Shown here: in pieces, positions 1 to 41,096 of the stretch
Numbering within the stretch: the stretch's first letter is position 1
Layout: every line of letters begins with the position of its first letter
Origin: Candidatus Gastranaerophilales bacterium
Lineage (GTDB): Bacteria; Cyanobacteriota; Vampirovibrionia; Gastranaerophilales; Gastranaerophilaceae
Assembly: GCA_017415185.1 (NCBI GenBank)
Contig: JAFQHZ010000027.1
Span: 1 to 41,096 of the forward strand
DNA length: 41,096 bases
Direction: 5' to 3'
Position numbers and translations under genes: made by a program
Notes under the pieces: model-generated
Databases searched by the model: none
What the model was told of the DNA's origin: nothing
Seen by the model: only the letters and a program-made list of their open reading frames with translations

Positions 1-160
1 AGTTCTTTGTATGGATATAGATGGTGTTCCTGACAATGCAACAAAAGATGACTGCGTGAATGAATGTCCTTTTGGGTTTGGTATTCGTGCCGACGGGAAA
101 ATTTTTAATGGCGCAAAGGCTGACGAGTGGCTTGAAAAATCTATTTCGCAAAAAGATTAA
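1..160 (+). CDS. C-terminal end of a probable pilin-like / type II secretion pseudopilin protein (partial)
   Basis: The gene enters from outside the window; codons run in frame from base 2 to a TAA at 158-160, giving about 52 residues. The visible tail contains C-M-D-I-D-G-V-P, a Cys pair (DDCVNEC), then FGFGIRADGKIF and a lysine-rich end. An Asp-rich D-x-D-G-x-P segment, cysteines, and a closing F-G-x-x-I-x-x-D-G-K-I are typical of C-terminal domains of pilin-like proteins in low-GC diderms. The N-terminal prepilin helix that would prove this is not in the window. It converges with flhB, and the two stop codons overlap. The family assignment is inference. Confidence 0.4.
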   Translation, partial: VLCMDIDGVPDNATKDDCVNECPFGFGIRADGKIFNGAKADEWLEKSISQKD

Positions 161-1332
161 TTTTCTTCTTCCTTAAATTTTTTAAGTTGTTCTTCTTTTT
201 TCTTTTGAATTTCGGCGGTTGCTTGCGTGTCGCCTTTGTCCAATGCAGCTTTTTGAATTTTGCTTTGTTCTTTTTGAGTTGTTTTCTTGAGTTTATAAAC
301 AAAGATTAGAATTTCTGCGATTGCTTTATATAAATCAGGCGGAATTTGGCGATTAATTTCAACAAATCTGAATAATGCTCTTGCAACAGGCGGATTTTCA
401 ATAACAGGGATATTGTGCTCACGAGCAATTTGTTTAATTTTTTGAGCAAATAATTCTGTTCCTTTTGCAACAAGCATTGGCGATTCCATTGTTTGTGCAT
501 CATATTTAATTGCGCAGGCAACATGGGTTGGGTTTGTGACAACAAAATCGCAAGTTGTAACCGAATCCATCATTTTTTGTTGCAATAATTGCATACGCCT
601 TTGACGAAGAGCAGCCTTAACGTTTGGATCGCCTTCGGAGTTTTTATATTCGTCTTTTACTTCTTTAAAAGACATTTTTTGGTCTTGCAAAAATTTCCAC
701 TTTGTCACTCCATAATCCGCTGCGGCGATTATCAAAAAGGCAATCCCTGCTTTGATTACGAAATCCAAAATCAATGAACCAAATTGAATTAAAATTGCAA
801 AATCGTTATCGATTGCTGCAAGCATTAAAATATCTTCAAAATGCGAACTGTAAACAATATAACCAATTATTCCTAAAACAATAACTTTTGCAATATTTTT
901 GAACAAATCGAATAATGTTTTTGGACTTGCGAGGTTTTTAAAATATTTTGTTGGGTTGAATTTTTCTGCATTAAATTCCATTGGTTTTGTTGTAAAAAGA
1001 GGACCAATTTGAATCATATCTCCTAAAACACCAACGCACGAAGCCAAAATTAAAATAGGAAGGGTTATTATTCCTGCTGGAAGAAAAGTTTTGACAAATA
1101 AATATGGATATCCTATTTCTTCAAGATGTTTATTTGGAATTTGCTCATATATTTGAACAAACAATGCACTTAATTGCCCCCAAATAATTGGACCTAGAAG
1201 ATAAATCACGCTAAACATAATAATGATTGCAATAGCAGTTGATAAATCTTTTGATTTAACAACTTGTCCTTGTTCACGCGCTTTTCTTAGTTTCTGCTGA
1301 CTCGCTTCAAACTGTTTATTTTCGTCGCCCAT
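157..1332 (-). CDS. flhB: Flagellar type III export switch protein FlhB
   Basis: A 391-residue FlhB/YscU family protein, the inner-membrane export-gate component that switches flagellar export from hook to filament substrates. Residues 1-30 form the usual charged cytosolic start (SQQKLRKAREQGQV). Four hydrophobic segments lie near 32-60, 85-107, 145-165 and 180-205. The self-cleaving loop N-P-T-H is intact at residues 267-270, followed by the conserved cytosolic domain with PxVAKG-like and ENPPVARALF-like segments. The C-terminus ends in a Lys/Glu-rich tail of about 45 residues, longer than in enteric FlhB. It starts 3 nt after the stop of the upstream 783-aa gene, so the two are probably cotranscribed. 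No other export-apparatus gene is here, but flagellin lies about 33 kb away. Confidence 0.95.
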   Translation of the reverse strand: MGDENKQFEASQQKLRKAREQGQVVKSKDLSTAIAIIIMFSVIYLLGPIIWGQLSALFVQIYEQIPNKHLEEIGYPYLFVKTFLPAGIITLPILILASCVGVLGDMIQIGPLFTTKPMEFNAEKFNPTKYFKNLASPKTLFDLFKNIAKVIVLGIIGYIVYSSHFEDILMLAAIDNDFAILIQFGSLILDFVIKAGIAFLIIAAADYGVTKWKFLQDQKMSFKEVKDEYKNSEGDPNVKAALRQRRMQLLQQKMMDSVTTCDFVVTNPTHVACAIKYDAQTMESPMLVAKGTELFAQKIKQIAREHNIPVIENPPVARALFRFVEINRQIPPDLYKAIAEILIFVYKLKKTTQKEQSKIQKAALDKGDTQATAEIQKKKEEQLKKFKEEEN

Positions 1333-1335
1333 TTA

Positions 1336-3687
1336 TTACTGTTCTAGTTTAATATCTGCTACTTTGGGGTCTAATAGCTTTTTGCCTGCTTCTTCAAATT
1401 CAATTTGAAGAAGTTGTCTTTCTTCATATTTAATTGTTTTTACAACAGTTCCTTTGCCATATTTTTTATGAACAATAATGTTTCCAATGTTAAATACAAC
1501 ATTGTTGTCTTTTGGTTCTTCTTCTTTAAAAATTGGAAGATTTTCTTTTTGTGTGTTCGTTTCTAAAATATCGGCATTAATTTTTGTGTCTTTATCGACT
1601 GCGATAGTTGGCGCAGCTTGTTGATTTTTAGTATTAATGATTTCTTCGAAATTGTCATCAATTGAATCATCGGCAATTGCACTTAAATCGATGTCATCTT
1701 CTTCAGATTCTTCTTGCAAATCTTCTTCGTCTTCGCTATCTTGCGCCATTTGGAAGAAATCAAGCTCTTCGTCAGACAAATCATCGTCTAAAACAGGAAT
1801 GTCGTCATCAAGCTCTTGCGTTAAGTCTTCTTTTTTTGTTTCTTCTTCTGTTGCGGGAGCTTGTGTTGCTTCTTCGACAATTATTTCTTCAACAGCAACT
1901 TCTTTTGTTTCTTCTTCGATAATTTCTTCTGCTTTTTCTTCGATGTTTATAACAGGAGCTTGTGTGATTATTTCTTCAATTTTTTCTTCTTGAATTAAAG
2001 TTTCTTCTTCGATTTTAATTTCTTCTTGAGAAGTTTCAAGTTCTTCTTCTTGAATAGCTGGCTCTTCTTGTTCTTTTTGTTCTTCTTTTAATATATCTTC
2101 AAAAACATCTTCGTCTTCTTCTTGAATTTCTTTTGCAGGAGCTAAATCTTGAAAATCGTCTTGTGTTTCTTTTTTGATTTCAACTTCTTTTTCAGGATTG
2201 AAGATTAAATCGTCTTCAATGTTTTCTTTTGTAGAAAGTTCATTTGCAGATGTTGGGTCAACAATTTCTTCAAATGTTTCTTCTTCTTTTTCTTGAATGT
2301 TTTCTTTTTGGCTTGCTTCAAAATCAGAAAGCTCTTTAATTAATCTTGCAGAATCGCTCATTTCTTCTTGGGCTTTGTTTTCAAAATAATCGCCTTTTTC
2401 GCCAAGATTGTTTTGTTGAGCTTCTTGTTGGACTAATGTCAGGGCGATTTTTCTGTAATTTTTTCTTTTTTCTTGAATTTCTAATTCGTAATCTTTTACA
2501 AGATATAAAAATCCATCTGTATTTTCGCCAAATACAATGCAACCTTCTGAAATTAAATTAGACAGCGCAAAATTTGCATCCAAGAAATCTGCTCTTTGAG
2601 TAAGACTTGGCATAAGGATGTAATTTTTGCAATGTTGCATAACTGAAGGCAGTTTTTTGTAATTATATGAAACATTTGGCACAAAATTAATGTTTTTCTT
2701 TTTGTTGTAGATTTTGTTAATTAATTCTGCGCTGAATTGTTCGTCATTAATTCTTGTTATTAAATAAATTTCTTGTTCAATTTCTGAAACAATATAATTT
2801 AAATATGTTTTTTGCCAATATGATTCAAGACCTGATAAATCAATTATTGTAATTGGATTTTTTTCAATGGCTTTAAATAATGCTTCTTTTTCTGCTTTTG
2901 TGCGTGCAAAAACTTCATCCATTTGGTGTTTTTTCAATCTAACCAAAAGAAGTTTTAATTCAGGATATGGTGTTGCTTTGTGTTGTTGAATTAAAACACG
3001 AGTCAAAAGATTGAAAGGAATGAAATTGTCTTCTTGTTTGCGTGCAAATTTTTTAATTTCGTTTATGATTTCGCCGCCGATAGCTTGAAATTCTAAAGTT
3101 GCATCATATAAACATCTATTAAAAACATGGTCAATTGTTGAATAATTCAAAGGCATTTTGAAATTTTTAGAAGCTTTAATTTTCTTTGCGCCTTCAAGTT
3201 CTAAAACGCCAGTTGTATCAATAATTACAACGTTTTTCTTTTGTGAAAGTTTTTTTGCAAGATTGTATGTAATACATGTTGCATTTTCGATTTTGTCGGC
3301 TAAAACAACAGGATTATTGTTGAAAAAATCATATTGAATATTAAGACCGCATGAGTTTTTAATATTTGTTCCAAGGACAAATGTTTCTTTGTCTTGGTTG
3401 ACAAAAGATTCTATTTCTTCAGGTTTGATTTTTGAAATTTCGCATTCTTTGTTTGGCGTGAAGTTATCATAAGGCATAACTTCGTTGTTTTCAGTTATCC
3501 TGTAAAACAATTTTAATTTTGCAACATTTTGCGAAGCGTCAAACTTGTCGTCATAAATTTCAACAATTTGTGCAATATAACGACTATCGTCTGATTTTAC
3601 AACTAAAAAATCAAACAAATTAAAATTTTCAACTCTGGGGTTAAATAATATTCTGATACTATTATTTAAGGTATTAGCTACTTGCAT
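1336..3687 (-). CDS. Degenerate HerA-like ATPase with acidic linker and C-terminal PcrA/UvrD-type Tudor domain
   Basis: A 783-residue protein in three parts. Residues about 10-90 look like a HAS-barrel, the N-terminal beta-barrel of HerA-type ATPases. Residues 120-400 follow the HerA layout: a strand VVIIDTTG at 153-160 and a Walker B-like ITIIDLSG at 279-286. Where the P-loop should be (about 126-142) there is DKIENATC, without G-x-x-G-x-G-K-S/T. Residues about 440-700 are extremely Glu/Asp-rich low complexity. Residues 733-783 (IVHKKYGKGTVV...) match the Tudor-like C-terminus of PcrA/UvrD, known to contact RNA polymerase. The gene has its own promoter, an AGAAGG Shine-Dalgarno sequence, and flhB 3 nt downstream. 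Its function is unknown. I infer a non-hydrolytic scaffold, possibly linked to transcription or DNA. Confidence 0.6.
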   Translation of the reverse strand: MQVANTLNNSIRILFNPRVENFNLFDFLVVKSDDSRYIAQIVEIYDDKFDASQNVAKLKLFYRITENNEVMPYDNFTPNKECEISKIKPEEIESFVNQDKETFVLGTNIKNSCGLNIQYDFFNNNPVVLADKIENATCITYNLAKKLSQKKNVVIIDTTGVLELEGAKKIKASKNFKMPLNYSTIDHVFNRCLYDATLEFQAIGGEIINEIKKFARKQEDNFIPFNLLTRVLIQQHKATPYPELKLLLVRLKKHQMDEVFARTKAEKEALFKAIEKNPITIIDLSGLESYWQKTYLNYIVSEIEQEIYLITRINDEQFSAELINKIYNKKKNINFVPNVSYNYKKLPSVMQHCKNYILMPSLTQRADFLDANFALSNLISEGCIVFGENTDGFLYLVKDYELEIQEKRKNYRKIALTLVQQEAQQNNLGEKGDYFENKAQEEMSDSARLIKELSDFEASQKENIQEKEEETFEEIVDPTSANELSTKENIEDDLIFNPEKEVEIKKETQDDFQDLAPAKEIQEEDEDVFEDILKEEQKEQEEPAIQEEELETSQEEIKIEEETLIQEEKIEEIITQAPVINIEEKAEEIIEEETKEVAVEEIIVEEATQAPATEEETKKEDLTQELDDDIPVLDDDLSDEELDFFQMAQDSEDEEDLQEESEEDDIDLSAIADDSIDDNFEEIINTKNQQAAPTIAVDKDTKINADILETNTQKENLPIFKEEEPKDNNVVFNIGNIIVHKKYGKGTVVKTIKYEERQLLQIEFEEAGKKLLDPKVADIKLEQ

Positions 3688-3714
3688 TATAAACCTTCTA
3701 TCAATTCCTAATTC

Positions 3715-3743
3715 ATTATATCAACAAATTACTCATAATCCAA
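3715..3743 (-). promoter_or_regulatory. Sigma70-type promoter of the HerA-like gene and flhB
   Basis: On the minus strand TTGGAT (3743-3738) and TATAAT (3720-3715) are separated by exactly 17 nt. Transcription would start near 3708, giving a leader of about 20 nt that carries AGAAGG ahead of the ATG at 3687. Confidence 0.65.
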
Positions 3744-3846
3744 TATTAAGGTTGATATTATAATGTTTTTATATTACAACAAAAAATTTATTTTTTGCAA
3801 TGTTATTGTGTAGTTATGCAACATTTTTGTTTTTTTAAAATAATGC

Positions 3847-3875
3847 TTGACAGTTTTTTATGTCCTTAATAATAT
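3847..3875 (+). promoter_or_regulatory. Sigma70 promoter of the tRNA-tuf transcription unit
   Basis: A consensus TTGACA (3847-3852) is followed after 17 nt by TAATAT (3870-3875). The predicted start near 3882 lies 9 nt before tRNA-Thr(TGT). This is the best -35/-10 pair in the window, as expected for a stable-RNA and elongation-factor operon. Confidence 0.8.
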
Positions 3876-3890
3876 GTAGGTATAGAAATT

Positions 3891-3962
3891 GCCGATGTAG
3901 CTCAATGGTAGAGCAACGGTTTTGTAAACCGTAGGTTGCGGGTTCGAGTCCCATCATCGGCT
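3891..3962 (+). tRNA. tRNA-Thr (anticodon TGT)
   Basis: A 72-nt cloverleaf: acceptor GCCGATG pairs with CATCGGC, followed by discriminator T at 3962. The anticodon stem ACGGT/ACCGT encloses loop TTTGTAA, with anticodon TGT at 3923-3925. The T-loop is GGTTCGAGTCC-like. No CCA is encoded, consistent with the cca gene found elsewhere in the window. Confidence 0.95.
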
Positions 3963-3984
3963 TTTTTTAGTAAATATAGTGCAT

Positions 3985-4056
3985 GCCCTTGTGGCGCAGG
4001 GGTAGCGCACACCCTTGGTAAGGGTGAGGCCGTGAGTTCAAATCTCATCAAGGGCA
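3985..4056 (+). tRNA. tRNA-Thr (anticodon GGT)
   Basis: A 72-nt cloverleaf: acceptor GCCCTTG pairs with CAAGGGC, with discriminator A at 4056. The D stem is GCGC/GCGC. The anticodon stem CACCC/GGGTG encloses loop TTGGTAA, with anticodon GGT at 4017-4019. The T stem is GTGAG/CTCAT with loop TTCAAAT. It lies 22 nt after the first tRNA-Thr, in the same transcription unit. Confidence 0.95.
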
Positions 4057-4123
4057 TATTAAATCGTAAATTGACAATTGAATATTCAATAATAAGTCTA
4101 CAAATAAAAAAGTTTATTGATAT

Positions 4124-4206
4124 GGGTAGATGGCCGAGTGGCTAAAGGCGACAGACTGTAAATCTGTTCCCGCGAGGGTACGGTGGTTCGAATCCACCTC
4201 TGCCCA
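4124..4206 (+). tRNA. tRNA-Tyr (anticodon GTA)
   Basis: An 83-nt class II tRNA with a long variable arm. Acceptor GGGTAGA pairs with TCTGCCC, with discriminator A at 4206. The anticodon stem ACAGA/TCTGT encloses loop CTGTAAA, with anticodon GTA at 4158-4160. The T arm is GGTGG-TTCGAAT-CCACC. It is the third tRNA of the tuf unit. Confidence 0.95.
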
Positions 4207-4209
4207 TAT

Positions 4210-4375
4210 CTTAATAAATTTTGCTCTAGTCCGACGGACTTGACCAAAATTTATTAAGCCAAGGTGTGTGAGCACGACGGCAGCTGCGATGAGCTGGTGC
4301 CGAGTGCGAAACCGTACCAAAGCGACGTGGAAATCTTAGATTTCCTCAGGAGCGTTTTTTATAGAACATCGCTCC
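4210..4375 (+). other. Multi-hairpin structured leader between tRNA-Tyr and tuf
   Basis: Four successive hairpins fill this GC-richer gap. H1: a perfect 14-bp inverted repeat (4210-4223 with 4245-4258) enclosing a small AGTCC/GGACT stem (4228-4240). H2: GCAC/GTGC, CGGC/GCCG and AGCT/AGCT stacked with small bulges (4272-4307). H3: GGAAATC-TTA-GATTTCC (4329-4345). H4: GGAGCG/CGCTCC (4349-4354 with 4370-4375). Possible roles are RNase processing between the tRNAs and the tuf mRNA, control of tuf, or an inserted repeat element. No known riboswitch was recognised. Confidence 0.5.
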
Positions 4376-4434
4376 CAACCTACCCTCAAAAACAAACAAA
4401 CCAATAAAAATAAAAACGAAGGAGATTTAATCTT

Positions 4435-5643
4435 ATGGCTAGAGAAAAATTCGAAAGAACCAAGCCACACGTTAACGTTGGTACTATTGGTCACGTTGAC
4501 CACGGTAAAACAACATTAACTGCTGCTATTACAGCTTGTATGGCTGCTGCTGGTCAAGCAGAATTGAAAAAATTCGACGAAATCGATGCTGCTCCAGAAG
4601 AAAAAGCGCGTGGTATCACCATTTCAACTGCTCACGTTGAATATGAAACAACTGCACGTCACTACGCTCACGTTGACTGCCCAGGTCACGCTGACTATGT
4701 TAAAAACATGATTACTGGTGCTGCTCAAATGGACGGTGCAATTCTTGTAGTTGCTGGTACTGATGGTCCAATGCCTCAAACTCGTGAACACATCCTACTT
4801 GCTCGCCAAGTTGGTGTTCCAAACTTAGTTGTATTTATCAACAAATGTGATATGGTTGACGACGAAGAATTATTAGACTTAGTTGAAATGGAAGTTCGTG
4901 AACTTCTTTCTTCTTATGAATTCGACGGAGACAACATCCCATTCATTAAAGGTTCAGCTCTTCAAGCTCTTCAAGCTGTTCAAAACAACAGCACTATCGC
5001 TCGTGGCGAAGACAAATGGGTTGACAAAATTTGGGAATTAATGGACGCTCTTGATTCATACTTCCCAGAACCTGTTCGTGACTTAGACAAACCATTCCTA
5101 ATGCCAGTTGAAGACGTATTCTCTATTACAGGTCGTGGTACAGTTGCTACTGGTAGAATCGAACGTGGTATGGTTAAAGTTGGTGACGAAGTTGAATTAG
5201 TTGGTTTAGGCGAAACTAAGAAAACTACTGTTACTGGTGTTGAAATGTTCAGAAAACAACTTGATCAAGGTCAAGCTGGTGACAACGTAGGTGCTTTACT
5301 TCGTGGTATCGATAAAACTGAAATCCAACGTGGTCAAGTATTAGCTAAACCTGGTTCAATTACACCTCACAAAAAATTCACAGCTAACGTTTATGTATTG
5401 AAAAAAGAAGAAGGTGGACGTCACACTCCATTCTTCCCAGGATACCGTCCTCAATTCTATATCAGAACAACTGACGTAACTGGTTCAATCAAATTCGAAG
5501 GCGAAATGGTAATGCCTGGTGATAACGTTGTAATGGAAGTTGAATTAATCAACCCTGTTGCTATTGAACAAGGTATGAGATTCGCTATCCGTGAAGGCGG
5601 AAGAACAGTTGGCGCTGGTGTTGTAGATAAAATTATTGAATAA
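4435..5643 (+). CDS. tuf: Elongation factor Tu
   Basis: A 402-residue EF-Tu, the GTPase that brings aminoacyl-tRNA to the ribosome. All G-motifs are intact: GHVDHGKT at 19-26, RGITI in switch I, DCPGH at 81-85 and NKCD at 136-139. Domains II and III follow at full length and end in [11 protein letters not shown] strong Shine-Dalgarno sequence (GAAGGAG) sits 10 nt ahead of the ATG. Codon use is visibly richer in C-ending codons than in neighbouring genes, as expected for a very highly expressed gene. It is the last gene of a tRNA-Thr/Thr/Tyr/tuf unit, an arrangement like the E. coli thrU-tyrU-glyT-thrT-tufB operon, and is followed by a perfect terminator. Confidence 0.99.
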
Positions 5644-5667
5644 TTTGATTTGCAACTAAATAAAAAT

Positions 5668-5697
5668 AAAAGACTCCAAGTTTTCTTGGAGTCTTTT
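5668..5697 (+). terminator. Intrinsic terminator of the tRNA-tuf unit
   Basis: A perfect 13-bp stem (AAAAGACTCCAAG / CTTGGAGTCTTTT) with a TTTT loop and a T-run, starting 25 nt after the tuf stop. Confidence 0.9.
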
Positions 5698-5767
5698 GCT
5701 ATATTGCAACATGCTTAATTTAAAAGTAAAATATATATATTAACAACAAGCGATGCTGGAGCTAACA

Positions 5768-6208
5768 ATGAATTTAAAAATTAACACCTTGCCTTTTGGG
5801 GCTAATTATTCAATTAATGGAAAACAAACTGCAAAACAAACTTCTTTTGTTTATGAAACTGAACAAAAAAGGCTGAAGAAAAATGGGAAAATTGCAACTC
5901 AATCTCAAGAATATCTTGAATCTCCTCATATTCAAAAAGCAATTGATTATCTTCCAAAAGATACTTTTGTTCGTTTAAATACTGGAATTCTTGATAAACA
6001 AACTAATGGTGTTGATGAAATATTAGGCTTTACTCCTTTTATTTCTTTTGAAACAAAATCAATTAATGAACAAATTGAAATTTATCGCACGCTTGGCGAA
6101 AATGGTGATTCACTTTCTCTTTCTTTGGATGAGAATGGCGAATTAAACAAAAAAGAAATAGATAATTGGTTTGCTAATTTGTTATCTTTTTATTATTCAA
6201 AAAAATAA
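5768..6208 (+). CDS. Hypothetical protein, 146 aa
   Basis: I do not recognise this protein. It is hydrophilic, has no signal peptide or membrane segment, and is Asn/Lys/Glu-rich. It opens with MNLKINTLPFGANYSINGKQ and contains a stretch near residues 45-65 (YLESPHIQKAIDYLPKDTFV). The start at 5768 is preferred over the in-frame ATG at 5753 because GGAG lies 7 nt upstream of it; the earlier ATG would give 151 aa and has no such site. An N-terminus with NxxxFG-like text followed by a Lys-rich segment recalls short lineage-specific proteins in gut Melainabacteria, but this is only an impression. The gene stands alone between two strong terminators, so it is its own transcription unit. Confidence 0.7.
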   Translation: MNLKINTLPFGANYSINGKQTAKQTSFVYETEQKRLKKNGKIATQSQEYLESPHIQKAIDYLPKDTFVRLNTGILDKQTNGVDEILGFTPFISFETKSINEQIEIYRTLGENGDSLSLSLDENGELNKKEIDNWFANLLSFYYSKK

Positions 6209-6231
6209 AAAGCCCCTTTTGGGGCTTTTTT
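6207..6231. terminator. Bidirectional intrinsic terminator
   Basis: AAAAAGCCCC-TTTT-GGGGCTTTTTT forms a strong GC stem flanked by A-run and T-run, so it can stop both strands. It ends the hypothetical gene on the plus strand and the DUF378 gene on the minus strand, and it overlaps the stop codon of the latter. Confidence 0.9.
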
Positions 6232-6445
6232 AGTAGTTATATGTGCTGCATTCTTTTGTATCTTTAAATGATAAAATGAAATATCCGATAGCACATAAGC
6301 CTACTATTGTGTAAATGATTCTTGAAAGTGCGCTCATTTCGCCAAACAAGAAACTGATAAGGTCGAAATCAAATGCTCCAATTAAGCCCCAATTAAGAGC
6401 GCCAATCAGAACAATGGAATACATAATCCATTTAACAACATTCAT
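6230..6445 (-). CDS. DUF378 family small membrane protein
   Basis: A 71-residue protein matching the DUF378 family, with two transmembrane helices and the family signature N-W-G-L-x-G near residue 18, followed by FDFDLISFLFG and LSRIIYTIVGL. The function of the family is unknown. The start at 6445 is preferred because GGAG sits 9 nt upstream; a longer form from 6460 (76 aa) would place its own start inside the Shine-Dalgarno region. A 9-bp inverted repeat (6452-6460 with 6480-6488) can pair the Shine-Dalgarno sequence with an upstream complement, suggesting translational control. Confidence 0.85.
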   Translation of the reverse strand: MNVVKWIMYSIVLIGALNWGLIGAFDFDLISFLFGEMSALSRIIYTIVGLCAIGYFILSFKDTKECSTYNY

Positions 6446-6451
6446 AAAAGT

Positions 6452-6488
6452 TATCTCCATTCATTCTTACTTTTTTATTATGGAGATA
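6452..6488 (-). promoter_or_regulatory. Inverted repeat that can hide the Shine-Dalgarno sequence of the DUF378 gene
   Basis: On the minus-strand transcript TATCTCCAT (6488-6480) is a perfect complement of ATGGAGATA (6460-6452), with a 19-nt loop. The second arm contains GGAGATA, the ribosome binding site of the ATG at 6445. Confidence 0.5.
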
Positions 6489-6521
6489 TTTGTTTTGTTT
6501 TTTAATCCCCGAAAGTATAAT

Positions 6522-7073
6522 TTAAATTTTTTTGATTACCTTGCAAGGATTGCCCACAGCAATGCTATTTTCTGGAATATCTTTCACAACAACAGAACCA
6601 GCGCCAATTGTAACATTATCGCCAATTGTTACTCCTGCAATTATTACCGCATTGCCCCCAATCCAAACATTGGAACCAATTGTGATTGGTTTAGCGTATT
6701 CTAAAAGCTTGTTTCTCTCAATTGGGTCCGTTGGGTGTTGGGCGGTGTAAAATCCGCAATTTGGACCAATAAAAACGTTTTTTCCAAAAGTCACTTTGGC
6801 GCAATCTAAAATTACAAGATTATGATTTGAATAAAAATTTTCGCCAATTTCGATGTTATAACCATAATCGCAGTAAAAATTTGGCTCAATTGTGAAATTT
6901 TTGCCTGCTTTGCCTAATAATTTGGATAAAATTTCTTTCTTTCTGTCTGATTCATCAGGTTTTAAAAGATTATATTCATAACATAATTTTTTAGCGTTTA
7001 ATCTTTCGTTTGATAATTCTTCAATTGTTGAATCATATAAAATACCCGACAACATTTTTTCTTTTTCGTTCAT
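6522..7073 (-). CDS. maa: Maltose/galactoside O-acetyltransferase family (left-handed beta-helix)
   Basis: A 183-residue hexapeptide-repeat acetyltransferase of the Maa/LacA/NodL family, which transfers acetyl from acetyl-CoA to a sugar hydroxyl. The N-terminal cap (MNEKEKMLSGILYDS) and segment KLLGKAGKNFTIEPNFYCDYGYNIEIG are typical of the family. The catalytic histidine lies in FYTAQHP, and hexapeptide turns follow (ITIGSNVWIGGNAVIIAGVTIG...). The C-terminus AVGNPCKVIKKI is also canonical. Length equals the usual 180-190 aa. The start codon overlaps the stop of the upstream SIMPL gene by one base (TAATG), so translation is probably coupled. The true acceptor sugar cannot be told from sequence. 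Confidence 0.9.
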   Translation of the reverse strand: MNEKEKMLSGILYDSTIEELSNERLNAKKLCYEYNLLKPDESDRKKEILSKLLGKAGKNFTIEPNFYCDYGYNIEIGENFYSNHNLVILDCAKVTFGKNVFIGPNCGFYTAQHPTDPIERNKLLEYAKPITIGSNVWIGGNAVIIAGVTIGDNVTIGAGSVVVKDIPENSIAVGNPCKVIKKI

Positions 7074-7792
7074 TATTTTACCTTGAAAACAACGTTGGCT
7101 ACTGCTGTAACTTTTTTGTCAATGCTTGTTGTGTCGTTAATTCCCATATCTGAAACCATATTTGAATCAACAGGAGTAATTTGAAAAACGCCCATGCGCA
7201 TTGATTTAACTTTGCCAACATTTGCCCCTGTTGCGCTTAACATTGAGCTTGCTCTTTGTTTGGCGTCTTGTGAAGCTTCTTTTAATAAATCCACCTTAAT
7301 TGAAGCTAAATCTGAATAAAAATATTCTGGAGAATAAACTTCAATATTGATTCCTTTATTAATTAAATTTTGGATATCTGTTGAAATTCTTTTAATTTTT
7401 GAAACATCATTTGATTTTATTTCAATATGTTGCGAGCCTTCGTAAGCAATTATTTCATTTGTGCTATAACCTTTTTCGTTTTGGCGATATATATTGTATC
7501 CATTCATCGATTTAATATCGATTTCATTGATGCCTTTTGATTTTAAATATTCAATTACAAGAGGAGTTTGCGTTTTTAAATATGCAAAAGATTCTTTTTG
7601 ATTAGCTTTTCTTGCACGAATTGAAAAGCCCAGTTTTGCGCTGTCTGATTTGACAATTTTACTTGCAGAGCCTGTTACTGTTATGTTTTCGTCCTTTGAA
7701 ATTTTGTTTGCAAAAATTAAACTTGCAATTAAAAGTCCAAAAGTAATTATTAAACAAGAAGCTAAGATTTGAAATTTTTCAAGTTTTTCCAT
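7073..7792 (-). CDS. SIMPL (DUF541) domain protein, membrane anchored
   Basis: A 239-residue protein with one N-terminal transmembrane segment (about residues 10-30) and then a SIMPL/DUF541 domain facing the outside. The domain opens with the characteristic ITVTGSA strand followed by a long helix-rich body, and contains DAKQRASSMLSATGANVGKV, a family hallmark. Members include the E. coli periplasmic protein YggE, linked to oxidative stress, but the biochemical role is unclear. An AAAGGAG Shine-Dalgarno sequence lies close ahead of the ATG. It is the first gene of a pair with the acetyltransferase and follows queA after 24 nt. Confidence 0.88.
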   Translation of the reverse strand: MEKLEKFQILASCLIITFGLLIASLIFANKISKDENITVTGSASKIVKSDSAKLGFSIRARKANQKESFAYLKTQTPLVIEYLKSKGINEIDIKSMNGYNIYRQNEKGYSTNEIIAYEGSQHIEIKSNDVSKIKRISTDIQNLINKGINIEVYSPEYFYSDLASIKVDLLKEASQDAKQRASSMLSATGANVGKVKSMRMGVFQITPVDSNMVSDMGINDTTSIDKKVTAVANVVFKVK

Positions 7793-7816
7793 ATTAATCT
7801 CCTTTTAATTGAATAA

Positions 7817-8860
7817 TTATCGCTCAATAAACATGCAATCGCCATAGCTAAAAAAGCGATATTTTTCTTTAACGGCATGCTCGTATGCTTCAAAAACAAA
7901 CTCTTTTCCTGCAAATGCCGAAATTAGCATAATTAAAGTTGATTTTGGCAAATGAAAATTTGTTATTAATTTGTCAACCGATTCCACTTTTTGTGGCGGA
8001 TATATGAAAATATCAGTTTTGTCTTTTGTTTCAACAATTTTGCCATATTTTCGATATGTCGCTTCAAGACATCTTAGGGCGGTTGTGCCAACTGCAATAA
8101 CAGAACCTTTTTTGTTATTAATTAAATCAGCAGTACTAGCTGGAATTGAAAAAGATTCAAAATGCATTGTGTGTTCGTTTAAATTTTCAACTTTTACAGG
8201 CATAAACGTTCCTAAACCAACGTTTAGCGTAACGTATGCAATATGTATTCCTTTTTCTTTTATTTTTTCAAGCAATTCTTTTGAAAAGTGTAATCCTGCG
8301 GTGGGCGCTGCAGCAGAGCCAATGTTTTTTGCGAAAACAGTTTGATAATCATCCTTGTCATTAGGGTTTACTTCCCTTGAAATATATGGAGGAAGCGGAA
8401 TTGAGCCATATTTGTTTAGTGTTTCATAAATGTCATTCCCATTGAAAATTACTTCAACAATATATTTTGGAATTTCGTTTTCGCTTTTTGCTGCTTGTTT
8501 TTCGATTAATTTGATTTTAAAATCTGGCGAAACTTCGAGTATTTCGTCGATTTTCACTCTTTTTGCATTTTTTGTTAAAACTTCCCAATGATTATTGTTG
8601 TCAATTGGGTTTAAAAAGAAAACTTCGACGTTTGCGCCTGTTGAACGATGCGCAATTACTCGTGCAGGATAAACTTTTGTGTCGTTTAAAACCAAAACGT
8701 CGTCTTTGTTTAACAAATCTATGATTTCATAAAAATATTTGTCTTGATATGTTTGATTTGCCTTGTTTAAATGCAACATTCGACATCCGTCTCTTTTTGA
8801 AAGCGGATTTTGCGCAATTAATTCCTGCGGTAAATGATAATCGAAATCTGAAGTTTTCAT
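7817..8860 (-). CDS. queA: S-adenosylmethionine:tRNA ribosyltransferase-isomerase QueA
   Basis: A 347-residue QueA, which transfers and isomerises the ribosyl group of SAM onto preQ1 in tRNA to make epoxyqueuosine. The N-terminus (DFDYHLPQELIAQNPL, then RDGCRMLHL) is canonical, as are VLNDTKVYPAR, GSAAAPTAGLHF, TLNVGLGTF and TNFHLPKSTLIMLISAFAG. Full length. No Shine-Dalgarno sequence is visible; instead a TAAAAT box (8872-8867) ends 6 nt before the ATG, consistent with a leaderless message. No other queuosine gene is in the window. Confidence 0.97.
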   Translation of the reverse strand: MKTSDFDYHLPQELIAQNPLSKRDGCRMLHLNKANQTYQDKYFYEIIDLLNKDDVLVLNDTKVYPARVIAHRSTGANVEVFFLNPIDNNNHWEVLTKNAKRVKIDEILEVSPDFKIKLIEKQAAKSENEIPKYIVEVIFNGNDIYETLNKYGSIPLPPYISREVNPNDKDDYQTVFAKNIGSAAAPTAGLHFSKELLEKIKEKGIHIAYVTLNVGLGTFMPVKVENLNEHTMHFESFSIPASTADLINNKKGSVIAVGTTALRCLEATYRKYGKIVETKDKTDIFIYPPQKVESVDKLITNFHLPKSTLIMLISAFAGKEFVFEAYEHAVKEKYRFFSYGDCMFIER

Positions 8861-8866
8861 ATAATT

Positions 8867-8872
8867 ATTTTA
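8867..8872 (-). promoter_or_regulatory. -10 box 6 nt from the queA start codon
   Basis: TAAAAT on the minus strand is followed by 6 nt and then ATG, so the predicted transcription start falls on or next to the start codon. One of the window's leaderless-type starts. Confidence 0.45.
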
Positions 8873-8884
8873 CTAGAAAATAAT

Positions 8885-9112
8885 TTATTTTTTATCGAAA
8901 TCCAATAAATCTTTTAATTCCATTTTAAATGCTTTTGCAATTTTTACCAAGGTTAAATATTTGACTTCAACGTTTGCTTTTTCAATTCTTGATAATGTTG
9001 AAGGTTCTAGACCATTTTTATAACATAAATTTTCTAGGGTTAATTTTCTTTCTTTTCTTAACCCTTTTATTCTTTTGCCTAGAAGTATCAATTCATTATC
9101 GATTTCTTGCAT
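8885..9112 (-). CDS. Xre/Cro-type helix-turn-helix regulator
   Basis: A 75-residue protein consisting almost only of an HTH_3 domain: GKRIKGLRKERKLTLENLCYKNGL...STLSRIEKANVEV...LVKIAKAFKMELKDLLDF, roughly residues 11-70. Such single-domain proteins usually repress their own gene and a neighbour. The ATG at 9112 is preferred over the in-frame ATG at 9172 because the HTH domain starts just after it and the extra 20 residues have no family support. Two copies of TTGCA-N4-TGCAA lie over this start and 41 bp upstream, flanking a TATAAT (9133-9128). The divergent neighbour is the secreted nuclease, so it is a candidate target. That link is inference. Confidence 0.85.
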   Translation of the reverse strand: MQEIDNELILLGKRIKGLRKERKLTLENLCYKNGLEPSTLSRIEKANVEVKYLTLVKIAKAFKMELKDLLDFDKK

Positions 9113-9120
9113 ATATGCAA
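9107..9120. promoter_or_regulatory. Candidate operator 1 (TTGCA-N4-TGCAA)
   Basis: TTGCATATATGCAA is a perfect 14-bp palindrome over the regulator's start codon and predicted transcription start. It shares both half-sites and the 4-bp spacer with the site at 9148-9161. Confidence 0.5.
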
Positions 9121-9147
9121 TTTTAATATTATAATTACATTTATTTT

Positions 9148-9161
9148 TTGCATGCGTGCAA
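9148..9161. promoter_or_regulatory. Candidate operator 2 (TTGCA-N4-TGCAA)
   Basis: TTGCATGCGTGCAA lies within a longer perfect 9-bp inverted repeat (9144-9152 with 9157-9165). It is upstream of the regulator's TATAAT (9128-9133) and about 30 bp before the nuclease ATG at 9192. It is 41 bp, about four helical turns, from operator 1. Confidence 0.5.
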
Positions 9162-9191
9162 AAAATATCCAATTGCCATAGTGGGGTTATT

Positions 9192-9601
9192 ATGAAAATT
9201 TTTTTAATTTTATTATTGTTATTGAATTTGTTTTCTTTTGCAAAACAAATATTGAAGTTGTGGAAATTTATGATGGCGATACTATTAAAGCGAAAATTGA
9301 CAAGGAAGAATTTTCGATTAGACTCAAAGGTCTTGATTGCTTTGAGACATCTCCTATTAATAGGGCGTATAAACAGGCTTATGAGACAAATTTAGATATA
9401 AATGATGTAATAAAACAAGGAAAAATTGCTAAAAAATATTTATTTGATCTTTACAGTAAAACTTCAAATGTTTATTTTGATTTTTTGGGTATTGATAAAC
9501 ATTCGAGAGCTTTAGGCATTTTGTATTTTGATAAAATAAACGTTAATAAAGAACTAATTGAAAAGAATATTTGTAAAAAATATGATTATAAAAGCGAATA
9601 A
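9192..9601 (+). pseudogene. Secreted thermonuclease (SNase-like) with apparent -1 frameshift after the signal peptide
   Basis: From the ATG at 9192 one frame encodes a clean signal peptide (MKIFLILLLLLNLFSFA). The nuclease domain lies in another frame, which stays open to the stop at 9601 and reads NIEVVEIYDGDTIKA. One extra A in the AAAA run at 9242-9245 would join them as ...SFAKTNIEVVEIYDGDT. The SNase catalytic set is present: the DGDT aspartate, Arg and Asp/Glu in IRLKGLDCFE, and the later Arg in HSRALGILYF. The domain alone (from GTG 9260) is about 113 aa. The cause may be a sequencing or assembly error in a homopolymer, a true lesion, phase variation, or slippage. It is divergent from the Xre-like regulator. 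Confidence 0.75.
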
Positions 9602-9602
9602 T

Positions 9603-10946
9603 TTATTCCTTCAAATCCAATTGTCTTGCAGCGCGCACTTCGTCAGCTCTTGAAATCGGAGTGTTTTTAGGAAATTCATGAAAATCAACGCCGTCTTCAA
9701 TTTCTTTGGCAATTTTAATCATAACTTCAACAAAATTGTCTAAAACTTCTTTCGTCTCAGATTCTGTTGGTTCAACCATGAAAGCCTCATGCACAATTAA
9801 AGGAAAATAAATTGTTGCAGGATGAATATTTTCGTCCATTAATCTTTTTGCAATGTCCAATGTGCTTGCGCCAAGCGCTTTTTTGTCGGAATTGTCAATG
9901 ACAAATTCATGTGCACAATGGGAATCAAAAGCAATATGATAGTAATCTTTTAATTTTGATTTTAAATAATTTGCAGCCAAAACAGCGTCGGATGAAACAT
10001 TTTTAAGGCTTTTACCCATCATATAAATATAAGTATATGCTTTTATTAAGACATTGAAATTGCCATAAAAAGCACTAACTTTGCCGATAGATTTGTCATA
10101 ATTATAGTTTCTTATGTATTTTTCGCCATTAAATTCAATTTTTGGCACAGGTAAATAATCTTTTAATTTTTCAACAACGCCAATTGGACCAGCCCCTGGT
10201 CCGCCTCCTGCATGTGGCGTTGCAAAAGTTTTGTGAAGATTTAAATGTACAACATCAAACCCCATTAATTTAGGGTTTGTGTGTCCCATAATTGCATTAA
10301 AATTAGCTCCATCGTAATATAACAAAGAGCCGTTATTGTGCATTATATTTGAAATTTCAACGATATTATCATCAAAAAGCCCCAAGGTGTTTGGGTTTGT
10401 CATCATAATTGCTGCAATTTGTGAATTATATTCAGCTACGATTTGCTTTAATTCTTCAACATTTACAAGCCCTTTTTCATTAGATTTTACTTCTAAAATT
10501 TCAAAACCGCACATTGCAGCGCTTGCGGGGTTTGTTCCATGGGCATTATCAGGAATGATTACTTTTTTTCTTGTATTTATTTCATCAATGTCTTCAAAAT
10601 ATTTTTTAATAACCATCATCCCAGACAATTCGCCATGAGCACCTGCGCAAGGTTGCAGGCTAATTTCGTCCATTCCTGTAATAATTTTTAGAAAATTTTG
10701 CAATTCATACATTAATTGAAGTGCACCTTGAGAATCGTCATCGTCTTGGTTTGGGTGAAGATTAACAAAGCCTTCTAATTTTGAAGCCCATTCGTTTATT
10801 CTTGGGTTATATTTCATTGTGCAAGAACCAAGCGGATAAAACCCTTTTTCAATACAGAAATTTTTATCAGACATTTCTTTATAGTGTCTCATTAATTCAA
10901 GTTCAGTTTTGTCTTGAAGTTTGATTTCGCTGGTTCTTTTTTGCAT
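9603..10946 (-). CDS. gcvPB: Glycine dehydrogenase (decarboxylating) subunit 2
   Basis: A 447-residue P-protein beta subunit of the glycine cleavage system. It contains GFYPLGSCTMKYNPR, QPCAGAHGELSGMM, IPDNAHGTNPASAAMCGFE and the PLP-lysine region HLNLHKTFATPHAGGGPGAGPIGV. The start is about 35 residues shorter than in many GcvPB proteins, but a stop lies in frame just upstream, so this start is right. An AAGGA Shine-Dalgarno sequence and a TATAAT (10972-10967) precede it. The partner subunit GcvPA and the T and H proteins are not in the window. Confidence 0.96.
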   Translation of the reverse strand: MQKRTSEIKLQDKTELELMRHYKEMSDKNFCIEKGFYPLGSCTMKYNPRINEWASKLEGFVNLHPNQDDDDSQGALQLMYELQNFLKIITGMDEISLQPCAGAHGELSGMMVIKKYFEDIDEINTRKKVIIPDNAHGTNPASAAMCGFEILEVKSNEKGLVNVEELKQIVAEYNSQIAAIMMTNPNTLGLFDDNIVEISNIMHNNGSLLYYDGANFNAIMGHTNPKLMGFDVVHLNLHKTFATPHAGGGPGAGPIGVVEKLKDYLPVPKIEFNGEKYIRNYNYDKSIGKVSAFYGNFNVLIKAYTYIYMMGKSLKNVSSDAVLAANYLKSKLKDYYHIAFDSHCAHEFVIDNSDKKALGASTLDIAKRLMDENIHPATIYFPLIVHEAFMVEPTESETKEVLDNFVEVMIKIAKEIEDGVDFHEFPKNTPISRADEVRAARQLDLKE

Positions 10947-10980
10947 AGAATTATCCTTTTTGCTTAATTATATAACAAAA

Positions 10981-11715
10981 TTAGCCCATATAAAATAAAA
11001 TGCCAATAATTAAATCTGCAACTAGAATATAAACGGTGCAAATAATGGCTGATTTTGTTGTTGAAATTCCAACATCTTTCGCTCCACCCCTTGTATTATA
11101 GCCAACAGTCGAGCAAACAAGAGCGATTAACCCTCCAAAAATCAACCCCTTTAAAAGGCTAACATATACATCTTTCATAACCAACATTAGCCAAACAGAA
11201 TTAAAATATCTTGCAGGATGTAATCCTATTGAAAAATAGCTAACTAAAGCACCGCCTAAAATTCCGATTAATTCTGCTAAAAGCACTATGCAAAAAACGC
11301 TTAAAGCTCCTGCTATGATTCTTGGAGCAAAATAATATCCAATTGAATCCACCTTTAAAACTTCAATTGCATCAATTTGGTTTGTTACTTTCATATTTGC
11401 AACTTGTGCTGTAATTGCAGTTCCTGCACGAGCTGCAAGAGCCAGAGCGGCAAAGCCTGGGGCGATTTCTCTTATTAGCGCAACTGCTAAAAATCCGCCA
11501 ATATAACTGTCTCCGCCAGACATTAAAAATTGATGAGCAACTTGAAGGGCGATAACGCAAGCTGCGATAAAAACAATTGATAAACAAATTGCCAATGAAT
11601 CAAAGCCGATTGCACTCATTTGAGCTATTACGCTTGAAAAACGAACATTCCCTTTGAGGGTGTATTTTGCCGATTGAATAAGGTTTTGAACGCATTGACC
11701 TAAAAAGTTTATCAT
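10981..11715 (-). CDS. mlaE: MlaE-family lipid ABC transporter permease
   Basis: A 244-residue integral membrane protein of the MlaE/YrbE (DUF140) family, the permease of ABC systems moving phospholipids between inner and outer membranes. It shows about five hydrophobic segments and the family signature near the middle: AVALIREIAPGFAALALAARAGTAITAQVANMKVTNQIDAIEVL. The end (STVGYNTRGGAKDVGISTTKSAI) is also characteristic. Its ATPase (MlaF) and MCE-domain partner (MlaD) are not beside it. A -10 box (TATAAT) ends 6 nt from the ATG with no Shine-Dalgarno sequence. Its presence supports a diderm envelope. Confidence 0.93.
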   Translation of the reverse strand: MINFLGQCVQNLIQSAKYTLKGNVRFSSVIAQMSAIGFDSLAICLSIVFIAACVIALQVAHQFLMSGGDSYIGGFLAVALIREIAPGFAALALAARAGTAITAQVANMKVTNQIDAIEVLKVDSIGYYFAPRIIAGALSVFCIVLLAELIGILGGALVSYFSIGLHPARYFNSVWLMLVMKDVYVSLLKGLIFGGLIALVCSTVGYNTRGGAKDVGISTTKSAIICTVYILVADLIIGILFYMG

Positions 11716-11721
11716 AGTGCA

Positions 11722-11727
11722 ATTATA
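11722..11727 (-). promoter_or_regulatory. -10 box 6 nt from the mlaE start codon
   Basis: TATAAT on the minus strand, then TGCACT, then ATG at 11715. There is no ribosome binding site, consistent with a leaderless start. Confidence 0.5.
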
Positions 11728-11772
11728 TCTATATAAATTAAAAAAAGCTAGATTTTCTTTCTATTTTTGTTA

Positions 11773-11778
11773 TAAAAT
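11773..11778 (+). promoter_or_regulatory. -10 box 6 nt from the GT2-like gene
   Basis: TAAAAT within TTATAAAATACC, followed by 6 nt (ACCATT) and the ATG at 11785. No Shine-Dalgarno sequence is present. It is divergent from the mlaE box 46 bp away. Confidence 0.45.
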
Positions 11779-11784
11779 ACCATT

Positions 11785-13317
11785 ATGATAGTATTTGATA
11801 CATTATTTATATTATTAATTATTTATCTTTTTATATATTGCGCTTATCAATTGTTTTTCTATGTTAAAGCAAGAAATATTGAAAAATATTTTGAAATGCA
11901 AGAAAAAACAAGAAGCATAATGCTCGATAAACGCAAGCTTTGCGTTGTAATTTGGGCTTGCGCAAAAGATAAAAATCTTGATAAATTGCTTGGTGTATTA
12001 AATTCTCAATCATACGCAAAAGAAAATTATGAAGTGCATGTTGTTTATCAAAAAGAAGAAAACGACACTTCTGCCTCAAGGGATTTTGCTCTTGGCGCAA
12101 GAATACACAACATTCAAAACCCAGATTATTTTTCAAAAGACAAAGCTGTAAATTTATTCATTCAAAAAATGATTGGCGAATCAAAATTTGACGCTTATGT
12201 TTTCCTTGGCGCAAATCGCATGGTTGGGGAAAAATATTTGGAAAATATTAATAAATCGCTTGTTAATTCTTGCGTTTTGGTTGGTTCAAAAGTTTGCACA
12301 AACGAAAACAGCCAGCTTGCAAAAAGAATTAAAACCTCTATAATTTGCGCATATTTGAAATATGTCAATAGAACAAATAGCATTGTTCGTTCTTTGTTTG
12401 AGCTCCCTTTCTTTATAGATGGCGAAAATCTTGTTATAACAAGTGATGTTCTTGAAAAGATGGGCTATGTTGGAATAGAAGACAAGGATTCTGAGCTTGA
12501 ATTTTCGCTTGATTTAGCTTCAAACGATATTAAATCTATCTATTCACCATATATCATTACGGCGGTTGATGTAAAAAATTATGATTTTTCTGCACCAAGT
12601 TGGAAAAATAAATTTTCTTTGTTTTCGCACTATTTTCCGCTATTAGTTTTCAAAAACACAGCATTTAGAGAATTTATCTTATTTCTATTAAAACCAAACT
12701 CTTTGTTTGTTTTGTTCGGATATATTTTCTTATTAATATTATCAATTTACATGCCAAATCATGTTGCGCAAAGGGCAGTGATATTGCTTGGCGTATGTTT
12801 ATTTGTTAATTTTTTAATTTCAATCAATGTTTCAAAAATTCAAATCAAAGATATTCTATGGTTAATGCTCTATCCTTTTTGTCTATCTTGGCAAAAATTA
12901 AAAATTTTAATTAACGCTCTAACTATGCGCTCAATTATGAATAGCGAATATGAAGAAGAAAACGTTAATTCTGCAACAATTAATGCTGTTGTAAACAATG
13001 GCAAAAAAGATTTTATCTGCAAATTAGATTTAGTTTCAGAAGATGGCATGAGAAAAGTTGTTTTTAGAGAAGGAAATCGCTTCATTGTTACTGATTCATA
13101 TTTAAGAATGTATGATGCTTTGGTGGATATGACATACAAATTAAAATCAAAAGGAATGATGTTAAAAATTTGCCAAAATTGCCAAAATTTTGCAATTGCT
13201 CCGGATGGAACTCTTGATTGCTTAAATGGCAAATGTCAGGTTTCTCAAAATGAAATTTTAGTTTGGAATGGTTGCCAGTTTTTCTATGCTCCAAGCGAAA
13301 ATAAAGAAGAAAATTAA
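11785..13317 (+). CDS. GT2-like membrane protein lacking the DxD motif, with C-terminal Cys cluster
   Basis: A 510-residue protein with the plan of a membrane glycosyltransferase family 2 enzyme: an N-terminal membrane helix (5-27), a Rossmann-like domain (50-265) and two or three membrane helices (about 295-365). The usual metal-binding D-A-D segment reads LGANR at 141-145. The later acidic motif is present as EDKDSELEFSLDLASN (232-247), but no Q-x-x-R-W motif follows. The soluble C-terminus (400-510) has C463-x2-C466 and C479-x4-C484, possibly a metal site. It may be an inactive relative or a divergent enzyme. No partner gene is adjacent; it converges on the M48 protease gene with no gap. 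Confidence 0.6.
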   Translation: MIVFDTLFILLIIYLFIYCAYQLFFYVKARNIEKYFEMQEKTRSIMLDKRKLCVVIWACAKDKNLDKLLGVLNSQSYAKENYEVHVVYQKEENDTSASRDFALGARIHNIQNPDYFSKDKAVNLFIQKMIGESKFDAYVFLGANRMVGEKYLENINKSLVNSCVLVGSKVCTNENSQLAKRIKTSIICAYLKYVNRTNSIVRSLFELPFFIDGENLVITSDVLEKMGYVGIEDKDSELEFSLDLASNDIKSIYSPYIITAVDVKNYDFSAPSWKNKFSLFSHYFPLLVFKNTAFREFILFLLKPNSLFVLFGYIFLLILSIYMPNHVAQRAVILLGVCLFVNFLISINVSKIQIKDILWLMLYPFCLSWQKLKILINALTMRSIMNSEYEEENVNSATINAVVNNGKKDFICKLDLVSEDGMRKVVFREGNRFIVTDSYLRMYDALVDMTYKLKSKGMMLKICQNCQNFAIAPDGTLDCLNGKCQVSQNEILVWNGCQFFYAPSENKEEN

Positions 13318-14433
13318 TTATCTTTTATAAAATGTTTTATATTGTTTAATTACTTCTTCGCTTTTTGGATTCAGTGCTTTTGCTTTTTTGATATATCTTT
13401 TTGCTAGTTTAATATCGTTTTCAAATTCATAAGCATAAGAAAGATACAATGGTGCAATATAGTTGTTTGGGCTTGTTTCGTGGGCTTTTGAAAAATATTC
13501 AATAGCTTTTTTTATGTCTTCTTTTTTGTAATAAAAATATGCTTTTGATAATAATTTTTGAGTTTTGTTTGTAACAACAAAGGAATAATCTTTATAATTT
13601 TCGGGCTTGTTTAAAACAAGCGTTTCTTTATCCATTGATTTCTGAACGGAAAGAGTTTTGCTGTTAAAAAGGTTATTTTCGCCTTCTTTTTTGAGATTTT
13701 CAATGTTTAAAATGTCATATTGAGCTAGAAGATTTTCTTTTCTTTCATAAATTAGCGGATAAATGTTTTTGTTTTCGTAAAAATTGTAATCTTCATCGAT
13801 ATAATCAAAAATTTCAAGTGCTAAATCAAGATTGAAACCTGCTTTTATGATTAATTCAAGCGCAAGAGAATCGGAATTTAGCTCAAGCTTTCTTTGGGAA
13901 AGATAAATATTATTAATTAAATTTTTTAAATTTTTTGTGTAATTTTCGCTATATTTTTGTGAATTTAATTTTTTAATTTCTTCTTCAATTCGTTTTATTT
14001 TGTATGTGTTTTCGATTGTTTCTTTTTGGTGCAAAAGGATAAAATGAGCCAATTCATGAGCGATTGCATAAGCAAGGGCGTCTTTGTTTTGGTGCAAGCA
14101 ATCGTATAGTGATGAATTAATCAAAATTAAATTGTTATTCAATGAAACTGCATTAATAACGTCTTTTTCAAGATTAAACCCAATTCTCCAATTTTTATAT
14201 TGAAGGTTGTTTGCTCTTATGATTTTGTCTGCTATCAAATAAATTTCGTATTCTTCTTTTGAAAGTTTTTCTTTATATTTTTGATATTCTTTTTTATCAG
14301 AATATGCTTTTTTCTTTAATGAAAATGTGTTTATTTTTTTATATTCGAAATCATTTATTAAATTTGCGTCTTTTAAATTAAGCGCAAAAACTGAATTAGA
14401 TAGCAATAATATAACCAAAAACTTTTTTATCAT
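13318..14433 (-). CDS. M48-family metalloprotease with C-terminal TPR repeats
   Basis: A 371-residue exported protein. Signal peptide 1-18 (MIKKFLVILLLSNSVFA). The zinc protease motif HELAH is at 126-130, with the third ligand E184 in LELNSDSLAL (ExxxD, D188). Residues about 293-365 are tetratricopeptide repeats (AYFYYKKEDIKKAIEYFSKA...). This is the layout of BepA-like periplasmic M48 proteases, which act in outer-membrane protein quality control; the match is by architecture only. It lies downstream of folC, but TGC-TATAAT over the folC stop (14448-14440) ends 6 nt from the ATG, so it probably also has its own leaderless promoter. Confidence 0.88.
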   Translation of the reverse strand: MIKKFLVILLLSNSVFALNLKDANLINDFEYKKINTFSLKKKAYSDKKEYQKYKEKLSKEEYEIYLIADKIIRANNLQYKNWRIGFNLEKDVINAVSLNNNLILINSSLYDCLHQNKDALAYAIAHELAHFILLHQKETIENTYKIKRIEEEIKKLNSQKYSENYTKNLKNLINNIYLSQRKLELNSDSLALELIIKAGFNLDLALEIFDYIDEDYNFYENKNIYPLIYERKENLLAQYDILNIENLKKEGENNLFNSKTLSVQKSMDKETLVLNKPENYKDYSFVVTNKTQKLLSKAYFYYKKEDIKKAIEYFSKAHETSPNNYIAPLYLSYAYEFENDIKLAKRYIKKAKALNPKSEEVIKQYKTFYKR

Positions 14434-14439
14434 AGCTCA

Positions 14440-14448
14440 ATTATAGCA
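14440..14448 (-). promoter_or_regulatory. Extended -10 promoter of the M48 protease gene
   Basis: TGC-TATAAT on the minus strand overlaps the folC stop codon and ends 6 nt before the ATG at 14433. It is a full extended -10 with no Shine-Dalgarno sequence downstream. Confidence 0.6.
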
Positions 14449-15640
14449 AAATTTTATCAAAAATTTTACCAAGCATGTATATTGAACCACAGAAAATTTT
14501 TAAATTTGAATCGCAAGATATAATTTCTTTCAATTCTTCAAGAGAAGAAATTTTTTTTGCTTTATATTTTTTTGGCAATTCTTCATATTTTAGAGCATTT
14601 GGGTAGTTAAATTCATAAAAATAAAATTTGTCTTCTTTAATTAAAATATCCAGCATTTTTTCATACTCTTTGTTTTTTAAACAGCCAAAAATGAAAGTTT
14701 TTGGTGTGTTTTTAAAGTTTTCATCAAGAAAATCTCTTAAAACTTTTGCACCAGAAGGATTATGCGCAGCGTCAATTAATATGTTTTTGTTTTTAATATA
14801 TTCAAGCCTAAATTTCCAAGAAACATTTTTGAGCGCTTTTTTTATTGTTTCTTTTTTGATATCAAGATTTAATGAATTAATCGCTCCAAGCGCTAGAGCA
14901 AGGTTTTTTGCTTGGTGTACGCCTAATAAATTAAATTCAAATTTTTCTTTTTCAATTAGGGCATAATTTTTTTCTTCAAAAATTATTTTAATTTCAGGCA
15001 AATCAAGAATTTTTGAATTTTTTTCTTTCGCAATTTTTTGGATTATTTTGAATCCTTGGTTGTCTTTTGCAATAGCAATATTTGAATTTTCTTTTATTAT
15101 TCCTGCTTTTTGAAGTGCAATTTCTTCGATTGTTTTTCCCAATCTTTCGGTATGATCAAAATCGATTGTTGTAATAATTTGAGTAGAATTTTTAATTATA
15201 TTTGTAGCGTCAAAATTTCCACCCAAACCAACTTCTAATACAACATAATCAACTTTTTGAAGATTAAAATAATAAAAAGCAACGGCTGTAATTAGCTCAA
15301 ATTCTGATAATTCGATTTCGTTTTCTTTTGCAAGAGAATCAATTTCGTTTGTTAATTTATCAAAAACGTTTTCATCAATATTTTTATTGTTAATTTTGAT
15401 TCTTTCTGTGTATGAAAAAAGATGGGGGCTTGTGAAAAGTCCGGTTTTTAAACCTTGTTCAATAAGGATTTCATTAATAATTTTGCAAGTTGAGCCTTTG
15501 CCGTTTGTCCCTGCTACATGTATAATTTTGTAGTTATCTTGGGGATTTTTCAATAATTCCATAACTTTTGAAATTCTTTGCAGACCAAGGTTTATATGGA
15601 ATTTGTTGTGTGAGGTTAAAATTTCTGAAGCTTTTTTCAT
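14441..15640 (-). CDS. folC: Dihydrofolate synthase / folylpolyglutamate synthase
   Basis: A 399-residue Mur-ligase superfamily enzyme that adds glutamate to dihydropteroate and folates. The P-loop GTNGKGST is at 44-51, followed by the FolC-specific TSPHLFSYTERIKIN. Other markers are YVVLEVGLGGNFDATN, TTIDFDHTERLG (the FolC version of the metal site) and IDAAHNPSGA. The start codon directly abuts the murG stop with no spacer, so it belongs to the mur operon. Its place here is unusual; a Mur-ligase relative within a mur cluster may simply reflect operon packing. Confidence 0.95.
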   Translation of the reverse strand: MKKASEILTSHNKFHINLGLQRISKVMELLKNPQDNYKIIHVAGTNGKGSTCKIINEILIEQGLKTGLFTSPHLFSYTERIKINNKNIDENVFDKLTNEIDSLAKENEIELSEFELITAVAFYYFNLQKVDYVVLEVGLGGNFDATNIIKNSTQIITTIDFDHTERLGKTIEEIALQKAGIIKENSNIAIAKDNQGFKIIQKIAKEKNSKILDLPEIKIIFEEKNYALIEKEKFEFNLLGVHQAKNLALALGAINSLNLDIKKETIKKALKNVSWKFRLEYIKNKNILIDAAHNPSGAKVLRDFLDENFKNTPKTFIFGCLKNKEYEKMLDILIKEDKFYFYEFNYPNALKYEELPKKYKAKKISSLEELKEIISCDSNLKIFCGSIYMLGKIFDKILL

Positions 15641-16765
15641 TTATTTTTCCATTGCGGAATTAATTTGTTCCATTATTTTCTTTGCAGAATCTAATTTTGC
15701 AATTTTGTATGCATTATATGATAAGTTTGAAAGTTTTTCTTTGTCATTCATTAGGTTTTGAACAAGTTCAAATAAGCTTTCATCGTTGCAATTTTTGTCT
15801 TCTAGCATTAAAGAAATATTATTTTCAACAAGATTTATTGCGTTTTTCTTTTGATGATCTGCAGCAGCGTACGGGTAAGGAATTAAGATTGAAGGTAAAC
15901 CGCAAGCGCATATTTCAGAAAGGCTTAAAGAGCCTGCTCTTGAAATTACCAAGTCTGCTGATAATAAAGCTAGATACATTTTATCAAAATAAGGTTGCAA
16001 AATGAGATTGTCGGGCAATTCTTCAAAAAGCTCCAAGATTCGTTTTGTAACGTCATCAAAGTTTTTGTTTCCTGTTTGCCATAGTATTGTGACCCCTTTT
16101 TTGTTTGCATATTCTTTTAAAATTTTAAAAGAGGAGTTGTTGATTGTCCTTGCCCCTAAGGAGCCGCCCATAATTAAAATTGTAAAATCGTCTTTAATAC
16201 TTATTTCTTCTCTGGCTTGTTTTTTTGAGATTGTTTTGAATTCTTGTCTTATTGGATTGCCATTTACTTCAATATTTTTTGTTTTTATGAATTTTTTAGC
16301 GCCATCAAATGCTAAAGATACGCTTTTTGCGTGTTTGGCAAATGCCCTTGTGACTATTCCAGGATGAATATCACAATCATGAAGAACATAAGGGGTTTTG
16401 AATAATCTTGCGCAAATTAAAGCTGGAGCACAAACATATCCGCCTGTTGCGAAAACAACGCTTGGCTGATGCTTTATGAAATACCCCATTACTTTAAAAG
16501 TCGAGCCCAAAAGCCCCAATGCCCAAACAAAAAAATCCAAGCTAAGTTTTCGAGGCATTCCTTTTGCTCCATGGGTTAAAAATTGGTAATTATTTTTTTT
16601 GGCAATTTCATATTCTAGATTTTTTTTGTTTCCAAGATAGAAAATGTTTTTTAAATCGACGCCATTTTCAATAAGTTCATTTATAACTGAAACAGCAGGA
16701 TATATATGCCCTCCGGTTCCGCCTCCTGTAATAAAATAAGTTTTTTCTTTATTTTTATTGAACAT
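15641..16765 (-). CDS. murG: UDP-GlcNAc:lipid I GlcNAc transferase MurG
   Basis: A 374-residue GT28 enzyme that turns lipid I into lipid II on the inner face of the membrane. The donor-site glycine loop GGGTGGH is at 14-20. The C-terminal half has IMGGSLGARTIN, ILQPYFDKMYLALLSADLVISRAGSLSLSEICACGLPSILIPYP and the QKKNA region. Full length. It overlaps the end of ftsW by 11 nt and is followed directly by folC, so all are cotranscribed. Confidence 0.97.
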   Translation of the reverse strand: MFNKNKEKTYFITGGGTGGHIYPAVSVINELIENGVDLKNIFYLGNKKNLEYEIAKKNNYQFLTHGAKGMPRKLSLDFFVWALGLLGSTFKVMGYFIKHQPSVVFATGGYVCAPALICARLFKTPYVLHDCDIHPGIVTRAFAKHAKSVSLAFDGAKKFIKTKNIEVNGNPIRQEFKTISKKQAREEISIKDDFTILIMGGSLGARTINNSSFKILKEYANKKGVTILWQTGNKNFDDVTKRILELFEELPDNLILQPYFDKMYLALLSADLVISRAGSLSLSEICACGLPSILIPYPYAAADHQKKNAINLVENNISLMLEDKNCNDESLFELVQNLMNDKEKLSNLSYNAYKIAKLDSAKKIMEQINSAMEK

Positions 16766-17900
16766 AATGAACTATCCTTTGAACTTTTTTCTTGGAAATA
16801 TTGATTAAAACGCCAATCATGCATAATGTTACAAACAAGCTTGAACCGCCATAGCTAATTAAAGGCAATGGAATACCGGTTGCTGGAACAAATGAACTTG
16901 CAACAGACATGTTTGTGAAAGCTTGGAAGCAGATTGAAAAAGTTATTCCAACTGCTAATATTTTTCCAAACATATCTGGGCATTTTTTGGCGATTATAAA
17001 GCCTCTATGTAAAAATACTCCAAACAAACATATTAAAAAGAAACAACCCAAAAATCCAAACTCTTCCCCAATGATTGCGAAAATGAAATCTGTATGACCT
17101 TCGGGAAGCCAAGAAAGCTTTTGTTTAGAATTTCCAAACCCAACTCCAAAAAATCCGCCTGAAGAAAAAGCTACCATAGATTGAATGATATTGTATCCTG
17201 CTCCAAGAGCGTCTGAAAACGGATTCCACCAAACTTTGATACGCTGAAGTTGATATCCTCTGATTGTTGTTGCTACTGCAAAAATACCAAGAGCCATTGC
17301 TCCTGTGATGATTTTTGTTGAACCCCCTGCGATATAATACATTACCATCGATGTTGTTAATAAAAGAATTATCATCGAAAGGTTTGGTTGCATATAAATC
17401 AAAAGGAGCATAAAGGCAAAAATAATATAAAAAGGATATTTTTGTGGGTCAAAAATTTTGCAGTTTTTTGAAAATAATGTTGCAAAGTAGAGGACTAATG
17501 CTGGCTTTGCAAATTCGGAAGGCTGAAATTGCAAAGGTCCTATAACAAGCCATCTTTTTGCCTCATTTACGGTTACCCCAAGAGGAGAAAATTTTACCAA
17601 AGCAAGGCAAATTAAAACAAATAGCGCAACTACGCCCGCAAAAGGTTTTAATTTTCTATAATCAAATTTAGAAAAGAAAAATGCGCCCAATGTTCCACCG
17701 AAAAGCCAAACAAGCTGTTTAATTGTAAAGCTTAAAGGGTTTTCGCCATAACTTATTGCTTTTGGAGCTGAAGCAGAAAAGACTGCCATGATCCCAAAAA
17801 CGACAATAAAAATTGTAACCACAATTAATATATTGTCGGCAGGCGTTTGCGTGTATGTTGTGTTTGTGTGTGTATATTGTTTACTTTTTTGATAATACAT
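16755..17900 (-). CDS. ftsW: Lipid II polymerase / division protein FtsW
   Basis: A SEDS-family membrane protein, the septal glycosyltransferase that polymerises lipid II. About ten hydrophobic segments. The signature loop PEGHTDFIFAIIGEEFGFLG is followed by VPATGIPLPLISYGGSSL. The start at 17900 (MYYQKSKQYTHTNT, 381 aa) is favoured because a GAGGAGAGG tract lies upstream, although at a longish spacing. In-frame ATGs at 17930 and 17948 would extend it by 10 or 16 residues and are not excluded. The gene overlaps the end of murD by about 20 nt. SEDS proteins FtsW and RodA look alike; the mur-operon position and loop sequence favour FtsW. Confidence 0.93.
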   Translation of the reverse strand: MYYQKSKQYTHTNTTYTQTPADNILIVVTIFIVVFGIMAVFSASAPKAISYGENPLSFTIKQLVWLFGGTLGAFFFSKFDYRKLKPFAGVVALFVLICLALVKFSPLGVTVNEAKRWLVIGPLQFQPSEFAKPALVLYFATLFSKNCKIFDPQKYPFYIIFAFMLLLIYMQPNLSMIILLLTTSMVMYYIAGGSTKIITGAMALGIFAVATTIRGYQLQRIKVWWNPFSDALGAGYNIIQSMVAFSSGGFFGVGFGNSKQKLSWLPEGHTDFIFAIIGEEFGFLGCFFLICLFGVFLHRGFIIAKKCPDMFGKILAVGITFSICFQAFTNMSVASSFVPATGIPLPLISYGGSSLFVTLCMIGVLINISKKKVQRIVHYVQ

Positions 17901-19221
17901 AATTTCTAAAAGCCTCTCCTCTTTTTTCATAGCTTTCAAACATATCAAAGCTTGCGCAAGCTGGAGATAACAATACTACGTCTGGTTTGTCTAGGGAAGC
18001 AATGTCTATTGCTTCTTCTAAGGTTTTTGAATTAACTATGTTTATATAGCCATTTTGCGCCAATTCGTTTTTGAAGCGTTGGGTTGCTTCTCCTATTAAA
18101 ATTACTTTTGAAATTCTTTCTTTAACTGCAGTGATGAAATCTTTTAGTGTTGTTTTTTTGTCTCTTCCACCTGCAATAAGAACAACTTTTTTATTATCAA
18201 AAGAATTTATGGCAACAATGCTGGCTTCTGGATTTGTTGCCTTTGAATCATTGTAATAATCAGTGTCTTCAATCGTTCTAACAAATTCAAGACGATGTTC
18301 AATCGCTTTAAAAGATTTAAGAGATTCTTTGATTTTATCGTTGTCTAGTCCAACAATTTTGGCTGCTAATATTGCACACATTGCGTTTTGAATATTGTGC
18401 GGACCCACGATTTGAAGCTCGTTTATGTTGATTATTTTTTCGTCATAAAAAATTATTTCATCGTTTTCTAAATAAATACAATTTGGTATATTTTGTTTTT
18501 GAAGCGAAAAATAATAAACTTGAGCTTGTATTTCTTCGCCTAGTTTTTTTGTTTTTTCATCGTCATAATTTAAAATTGCAAAGCTATTTTCGCCCATATT
18601 TCTAAATGGTTTTGCTTTTGCTTCAAAATAATTTTCGATTGTTTTGTGCCATAAAATATGGTCTGGCGTTAAATTTGTGAAAATTCCAATGCGAGGAGTT
18701 AGCTCGGGCGAATAATTAAGTTGATATGAGCTTGCTTCAATAACATAATAATCAACGTTTTTGTCCTTGTATTCAATTGGGCTAATGCCAATATTTCCAC
18801 AATATGGCGCATTATATTTTTTGGATAAAATATGTGAAGTTAAGGCTGTTGTTGTTGTTTTGCCATTTGTTCCTGTAATTAAAATTATTTTTTCATTTTC
18901 GCATTTTGAAATGTATTCAAGATCTGAAAAATATGGTATATTTTTTTCTTCTAGCTTTGCTAAAACTGGCGCATCGGTTGGAATTGAAGGGCTTAATATA
19001 CAAAAATCAGCATTATTAATAAAATTTTCGCTATGTCCGTTGAATTCTAAATTAATGCCTTGAATTTTAAGCTCGTTTGCAAGTGAAATATTTTTTTCTT
19101 CTAATTCTTTAAATTCGCTGATATACACTTGGGCTTCCTTTTTGATAAAATATTTTGCAGCCGCAATTCCTGTTGTTGAAAAGCCAAGTATTAATATTTT
19201 TTTGTTTTTTAGGTTGTTCAT
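17881..19221 (-). CDS. murD: UDP-N-acetylmuramoylalanine--D-glutamate ligase MurD
   Basis: A 446-residue Mur ligase adding D-Glu to UDP-MurNAc-L-Ala. It has an N-terminal Rossmann-like domain (ILGFSTTGIAAAKY), a P-loop GTNGKTTTT at 117-125, the central-domain NLTPDHILWH, and the C-terminal-domain ATNPEASIVAINSF and IAGGRDKKT. All are MurD-specific. It starts 2 nt after the mraY stop and overlaps ftsW. Confidence 0.97.
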   Translation of the reverse strand: MNNLKNKKILILGFSTTGIAAAKYFIKKEAQVYISEFKELEEKNISLANELKIQGINLEFNGHSENFINNADFCILSPSIPTDAPVLAKLEEKNIPYFSDLEYISKCENEKIILITGTNGKTTTTALTSHILSKKYNAPYCGNIGISPIEYKDKNVDYYVIEASSYQLNYSPELTPRIGIFTNLTPDHILWHKTIENYFEAKAKPFRNMGENSFAILNYDDEKTKKLGEEIQAQVYYFSLQKQNIPNCIYLENDEIIFYDEKIININELQIVGPHNIQNAMCAILAAKIVGLDNDKIKESLKSFKAIEHRLEFVRTIEDTDYYNDSKATNPEASIVAINSFDNKKVVLIAGGRDKKTTLKDFITAVKERISKVILIGEATQRFKNELAQNGYINIVNSKTLEEAIDIASLDKPDVVLLSPACASFDMFESYEKRGEAFRNYVLSKK

Positions 19222-19223
19222 TT

Positions 19224-20192
19224 TTATGCCTTAAGATTGATGTAATAAATTATTGTTGTAATTGCGCAGCTGATAAGCGTTACAAGAGAAAAAACAAAAA
19301 CGATTTTGTTTTCAGACCAGTTTGATAATTCAAAATGATGATGAATTGGGCTCATTTTGAAAACTCTTTTGCCTGTGAGTTTAAAACTTGTAACTTGAAT
19401 CATTACAGATAGTGTTTCGCAAATGAATACAATTGCAATTGGAATTAGCCATAATTCAAATTTGCCCATTATGGCAATTGTTGCAAGCAAACCGCCAAGA
19501 GCTAGCGAGCCTGTGTCGCCCATAAAAATTTTAGCAGGTTTTTTGTTGAAATATAAAAAGCCAACGCAAGAAGCACTTGCTGCAATTGAAATGATTGCCA
19601 AATCGATATTGTTGTTAAGAAAACAAATTATAGCACTTGCCAAAAATGCAATTACGCAAGAGCTTGCCGCAAGTCCATCTAAACCGTCTGTTAAATTAAC
19701 AGCATTTGAAGCTCCAACCATCATAAAGACAACGAAAATTGGATAAAACCATCCTAAATCAAAGCTGAAATTTAAAAATGAAATTGCAGTTTGATTTGAA
19801 AAGATTATATAAAAAGCAGGCAACATCGCTACTGCAATTTGAAGCATTAATTTTGCTCTAGCAGAAAGACCAAGGTTTTGGTGTGCTTTGATTTTTTTGA
19901 TATCGTCTTCAAAACCTGTAAATGTGTAAAAAATTAAGGTCATAAGGACAATAATTGCGCCTGTTGTTGTTTTTTGTGCCATAAATAGCGCAATGATTGA
20001 AGCTATAATTATTGAAGCAATAATGAAAACACCACCAGTTGTTGGGGTTTTTTCTTTGTATGCGTGCATTTGAGCAACTTCTTCTCTTAAATATTGAGAA
20101 TATGCTTTCTTTTTCATGAAGTTTATATATGGGATTCCAAATAATAAACATAAAATCAGAGCGATTAGCCCTGCGACACTTATCATTATCAT
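19224..20192 (-). CDS. mraY: Phospho-MurNAc-pentapeptide transferase MraY
   Basis: A 322-residue polytopic enzyme that moves phospho-MurNAc-pentapeptide to undecaprenyl phosphate, making lipid I. Signature segments are KTPTTGGVF near the start, NLTDGLDGLA in the middle and the HHH motif in SPIHHHFEL near the end. About ten membrane helices. Overlaps the murF stop by 4 nt; two nearby start codons (20192 and 20186) are possible. Confidence 0.97.
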   Translation of the reverse strand: MIMISVAGLIALILCLLFGIPYINFMKKKAYSQYLREEVAQMHAYKEKTPTTGGVFIIASIIIASIIALFMAQKTTTGAIIVLMTLIFYTFTGFEDDIKKIKAHQNLGLSARAKLMLQIAVAMLPAFYIIFSNQTAISFLNFSFDLGWFYPIFVVFMMVGASNAVNLTDGLDGLAASSCVIAFLASAIICFLNNNIDLAIISIAASASCVGFLYFNKKPAKIFMGDTGSLALGGLLATIAIMGKFELWLIPIAIVFICETLSVMIQVTSFKLTGKRVFKMSPIHHHFELSNWSENKIVFVFSLVTLISCAITTIIYYINLKA

Positions 20193-21517
20193 AATTTTTC
20201 CACCATTTCAATAATTTGTTCAAATTTCATAGAACGAGATGCTTTTAATAAAATTGTTGTATCTTTTTTGATATTTTCAACAATATATTTTGCGCATTGT
20301 TCGTTGTTTTCAAATTCTATGCTTTCAAGCGTTGTATTTCTAGCAATGTGTCTTGCAAGAGTTCCAACAGTTAAAAGCGTAATATCACTATATTGTGATA
20401 AAAATTCGCCAACTTGTTTGTGATACATTATTTCGTCTTTTCCTAATTCGCCCATATCACCAAGCACAAGGGTTATAGGCTTAGGATAAATTGCCAAAAA
20501 TGTTTTCAAAACAGCATTCATTGACTCGGGATTTGCATTATAACTGTCATTCACAAAGGTCAAACCTTTGATTTGAGTTTTTTCCCAACGTTTTTCAATT
20601 GGTTTGTAACCTAAAAGTCCTTTTTTAATATTTTCAGGATTTATTCCTTTGCTTAAGCCTGCTTCAATAACTAAAATTGCATTAGAAACATTATATTCGC
20701 CAGGTTGTGTAATTTCATAAATTTCGCCTTTGTATTCAAAGCTTGTTGAATCAACGGAAATTTTAATATTTTTTGCATCTTCTAATTTTGTGAAGATTTT
20801 TTTGCCTTCATAATTCAAATTTTCTTTTAAACTATCGCCTTCAACGCCGATAAACAGACCTTCTTTTTTGAGGTTTGCTACTATTTCGCATTTTGCTATG
20901 GCGATATTTTTTAGGGTTCCCAATCTTTCAACGTGGGCTGAGCCAATATTTGAAATTATTCCTATGTCTGGATTTGCGTAGTTTGACAAAAGCTCGATTT
21001 CGCCAAGGTTTCTCATTCCCATTTCGATAATTACAACTTCGCAATTAATCGGCATATTGAAAAAAGTTTCGCATAGTCCGATTTCGTTGTTGTGATTTAA
21101 AAAGGTTTTATATGTTCTATATTGAGTTGAAAAAACTCGATATAGCATTTCTTTCGTTGTTGTTTTTCCGCAAGAGCCTGTAATTGCAACAACAATTGGA
21201 TTAATTTTTGTTCTAATATAGTTTGCAAGTTTCAAATATGCAACCAGCGCATTTTTAACATAAATTACAAAATCGGCTTCTTTATTGATTTTGAATTTGT
21301 CTTGCGTAAAATATCCGCGAGCGCCGCTTGCAATAGCTTTGTCTATGAAATTATGACCGTCGAAATTTTCTCCTCTTAAAGGAAGATAAACATCGCCTTG
21401 TTTTAGTTTTCTTGTGTCTGTTGAAATATCGAATAGTATTTCGTCGTTTGCTAAGTCGTTTTTATATAATATTTCGCATTCAATTGCGCCAATTATTTCT
21501 TTTAAATTGAATTGCAA
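20189..21517 (-). CDS. murF: UDP-MurNAc-tripeptide--D-Ala-D-Ala ligase MurF
   Basis: A Mur ligase that adds D-Ala-D-Ala to complete the muropeptide. The N-terminal domain includes STDTRKLKQGDVYLPLRGENFDGHNF; the P-loop GSCGKTTTK is at about 114-122; the central domain has IIEMGMRNLGEI and NIGSAHVERLG; and the C-terminal domain has NDSYNANPESM. There is no ATG start. I choose the TTG at 21517 (442 aa) because GGAG lies 6 nt upstream; a TTG at 21529 (446 aa) overlaps that site and is less likely. It is the first gene of the mur operon. Confidence 0.95.
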   Translation of the reverse strand: MQFNLKEIIGAIECEILYKNDLANDEILFDISTDTRKLKQGDVYLPLRGENFDGHNFIDKAIASGARGYFTQDKFKINKEADFVIYVKNALVAYLKLANYIRTKINPIVVAITGSCGKTTTKEMLYRVFSTQYRTYKTFLNHNNEIGLCETFFNMPINCEVVIIEMGMRNLGEIELLSNYANPDIGIISNIGSAHVERLGTLKNIAIAKCEIVANLKKEGLFIGVEGDSLKENLNYEGKKIFTKLEDAKNIKISVDSTSFEYKGEIYEITQPGEYNVSNAILVIEAGLSKGINPENIKKGLLGYKPIEKRWEKTQIKGLTFVNDSYNANPESMNAVLKTFLAIYPKPITLVLGDMGELGKDEIMYHKQVGEFLSQYSDITLLTVGTLARHIARNTTLESIEFENNEQCAKYIVENIKKDTTILLKASRSMKFEQIIEMVEKL

Positions 21518-21601
21518 AGTTCTCTCCAAATAAATCTCGTATTGAAATAATTTTATCTCAAAAAATGTTCACAATAAACTATATTTTAAGATTTATTTTA
21601 T

Positions 21602-21805
21602 TTATTCAAATGGATTTACTTCGCCTTTTTTGAGTTTATAAATTTCTCCGCATTTTGAACAAGCTAAAATTCTTTTTGTTGAATCAATGGGTACAAAAAA
21701 ATGGTCACATTTTTCTTTTTGAACAGGTTTAATTTCTTCTTGTTTTTTGAATTTGCCTGCTTTGAAATCTTCTTTTAATTTTAAAAATAGTTCTATAATA
21801 TACAT
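21602..21805 (-). CDS. Small zinc-ribbon-like protein
   Basis: A 67-residue protein. The N-terminal 25 residues form a Lys-rich amphipathic stretch (MYIIELFLKLKEDF...). The second half has C33-x-H35 and C49-x2-C52 (ACSKCGEIYKL), a likely zinc-binding ribbon, ending in NPFE. I do not recognise the family. It is divergent from the TIM-barrel gene with only 20 nt between the start codons; a TATAAA (21817-21812) ends 6 nt before its ATG, so the mRNA would be leaderless. Confidence 0.7.
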   Translation of the reverse strand: MYIIELFLKLKEDFKAGKFKKQEEIKPVQKEKCDHFFVPIDSTKRILACSKCGEIYKLKKGEVNPFE

Positions 21806-21811
21806 TTTTAA

Positions 21812-21819
21812 TTTATAAT
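21812..21819. promoter_or_regulatory. Overlapping back-to-back -10 boxes in a 20-nt divergent gap
   Basis: Plus strand TATAAT (21814-21819) ends 6 nt before the ATG at 21826. Minus strand TATAAA (21817-21812) ends 6 nt before the ATG at 21805. The two boxes share four base pairs. Confidence 0.5.
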
Positions 21820-21825
21820 TTAATT

Positions 21826-22638
21826 ATGAACAAAACTTTGCACAGATTCATATCCTCAACTGTATCATATCATAACTTTAAAGAAGCAGTTAGCATTGCT
21901 TCAAATTTGGGTTGCGGAATTGAAATTTCAAGATTTGGCAGATTGCTTGATATTGAAAATGATTTTGAAAAAAACAAAAAAGAATATAAAGCGATTTTGG
22001 CTGATTTTGATAATGAAGTGACTCTTCATGGCTTTTTTTCAAATTTAAATGTTGCAGCAAAAGACCCTTTGATTTCTGAAATTAGCAAAAAAAGATATTA
22101 TCAAAGTCTTGAACTTGCAGAACAATTCGATGCTTCGACTGTTGTTTTTCATACTTGTTACAATAATCTTTTGAAGCATCGTGAATATCAGCAAATGTTT
22201 TTCTTAAAAAATATCGAATTTTATAAAGAATTTATTAAAAATTTTGAAAATCTTGGAATAATGGCGACAATTGAAAATGTTCATGAGTCTAATTCTGAAT
22301 TTATCAGAAATCTTGTTGCGGCAATAAATTCTCCAAATTTAGGAGTAACCGTTGATATTGGACATTGCAATTTGCATTCTGATATTAAACCTTCTTCTTG
22401 GATAAAAGATTATGGAATTATGCTAAAACACATGCATTTTCATAATAACTATAAAGATGAAGATTCTCATTCAAGTTTATTAAAAGGCTCTTTAGATATC
22501 AAAGAAATTCTTTTAACTTTAAAAGAATTACAACTTTACCCACAAATTACTTTTGAAATCTTCAATAAGGAAGATTTGTTTGAATCTGTGGAATATTTTA
22601 ACAATTTATGCGAAGAGCTTGATATTAAATATTCTTAG
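21826..22638 (+). CDS. Sugar phosphate isomerase/epimerase-like TIM-barrel protein
   Basis: A 270-residue protein of the AP-endonuclease-2 / xylose-isomerase-like TIM-barrel superfamily. Markers are GCGIEISRFG near the start, VTLHGFFSNLN, VVFHTCYNN, IENVHE, VTVDIGHCNLHS, MLKHMHFHNN and ITFEIFN, which carry the usual His/Glu/Asp metal ligands at strand ends. The substrate cannot be assigned; relatives include hydroxypyruvate and inosose isomerases and endonuclease IV. The stop overlaps the convergent HDOD gene by 4 nt. Confidence 0.8.
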   Translation: MNKTLHRFISSTVSYHNFKEAVSIASNLGCGIEISRFGRLLDIENDFEKNKKEYKAILADFDNEVTLHGFFSNLNVAAKDPLISEISKKRYYQSLELAEQFDASTVVFHTCYNNLLKHREYQQMFFLKNIEFYKEFIKNFENLGIMATIENVHESNSEFIRNLVAAINSPNLGVTVDIGHCNLHSDIKPSSWIKDYGIMLKHMHFHNNYKDEDSHSSLLKGSLDIKEILLTLKELQLYPQITFEIFNKEDLFESVEYFNNLCEELDIKYS

Positions 22639-23462
22639 CCTGGGCTAGACATTTCTTTCAAGAATATTGTTGCTTTAGCAAGAATTGTTTCTCTAAGCGC
22701 AATAGGGTCATTGATTGTGAAATCCATTTTGTTCATAACCCTTGGTTCTAAAAGTGGATTTGGCATGTTTGTTTGAACCATTCTATCTGCGCAATAAACG
22801 ATTCCGCAAACTGTTGGAAGCGAGCTTTGTGCTGGGTCGTGGTGATATCTTATGCAATTTGTTAAAATAACAGGTAATTGCCATTTTTTAGATATCAATG
22901 CCCCTAAAACGCAGTGGTTAGTTCCAAATTGAGCATCTTCAACATCAACAAGATTAACGTTATCCTGAGCAGCTAAATAGCGAACTTTTGAATATTTTAG
23001 AGGATTTTTTGTATTTAAAAGCATTTTTCCAATATCGTGTAAAAATCCGATAACAAAAGCATCGTCAGGATTAATAACTTTATATTCTTTTGCTAAAATT
23101 TCAGCAGCAACCGCACATTTGATTGAATGTTCCCAAAGTTCACGGCTTCCTTGAGCTGTCATCATTTGTTTAAGCGCTAAACTCATGATGATATTTTTAG
23201 CTTTCATCATACCCAAAACGACTAATGCTTTTTGAATTGATGTGATTTGTTGTCTAAATCCATAAAAAGCAGAGTTTACCAAGCTTAATGTTTTTGTAGA
23301 AATAGCTTGGTCTACTTGCATAATTTTTGCTAATTCCGCAATTCCTGTTGCTGGGTTTTTAATGACGCTTAGCGCCTTAACCATTACGTTTGGCATTGGC
23401 GGAATGTCTTTAAATTCTGCAACAACTTGTTGTGGATCTAATCTATTCGGATTGTTCATCAT
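22635..23462 (-). CDS. HDOD domain protein
   Basis: A 275-residue protein consisting mainly of an HDOD domain (about residues 15-215), a degenerate HD fold common in bacterial signalling. Markers are FKDIPPMPNVMVKALSVI, LAKIMQVDQAISTKTLSLVNSAFYG and IGFLHDIGKMLL. No receiver, GGDEF or EAL domain is attached. It follows ftsX after 6 nt on the same strand, so it is likely the last gene of a transketolase-ftsE-ftsX unit. Confidence 0.9.
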   Translation of the reverse strand: MMNNPNRLDPQQVVAEFKDIPPMPNVMVKALSVIKNPATGIAELAKIMQVDQAISTKTLSLVNSAFYGFRQQITSIQKALVVLGMMKAKNIIMSLALKQMMTAQGSRELWEHSIKCAVAAEILAKEYKVINPDDAFVIGFLHDIGKMLLNTKNPLKYSKVRYLAAQDNVNLVDVEDAQFGTNHCVLGALISKKWQLPVILTNCIRYHHDPAQSSLPTVCGIVYCADRMVQTNMPNPLLEPRVMNKMDFTINDPIALRETILAKATIFLKEMSSPG

Positions 23463-23468
23463 AATTTG

Positions 23469-24383
23469 TTATACCTGTAAATGTTTTTTGATACTCAAGA
23501 AGCTACCGATTGAAGCGAAAGCTACCCCTAATGTTAATACACTAAATAGTACGGTAAATTGTGCCAATGGGTCAATCGAAATCATGAAAAATTCGTGCAT
23601 TTTTATGATATATTTTTGAACCACATCAATTGGAACAATTGCAACTAATGCCCCTAAAAAGCCATAAATTGCTCCTTGCATAACTAATGGCGTCTTAATA
23701 TACCAGTTTGAAACGCCCATCAGCCTCATAATTTCAATTTCTTCTTTTCGTGATTGTATGACTAATTCTATTGTGTTGTTTATAATTGCGACGGTTAATA
23801 TGAATACTATTATGACAAAGACGATTGTTGCCGTGTTGATAATTGTGTTTATCATTTCAAATTTTTCAACTAAATCTTTGGCATAGCTTGTGTCATTTAC
23901 GCCATCAATTTTTTTAAGCTCATTCATTACTGTGCCGATATTTTTAGTTTCGTCCAATTTTACATGAAGCGTGTTTGGAAGAGGGTTTGTTATATCGGGA
24001 ACATCAATATCTTTTTTAAATTGAACCCAAGAAGTTTCTTTTGAAATAAATGTTACTTTTTGAACGTGTTCAAGTCCTCTGATTTTTGTGATTGTTGAAT
24101 TAACATCTGCTTCATCAGATAAATATGCGCTTATTTCAAGAGCAGAACCCATTGAGCTTACAAATGAATTTAGTGCAAGAGTAATTCTGAATATTGAACC
24201 AAAAATAGTCAAAATTGCAGCAATTGTTGTTATGATTGCGATATTTACCAAGCCGGTTTGCGCAATACTTTTTGCTGTTTCTATTGCTATACGATATGTT
24301 ATTCTGATTTCACTCATCCAATCCTTTGGAATATGGGATTTGACTTTTTGCTTAAGATTTTGATTTTTTGGTTTTCTAGTCAT
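23469..24383 (-). CDS. ftsX: Cell division ABC-type protein FtsX
   Basis: A 304-residue membrane partner of FtsE. It has a cytosolic N-terminus, one membrane helix at about 40-75, an extracytoplasmic loop (EISAYLSDEADVNSTITKIRGLEHVQKVTFISK...), then three further helices in the MacB/FtsX permease fold (IEIMRLMGVSNWYIKTPLVMQGAIYGFLGA). FtsEX couples ATP hydrolysis to cell-wall hydrolases at the septum. It overlaps ftsE by 8 nt. No hydrolase partner or amidase activator is nearby. Confidence 0.95.
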   Translation of the reverse strand: MTRKPKNQNLKQKVKSHIPKDWMSEIRITYRIAIETAKSIAQTGLVNIAIITTIAAILTIFGSIFRITLALNSFVSSMGSALEISAYLSDEADVNSTITKIRGLEHVQKVTFISKETSWVQFKKDIDVPDITNPLPNTLHVKLDETKNIGTVMNELKKIDGVNDTSYAKDLVEKFEMINTIINTATIVFVIIVFILTVAIINNTIELVIQSRKEEIEIMRLMGVSNWYIKTPLVMQGAIYGFLGALVAIVPIDVVQKYIIKMHEFFMISIDPLAQFTVLFSVLTLGVAFASIGSFLSIKKHLQV

Positions 24384-25050
24384 AAGTTCCTGCTTGTATA
24401 TCTCTGATTACTTGACCATGGTCAAGCGTGATTACTCTTTTCCTGAAATAATTTACCATTGCTTGGTCATGCGTTGAAACAAGTATGGTGATTCCTCTTT
24501 GATTAACTTGTTCAAGAATTTGCATAACTTCAAGCGAGTTTTTAGGGTCTAAATTTCCTGTTGGTTCGTCTGCAATTAATAATGGGGGTCCATTAACAAT
24601 TGCACGAGCAATAGAAACCCTTTGTTGTTCTCCGCCTGATAATTCACAAGGTTTTGAACGATATTTATCTTCAAGACCAACAACTTTTAGCGCACCCATT
24701 ACACGAGATTCAATTTCTCGTGATGAAATACCCATTGTTCTTATAACATAAGCAATATTGTCATAAACTGTGTGGTTTTGAAGAAGTTTATAATCTTGAA
24801 AAACTATTCCCATGCAGCGTCTCAAGCTTGGGATTTTGTTTGGCGCAAGATTGCCTATGTTAATTCCTGCAACATAGACATCTCCTCTTGTTGGGCGCTC
24901 TTCTAAATATAACATTTTCATCATTGTGGATTTTCCAGCACCTGATGAACCAACTAAAAATACAAATTCGCCTGGGCGAATATGTAAATTTATTCCTCGA
25001 AGAGCATATTTATTTTTATATTGTTTTACTACGTCTCTAAGTATTATCAT
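24376..25050 (-). CDS. ftsE: Cell division ATP-binding protein FtsE
   Basis: A 224-residue ABC ATPase. Walker A GSSGAGKST at 34-42, signature LSGGEQQRVSIARA and Walker B LLIADEPTGNLD, followed by the switch histidine in STHDQ. The sequence VVKQYKNKYALRGINLHIRPGEF is typical of FtsE. It overlaps the downstream ftsX by 8 nt and the upstream transketolase C-terminal gene by 4 nt. Confidence 0.97.
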   Translation of the reverse strand: MIILRDVVKQYKNKYALRGINLHIRPGEFVFLVGSSGAGKSTMMKMLYLEERPTRGDVYVAGINIGNLAPNKIPSLRRCMGIVFQDYKLLQNHTVYDNIAYVIRTMGISSREIESRVMGALKVVGLEDKYRSKPCELSGGEQQRVSIARAIVNGPPLLIADEPTGNLDPKNSLEVMQILEQVNQRGITILVSTHDQAMVNYFRKRVITLDHGQVIRDIQAGTYD

Positions 25051-25997
25051 TTTACATCCATGAATTCAATTATTTTTTCATATATTTTTTTATCAGTCAA
25101 ACCATAAAATTCCATTAGTTGTCTTTGTTCGCCTGATTGTCCAAAAGTGTCTTTTGTGCCAATTCTATATACTTTTGTTGGGTAGTGTTGGCTTAACGCT
25201 TCGCAAACTGCTGAACCAAGACCGCCAATAATGCTGTGGTTTTCAACAACAACAACGCTACCAGTTTTTTTAGCACTTTGCTTAAGGGCAATGTGTCTAA
25301 ATGGTTTAACAACTGGATAGTGAAGAATTTCCGCTTCAATGCCAACCTGCGAAAGCATTTTTGCTGCTTCCATAACTTCCCATAATGTTTCGCCATTGGT
25401 TACGATTGTGATATCGTTACCTTCTTTGATTTTCACACCTGTTGTTTGATTGAATTTATATTCGCTTGAAAAAATTGATTTCAAATTAGTTCTTGGAATA
25501 CGAATATACATTGGTCCGGGGGTGTTTGCAGCATATTCAATGACTTGTTTAACTTCTTCGCAGTCTCCAGGGATAATTACTTTCATATCTGGAATTGAGC
25601 GCATATAAGAAATATCTTCTAATGCTTGGTGTGAAGCGCCATCTTCACCAACTGTGATGCCACCATGGGTTGCAACAATTTTAACGTCAAGCTTTGAATA
25701 ACAAATTGTGTTTCTGATTTGGTCTAAACATCTTGCAGTTGCAAACATTGCAAATGTGCTTGCAAAGACAGTTTTTCCGCCATAAGCAAGACCTGCTGCT
25801 GTTCCTATCATGTCTTGTTCTGCAATTCCGCAATTGAAAAATCTTTCAGGGAATTGCTTTGCAAATCTGCAAGTTTGAGTTGAGCATGATAAATCGGCGT
25901 CTAAAACAACGATATTAGGGTTTTTTGCTCCTAATTCAGCTAATGTGTCGCCATATACATTTCTTGGTGATTTAACTTCGATATCTTTGCTAAACAT
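25047..25997 (-). CDS. Transketolase, C-terminal subunit
   Basis: A 316-residue protein equal to the pyrimidine-binding and C-terminal domains of transketolase. Markers are VVLDADLSCST, FNCGIAEQDMIGTAAGLA (with the catalytic Glu for TPP activation), GEDGASHQALEDIS and the C-terminal VVVENHSIIGGLGSAV. Together with the upstream gene it makes one split thiamine-diphosphate enzyme of the pentose phosphate pathway; such two-gene forms are common. GGAGGA precedes the ATG, and the start overlaps the N-terminal gene by 8 nt. A split DXP synthase-like enzyme is less likely given the match to transketolase. Confidence 0.93.
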   Translation of the reverse strand: MFSKDIEVKSPRNVYGDTLAELGAKNPNIVVLDADLSCSTQTCRFAKQFPERFFNCGIAEQDMIGTAAGLAYGGKTVFASTFAMFATARCLDQIRNTICYSKLDVKIVATHGGITVGEDGASHQALEDISYMRSIPDMKVIIPGDCEEVKQVIEYAANTPGPMYIRIPRTNLKSIFSSEYKFNQTTGVKIKEGNDITIVTNGETLWEVMEAAKMLSQVGIEAEILHYPVVKPFRHIALKQSAKKTGSVVVVENHSIIGGLGSAVCEALSQHYPTKVYRIGTKDTFGQSGEQRQLMEFYGLTDKKIYEKIIEFMDVK

Positions 25998-26796
25998 TTA
26001 ATTCCTCCAAAGCATTTTTTAATTGTTCATCATTTGGAGCTTTGCCATGCCAACCGGCTGCATTTTCCATAAATGAAACGCCTTTGCCTTTAATTGTGTT
26101 TGCGATTATTGCGCAAAGTTTATTAGAATTTTTTGCTTCTAGCATTGTTTGTTCAATTTGTTCGTAATTGTGTCCATCAATTTCATAAACTTCAAAACCA
26201 AATGCTTTTAATTTTTCATCAAGTGGGTCTAAAGATTTGATATCACATGTTGAACCATCAATTTGAAGATTGTTTTTATCAACAATCACAACCAGATTAT
26301 CAAGTTTTTGATTTGAAGCATTCATTAAGCTTTCCCAAACGCTTCCTTCTTGCATTTCGCCATCACCTAGAAGAACAAAAACTTTAGCTGGGTTTTTGTC
26401 TAGTCTTAAAGCTAATGCTAAACCAACGCCAATTGAAAGCCCTTGACCTAATGAGCCAGTTGAAACTTCAATTCCTGGTAATTGAGCTCTTGAGCTTGGA
26501 TGTCCTTGAAGTTTTGAGCCTAACATTCTAAAGCTCATTAGCATATTTGTTGGGAAAAAACCGCAATGTGCTAAAACTGCATATAAAGCAGTTGAAGCAT
26601 GCCCTTTTGAAAGAATAAATCTGTCACGTTTGTCAAAATCAATTGCTTTATCCCATTCAAGAGGAACATTTAACACTTTTTTGTATAGTACTGAAAGCAT
26701 GTCAACACAAGATAGCGCTCCACCAGGATGTCCTGATTTTGCATTGTGAATCATTTTTAGAATGTCGCGTCTTAGCGCATTGGTAAATGTTTTCAA
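25990..26796 (-). CDS. Transketolase, N-terminal subunit
   Basis: A 268-residue thiamine-diphosphate-binding half of transketolase. Markers are HNAKSGHPGGALSCVDML, LSKGHAS, GSLGQGLSIGVGLAL, GDGEMQEGSVWES (TPP-binding GDG...) and WHGKAPNDEQL. The start is a TTG with AAGGG 8 nt upstream; no ATG is available nearby. It begins 4 nt after the GT26 gene and overlaps the C-terminal half. Confidence 0.95.
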   Translation of the reverse strand: MKTFTNALRRDILKMIHNAKSGHPGGALSCVDMLSVLYKKVLNVPLEWDKAIDFDKRDRFILSKGHASTALYAVLAHCGFFPTNMLMSFRMLGSKLQGHPSSRAQLPGIEVSTGSLGQGLSIGVGLALALRLDKNPAKVFVLLGDGEMQEGSVWESLMNASNQKLDNLVVIVDKNNLQIDGSTCDIKSLDPLDEKLKAFGFEVYEIDGHNYEQIEQTMLEAKNSNKLCAIIANTIKGKGVSFMENAAGWHGKAPNDEQLKNALEELNV

Positions 26797-26800
26797 AATA

Positions 26801-27532
26801 TCAACCCTTCTTTTGTATAGTACTTATTATACACTTTATTAAAAATAATGGCAAAACAGGGAATATGCGTTTGAATCTTTTTGGCTGACATACTGTGCGA
26901 TATAGCCATTCAAGCCCCAATTTTCGCCAAATTACTGGCGATTCTTTTACAATTCCCGAAAATACATCAAAACTACCACCCACGCCAACCATAGCGCAAC
27001 CTTGAAGTTGTGTTTTGAGTTTTAAAATAAGCTCTTCTTGTTTTGGTGAACCCAGGCCAACAAGCAATATTTGCGGATTTGCAGCTTTAATTTCTTGAAT
27101 TATTTCTTCGTCACTGTTGAAATATCCATTTCTTACATAAACAAAATTTAAATTTGGATATTTATTTAAGAAGTTTTCTTTTGCTTTTTGGATAACTTCT
27201 TCTTTTGCGCCTAAAAACGCTATTTTGTAGTTTTTTTCTGAAGCAAGTTTGATTAATTCACGAGAAAAATCAATTCCTCTGATTTGATTTTGTTTAATTC
27301 CTTGGAGCCTAAGTGCGATTTTTACTCCAACACCATCTGCAATATTTAAATCTGAATTGTTTAAAATATCAAAAAATGCTTCATTTTTTTGAGCATTCAT
27401 TATCATTTCAGGGTTGATTGTGATGATTTGATAGTTTTTGTTTGAAACAATTGCATTTTGAGCGTCAGACAACGCTTCTTCAATCCCACAAAGCTTAATC
27501 GGACAATTTAATACACATGCTTCCATACTCAT
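26801..27532 (-). CDS. WecG/TagA/CpsF family glycosyltransferase (GT26)
   Basis: A 243-residue GT26 enzyme; relatives add ManNAcA or ManNAc to undecaprenyl-linked sugars for surface glycans. Markers are the early TINPEMIMNAQ, ADGVGVKIALRL, the Rossmann-like IAFLGAKEEVIQKA, VGLGSPKQEELI and GVGGSFDVFSGIVKESP. The start could be 27532 or the ATG two codons later; the Shine-Dalgarno sequence is weak. It is first in a run with split transketolase and ftsEX, and divergent from a WlbA-like dehydrogenase that could supply an oxidised amino-sugar donor. Confidence 0.92.
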   Translation of the reverse strand: MSMEACVLNCPIKLCGIEEALSDAQNAIVSNKNYQIITINPEMIMNAQKNEAFFDILNNSDLNIADGVGVKIALRLQGIKQNQIRGIDFSRELIKLASEKNYKIAFLGAKEEVIQKAKENFLNKYPNLNFVYVRNGYFNSDEEIIQEIKAANPQILLVGLGSPKQEELILKLKTQLQGCAMVGVGGSFDVFSGIVKESPVIWRKLGLEWLYRTVCQPKRFKRIFPVLPLFLIKCIISTIQKKG

Positions 27533-27639
27533 AAAAATATACTAACATAAACATTAATCTTTACAAATTCTTTGTTTGACTATGAAATATTTGTTTATTA
27601 GAATTTTCTTAGTAGCAATAAATTCAAAAGGAATTAAAA

Positions 27640-28632
27640 ATGAAAAAGTGTACGGCAGTCGTTGGATGCGGACTTTGGGGAAGAAACATTGTAAGAAATT
27701 TTTATAATCTTGGCGCATTGCATAGCGTTTGCGATTTAGATGTTGAAAATTTGAAAATGATTCAAGAATTATATCCAGATGTTAATACAACATCAGATTT
27801 TAATTCTTTGTTGTCAAATCCTGAAGTTGTTGCAATGTGTATCGTTACTCCAAGCCATACACATTTCAATCTTGTTAAAAAAGCAATTTTAGCAGGTAAA
27901 CACGTTTATGTTGAAAAACCAATTTCAACTTCATCAAGTGAAGCTAAAGAATTAAAAGAGTTGGCTGAACAAATGGGAGTTAAATTATTGGTTGGACATT
28001 TATTGTTGTATCATCCTGCTGTTAATAGATTAAAAATGCTTATTGCAGAAGGAGTTTTGGGCGAAATTAAATATGCTCAATCTGATAGATTAAATATTAA
28101 CTATTTTAAAAATGATAGAAGCGTTATGTGGGATTTAGCTCCACATGATGTTTCTATGATTGCCCATGTGACAGGAAAAGCCCCACTGAAAGTTTTAAGC
28201 GCAACAGGAGTTGCGTCTGAATTTGAAAATATTTGTGATATTACTCATTTAACAATTGAATTTGAAGATGGAGTTGTGGGACAAGTTAGCGATTCTTGGA
28301 TTCATCCTCAAAAAAGAGTTAGTTTACTAGTTCGTGGAACAAAAGCAACCGCAATTCTTGATGACACTATTCAAGAAGGCAAATTGAAAGTTTATGATAA
28401 TAAAAAAGGTTCTCAAAATGAAATTGAAGTTTTTGATTATCTTGAAATTGAGCCATTAAAACTTGAATGTCAGCATTTCTTGAATTGTATTAAAAATGAT
28501 AAAGTTCCTCGCTCAGATGGCGAAAATGGCTATATGATTGTTAAAATTTTAGAACAAGCAGAGGCAATGATGCTTGGCGCAGACAAACTTGCGCTTGATA
28601 AGCACGAATTTAAACTCTCAAGAAGTAAATAG
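27640..28632 (+). CDS. Gfo/Idh/MocA family oxidoreductase, WlbA-like
   Basis: A 330-residue NAD(P)-dependent sugar oxidoreductase. The N-terminal Rossmann domain has GCGLWGRNIVRNF, then TPSHTHFNLVKKAILAGKHVYVEKPIS with the catalytic EKP lysine; the C-terminal domain has GHLLLYHPAVNRLK and WDLAPHDVSMI with the conserved His/Asp. The sequence most resembles UDP-GlcNAcA 3-dehydrogenases (WlbA/WbpB type) and related N-acetyl-sugar dehydrogenases; substrate is inferred. An AAAGGAA Shine-Dalgarno sequence precedes the ATG. No aminotransferase or acetyltransferase of that pathway is adjacent. Confidence 0.88.
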   Translation: MKKCTAVVGCGLWGRNIVRNFYNLGALHSVCDLDVENLKMIQELYPDVNTTSDFNSLLSNPEVVAMCIVTPSHTHFNLVKKAILAGKHVYVEKPISTSSSEAKELKELAEQMGVKLLVGHLLLYHPAVNRLKMLIAEGVLGEIKYAQSDRLNINYFKNDRSVMWDLAPHDVSMIAHVTGKAPLKVLSATGVASEFENICDITHLTIEFEDGVVGQVSDSWIHPQKRVSLLVRGTKATAILDDTIQEGKLKVYDNKKGSQNEIEVFDYLEIEPLKLECQHFLNCIKNDKVPRSDGENGYMIVKILEQAEAMMLGADKLALDKHEFKLSRSK

Positions 28633-28640
28633 CTAAAATG

Positions 28641-28687
28641 GCATAAAACTTAATCTTAAGCTCTATATTGCACATTAAGTTTTATGC
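28641..28687. repeat. Perfect 14-bp inverted repeat upstream of PBP1A
   Basis: GCATAAAACTTAAT (28641-28654) is the exact reverse complement of ATTAAGTTTTATGC (28674-28687), with a 19-nt spacer containing CTTAAG. It begins 9 nt after the oxidoreductase stop and its right arm abuts the TATAAT of the PBP1A promoter. No T-run follows, so it is not a normal terminator. Confidence 0.6.
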
Positions 28688-28693
28688 TATAAT
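28685..28693 (+). promoter_or_regulatory. Extended -10 promoter of PBP1A
   Basis: TGC-TATAAT (28685-28693) lies 8 nt before the ATG at 28702. There is no Shine-Dalgarno sequence, so the message is likely leaderless or nearly so. The TGC is also the last part of the inverted repeat's right arm. Confidence 0.55.
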
Positions 28694-28701
28694 ATAATTC
28701 T

Positions 28702-30804
28702 ATGAACAGCGTTAGAAGAAAAAGAACGGCACGTAGGGGACCTAAAAAAAGAAATATTTTTGCATGTTTTATTATGATGTGCTTTGCTGCTTTTTTGGCG
28801 GTGATTTTTGCTTTCAATTTATATCTTGCTTCTCTTCGTCCGATTTCAAATTTGGAAGATATTAAACCAAATCCTGTTACAACAATATACTCCGCTGATG
28901 GCGAAGTTATTAAAACTTTTACAGCTTTTAAATTCGAAAAGGTTTCAATTGAAAAAATCCCTGAATATTTAAAACAAGCAGTTATTGCAACAGAAGACAA
29001 AAACTTCTATCGTCATAGAGGCTTTGATACAATGGGCATGATCCGCTCTACCATTACAAACATTATGTCTGGGCAAGTTAAACAAGGTGCTTCTACAATA
29101 ACACAACAGCTTGCAAGAATATTATTCTTATCAAACGAAAGAACTTTTGATAGAAAAATTAAAGAATTAATCATTGCGCATAGAATTGAAAAAACAATTT
29201 CTAAAGACGAAATTTTGGAAATGTATTTAAATTCTGTTTATCTTGGTTCTGGTGTTTATGGTGTTTCAAGTGCGGCAAGAACATTTTTTGATAAAGATTT
29301 GTCTCAATTAACTCTTGCAGAGCAAGCTTTGATTGCGGGTTTACCTCAAGCACCGTCAATTTATTCTCCTTTTGCAAATCAAAAAGCAGGCTTAAAAAGA
29401 CGAGATCAAGTATTAAGAAGAATGTATAGAAATAAATACATTACAGAAGAGCAAATGCTTGACGCTCAAAAAGAAGGCTTGAAATTATCAAACAAGCCAA
29501 GAATTTATTCATACAACAAAGCTCCTTATTATATAGATTTTGTTTTAAATGAATTAAAAAATATTGGTTTTGAAGAACAAGAAATTTCACAAGGTGGTTT
29601 AAAAATATACACTACTTTGGATTATAAATCTCAAAATGTTGCACAAAACACCGCAAGCAATGCGCTTGTGAAGGCTGGTTTAACAAAACCAACAAACCAA
29701 ATTGCCCTATTTTCATTTTCTCCTACAACAGGAAGAATATATTCATATATTGGCGGAAAAAATTATGAACAAAGCCAATATGATAGAGTTTCAAAAGCAA
29801 TTAGACCATCTGGTTCATCGTTTAAACCTTTTGTGTATGCGACTGCGTTGCAACAAGGAGTTGGGGTTGATGATATAATCGAAGATACTCCTTTGACTAT
29901 TCAAGATTGGTCTCCAAAAAACTACGGTAAAAAATATCGTGGCAAAATTACAATCTGGCAAGCTCTTGCAATTTCATCCAATGTTGCTGCTGTTCGTTTG
30001 ATTAAAAAATCAGGAATTGATGCTGTAATTCAAACTGCAAGAGAAATGGGAATAACCACCCCATTAGCAAGCGATATGACAATTGCATTGGGTTCAAATG
30101 GTGTAAAATTGTATGATATGGTTGTGTCATACGGTGCTTTTGCAAATGGCGGTTTTAGAGTTAAACCTTATGCTGTTGAAAGAGTTGAAAATTCTCGTGG
30201 CGTTACAATTTATGAAAATTCTGGGCCAAAAATAGTTAAAGTATTTAGTTTTGAAACTGCTGCTGGCATGACATATATGCTTAGAAAAGTTGTTGAAGTT
30301 GGAACTGGAAAAGCTGCAAATTATGCTCCTAACGTTGCCGGAAAAACAGGAACAACAAATGATTATAGAGACGCTTGGTTTGTTGGCTATACTCCTGATA
30401 TTGTTACAGGGGTATGGGTTGGAAACGATAACAATTCAAAACTTCCTGGAATTACTGGTGGGGCAATGCCTGCTCGAGTTTTTGCTGATTATATGAAAGT
30501 TGCAAGCGAAAACTTCCCAAAAAGTGTGTTTGATTATCCTAGTGTTGGTGGTAAATCTTCAACATATTTAAATATTGATGATGTAAATGAAAATGTTGAT
30601 GAGTCTGAAGAGCGTGCGGCTGATAAAAAAGTTCAACAAAATCTTGTTGTTCCTTCGCTTCCTTCGCAATCACCAAACCAAAATCAAATTGAACAAACAA
30701 AACCTAAAAAACCATCAAAACAATTTGACACATCAAACGATGTTTTAATTGAATATGACGATGAAAAGCCTATTAATTCTGCTGTTCCTTTGCCAGGAAT
30801 GTAG
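28702..30804 (+). CDS. Class A penicillin-binding protein (PBP1A family)
   Basis: A 700-residue bifunctional peptidoglycan synthase. A basic N-terminus, one membrane anchor (20-43), then a GT51 glycosyltransferase domain with catalytic E98 in ATEDKNFYRHRGFD and KQGASTITQQLAR. The transpeptidase domain has the three active-site motifs S372-x-x-K375 (GSSFKP), S425-S-N427 and K548-T-G550. A C-terminal tail from about 640 is Asn/Gln/Pro/Lys-rich and disordered. It polymerises and cross-links peptidoglycan outside the inner membrane. Its promoter overlaps an inverted repeat, a possible control site. Confidence 0.96.
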   Translation: MNSVRRKRTARRGPKKRNIFACFIMMCFAAFLAVIFAFNLYLASLRPISNLEDIKPNPVTTIYSADGEVIKTFTAFKFEKVSIEKIPEYLKQAVIATEDKNFYRHRGFDTMGMIRSTITNIMSGQVKQGASTITQQLARILFLSNERTFDRKIKELIIAHRIEKTISKDEILEMYLNSVYLGSGVYGVSSAARTFFDKDLSQLTLAEQALIAGLPQAPSIYSPFANQKAGLKRRDQVLRRMYRNKYITEEQMLDAQKEGLKLSNKPRIYSYNKAPYYIDFVLNELKNIGFEEQEISQGGLKIYTTLDYKSQNVAQNTASNALVKAGLTKPTNQIALFSFSPTTGRIYSYIGGKNYEQSQYDRVSKAIRPSGSSFKPFVYATALQQGVGVDDIIEDTPLTIQDWSPKNYGKKYRGKITIWQALAISSNVAAVRLIKKSGIDAVIQTAREMGITTPLASDMTIALGSNGVKLYDMVVSYGAFANGGFRVKPYAVERVENSRGVTIYENSGPKIVKVFSFETAAGMTYMLRKVVEVGTGKAANYAPNVAGKTGTTNDYRDAWFVGYTPDIVTGVWVGNDNNSKLPGITGGAMPARVFADYMKVASENFPKSVFDYPSVGGKSSTYLNIDDVNENVDESEERAADKKVQQNLVVPSLPSQSPNQNQIEQTKPKKPSKQFDTSNDVLIEYDDEKPINSAVPLPGM

Positions 30805-30807
30805 AAA

Positions 30808-31575
30808 TTAATTTCTAACTAAATAAGTTGCAACAAAATCATACTGCTTGTCTAGCTCTATGATTTTGTATGCGCCTTTTTTGGAATAGCTTTCTGTAAC
30901 TATATGATAAATTCCATCGTTTTTTGTTTCGATATTTTTGTCATAGTGTCCTGAAATAATTGCAAAAATATTGTTGTGTTTTGCAAGAATTTCTTTATAT
31001 TCGTCAATTTTTGCTGTTTCTAGCCATTTTGAAGTTGATTCCAAAATTGGAAAATGTTGAAGAATGATGACTTTTTCGTTTTTATTTTTTTCTAATGTTT
31101 TATCAAGCCACAAAAGTTCTTCTTTATTATAATAACCATTTGAAGATTTGAAATATTGCTTAGAACCATCCATTACAACAAAAAGATAGCCTTGTTTTTT
31201 AAATGTGTAATTTGGTTTTTTGCTATGAAATTTAGCTCGATTAACTTTTTTTAAATAATATTCTTTATCGATTCCTTTTGAAGAATAAACATCGCTTGAG
31301 CCAAGCAAGACAATACATCTTTTGTTGATTTTGTTTATTAGATAAGTAAATGTGTTTAAATTGTCTATGTTAGAATTAGCAATATTATTACCGCCCAACA
31401 AAACAAAATCGATATCTTTAAATTCATTAATTTCTTCTATTGTTTTTTCGAATTTGTATGCGTTTTGTTCCGTAAGATTTATATCTGTAATTTGTATTAA
31501 TTTAACTTCACGAGCAAAGCTTGCCAAAGAGCATAAAAAGCTTAGTAAAAAGAATATTTTAAAAACGTTTTTCAT
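30808..31575 (-). CDS. Exported calcineurin-like phosphoesterase fold with most metal ligands replaced
   Basis: A 255-residue protein with signal peptide 1-21 and the strand/helix order of calcineurin-like metallophosphoesterases, but the metal motifs are altered. DxH is D31-I-N33; GD is G61-G-N-N64; GNHD/E is G92-S-S-D95; and GHxH is G209-H-Y-D212. Only the histidine in LQHFP (H174) and the first His of the last motif remain, with D31. It probably does not bind two metals in the usual way, so I call it a pseudoenzyme candidate. The fold assignment is from motif order. It converges with PBP1A, 3 nt apart. Confidence 0.65.
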   Translation of the reverse strand: MKNVFKIFFLLSFLCSLASFAREVKLIQITDINLTEQNAYKFEKTIEEINEFKDIDFVLLGGNNIANSNIDNLNTFTYLINKINKRCIVLLGSSDVYSSKGIDKEYYLKKVNRAKFHSKKPNYTFKKQGYLFVVMDGSKQYFKSSNGYYNKEELLWLDKTLEKNKNEKVIILQHFPILESTSKWLETAKIDEYKEILAKHNNIFAIISGHYDKNIETKNDGIYHIVTESYSKKGAYKIIELDKQYDFVATYLVRN

Positions 31576-31716
31576 AGCAATAGAATAATATAAAAATATT
31601 TAAAAACCCATTGTTTATTTACAAAATGTTAAAATATTGACTCAAAAAATAGTATTTTCAATATGTTCTTGCTACGATAGTCCTACCCCAAAAACAACAG
31701 AAAGGGTTTATGGATT

Positions 31717-33222
31717 ATGAGTAGATTTTTAGCCGTAGTAATAGCAATGCTATTATGCACGACTCGCGCTCTAGCAATGAATGTGGATTCATTTATTGAT
31801 GAAAAAGTGGCGCCAGTAACTGACGCTATTGCTGATGTTATCTTTTTTCAAGTTAGCTTGTTTGGAACAAAAATTCCTTTGATTATTCTTTGGATTTTAT
31901 TTGCAGGCATCTTCTTCACAATATATTTCAAAGGCATTTGTGTTTGGGGATTTAAACATGCAGTTGATATGGTTGCAAAACCTGCTGAAAAATCAAAAGG
32001 TGATTGTGGGGATGTTTCTTCGTTTCAAGCATTAGCAACCGCATTGTCTGGAACAATTGGTATTGGTTCAATTGCTGGTGTTGCAATTTCTATTTCAATT
32101 GGTGGACCCGGAGCTGCTTTTTGGATTTTTGCAGGCGCATTATTGGGGATGTCTATAAAATTTGTTGAAGCAACTTTGGCTGTTAAATACAGAAGATTTA
32201 ACGAAGATGGCTCTGTTTCTGGCGGACCAATGCATTATATTGCCCATGGTTTAACAAGAAAAAAATTAAGATGGCTAGGGCAACCTTTATCTGTTTTATT
32301 TGCAATTTTGTGTATCGGCGGTGGTATAACTGGCGGAAACATGATTCAAATTAACCAAGTTGCAAGACAAATTGCCACAATTACAGGTGGCGAAAATAGC
32401 TTTTTTGTTGGTAATGCTTGGGTATTAGGATTAATTGTTGCAATTTTAATTGCGCTTGTAATTGTAGGCGGTATTAAAGGAATTGCAAAAGTTACTTCAA
32501 TTCTTACTCCTGCAATGTGTGCTTTATATTTGTTAGCTGGTTCAATTGTAATATTAGCAAATATTAAAGCCTTGCCTGCTGCAATTAGTTCAATCTTTGT
32601 TCAAGCATTTGCTCCAGAAGCTGTTGCAGGCGGTATTTTTGGTGTAATCGTAATTGGATTAAGAAGATCTGTTCAATCAAACGAAGCTGGTACTGGCGCT
32701 GCAGCAATTGTTTATGCTGCTGCTCAAACAAAAGAACCTGTTTCTCAAGGTTTTGTTGCTTTATTAGAAACATTTTTAACTGGTGTTCTTTGCTTGTTTA
32801 CATCGTTTGCAATTATATTCTCTGGAGTATTAGACAATGCTCATATTGGAGAAATTTCAGGAATTGAATTGGCTTCAAATGCCTTTGGCACAGTTGCTTC
32901 CTTCTTGCCTATTTTGCTTTCTGTTATTGCAACTCTGTTTGCAATGTCAACATTAATTTCTTGGGCATATTATGGGCAAAAAGCTTGGACTTTTATGTTT
33001 GGCGAAGGCAAAAAACGTGTATTAGCGTTTAATTTAATATATTGTGTATTTATCGTTATTGGTTCTGTTATGAATGTTAAATCAATAATAGATATTACTG
33101 ACGCAATGATGATTGCAATGTGTATTCCAAATGTTATTGCGCTATATGTTCTTTGTCCTGAAGTTAAGAGGGATTTAGAAGGATATTGTCGAAGACATAA
33201 TTTATTCCAAAAGAAATCATAA
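31717..33222 (+). CDS. Sodium/alanine (AgcS-type) amino acid symporter
   Basis: A 501-residue member of the alanine-or-glycine:cation symporter family. Markers are SSFQALATALSGTIGIGSIAGVA, GPGAAFWIFAGALLGMSIKFVEATLAV, VSGGPMHYI, RSVQSNEAGTGAAAIVYAAAQT and STLISWAYYGQKAWTFMFG. About eleven membrane helices. The N-terminus (MSRFLAVVIAMLLCTTRALA) looks like a cleavable signal peptide ahead of a short outside segment; usual AgcS proteins begin nearer to the first helix. An AAAGGG site precedes the ATG; an overlapping 4-codon ORF (31710-31724) shares the region. Confidence 0.95.
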   Translation: MSRFLAVVIAMLLCTTRALAMNVDSFIDEKVAPVTDAIADVIFFQVSLFGTKIPLIILWILFAGIFFTIYFKGICVWGFKHAVDMVAKPAEKSKGDCGDVSSFQALATALSGTIGIGSIAGVAISISIGGPGAAFWIFAGALLGMSIKFVEATLAVKYRRFNEDGSVSGGPMHYIAHGLTRKKLRWLGQPLSVLFAILCIGGGITGGNMIQINQVARQIATITGGENSFFVGNAWVLGLIVAILIALVIVGGIKGIAKVTSILTPAMCALYLLAGSIVILANIKALPAAISSIFVQAFAPEAVAGGIFGVIVIGLRRSVQSNEAGTGAAAIVYAAAQTKEPVSQGFVALLETFLTGVLCLFTSFAIIFSGVLDNAHIGEISGIELASNAFGTVASFLPILLSVIATLFAMSTLISWAYYGQKAWTFMFGEGKKRVLAFNLIYCVFIVIGSVMNVKSIIDITDAMMIAMCIPNVIALYVLCPEVKRDLEGYCRRHNLFQKKS

Positions 33223-33237
33223 AAAATAAAAAACATA

Positions 33238-33275
33238 ATAAAAACCTCTGAAGTAATGAATTTCAGAGGTTTTTT
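33238..33275. terminator. Bidirectional intrinsic terminator
   Basis: AAAACCTCTGAA (33241-33252) pairs with TTCAGAGGTTTT (33262-33273) across a 9-nt loop, with A-run and T-run on the two sides. It serves the symporter gene on the plus strand and rpsT on the minus strand. Confidence 0.85.
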
Positions 33276-33289
33276 AAAATTAAAATTAA

Positions 33290-33559
33290 CTATTGAGCGA
33301 TTAATTTTTTAACTGCTTTTGTTAATCTTGATTTTTTTCTGGCAGCGGTATTTTTGTGTAAAATACCTTTTCCTGCTGCTTTATCGCAAAGTTGGTAAAC
33401 TTTTGAAAGTAATGCATTCAATTCAGTTCTATCTTCGCTAGCTGCACAAGCTAAAACTTTTTTAACAGCAGTTTTGATAGATGTTTTGAAAGCAACGTTT
33501 CTTTCAGTGTTTCTTTGAGCGATAAGTACTCTTTTTTTTGCAGATTTAATATTTGCCAT
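33290..33559 (-). CDS. rpsT: Small ribosomal subunit protein S20
   Basis: An 89-residue S20: MANIKSAKKRVLIAQRNTERN, then a helical Lys/Ala-rich body, and the conserved KGILHKNTAARKKSRL near the end. The start at 33559 is chosen since MANIKS is the universal S20 N-terminus and AAGGAAAG lies just upstream; an in-frame GTG at 33577 would overlap that site. It stands alone and ends at the terminator shared with the symporter gene. Confidence 0.97.
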   Translation of the reverse strand: MANIKSAKKRVLIAQRNTERNVAFKTSIKTAVKKVLACAASEDRTELNALLSKVYQLCDKAAGKGILHKNTAARKKSRLTKAVKKLIAQ

Positions 33560-33665
33560 TGTTTTCTTTCCTTTCACAAATTAACTTAACGTTATCTGCG
33601 AGGGTTTGAGTGAGTATTTGTATAATACACAAAAATAAAAAAAGTTGCAAACAAAGAGAAGTAAT

Positions 33666-33696
33666 TTAAAAACTCGCTTCGGAAAACCAAAGCGAG
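33666..33696 (-). terminator. Flagellin terminator
   Basis: On the minus strand CTCGCTTTGG-TTTT-CCGAAGCGAG (one G-T pair) is followed by TTTTTAAA, 28 nt after the flagellin stop. Confidence 0.85.
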
Positions 33697-33723
33697 CCTT
33701 GTGGAGAGAAAATATTTTGCTTA

Positions 33724-34707
33724 TTAGCCGATTAATTGCAATGCTAATTGTGGAATTGTGTTTGCATTTGCAAGAAGAGCTACGTTGTATTGTTGCATGA
33801 TTTGTTGTGTTGTCATGTTTGTTGCTTCTTGCGCTATGTCTGTATCGGTATAAATGCTTTTTGCTGATTCTAATGATTCAATACGAGTTGATAATGAATC
33901 ATAAGAGCTATCCATTCTGTTTTCGTAAGCGCCTAATAAGCCACGTCTTGTTGAAAGCTCAGAAATTGCATTTTGAACTGATGCCATATAATTTCTGCAA
34001 TTTTCGTTTGTTGGGTCAAATGCGCTTTCAAGACCCGTTGTTGCTCCATTGTATTCTGCGCCATCTTTTTCATAATAATATTTTGTTGCAATAGAACCAT
34101 CGTCTTGAATTTCTTCTTTTGGGATAATTATATCGCCATTATCAAGTTTTAAAGCATCAGGGTTTAAGTTTCCTGGTAAAATTGCTTTTAATGATTCAAC
34201 GTGGCAATCTGTAAGGGCTTCAGAAATGTCTAAGATTGATGAAGAAGTTTCATCCGGACCCATTTGAACAATGATAGAATCAACGCTTCCATCAAGCATT
34301 GTTTTTCCATTGAAGTTTGTTGATTCAGCAAGTCTGTTGATTTCGTCTAATCTTTCGATGATTTCTCTTACTGCTGCTGTTCTTGAATCGATATCGTTTG
34401 TGTCGTTTGCCATATTAACCAAAAGATCGTTAATTCTTTGGAAATGGTCGCCGATTGATACCATACCATCCTCTGCAATTGTTAAAAAGCTTGTTGCATT
34501 TTGGATGTTGTTTTGAGCTTGTTTTGAGCCTCTAATTAAGGCTTCCATGTTTTCTGAAATTACCAATCCTGCAGCGTCGTCACCTGCTCTGTTAATTTTT
34601 AGACCTGTGGATAATTTTTCCATTGTGTCTGTTAATTTTGATGTAACAGTGTTAAGGTTTACACGGGCTGTATAGGAAGGTATGTTTGTTCCTAAAGTAA
34701 TAGCCAT
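33724..34707 (-). CDS. fliC: Flagellin
   Basis: A 327-residue filament protein. The N-terminal D0/D1 region is canonical: NLNTVTSKLTDTMEKLSTGLKIN..AGDDAAGLVISENM, then NIQNATSFLTIAEDGM. The C-terminal D1/D0 region has SRIESLESAKSIYTDTDIAQEATNMTTQQIMQQ and ends LALQLIG. The central variable domain is short (about 90 residues), so this is a compact flagellin. GGAGAG lies 6 nt before the ATG. A sigma28-type promoter is visible upstream, so it is a class III type flagellar gene. It supports motility together with FlhB. Confidence 0.96.
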   Translation of the reverse strand: MAITLGTNIPSYTARVNLNTVTSKLTDTMEKLSTGLKINRAGDDAAGLVISENMEALIRGSKQAQNNIQNATSFLTIAEDGMVSIGDHFQRINDLLVNMANDTNDIDSRTAAVREIIERLDEINRLAESTNFNGKTMLDGSVDSIIVQMGPDETSSSILDISEALTDCHVESLKAILPGNLNPDALKLDNGDIIIPKEEIQDDGSIATKYYYEKDGAEYNGATTGLESAFDPTNENCRNYMASVQNAISELSTRRGLLGAYENRMDSSYDSLSTRIESLESAKSIYTDTDIAQEATNMTTQQIMQQYNVALLANANTIPQLALQLIG

Positions 34708-34737
34708 TTTTTTCTCTCCATAATTTTGATACTTTTT

Positions 34738-34764
34738 ATATCGTTTAATATTTTTTATACTTTA
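34738..34764 (-). promoter_or_regulatory. Sigma28 (FliA)-type promoter of flagellin
   Basis: On the minus strand TAAAGTAT (34764-34757), 11 nt, then AACGATAT (34745-34738) compare with the consensus TAAAGTTT-N11-GCCGATAA. Predicted start near 34731, a 24-nt leader with GGAGAG. A second TAAAGTAT lies 21 bp further upstream (34785-34778). Confidence 0.6.
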
Positions 34765-34901
34765 GTTTAATTTTCTCATACTTTAGTTAGAGAAAAACCA
34801 AAAAACCTTATTATCATTGGTTTTTAACACCTTAACAAAAAAAATAAAATATCCCCCATTTGTATTAGAAAAACAAAATTTTATGTTAAAATAGTCTTGT
34901 T

Positions 34902-35627
34902 ATGCCGCATTTTTTAATAAAAAAAGAAGAAATAAAAGAAAATATGATTGAACTTTGCGAAAATGAAAATCTTTTTCATTTGACCAAAGTTTTAAGAATA
35001 AAAGAACATCAAAAAGTTAAATTTATTGATTCAGATAAAAATGTTTATTTTTGCGAAGTGCTTAGTGTTTCAAAGCATTCTTTGAGCGCAAAAATTCTTG
35101 AAAAGGTTGTTTCAAATAGAGTTTTAAATAATAATATCGTCCTTGTTCAATCAATTCTTGCAACAGATGCGCAAAATCTTTTGATTGCAAATGCTACACA
35201 AACAGGTATTAAAAAGATTTATCCTGTAATTTCTGATAATGTTTCTGTTTCTTTGAGTTCTTTAAAAGGAAAAGTTGAAAAATGGAGCAAAATTGCAAAT
35301 GAGAATTTTAAGCAATGCGAAAGAGCAGATATGCCCGAGATTCTTGAAATTGCCAAATTGAAAGAAATTTTATCCCAATTTAAAAAAGAAAATGTTTTAA
35401 TTTTTGCTGAAAAATTAGAAAACACAACCTTAAATGAATGCATTAAAGATTTAGATTTAAGTTCTGAAATTGCTTGTGTAATTGGACCAGAAGGCGGATT
35501 TTCGCAAGAAGAATTTGAATATTTTATTGCTCAAGGATATAAATTAATTACATTAGGAAAAATGATATATAAAGCTCCAAACGCCGTGACTGTCGGAATT
35601 TCTAATATTGTTTCAAGGATTGAGTAA
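34902..35627 (+). CDS. rsmE: 16S rRNA (uracil1498-N3)-methyltransferase
   Basis: A 241-residue SPOUT-class SAM methyltransferase, with an N-terminal PUA-like domain (LTKVLRIKEHQKVKFIDSDKNVYFCEV) and C-terminal SPOUT knot (IGPEGGFSQEEFE, then KLITLGKMIYKAPNA). The usual knot end L-G-x-x-I-L-R-x-E-T-A is changed to LGKMIYKAPNA, a divergence worth noting. No Shine-Dalgarno sequence; TG-T-TAAAAT ends 9 nt before the ATG. The stop overlaps the cca start (TAATG), so the two are coupled. Confidence 0.93.
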   Translation: MPHFLIKKEEIKENMIELCENENLFHLTKVLRIKEHQKVKFIDSDKNVYFCEVLSVSKHSLSAKILEKVVSNRVLNNNIVLVQSILATDAQNLLIANATQTGIKKIYPVISDNVSVSLSSLKGKVEKWSKIANENFKQCERADMPEILEIAKLKEILSQFKKENVLIFAEKLENTTLNECIKDLDLSSEIACVIGPEGGFSQEEFEYFIAQGYKLITLGKMIYKAPNAVTVGISNIVSRIE

Positions 35628-36967
35628 TGTTTTTAGATAATGTTTTAGATTCAATTAAAGAAATAATTAAAGACAAAAAAGTTTATCTTGTTGGCGGTTA
35701 TTTGAGGAATTATTTTTTAAATAATAAAATTTCTTTTGATAGAGATTTAGTTGTTTTGGGTGATTCAAAAGCTTTAGCAATCGAGATTTCTGAAAAATTA
35801 AATGGAACTTTCATTGAACTTGATAGCGAAAATGAAATTTATAGAGTTGTTCTTCAAGATAAAATAAATTATTTTGATATTTCAAAAATGCTTAATAATA
35901 GCCTAAAAGAGGATATTAAAAGGCGAGATTTCACCATAAATTCTATTTTTTATGATTTAAACGAAAACAAAATAATTGATTTATTTAATGGTGTTGAAGA
36001 TATTAAAAGAAAAGTTTTAAGAACTATTGATTTTAACAATTTTATTGATGACCCTTTGAGATTTTTAAGGCTTTATCGCTTTTTTTCTTTGCTGGGTTTT
36101 AAAATTGAAGAAGACTTATCTTTGTTTGTTAAAAATAATTTTAATCTTATAAAAACCGTTGCTAAAGAAAGAATTAATTATGAAATAATCAAAATTTTTG
36201 AAGGAGAATTCGTCGTTGAAACTCTTTTAAAAATGTATGAAGATGGAATTTTAGAGCTTATTTTTCCTTTTGTTAAAGAAATTAAAAGAATTCCAAATAA
36301 TTCTCATCACCATCTTGATTTGATTCACCATTCGATTGAAACAGTTAAACAAATTAAAACAGATAACCCAATATTAAAAATTGCCGCTTTTTATCATGAT
36401 ATTGGCAAGCCTTCAACTTGGACGATTGAGCCTGTTGGACGACATCGTTTCATTGGGCATGATATTGTTGGCGCTAAACTTGCGCAAAAAGAATTAGAAG
36501 AACTTAAATTTTCAAATAAGCAAATAAGCTATATTTCAAAAATGATAAAATATCATATTTATCCTGCAAGCTTGATTAATAGCGCCGAAAACAAAAAAGC
36601 ATTTGCAAGATTTGTTAGAAAATTAGGAATTGATACACCCGATATAATCGCTCTTGCAAGAGCAGATAGACTTTCTGCTCTTGGGGAAGCAATAGATAAA
36701 GATATACTTGAAAAATCTTTAAACCATCTTGATGAATTGCAAAAATATTATGATGAAGTTAAAGAATTAGCAAATTCGCCAAAAAGCCTATTGGATGGCA
36801 GAGAAATAATGGAAATATTGAATTTAAAGCCATCAAAAGTAATTGGAGAAATTATTGAAGAAATAAAAGAAAATCAACTTTCTGGCGATATAAAAACCAA
36901 AGAAGAAGCAATAATTTTTATAAAAAATAAAGCCGCTAAAGGACTCTTTAACGGCACTAAAAATTAA
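35627..36967 (+). CDS. cca: CCA-adding tRNA nucleotidyltransferase with HD domain
   Basis: A 446-residue class II nucleotidyltransferase. Head domain: VGGYLRNYFL, then the catalytic DRD in SFDRDLVV and the RRDFTINSIFY motif; neck: DPLRFLRLYRFFSLLGF. A C-terminal HD domain (AAFYHDIGKPSTW) follows, as in CCA-adding or poly(A) polymerase-like proteins. It adds or repairs the tRNA 3' CCA, and none of the three tRNA genes here encodes CCA. Some lineages split A- and CC-adding roles, so the exact specificity is not certain. Coupled to rsmE. Confidence 0.92.
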   Translation: MFLDNVLDSIKEIIKDKKVYLVGGYLRNYFLNNKISFDRDLVVLGDSKALAIEISEKLNGTFIELDSENEIYRVVLQDKINYFDISKMLNNSLKEDIKRRDFTINSIFYDLNENKIIDLFNGVEDIKRKVLRTIDFNNFIDDPLRFLRLYRFFSLLGFKIEEDLSLFVKNNFNLIKTVAKERINYEIIKIFEGEFVVETLLKMYEDGILELIFPFVKEIKRIPNNSHHHLDLIHHSIETVKQIKTDNPILKIAAFYHDIGKPSTWTIEPVGRHRFIGHDIVGAKLAQKELEELKFSNKQISYISKMIKYHIYPASLINSAENKKAFARFVRKLGIDTPDIIALARADRLSALGEAIDKDILEKSLNHLDELQKYYDEVKELANSPKSLLDGREIMEILNLKPSKVIGEIIEEIKENQLSGDIKTKEEAIIFIKNKAAKGLFNGTKN

Positions 36968-36997
36968 ACAATAGAGGAGAATAAGGAAAAACTTCTC

Positions 36998-37390
36998 TTA
37001 CTCTGCAGCGAAAATTTGCGCTGCAAGAGCTAATTTTTGATCATCTGCAAACATTCCAGGGAATTCTGCGTCTAAAACGTTTGCAATGTTATCAACTCCG
37101 GATTCAAATTCTGCCATCGCGGCTTCAATGTCGCTAATGCGGTTTTCGTCTAAATAATCAGCAGGATTTGGTGCTTGTGGCTCAGTTTTGCTGATAAATG
37201 CCAAATTTTGCATACCTGCAATGCCTAGTGCATTTAAAATGCTATCTGCACTAGAAGCGCTAATGCCTTGTGCTTGTGCTTGTGCGTTTTGTGTTTGTGC
37301 TTCGCTTGCGTTCTCTTTGCTATTGTTAGCTGCTCCACTGCCTGAAGAGCCGATGGAATAATTTCCAAATTTTACTTGATTAACGTCCAT
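36998..37390 (-). CDS. Ala/Gln/Ser-rich hypothetical protein, 130 aa
   Basis: I do not recognise this protein. It opens MDVNQVKFGNYSIG, has a Gly/Ser stretch, then an Ala/Gln repeat-like segment (AQTQNAQAQAQG, about 33-44), and an Asp/Glu/Ala-rich helical C-terminus (DIEAAMAEFESGVDNIANVL...). It has no signal peptide and no membrane segment. It has much more Ala than its neighbours and only four Lys. The Shine-Dalgarno sequence AAGGAGAAG close to the ATG is strong, so it is likely well translated. It is flanked by cca (convergent) and uvrA (divergent), alone as a unit. Confidence 0.75.
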   Translation of the reverse strand: MDVNQVKFGNYSIGSSGSGAANNSKENASEAQTQNAQAQAQGISASSADSILNALGIAGMQNLAFISKTEPQAPNPADYLDENRISDIEAAMAEFESGVDNIANVLDAEFPGMFADDQKLALAAQIFAAE

Positions 37391-37523
37391 TGTCTTCTCC
37401 TTATTGTTTAATATGCTTTATTGTCTATGTAATTATTTACGACAGGATTTCTATTAAACTTTAGGTTTTTAATTTCTTTTGTAACATTACGTTACATTTC
37501 TTGAAGAAAGCTATAAATTTGCG

Positions 37524-37532
37524 TGATATAAT
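37524..37532 (+). promoter_or_regulatory. Extended -10 promoter 6 nt from uvrA
   Basis: TGA-TATAAT then TTCACT then ATG at 37539. There is no Shine-Dalgarno sequence, so a leaderless message is predicted. No LexA-like or other operator palindrome is evident. Confidence 0.55.
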
Positions 37533-37538
37533 TTCACT

Positions 37539-40364
37539 ATGAACGATTTTATTGAAATTTTTAAGGCTAATGAGCATAATTTGAATTCAGTCGATGTTAA
37601 AATTCCAAAAGGGGAATTGACCGTTTTTTCAGGGGTTTCGGGTTCTGGGAAGAGTTCCCTTGCTTTTGATACTATTTTTGCTGAAGGTCAAAGACGCTAC
37701 GTTGAAAGTCTTTCTACTTATGCTCGTCAGTTTTTAGGACAAATGGATAAGCCTGACGTTGAAAGAATTGATGGCTTATCGCCTGCTGTATCAATAGATC
37801 AGAAATCGACTTCAAATAATCCTCGCTCAACTGTCGGAACAATTACGGAAATTTATGATTATTTAAGACTTTTGTATGCTAGGGTTGGAGTTCCTCATTG
37901 TCCAAAATGTGGTCAAATTATTACTCCTCAAACAATTGACGAAATTACAGAACAAATTTTAAAATTGGGTGAAGGTACCAAAATTCAAATTTTATCTCCA
38001 ATCGTTAGGGCAAAAAAAGGCGAATATAAACAAATGCTCTCTGGGCTTTTAAGCGAAGGCTTTATGAGGGTTCGAATTGATGGGCAGATTTATAACCTCG
38101 AAGAGGATGAAATTGAATTAACAAAAAATCAAAAACATACTATTGAAATCGTTGTCGATAGAATTATTGTTAAAGAATCTGCAAAATCTCGAATTTTTGA
38201 TTCGGCGCAAACTGCGCTTTTGCGTGCTGATGGGTTGGTGATAGTAAATAAAATTGAAGATAATTCTGATATTGTTTTTTCAGAAAAACTGGCATGCCCT
38301 AATTGCAATATAAGTTTTGAAGAATTGACCCCTCGTTTGATGAGTTTTAACAATCCTCAAGGTGCTTGCCCTGTTTGCCATGGGATAGGTGCGCATTATG
38401 AAATTAGTCCTGATTTGGTTGTTCCAGATAGTGAAAAATCGCTTTCAGCTGGCGCTATTTATCCTTGGGCAAAAACTGCAAACCCTTATTATTCCGATGT
38501 TTTAAAATCAGTTTGCGAACATTACAAAATTGATTTTGAAGCGCCATTTAAAAGCTTAACTCCTGCTCAAAAAGGCATAATTCTTTATGGAAACGGCGAT
38601 GAAAAAATTAAAATGTATTATGCTGATTTTGGCACAAAACATTATCGCACACACGTTATGAGCTATCAGGGTGTTATTCCTTATTTAACAAAAAAATATG
38701 AATCTGATTCTGATGTTGTTCGAGCTGAAATTGAAAAATATATGATAACAAACCCTTGCAAAGCATGCAATGGAGGAAGATTAAACCCTTTTGCGTTGAG
38801 CGTTAAAATTAATGATAAAAATATTTTCGAATTTTGCTCAATGTCTGTTAAGGAAGAATATGAGTTTGTTAAAGAATTATATTTGGTTTTAGACGAATTT
38901 AAATTAAAAATCGCCAAGCAAGTTCTTGACGAAATAAGAGAAAGATTAAAATTTTTGCTCGATGTTGGTTTGGGATATTTAACCCTTGCTCGAAGCGCAG
39001 GCACTTTGTCGGGCGGTGAAGCTCAAAGAATTCGCCTTGCAACACAGATTGGCTCTGGATTATCTGGGGTTTTATATGTTTTAGACGAGCCTTCTATTGG
39101 TCTTCATCAAAGAGACAACGATATGTTGATTTCAACATTAATGAAATTAAGAAATTTAGGAAACACTTTAATCGTTGTTGAACACGATGAAGACACTATG
39201 GAAGCAGCTGATTATATTGTTGATATTGGTCCTTATGCTGGTGTTAAGGGTGGAAATATTGTTGCTTGTGGCACTTTGGACGATATTAAAAAATGTCCTG
39301 ATTCTTTAACGGGTAAATATTTATCAGGAAAAAGGAAAATCCCTGTTCCAAAAGAGCGTCGAGAAGGAAACGGAGAATTTTTAGAAGTTAAAAATGCTCA
39401 TAAGAATAATTTGAAAAATATTGATGTTAATATTCCATTAGGAAAAATTGTTGCGATAACTGGAGTTTCAGGCTCTGGCAAATCAACATTAGTTACAGAT
39501 ATAATTTCGCAATATGCCCAACACGAGTTGCTTAAAAACAAACCAAAGCCTCAAGGGGTGGATTCCATTAAAGGTTTTAAAAACATCGACAAATTGGTTA
39601 TTGTCGACCAATCTCCAATTGGAAGAACTCCAAGGTCAAATCCTGCAACTTATACTGATGTTTTCACGCACATTAGAGAACTTTTTGCAATGACTCCTGA
39701 AGCAAAAATGAGAGGATATAAGCAAGGAAGATTTTCTTTTAATGTTAAAGGTGGAAGATGTGAAAAATGTTGCGGTGATGGGCTTTTGAAGATTGAAATG
39801 AACTTTTTGTCTGATGTTTACGTTACATGTGATGTATGCAAGGGAAAAAGATATAATCAAGAAACGCTAGAGGTTAAATATAAAGGAAAAAATATTTCCG
39901 ATGTTTTGGAGATGTCTGTTGCGCAAGCGCTTGAATTTTTCCAAAATGTTCCAAAAATCGCATCAAGATTGCAAACATTGTATGATGTTGGTTTGGATTA
40001 TATTAAACTAGGACAAAGCGCAACAACGCTTTCTGGCGGAGAAGCTCAAAGGGTGAAACTGGCACTTGAGTTAAACAAAAGAGCAACGGGAAAAACTTTG
40101 TATGTTTTAGACGAACCTTCAACGGGACTTCATTTTTATGATATCGATAAGCTTATGAAAATGCTTCATCAGCTTGCTGATAGCGGAAATACTGTATTAA
40201 TTATTGAACATAATATGGATATAATAAAATGTGCTGATTGGATAATTGATCTTGGTCCTGAAGGGGGAGATGGCGGTGGCGAGATAGTTTTTAAAGGAAC
40301 ACCTGAACAAATTATTAAGTCTAAAGCAAGCTATACAGGTAAATATTTAAAAAAATATTTATAG
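37539..40364 (+). CDS. uvrA: Excinuclease ABC subunit A
   Basis: A 941-residue UvrA, the damage-sensing ATPase of nucleotide excision repair. Two ABC modules: Walker A GVSGSGKSS at 32-40 and GVSGSGKST in the second half; LSGGEAQR signatures in both; Walker B VLDEPSIGLH and VLDEPSTGLH. Zinc-binding Cys sets are CPNC..CPVC in the first half and CEKCCGDG...CDVCKGKRYN in the second. A further CPKC...(37900 region) and CKACNGGR are also seen. Full length. Alone as a transcription unit; the small exported gene starts 35 nt after. Confidence 0.98.
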   Translation: MNDFIEIFKANEHNLNSVDVKIPKGELTVFSGVSGSGKSSLAFDTIFAEGQRRYVESLSTYARQFLGQMDKPDVERIDGLSPAVSIDQKSTSNNPRSTVGTITEIYDYLRLLYARVGVPHCPKCGQIITPQTIDEITEQILKLGEGTKIQILSPIVRAKKGEYKQMLSGLLSEGFMRVRIDGQIYNLEEDEIELTKNQKHTIEIVVDRIIVKESAKSRIFDSAQTALLRADGLVIVNKIEDNSDIVFSEKLACPNCNISFEELTPRLMSFNNPQGACPVCHGIGAHYEISPDLVVPDSEKSLSAGAIYPWAKTANPYYSDVLKSVCEHYKIDFEAPFKSLTPAQKGIILYGNGDEKIKMYYADFGTKHYRTHVMSYQGVIPYLTKKYESDSDVVRAEIEKYMITNPCKACNGGRLNPFALSVKINDKNIFEFCSMSVKEEYEFVKELYLVLDEFKLKIAKQVLDEIRERLKFLLDVGLGYLTLARSAGTLSGGEAQRIRLATQIGSGLSGVLYVLDEPSIGLHQRDNDMLISTLMKLRNLGNTLIVVEHDEDTMEAADYIVDIGPYAGVKGGNIVACGTLDDIKKCPDSLTGKYLSGKRKIPVPKERREGNGEFLEVKNAHKNNLKNIDVNIPLGKIVAITGVSGSGKSTLVTDIISQYAQHELLKNKPKPQGVDSIKGFKNIDKLVIVDQSPIGRTPRSNPATYTDVFTHIRELFAMTPEAKMRGYKQGRFSFNVKGGRCEKCCGDGLLKIEMNFLSDVYVTCDVCKGKRYNQETLEVKYKGKNISDVLEMSVAQALEFFQNVPKIASRLQTLYDVGLDYIKLGQSATTLSGGEAQRVKLALELNKRATGKTLYVLDEPSTGLHFYDIDKLMKMLHQLADSGNTVLIIEHNMDIIKCADWIIDLGPEGGDGGGEIVFKGTPEQIIKSKASYTGKYLKKYL

Positions 40365-40370
40365 TATAAT
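40365..40370 (+). promoter_or_regulatory. Possible -10 box of the small exported protein gene
   Basis: TATAAT sits immediately after the uvrA TAG stop and 28 nt before the next ATG. The gene then has an ordinary leader with AAAGGATG, in contrast to the leaderless-type starts. The -35 is weak. Confidence 0.4.
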
Positions 40371-40398
40371 AAAGTAGCAAATAAAAAAGGATGGATAA

Positions 40399-40860
40399 AT
40401 GAAAAAAATATTATTAACATTTTTGGCTTTAATGGGTTTATCGTTGAGCGTTTTAGCGGATGATAAGACAGATGTTTTAAACACATTTGAAAAATATGTT
40501 AATGACGCAAATTCATATTCTACTACTATTCCAAATTATTATATGAATAATGCAAAAATTCTTCGTGTTGTAAATAAAAAACAAGGCGGACAAGCAACAG
40601 TTGTAATCCCTTTTGACAGATATTTAAAAGAAATGCAAACTCATTCTAAAATTGCCAAAGTGACTAATTATAAAAATAGATATGAAAATCGAAAAGTAAC
40701 TCAAATCGGCAATGATTATAAAATTAGCTCAATTCGTATTCCAAGAAACGATAAAACAGGCTTGCCTTGCCACTTTATATTTACAAAAGTTGGCGATAAA
40801 TGGAAAATTAAAGAAGAAAGTATGCAAACAAACGTTCAAACGTTTTTGAATGCAAAATAA
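40399..40860 (+). CDS. Small exported protein, possibly NTF2/SnoaL-like fold
   Basis: A 153-residue protein with a signal peptide (MKKILLTFLALMGLSLSVLA) cleaved before DDKTDV. The mature part starts with a helix (VLNTFEKYVNDANSYSTTIPNYYMNNAKIL), then beta-like strands (ATVVIPFDRYL, RKVTQIGNDYKISSIRI, KWKIKEESMQ). Helix followed by strands with a closing W-K-I-x-x-E is seen in NTF2-like (SnoaL/DUF4440) periplasmic proteins; this is a guess from pattern. Its own terminator follows at once. Confidence 0.75.
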   Translation: MKKILLTFLALMGLSLSVLADDKTDVLNTFEKYVNDANSYSTTIPNYYMNNAKILRVVNKKQGGQATVVIPFDRYLKEMQTHSKIAKVTNYKNRYENRKVTQIGNDYKISSIRIPRNDKTGLPCHFIFTKVGDKWKIKEESMQTNVQTFLNAK

Positions 40861-40890
40861 TTAAAAACCTCCCATTTGGGAGGTTTTTAA
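40861..40890. terminator. Perfect intrinsic terminator
   Basis: A perfect 14-bp stem TTAAAAACCTCCCA / TGGGAGGTTTTTAA with a 2-nt centre immediately after the stop codon; A-run and T-run make it functional in both directions. Confidence 0.9.
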
Positions 40891-40962
40891 TTTATAATCT
40901 TTCCCTCCTCCATCCACTCCAATTTCCTCAAATCTATTTTATATAAAACCACCCGTTATATT

Positions 40963-41044
40963 GTGCACTTAGCGAAACATATTCCGTAGGAATTGTTTGA
41001 GCGAAAGCGAGTTGTCCGAAGGAATAATGTTGAGCTTAGTGCAC
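40963..41044. repeat. Long imperfect palindrome of about 82 nt
   Basis: GTGCACTTAGC at 40963-40973 faces GCTTAGTGCAC at 41034-41044 (10 of 11 pair). Inside are further matches (CATATTCC against GGAATAATG) and a GCGAAAGC GNRA-type turn. It carries TTCCGTAGGAA, reminiscent of AGTCCGACGGACT in the tuf leader hairpin. No ORF covers it. Candidate interspersed repeat or RNA. Confidence 0.5.
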
Positions 41045-41096
41045 CACTAGAAACCAACAAAACAACAAAGCCGAAGTTTCTTTCTTTTTGGTTCTG

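Follow-up and report, generated by a model that had tools for sequence, protein, structure and literature searches.

Gene and domain organization

The window, as the whole stretch of 41,096 nucleotides analysed here is called, belongs to a Candidatus Gastranaerophilales bacterium, a gut-dwelling, non-photosynthetic relative of the cyanobacteria. On the minus strand it carries a gene for a protein of 783 residues (in the following: pseudo-HerA/Tudor protein), which is divergent from two tRNA-Thr genes, one tRNA-Tyr gene and the gene for EF-Tu and is directly followed, after a gap of 3 nt, by flhB. The features of the locus are:

1336..3687, minus strand: pseudo-HerA/Tudor gene, open reading frame of 783 aa
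2494..3687, minus strand: pseudo-HerA domain, residues 1-398 (AlphaFold2, Foldseek, VIA-align, HMM match)
3277..3300, minus strand: former Walker A position, residues 130-137 (ADKIENAT), from the alignment to 4d2i
3217..3219, minus strand: D157 in IIDTTG, counterpart of the Asp in IDxHGEY of HerA; D in 72/78 homologues
2746..2769, minus strand: presumable Walker B position, residues 307-314 (IYLITRIN), from strand order in the model, column counts and comparison by eye
1495..2493, minus strand: acidic variable linker, residues 399-731 (35% D/E, net charge -86)
1528..1539, minus strand: motif [LVI]P[VI][YF], here LPIF, residues 717-720; P718 in 32/34 diverse members
1339..1494, minus strand: PcrA/UvrD-type Tudor domain, residues 732-783 (Pfam, PDB HMM, fold)
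157..1332, minus strand: gene of the FlhB/YscU export gate family (PF01312, E=1.4e-111)

From the N to the C terminus, the protein is thus composed of a HerA fold devoid of its P-loop, an acidic linker and a Tudor domain of the PcrA/UvrD type. Both this architecture and the loss of the ATP site can be regarded as established as far as computation goes. The only domain that exceeds its Pfam cut-off in the full protein is PcrA_UvrD_tudor (PF21196); no SF1 helicase core domain is found among the Pfam matches, and a search of NCBIfam gave no match. A previous, sequence-only reading of the locus had proposed the same architecture together with a tether to RNA polymerase (RNAP) and a place among envelope or export genes. 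The architecture stands, as the fold is that of HerA, the homologues have no P-loop and the C terminus is closer to PcrA/UvrD than to CarD/Mfd, whereas the tether and the envelope/export placement fare less well (see below).

The N-terminal HerA fold and its lost ATP site

The AlphaFold2 model of residues 1-430, a monomer built with 78 homologues (pLDDT 87.2, pTM 0.84), consists of a HAS barrel (approximately residues 1-87) and a RecA-like core without P-loop. Each of the 50 matches listed by Foldseek for this domain is HerA or a HerA-like translocase, with E-values down to 9e-17. In VIA-align, HerA from Sulfolobus (4d2i) superposes with model residues 1-413 at a Z-score of 26.2 and an rmsd of 4.0 over 388 aligned residues, followed by VirB4 (Z 20.2) and TrwB (Z about 15). 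The HerA-like fold, including its HAS-barrel start, had been correctly anticipated from the sequence.

The relationship is also detectable in the sequences. A family HMM retrieves 4d2i from the PDB chains at E=1.3e-6 and, beyond it, no convincing chain; the two align without gaps from the strand preceding Walker A to the IDxxGEY-like motif (HerA, ILAATGSGKSNTV; family, ILADKEEEKNIIL). Six distant members score above the cut-off of the DUF87 profile (PF01935; best 40.8 bits), whereas the window protein reaches 15.6-15.9 bits compared to a cut-off of 23.2, with a match that begins past the P-loop (profile positions 51-220). The alignment to 4d2i and the DUF87 matches together indicate that the homology to HerA is real and that the P-loop was lost. 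When the family profile was compared with a profile of two intact HerAs from Gastranaerophilales, the alignment was correct, though weak (E 0.002, probability 14%), being limited by an intact profile of just two sequences.

At the position of Walker A, where HerA has [GA]xTGSGKS, the window protein reads ADKIENAT, i.e., the Gly, the Lys and the Ser/Thr are lost. The pattern G....GK[ST] is absent from the P-loop position in all 78 aligned homologues, in agreement with the missing Walker A of the sequence-only reading, and position 131 (D131 in the window protein) carries Asp in 69 of them and Glu in 8. In one deep-branching member (L168, Melainabacteria GWF2_37_15), the octet is GDAETSKN, which keeps the first Gly and the Lys of Walker A; it has the look of a half-decayed P-loop and is possibly an intermediate of decay.

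A Walker B-like strand had previously been seen in residues 279-286 (ITIIDLSG). Judged by strand order and visual comparison with the intact HerAs L052 and L053, this segment corresponds instead to the HerA strand that precedes Walker B, e.g., NLVVLNLKDVN in L053, and the assignment was rejected. The Walker B place is probably occupied by residues 307-314, as judged from strand order in the model and by eye, and no acidic pair is conserved there among the 78 homologues. L052 and L053, which come from two genomes of the order and possess GNTGSGKS and IIIDEAH, are representatives of separate intact HerAs that occur in a few of its genomes; they are probably mobile or defence-related.

The acidic linker

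The linker of the window protein comprises 333 residues (399-731); the earlier estimate of a stretch of approximately 260 residues was right in its acidity and too low in its length. Among the 78 members, the linker varies from 126 to 674 residues, with 20-41% D/E, compared to 13% in the core, and a net charge of -24 to -164; it is acidic in every one of them. Charge is thus kept, while the sequence is variable except for the [LVI]P[VI][YF] motif, which is located at the end of the linker, immediately N-terminal of the Tudor domain.

The C-terminal Tudor domain

Residues 734-777 match PcrA_UvrD_tudor (PF21196) at E=9.8e-8 and 32.2 bits (cut-off 23.9), whereas CarD_TRCF_RID (PF02559) remains below its cut-off (15.5 bits vs. 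23; E=0.018). The top matches of an HMM of 34 Tudor ends to the PDB are only PcrA/UvrD ends (best 4.4e-6). The predicted structure, with pLDDT >90 across most of the domain and low values in the preceding 50 residues, places PcrA/UvrD throughout Foldseek ranks 1-7 and VIA ranks 1-5 (Z 9.0 for 7egs and 9dqs, 8.8 for 5dma and 8.2 for 7egt), with other Tudor domains and CarD beneath at Z-scores of about 7 (CarD 6.8). The assignment of this ending to PcrA/UvrD, already made from the sequence, is thereby corroborated both by profile and by nearest folds.

Mutation of H681, W684, K712 or L714 in PcrA severely lowers binding to RNAP (PMC5397179). In two of the matching structures, the UvrD end is seen with a partner: the RNAP lobe in 7egs and UvrB in 7egt. 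The counterparts of the four PcrA residues in the window Tudor domain are H740, Y743, K769 and L771, where the pairing of K712 with K769 presupposes a gap of one residue; among 34 members, H740 is kept in 33, Y743 (aromatic for aromatic) and L771 in all, and K769 as K or R in all. Tudor domains are able to bind DNA as well, as in the case of the UvrD C terminus (PMC7585439), which weighs against the docking scaffold proposed below.

Distribution and selection

The gene was found in 38 of 39 relatives, nearly always in one copy per genome. A class-wide profile search yielded matches in 143 genomes, each of them in Gastranaerophilales, and no match in the genomes of other orders listed; a single-sequence query of a phylum sample matched 128 of 292 genomes, all from the same order. 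Being near-universal in Gastranaerophilales, the gene is probably important there. In total, 80 named loci were retrieved; among the titles with an organism name, Candidatus Gastranaerophilales or Melainabacteria account for almost all. One locus (L144) is titled ‘uncultured Acinetobacter sp.’ and has the gene beside rpsT exactly as in Gastranaerophilales loci; the title looks like a mislabel.

Comparison with five relatives gave dN/dS values of 0.08-0.14 for the core, 0.07-0.19 for the Tudor domain and 0.28-0.45 for the linker, all of which are rough because synonymous sites are near saturation. These ratios point to purifying selection on the gene, which appears relaxed yet still purifying in the linker, and the core values imply that the gene is not decaying. 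The reading frame is open in every genome where the gene was found. Computationally, the protein is shown to be a HerA paralogue whose ATP site was lost prior to the diversification of Gastranaerophilales; strong selection has maintained it as a non-motor HerA body that is connected to the Tudor domain by a long, flexible acidic arm.

Possible docking partners and proposed function

PcrA docks to a motif, [VIL]DxxTGE[VIL][VILT] (HIM), that occurs in the SI1 insertion of RpoB and in UvrB; in B. subtilis and E. coli, the site of the PcrA Tudor domain on RpoB is SI1 and not beta1 (PMC8318588). UvrB of the window genome contains a canonical HIM, RIDAVTGEI. The motif is also present in ribosomal protein L17, MnmE and others (names assigned by sequence recognition). 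In RpoB of the window genome, a canonical HIM is absent from beta2/SI1 within the part read, which includes this region and ends short of the C-terminal quarter; neither a strict pattern search nor the inspection of 11 RpoB fragments revealed one. The sole resemblance to the HIM in the part read is LVNRDSGEI in beta1, and the corresponding peptide, LVNRD[ST]GEI, is present in beta1 in all 11 genomes examined.

The window genome also encodes a separate PcrA with a Tudor domain of its own, which is more divergent (15.3 bits, compared to 37.1 bits for pseudo-HerA). In each of the 23 same-genus genomes with the gene, the pseudo-HerA Tudor domain outscores that of PcrA, or PcrA is without match. 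The scores in the genus are 14-27 bits for PcrA (e.g., G000:C3:78919-79023) and, in most genomes, 31-42 bits for pseudo-HerA. As far as such scores can tell, it looks as if the docking role had moved from PcrA to pseudo-HerA.

The pseudo-HerA/Tudor protein is probably a docking scaffold rather than a motor. Our best guess, to which we assign a probability of slightly below one half (about 0.48), is that of an ATP-independent HerA scaffold docked by its Tudor domain on UvrB or RNAP. It could work in the following manner: The Tudor domain would grip the beta-hairpin of a HIM ([VIL]DxxTGE[VIL]), or a hairpin resembling it, on a partner engaged in DNA transactions, most likely UvrB or the beta subunit of RNAP. 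The acidic arm would allow the HerA body to reach around the partner while being itself kept off nucleic acid. The HerA body, which perhaps forms a ring via its HAS barrel, would then encircle or block instead of pumping. As a consequence, the protein may rival PcrA, whose Tudor domain scores lower in the genus, for one docking motif. A more far-reaching form of this idea, in which a hexameric DNA motor would have been converted throughout the order to a ring or scaffold that works without ATP and vies with PcrA for the docking hairpin shared by RNAP and UvrB, is a rather long shot; if true, a pseudo-motor would add a new layer of control to transcription-coupled repair.

Docking may also be restricted to RNAP: the Tudor domain would sit on the beta subunit, and the dead HerA body and the acidic arm would act on elongation complexes, e.g., by clearing nucleic acid in the way of the acidic delta subunit of RNAP. 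The conserved RNAP-binding residues, the rank of 7egs among the top fold matches and the HIM-like peptide in beta1 of all 11 RpoBs are consistent with such a tether; the RpoB region read, however, yielded no canonical HIM, and beta1 is not where PcrA docks in B. subtilis and E. coli. We consider an RNAP-only tether doubtful, at about one chance in four. The tether to RNAP as originally proposed retains its footing in the Tudor residues and loses it in the canonical HIM, which is present in UvrB, like RNAP a documented partner of this domain, and absent from the part of RpoB read. For the same reason, docking to RNAP is possible but not favoured over docking to UvrB.

The gene neighbourhood suggests yet another role, in which the HerA body would serve as a cytoplasmic scaffold of an FlhA/FlhB-type gate, belonging to an order-wide, flagellum-derived type III-like exporter, and the Tudor domain would read a hairpin of an export protein. 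flhB is next downstream in 19/19 nearest loci, with a gap of 4-20 nt, and in another lineage, 15 loci have fliS immediately after the pseudo-HerA gene. Moreover, FlhB (153/155 genomes of the order) and FlhA (22/22 tested) are universal like the pseudo-HerA gene. Shared universality, however, cannot tell cause from common ancestry, and most other lineages have unrelated genes downstream (rpsT, fba, dnaJ, a DnaQ-like exonuclease and others). The coupling to flhB noted before is thus real, but confined to close relatives; flhB is a genus-level neighbour in the transcription unit, and its functional part is only putative. Flagellin and FliS were detected in 12/24 and 11/24 genomes tested, respectively, and the gene is retained in genomes that lack both, e.g., G041, G061, G120, G126, G174, G244, G310 and G287, which argues against an export accessory. 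Most Gastranaerophilales studied by Soo et al. (2014) keep just a subset of flagellar genes (PMC4040986). Since the gene is kept without flagellin, it does not follow flagella, and a flagellar function, suggested by the adjacency of flhB and fliS, was rejected. The lone genome without both the gene and FlhB (G107) provides no functional link either: its sister genomes carry the two 11-70 kb apart on one contig, so that the joint loss is probably an assembly gap, i.e., a missing piece of the assembly. A role as export accessory is, on balance, improbable. The promoter that had been invoked for an envelope or export role is at chance level (three sigma-70-like sites in 3500-4000 compared to 3.0 expected in shuffles, with the lone minus-strand site inside the pseudo-HerA gene), and the placement itself is weak, as the neighbours vary by genus and the gene persists in the half of the tested genomes that lack flagellin. 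For the docking scaffold, too, the neighbourhood is unfavourable: it shows no DNA-repair context and includes flagellar or export genes in two lineages. No NurA, Sir2 or DUF4297 partners were seen among the clustered neighbours.

Several observations on the neighbouring genes can be added. The window genome has two FlhB-type genes: the copy at 157-1332 behind pseudo-HerA and one at a second site (G000:C17:42302-43339, L244), which belongs to a FliP-FliR-FlhB-FlhA cluster. In relatives without flagella, one FlhB and one FlhA remain, pointing to a type III-like exporter that is non-flagellar and common to the whole order. In one lineage, a conserved protein of approximately 84 aa without Pfam match is encoded 13-50 nt upstream of the pseudo-HerA gene and behind a CobA/CobO-type gene (L141:5732-5986 and 16 further loci). 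A helical-looking protein of 122 aa follows fliS (L162:8503-8871 and 14 further loci) in the position of a FliT-like chaperone, its only Pfam match being DUF6493, below cut-off.

Pseudoenzymes sometimes retain the ability to bind ligands. The N-terminal domain might accordingly still act as a switch or a slow enzyme, with non-canonical binding of a nucleotide or some other ligand, and the high conservation of D157 and of the overall RecA core would fit. The loss of the Walker A Gly, Lys and Ser/Thr, the conserved acid within the phosphate loop and the lack of an acidic pair at the Walker B place, as assigned by eye, make this very improbable. That the gene is merely degenerating and functionless, for which one could adduce its lost catalytic motifs, is refuted by the selection test, as the frame is open wherever the gene was found, order-wide, and the core dN/dS is 0.08-0.14.

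Relation to known systems

The literature searched yielded neither a stand-alone pseudo-HerA nor a PcrA-type Tudor domain on a non-helicase body, and no paper linking HerA with the PcrA Tudor domain or with Gastranaerophilales. The pseudo-HerA/Tudor protein resembles four known systems in part: (i) with HerA (Sulfolobus 4d2i; DUF87, PF01935) it shares the full HAS barrel and RecA core in the same order of elements and a sequence homology that is detectable through the Walker A region, but it lacks Walker A and, by eye, the acidic pair at the Walker B place, and adds an acidic linker and a Tudor domain; (ii) dead paralogues of HerA/FtsK motors are known within secretion ATPases, and the type VII secretion proteins EccC/EssC of the FtsK/HerA superfamily also have a RecA-like domain without catalytic motifs (PMC11154593), which, however, adjoins active domains in a tandem arrangement within a membrane protein, whereas the window protein is a stand-alone, full HerA with a Tudor domain; (iii) Mfd RID and CarD (PF02559) likewise contain a small Tudor-like barrel, with which they bind RNAP beta, and differ in their profile score (15.5 bits vs. 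a cut-off of 23) and fold (Z 6.8 for CarD vs. 9.0 for PcrA/UvrD); (iv) the C-terminal Tudor domain of PcrA/UvrD (PF21196; 5dma, 7egs, 7egt) corresponds in sequence, in fold and in the four RNAP-binding residues. In PcrA/UvrD, too, this domain sits on a flexible linker, which is long and strongly acidic in the window protein, and its carrier is an SF1 helicase instead of a dead HerA body. The pseudo-HerA/Tudor protein offers a direct test of the PcrA Tudor domain as a portable address tag for RNAP and UvrB.
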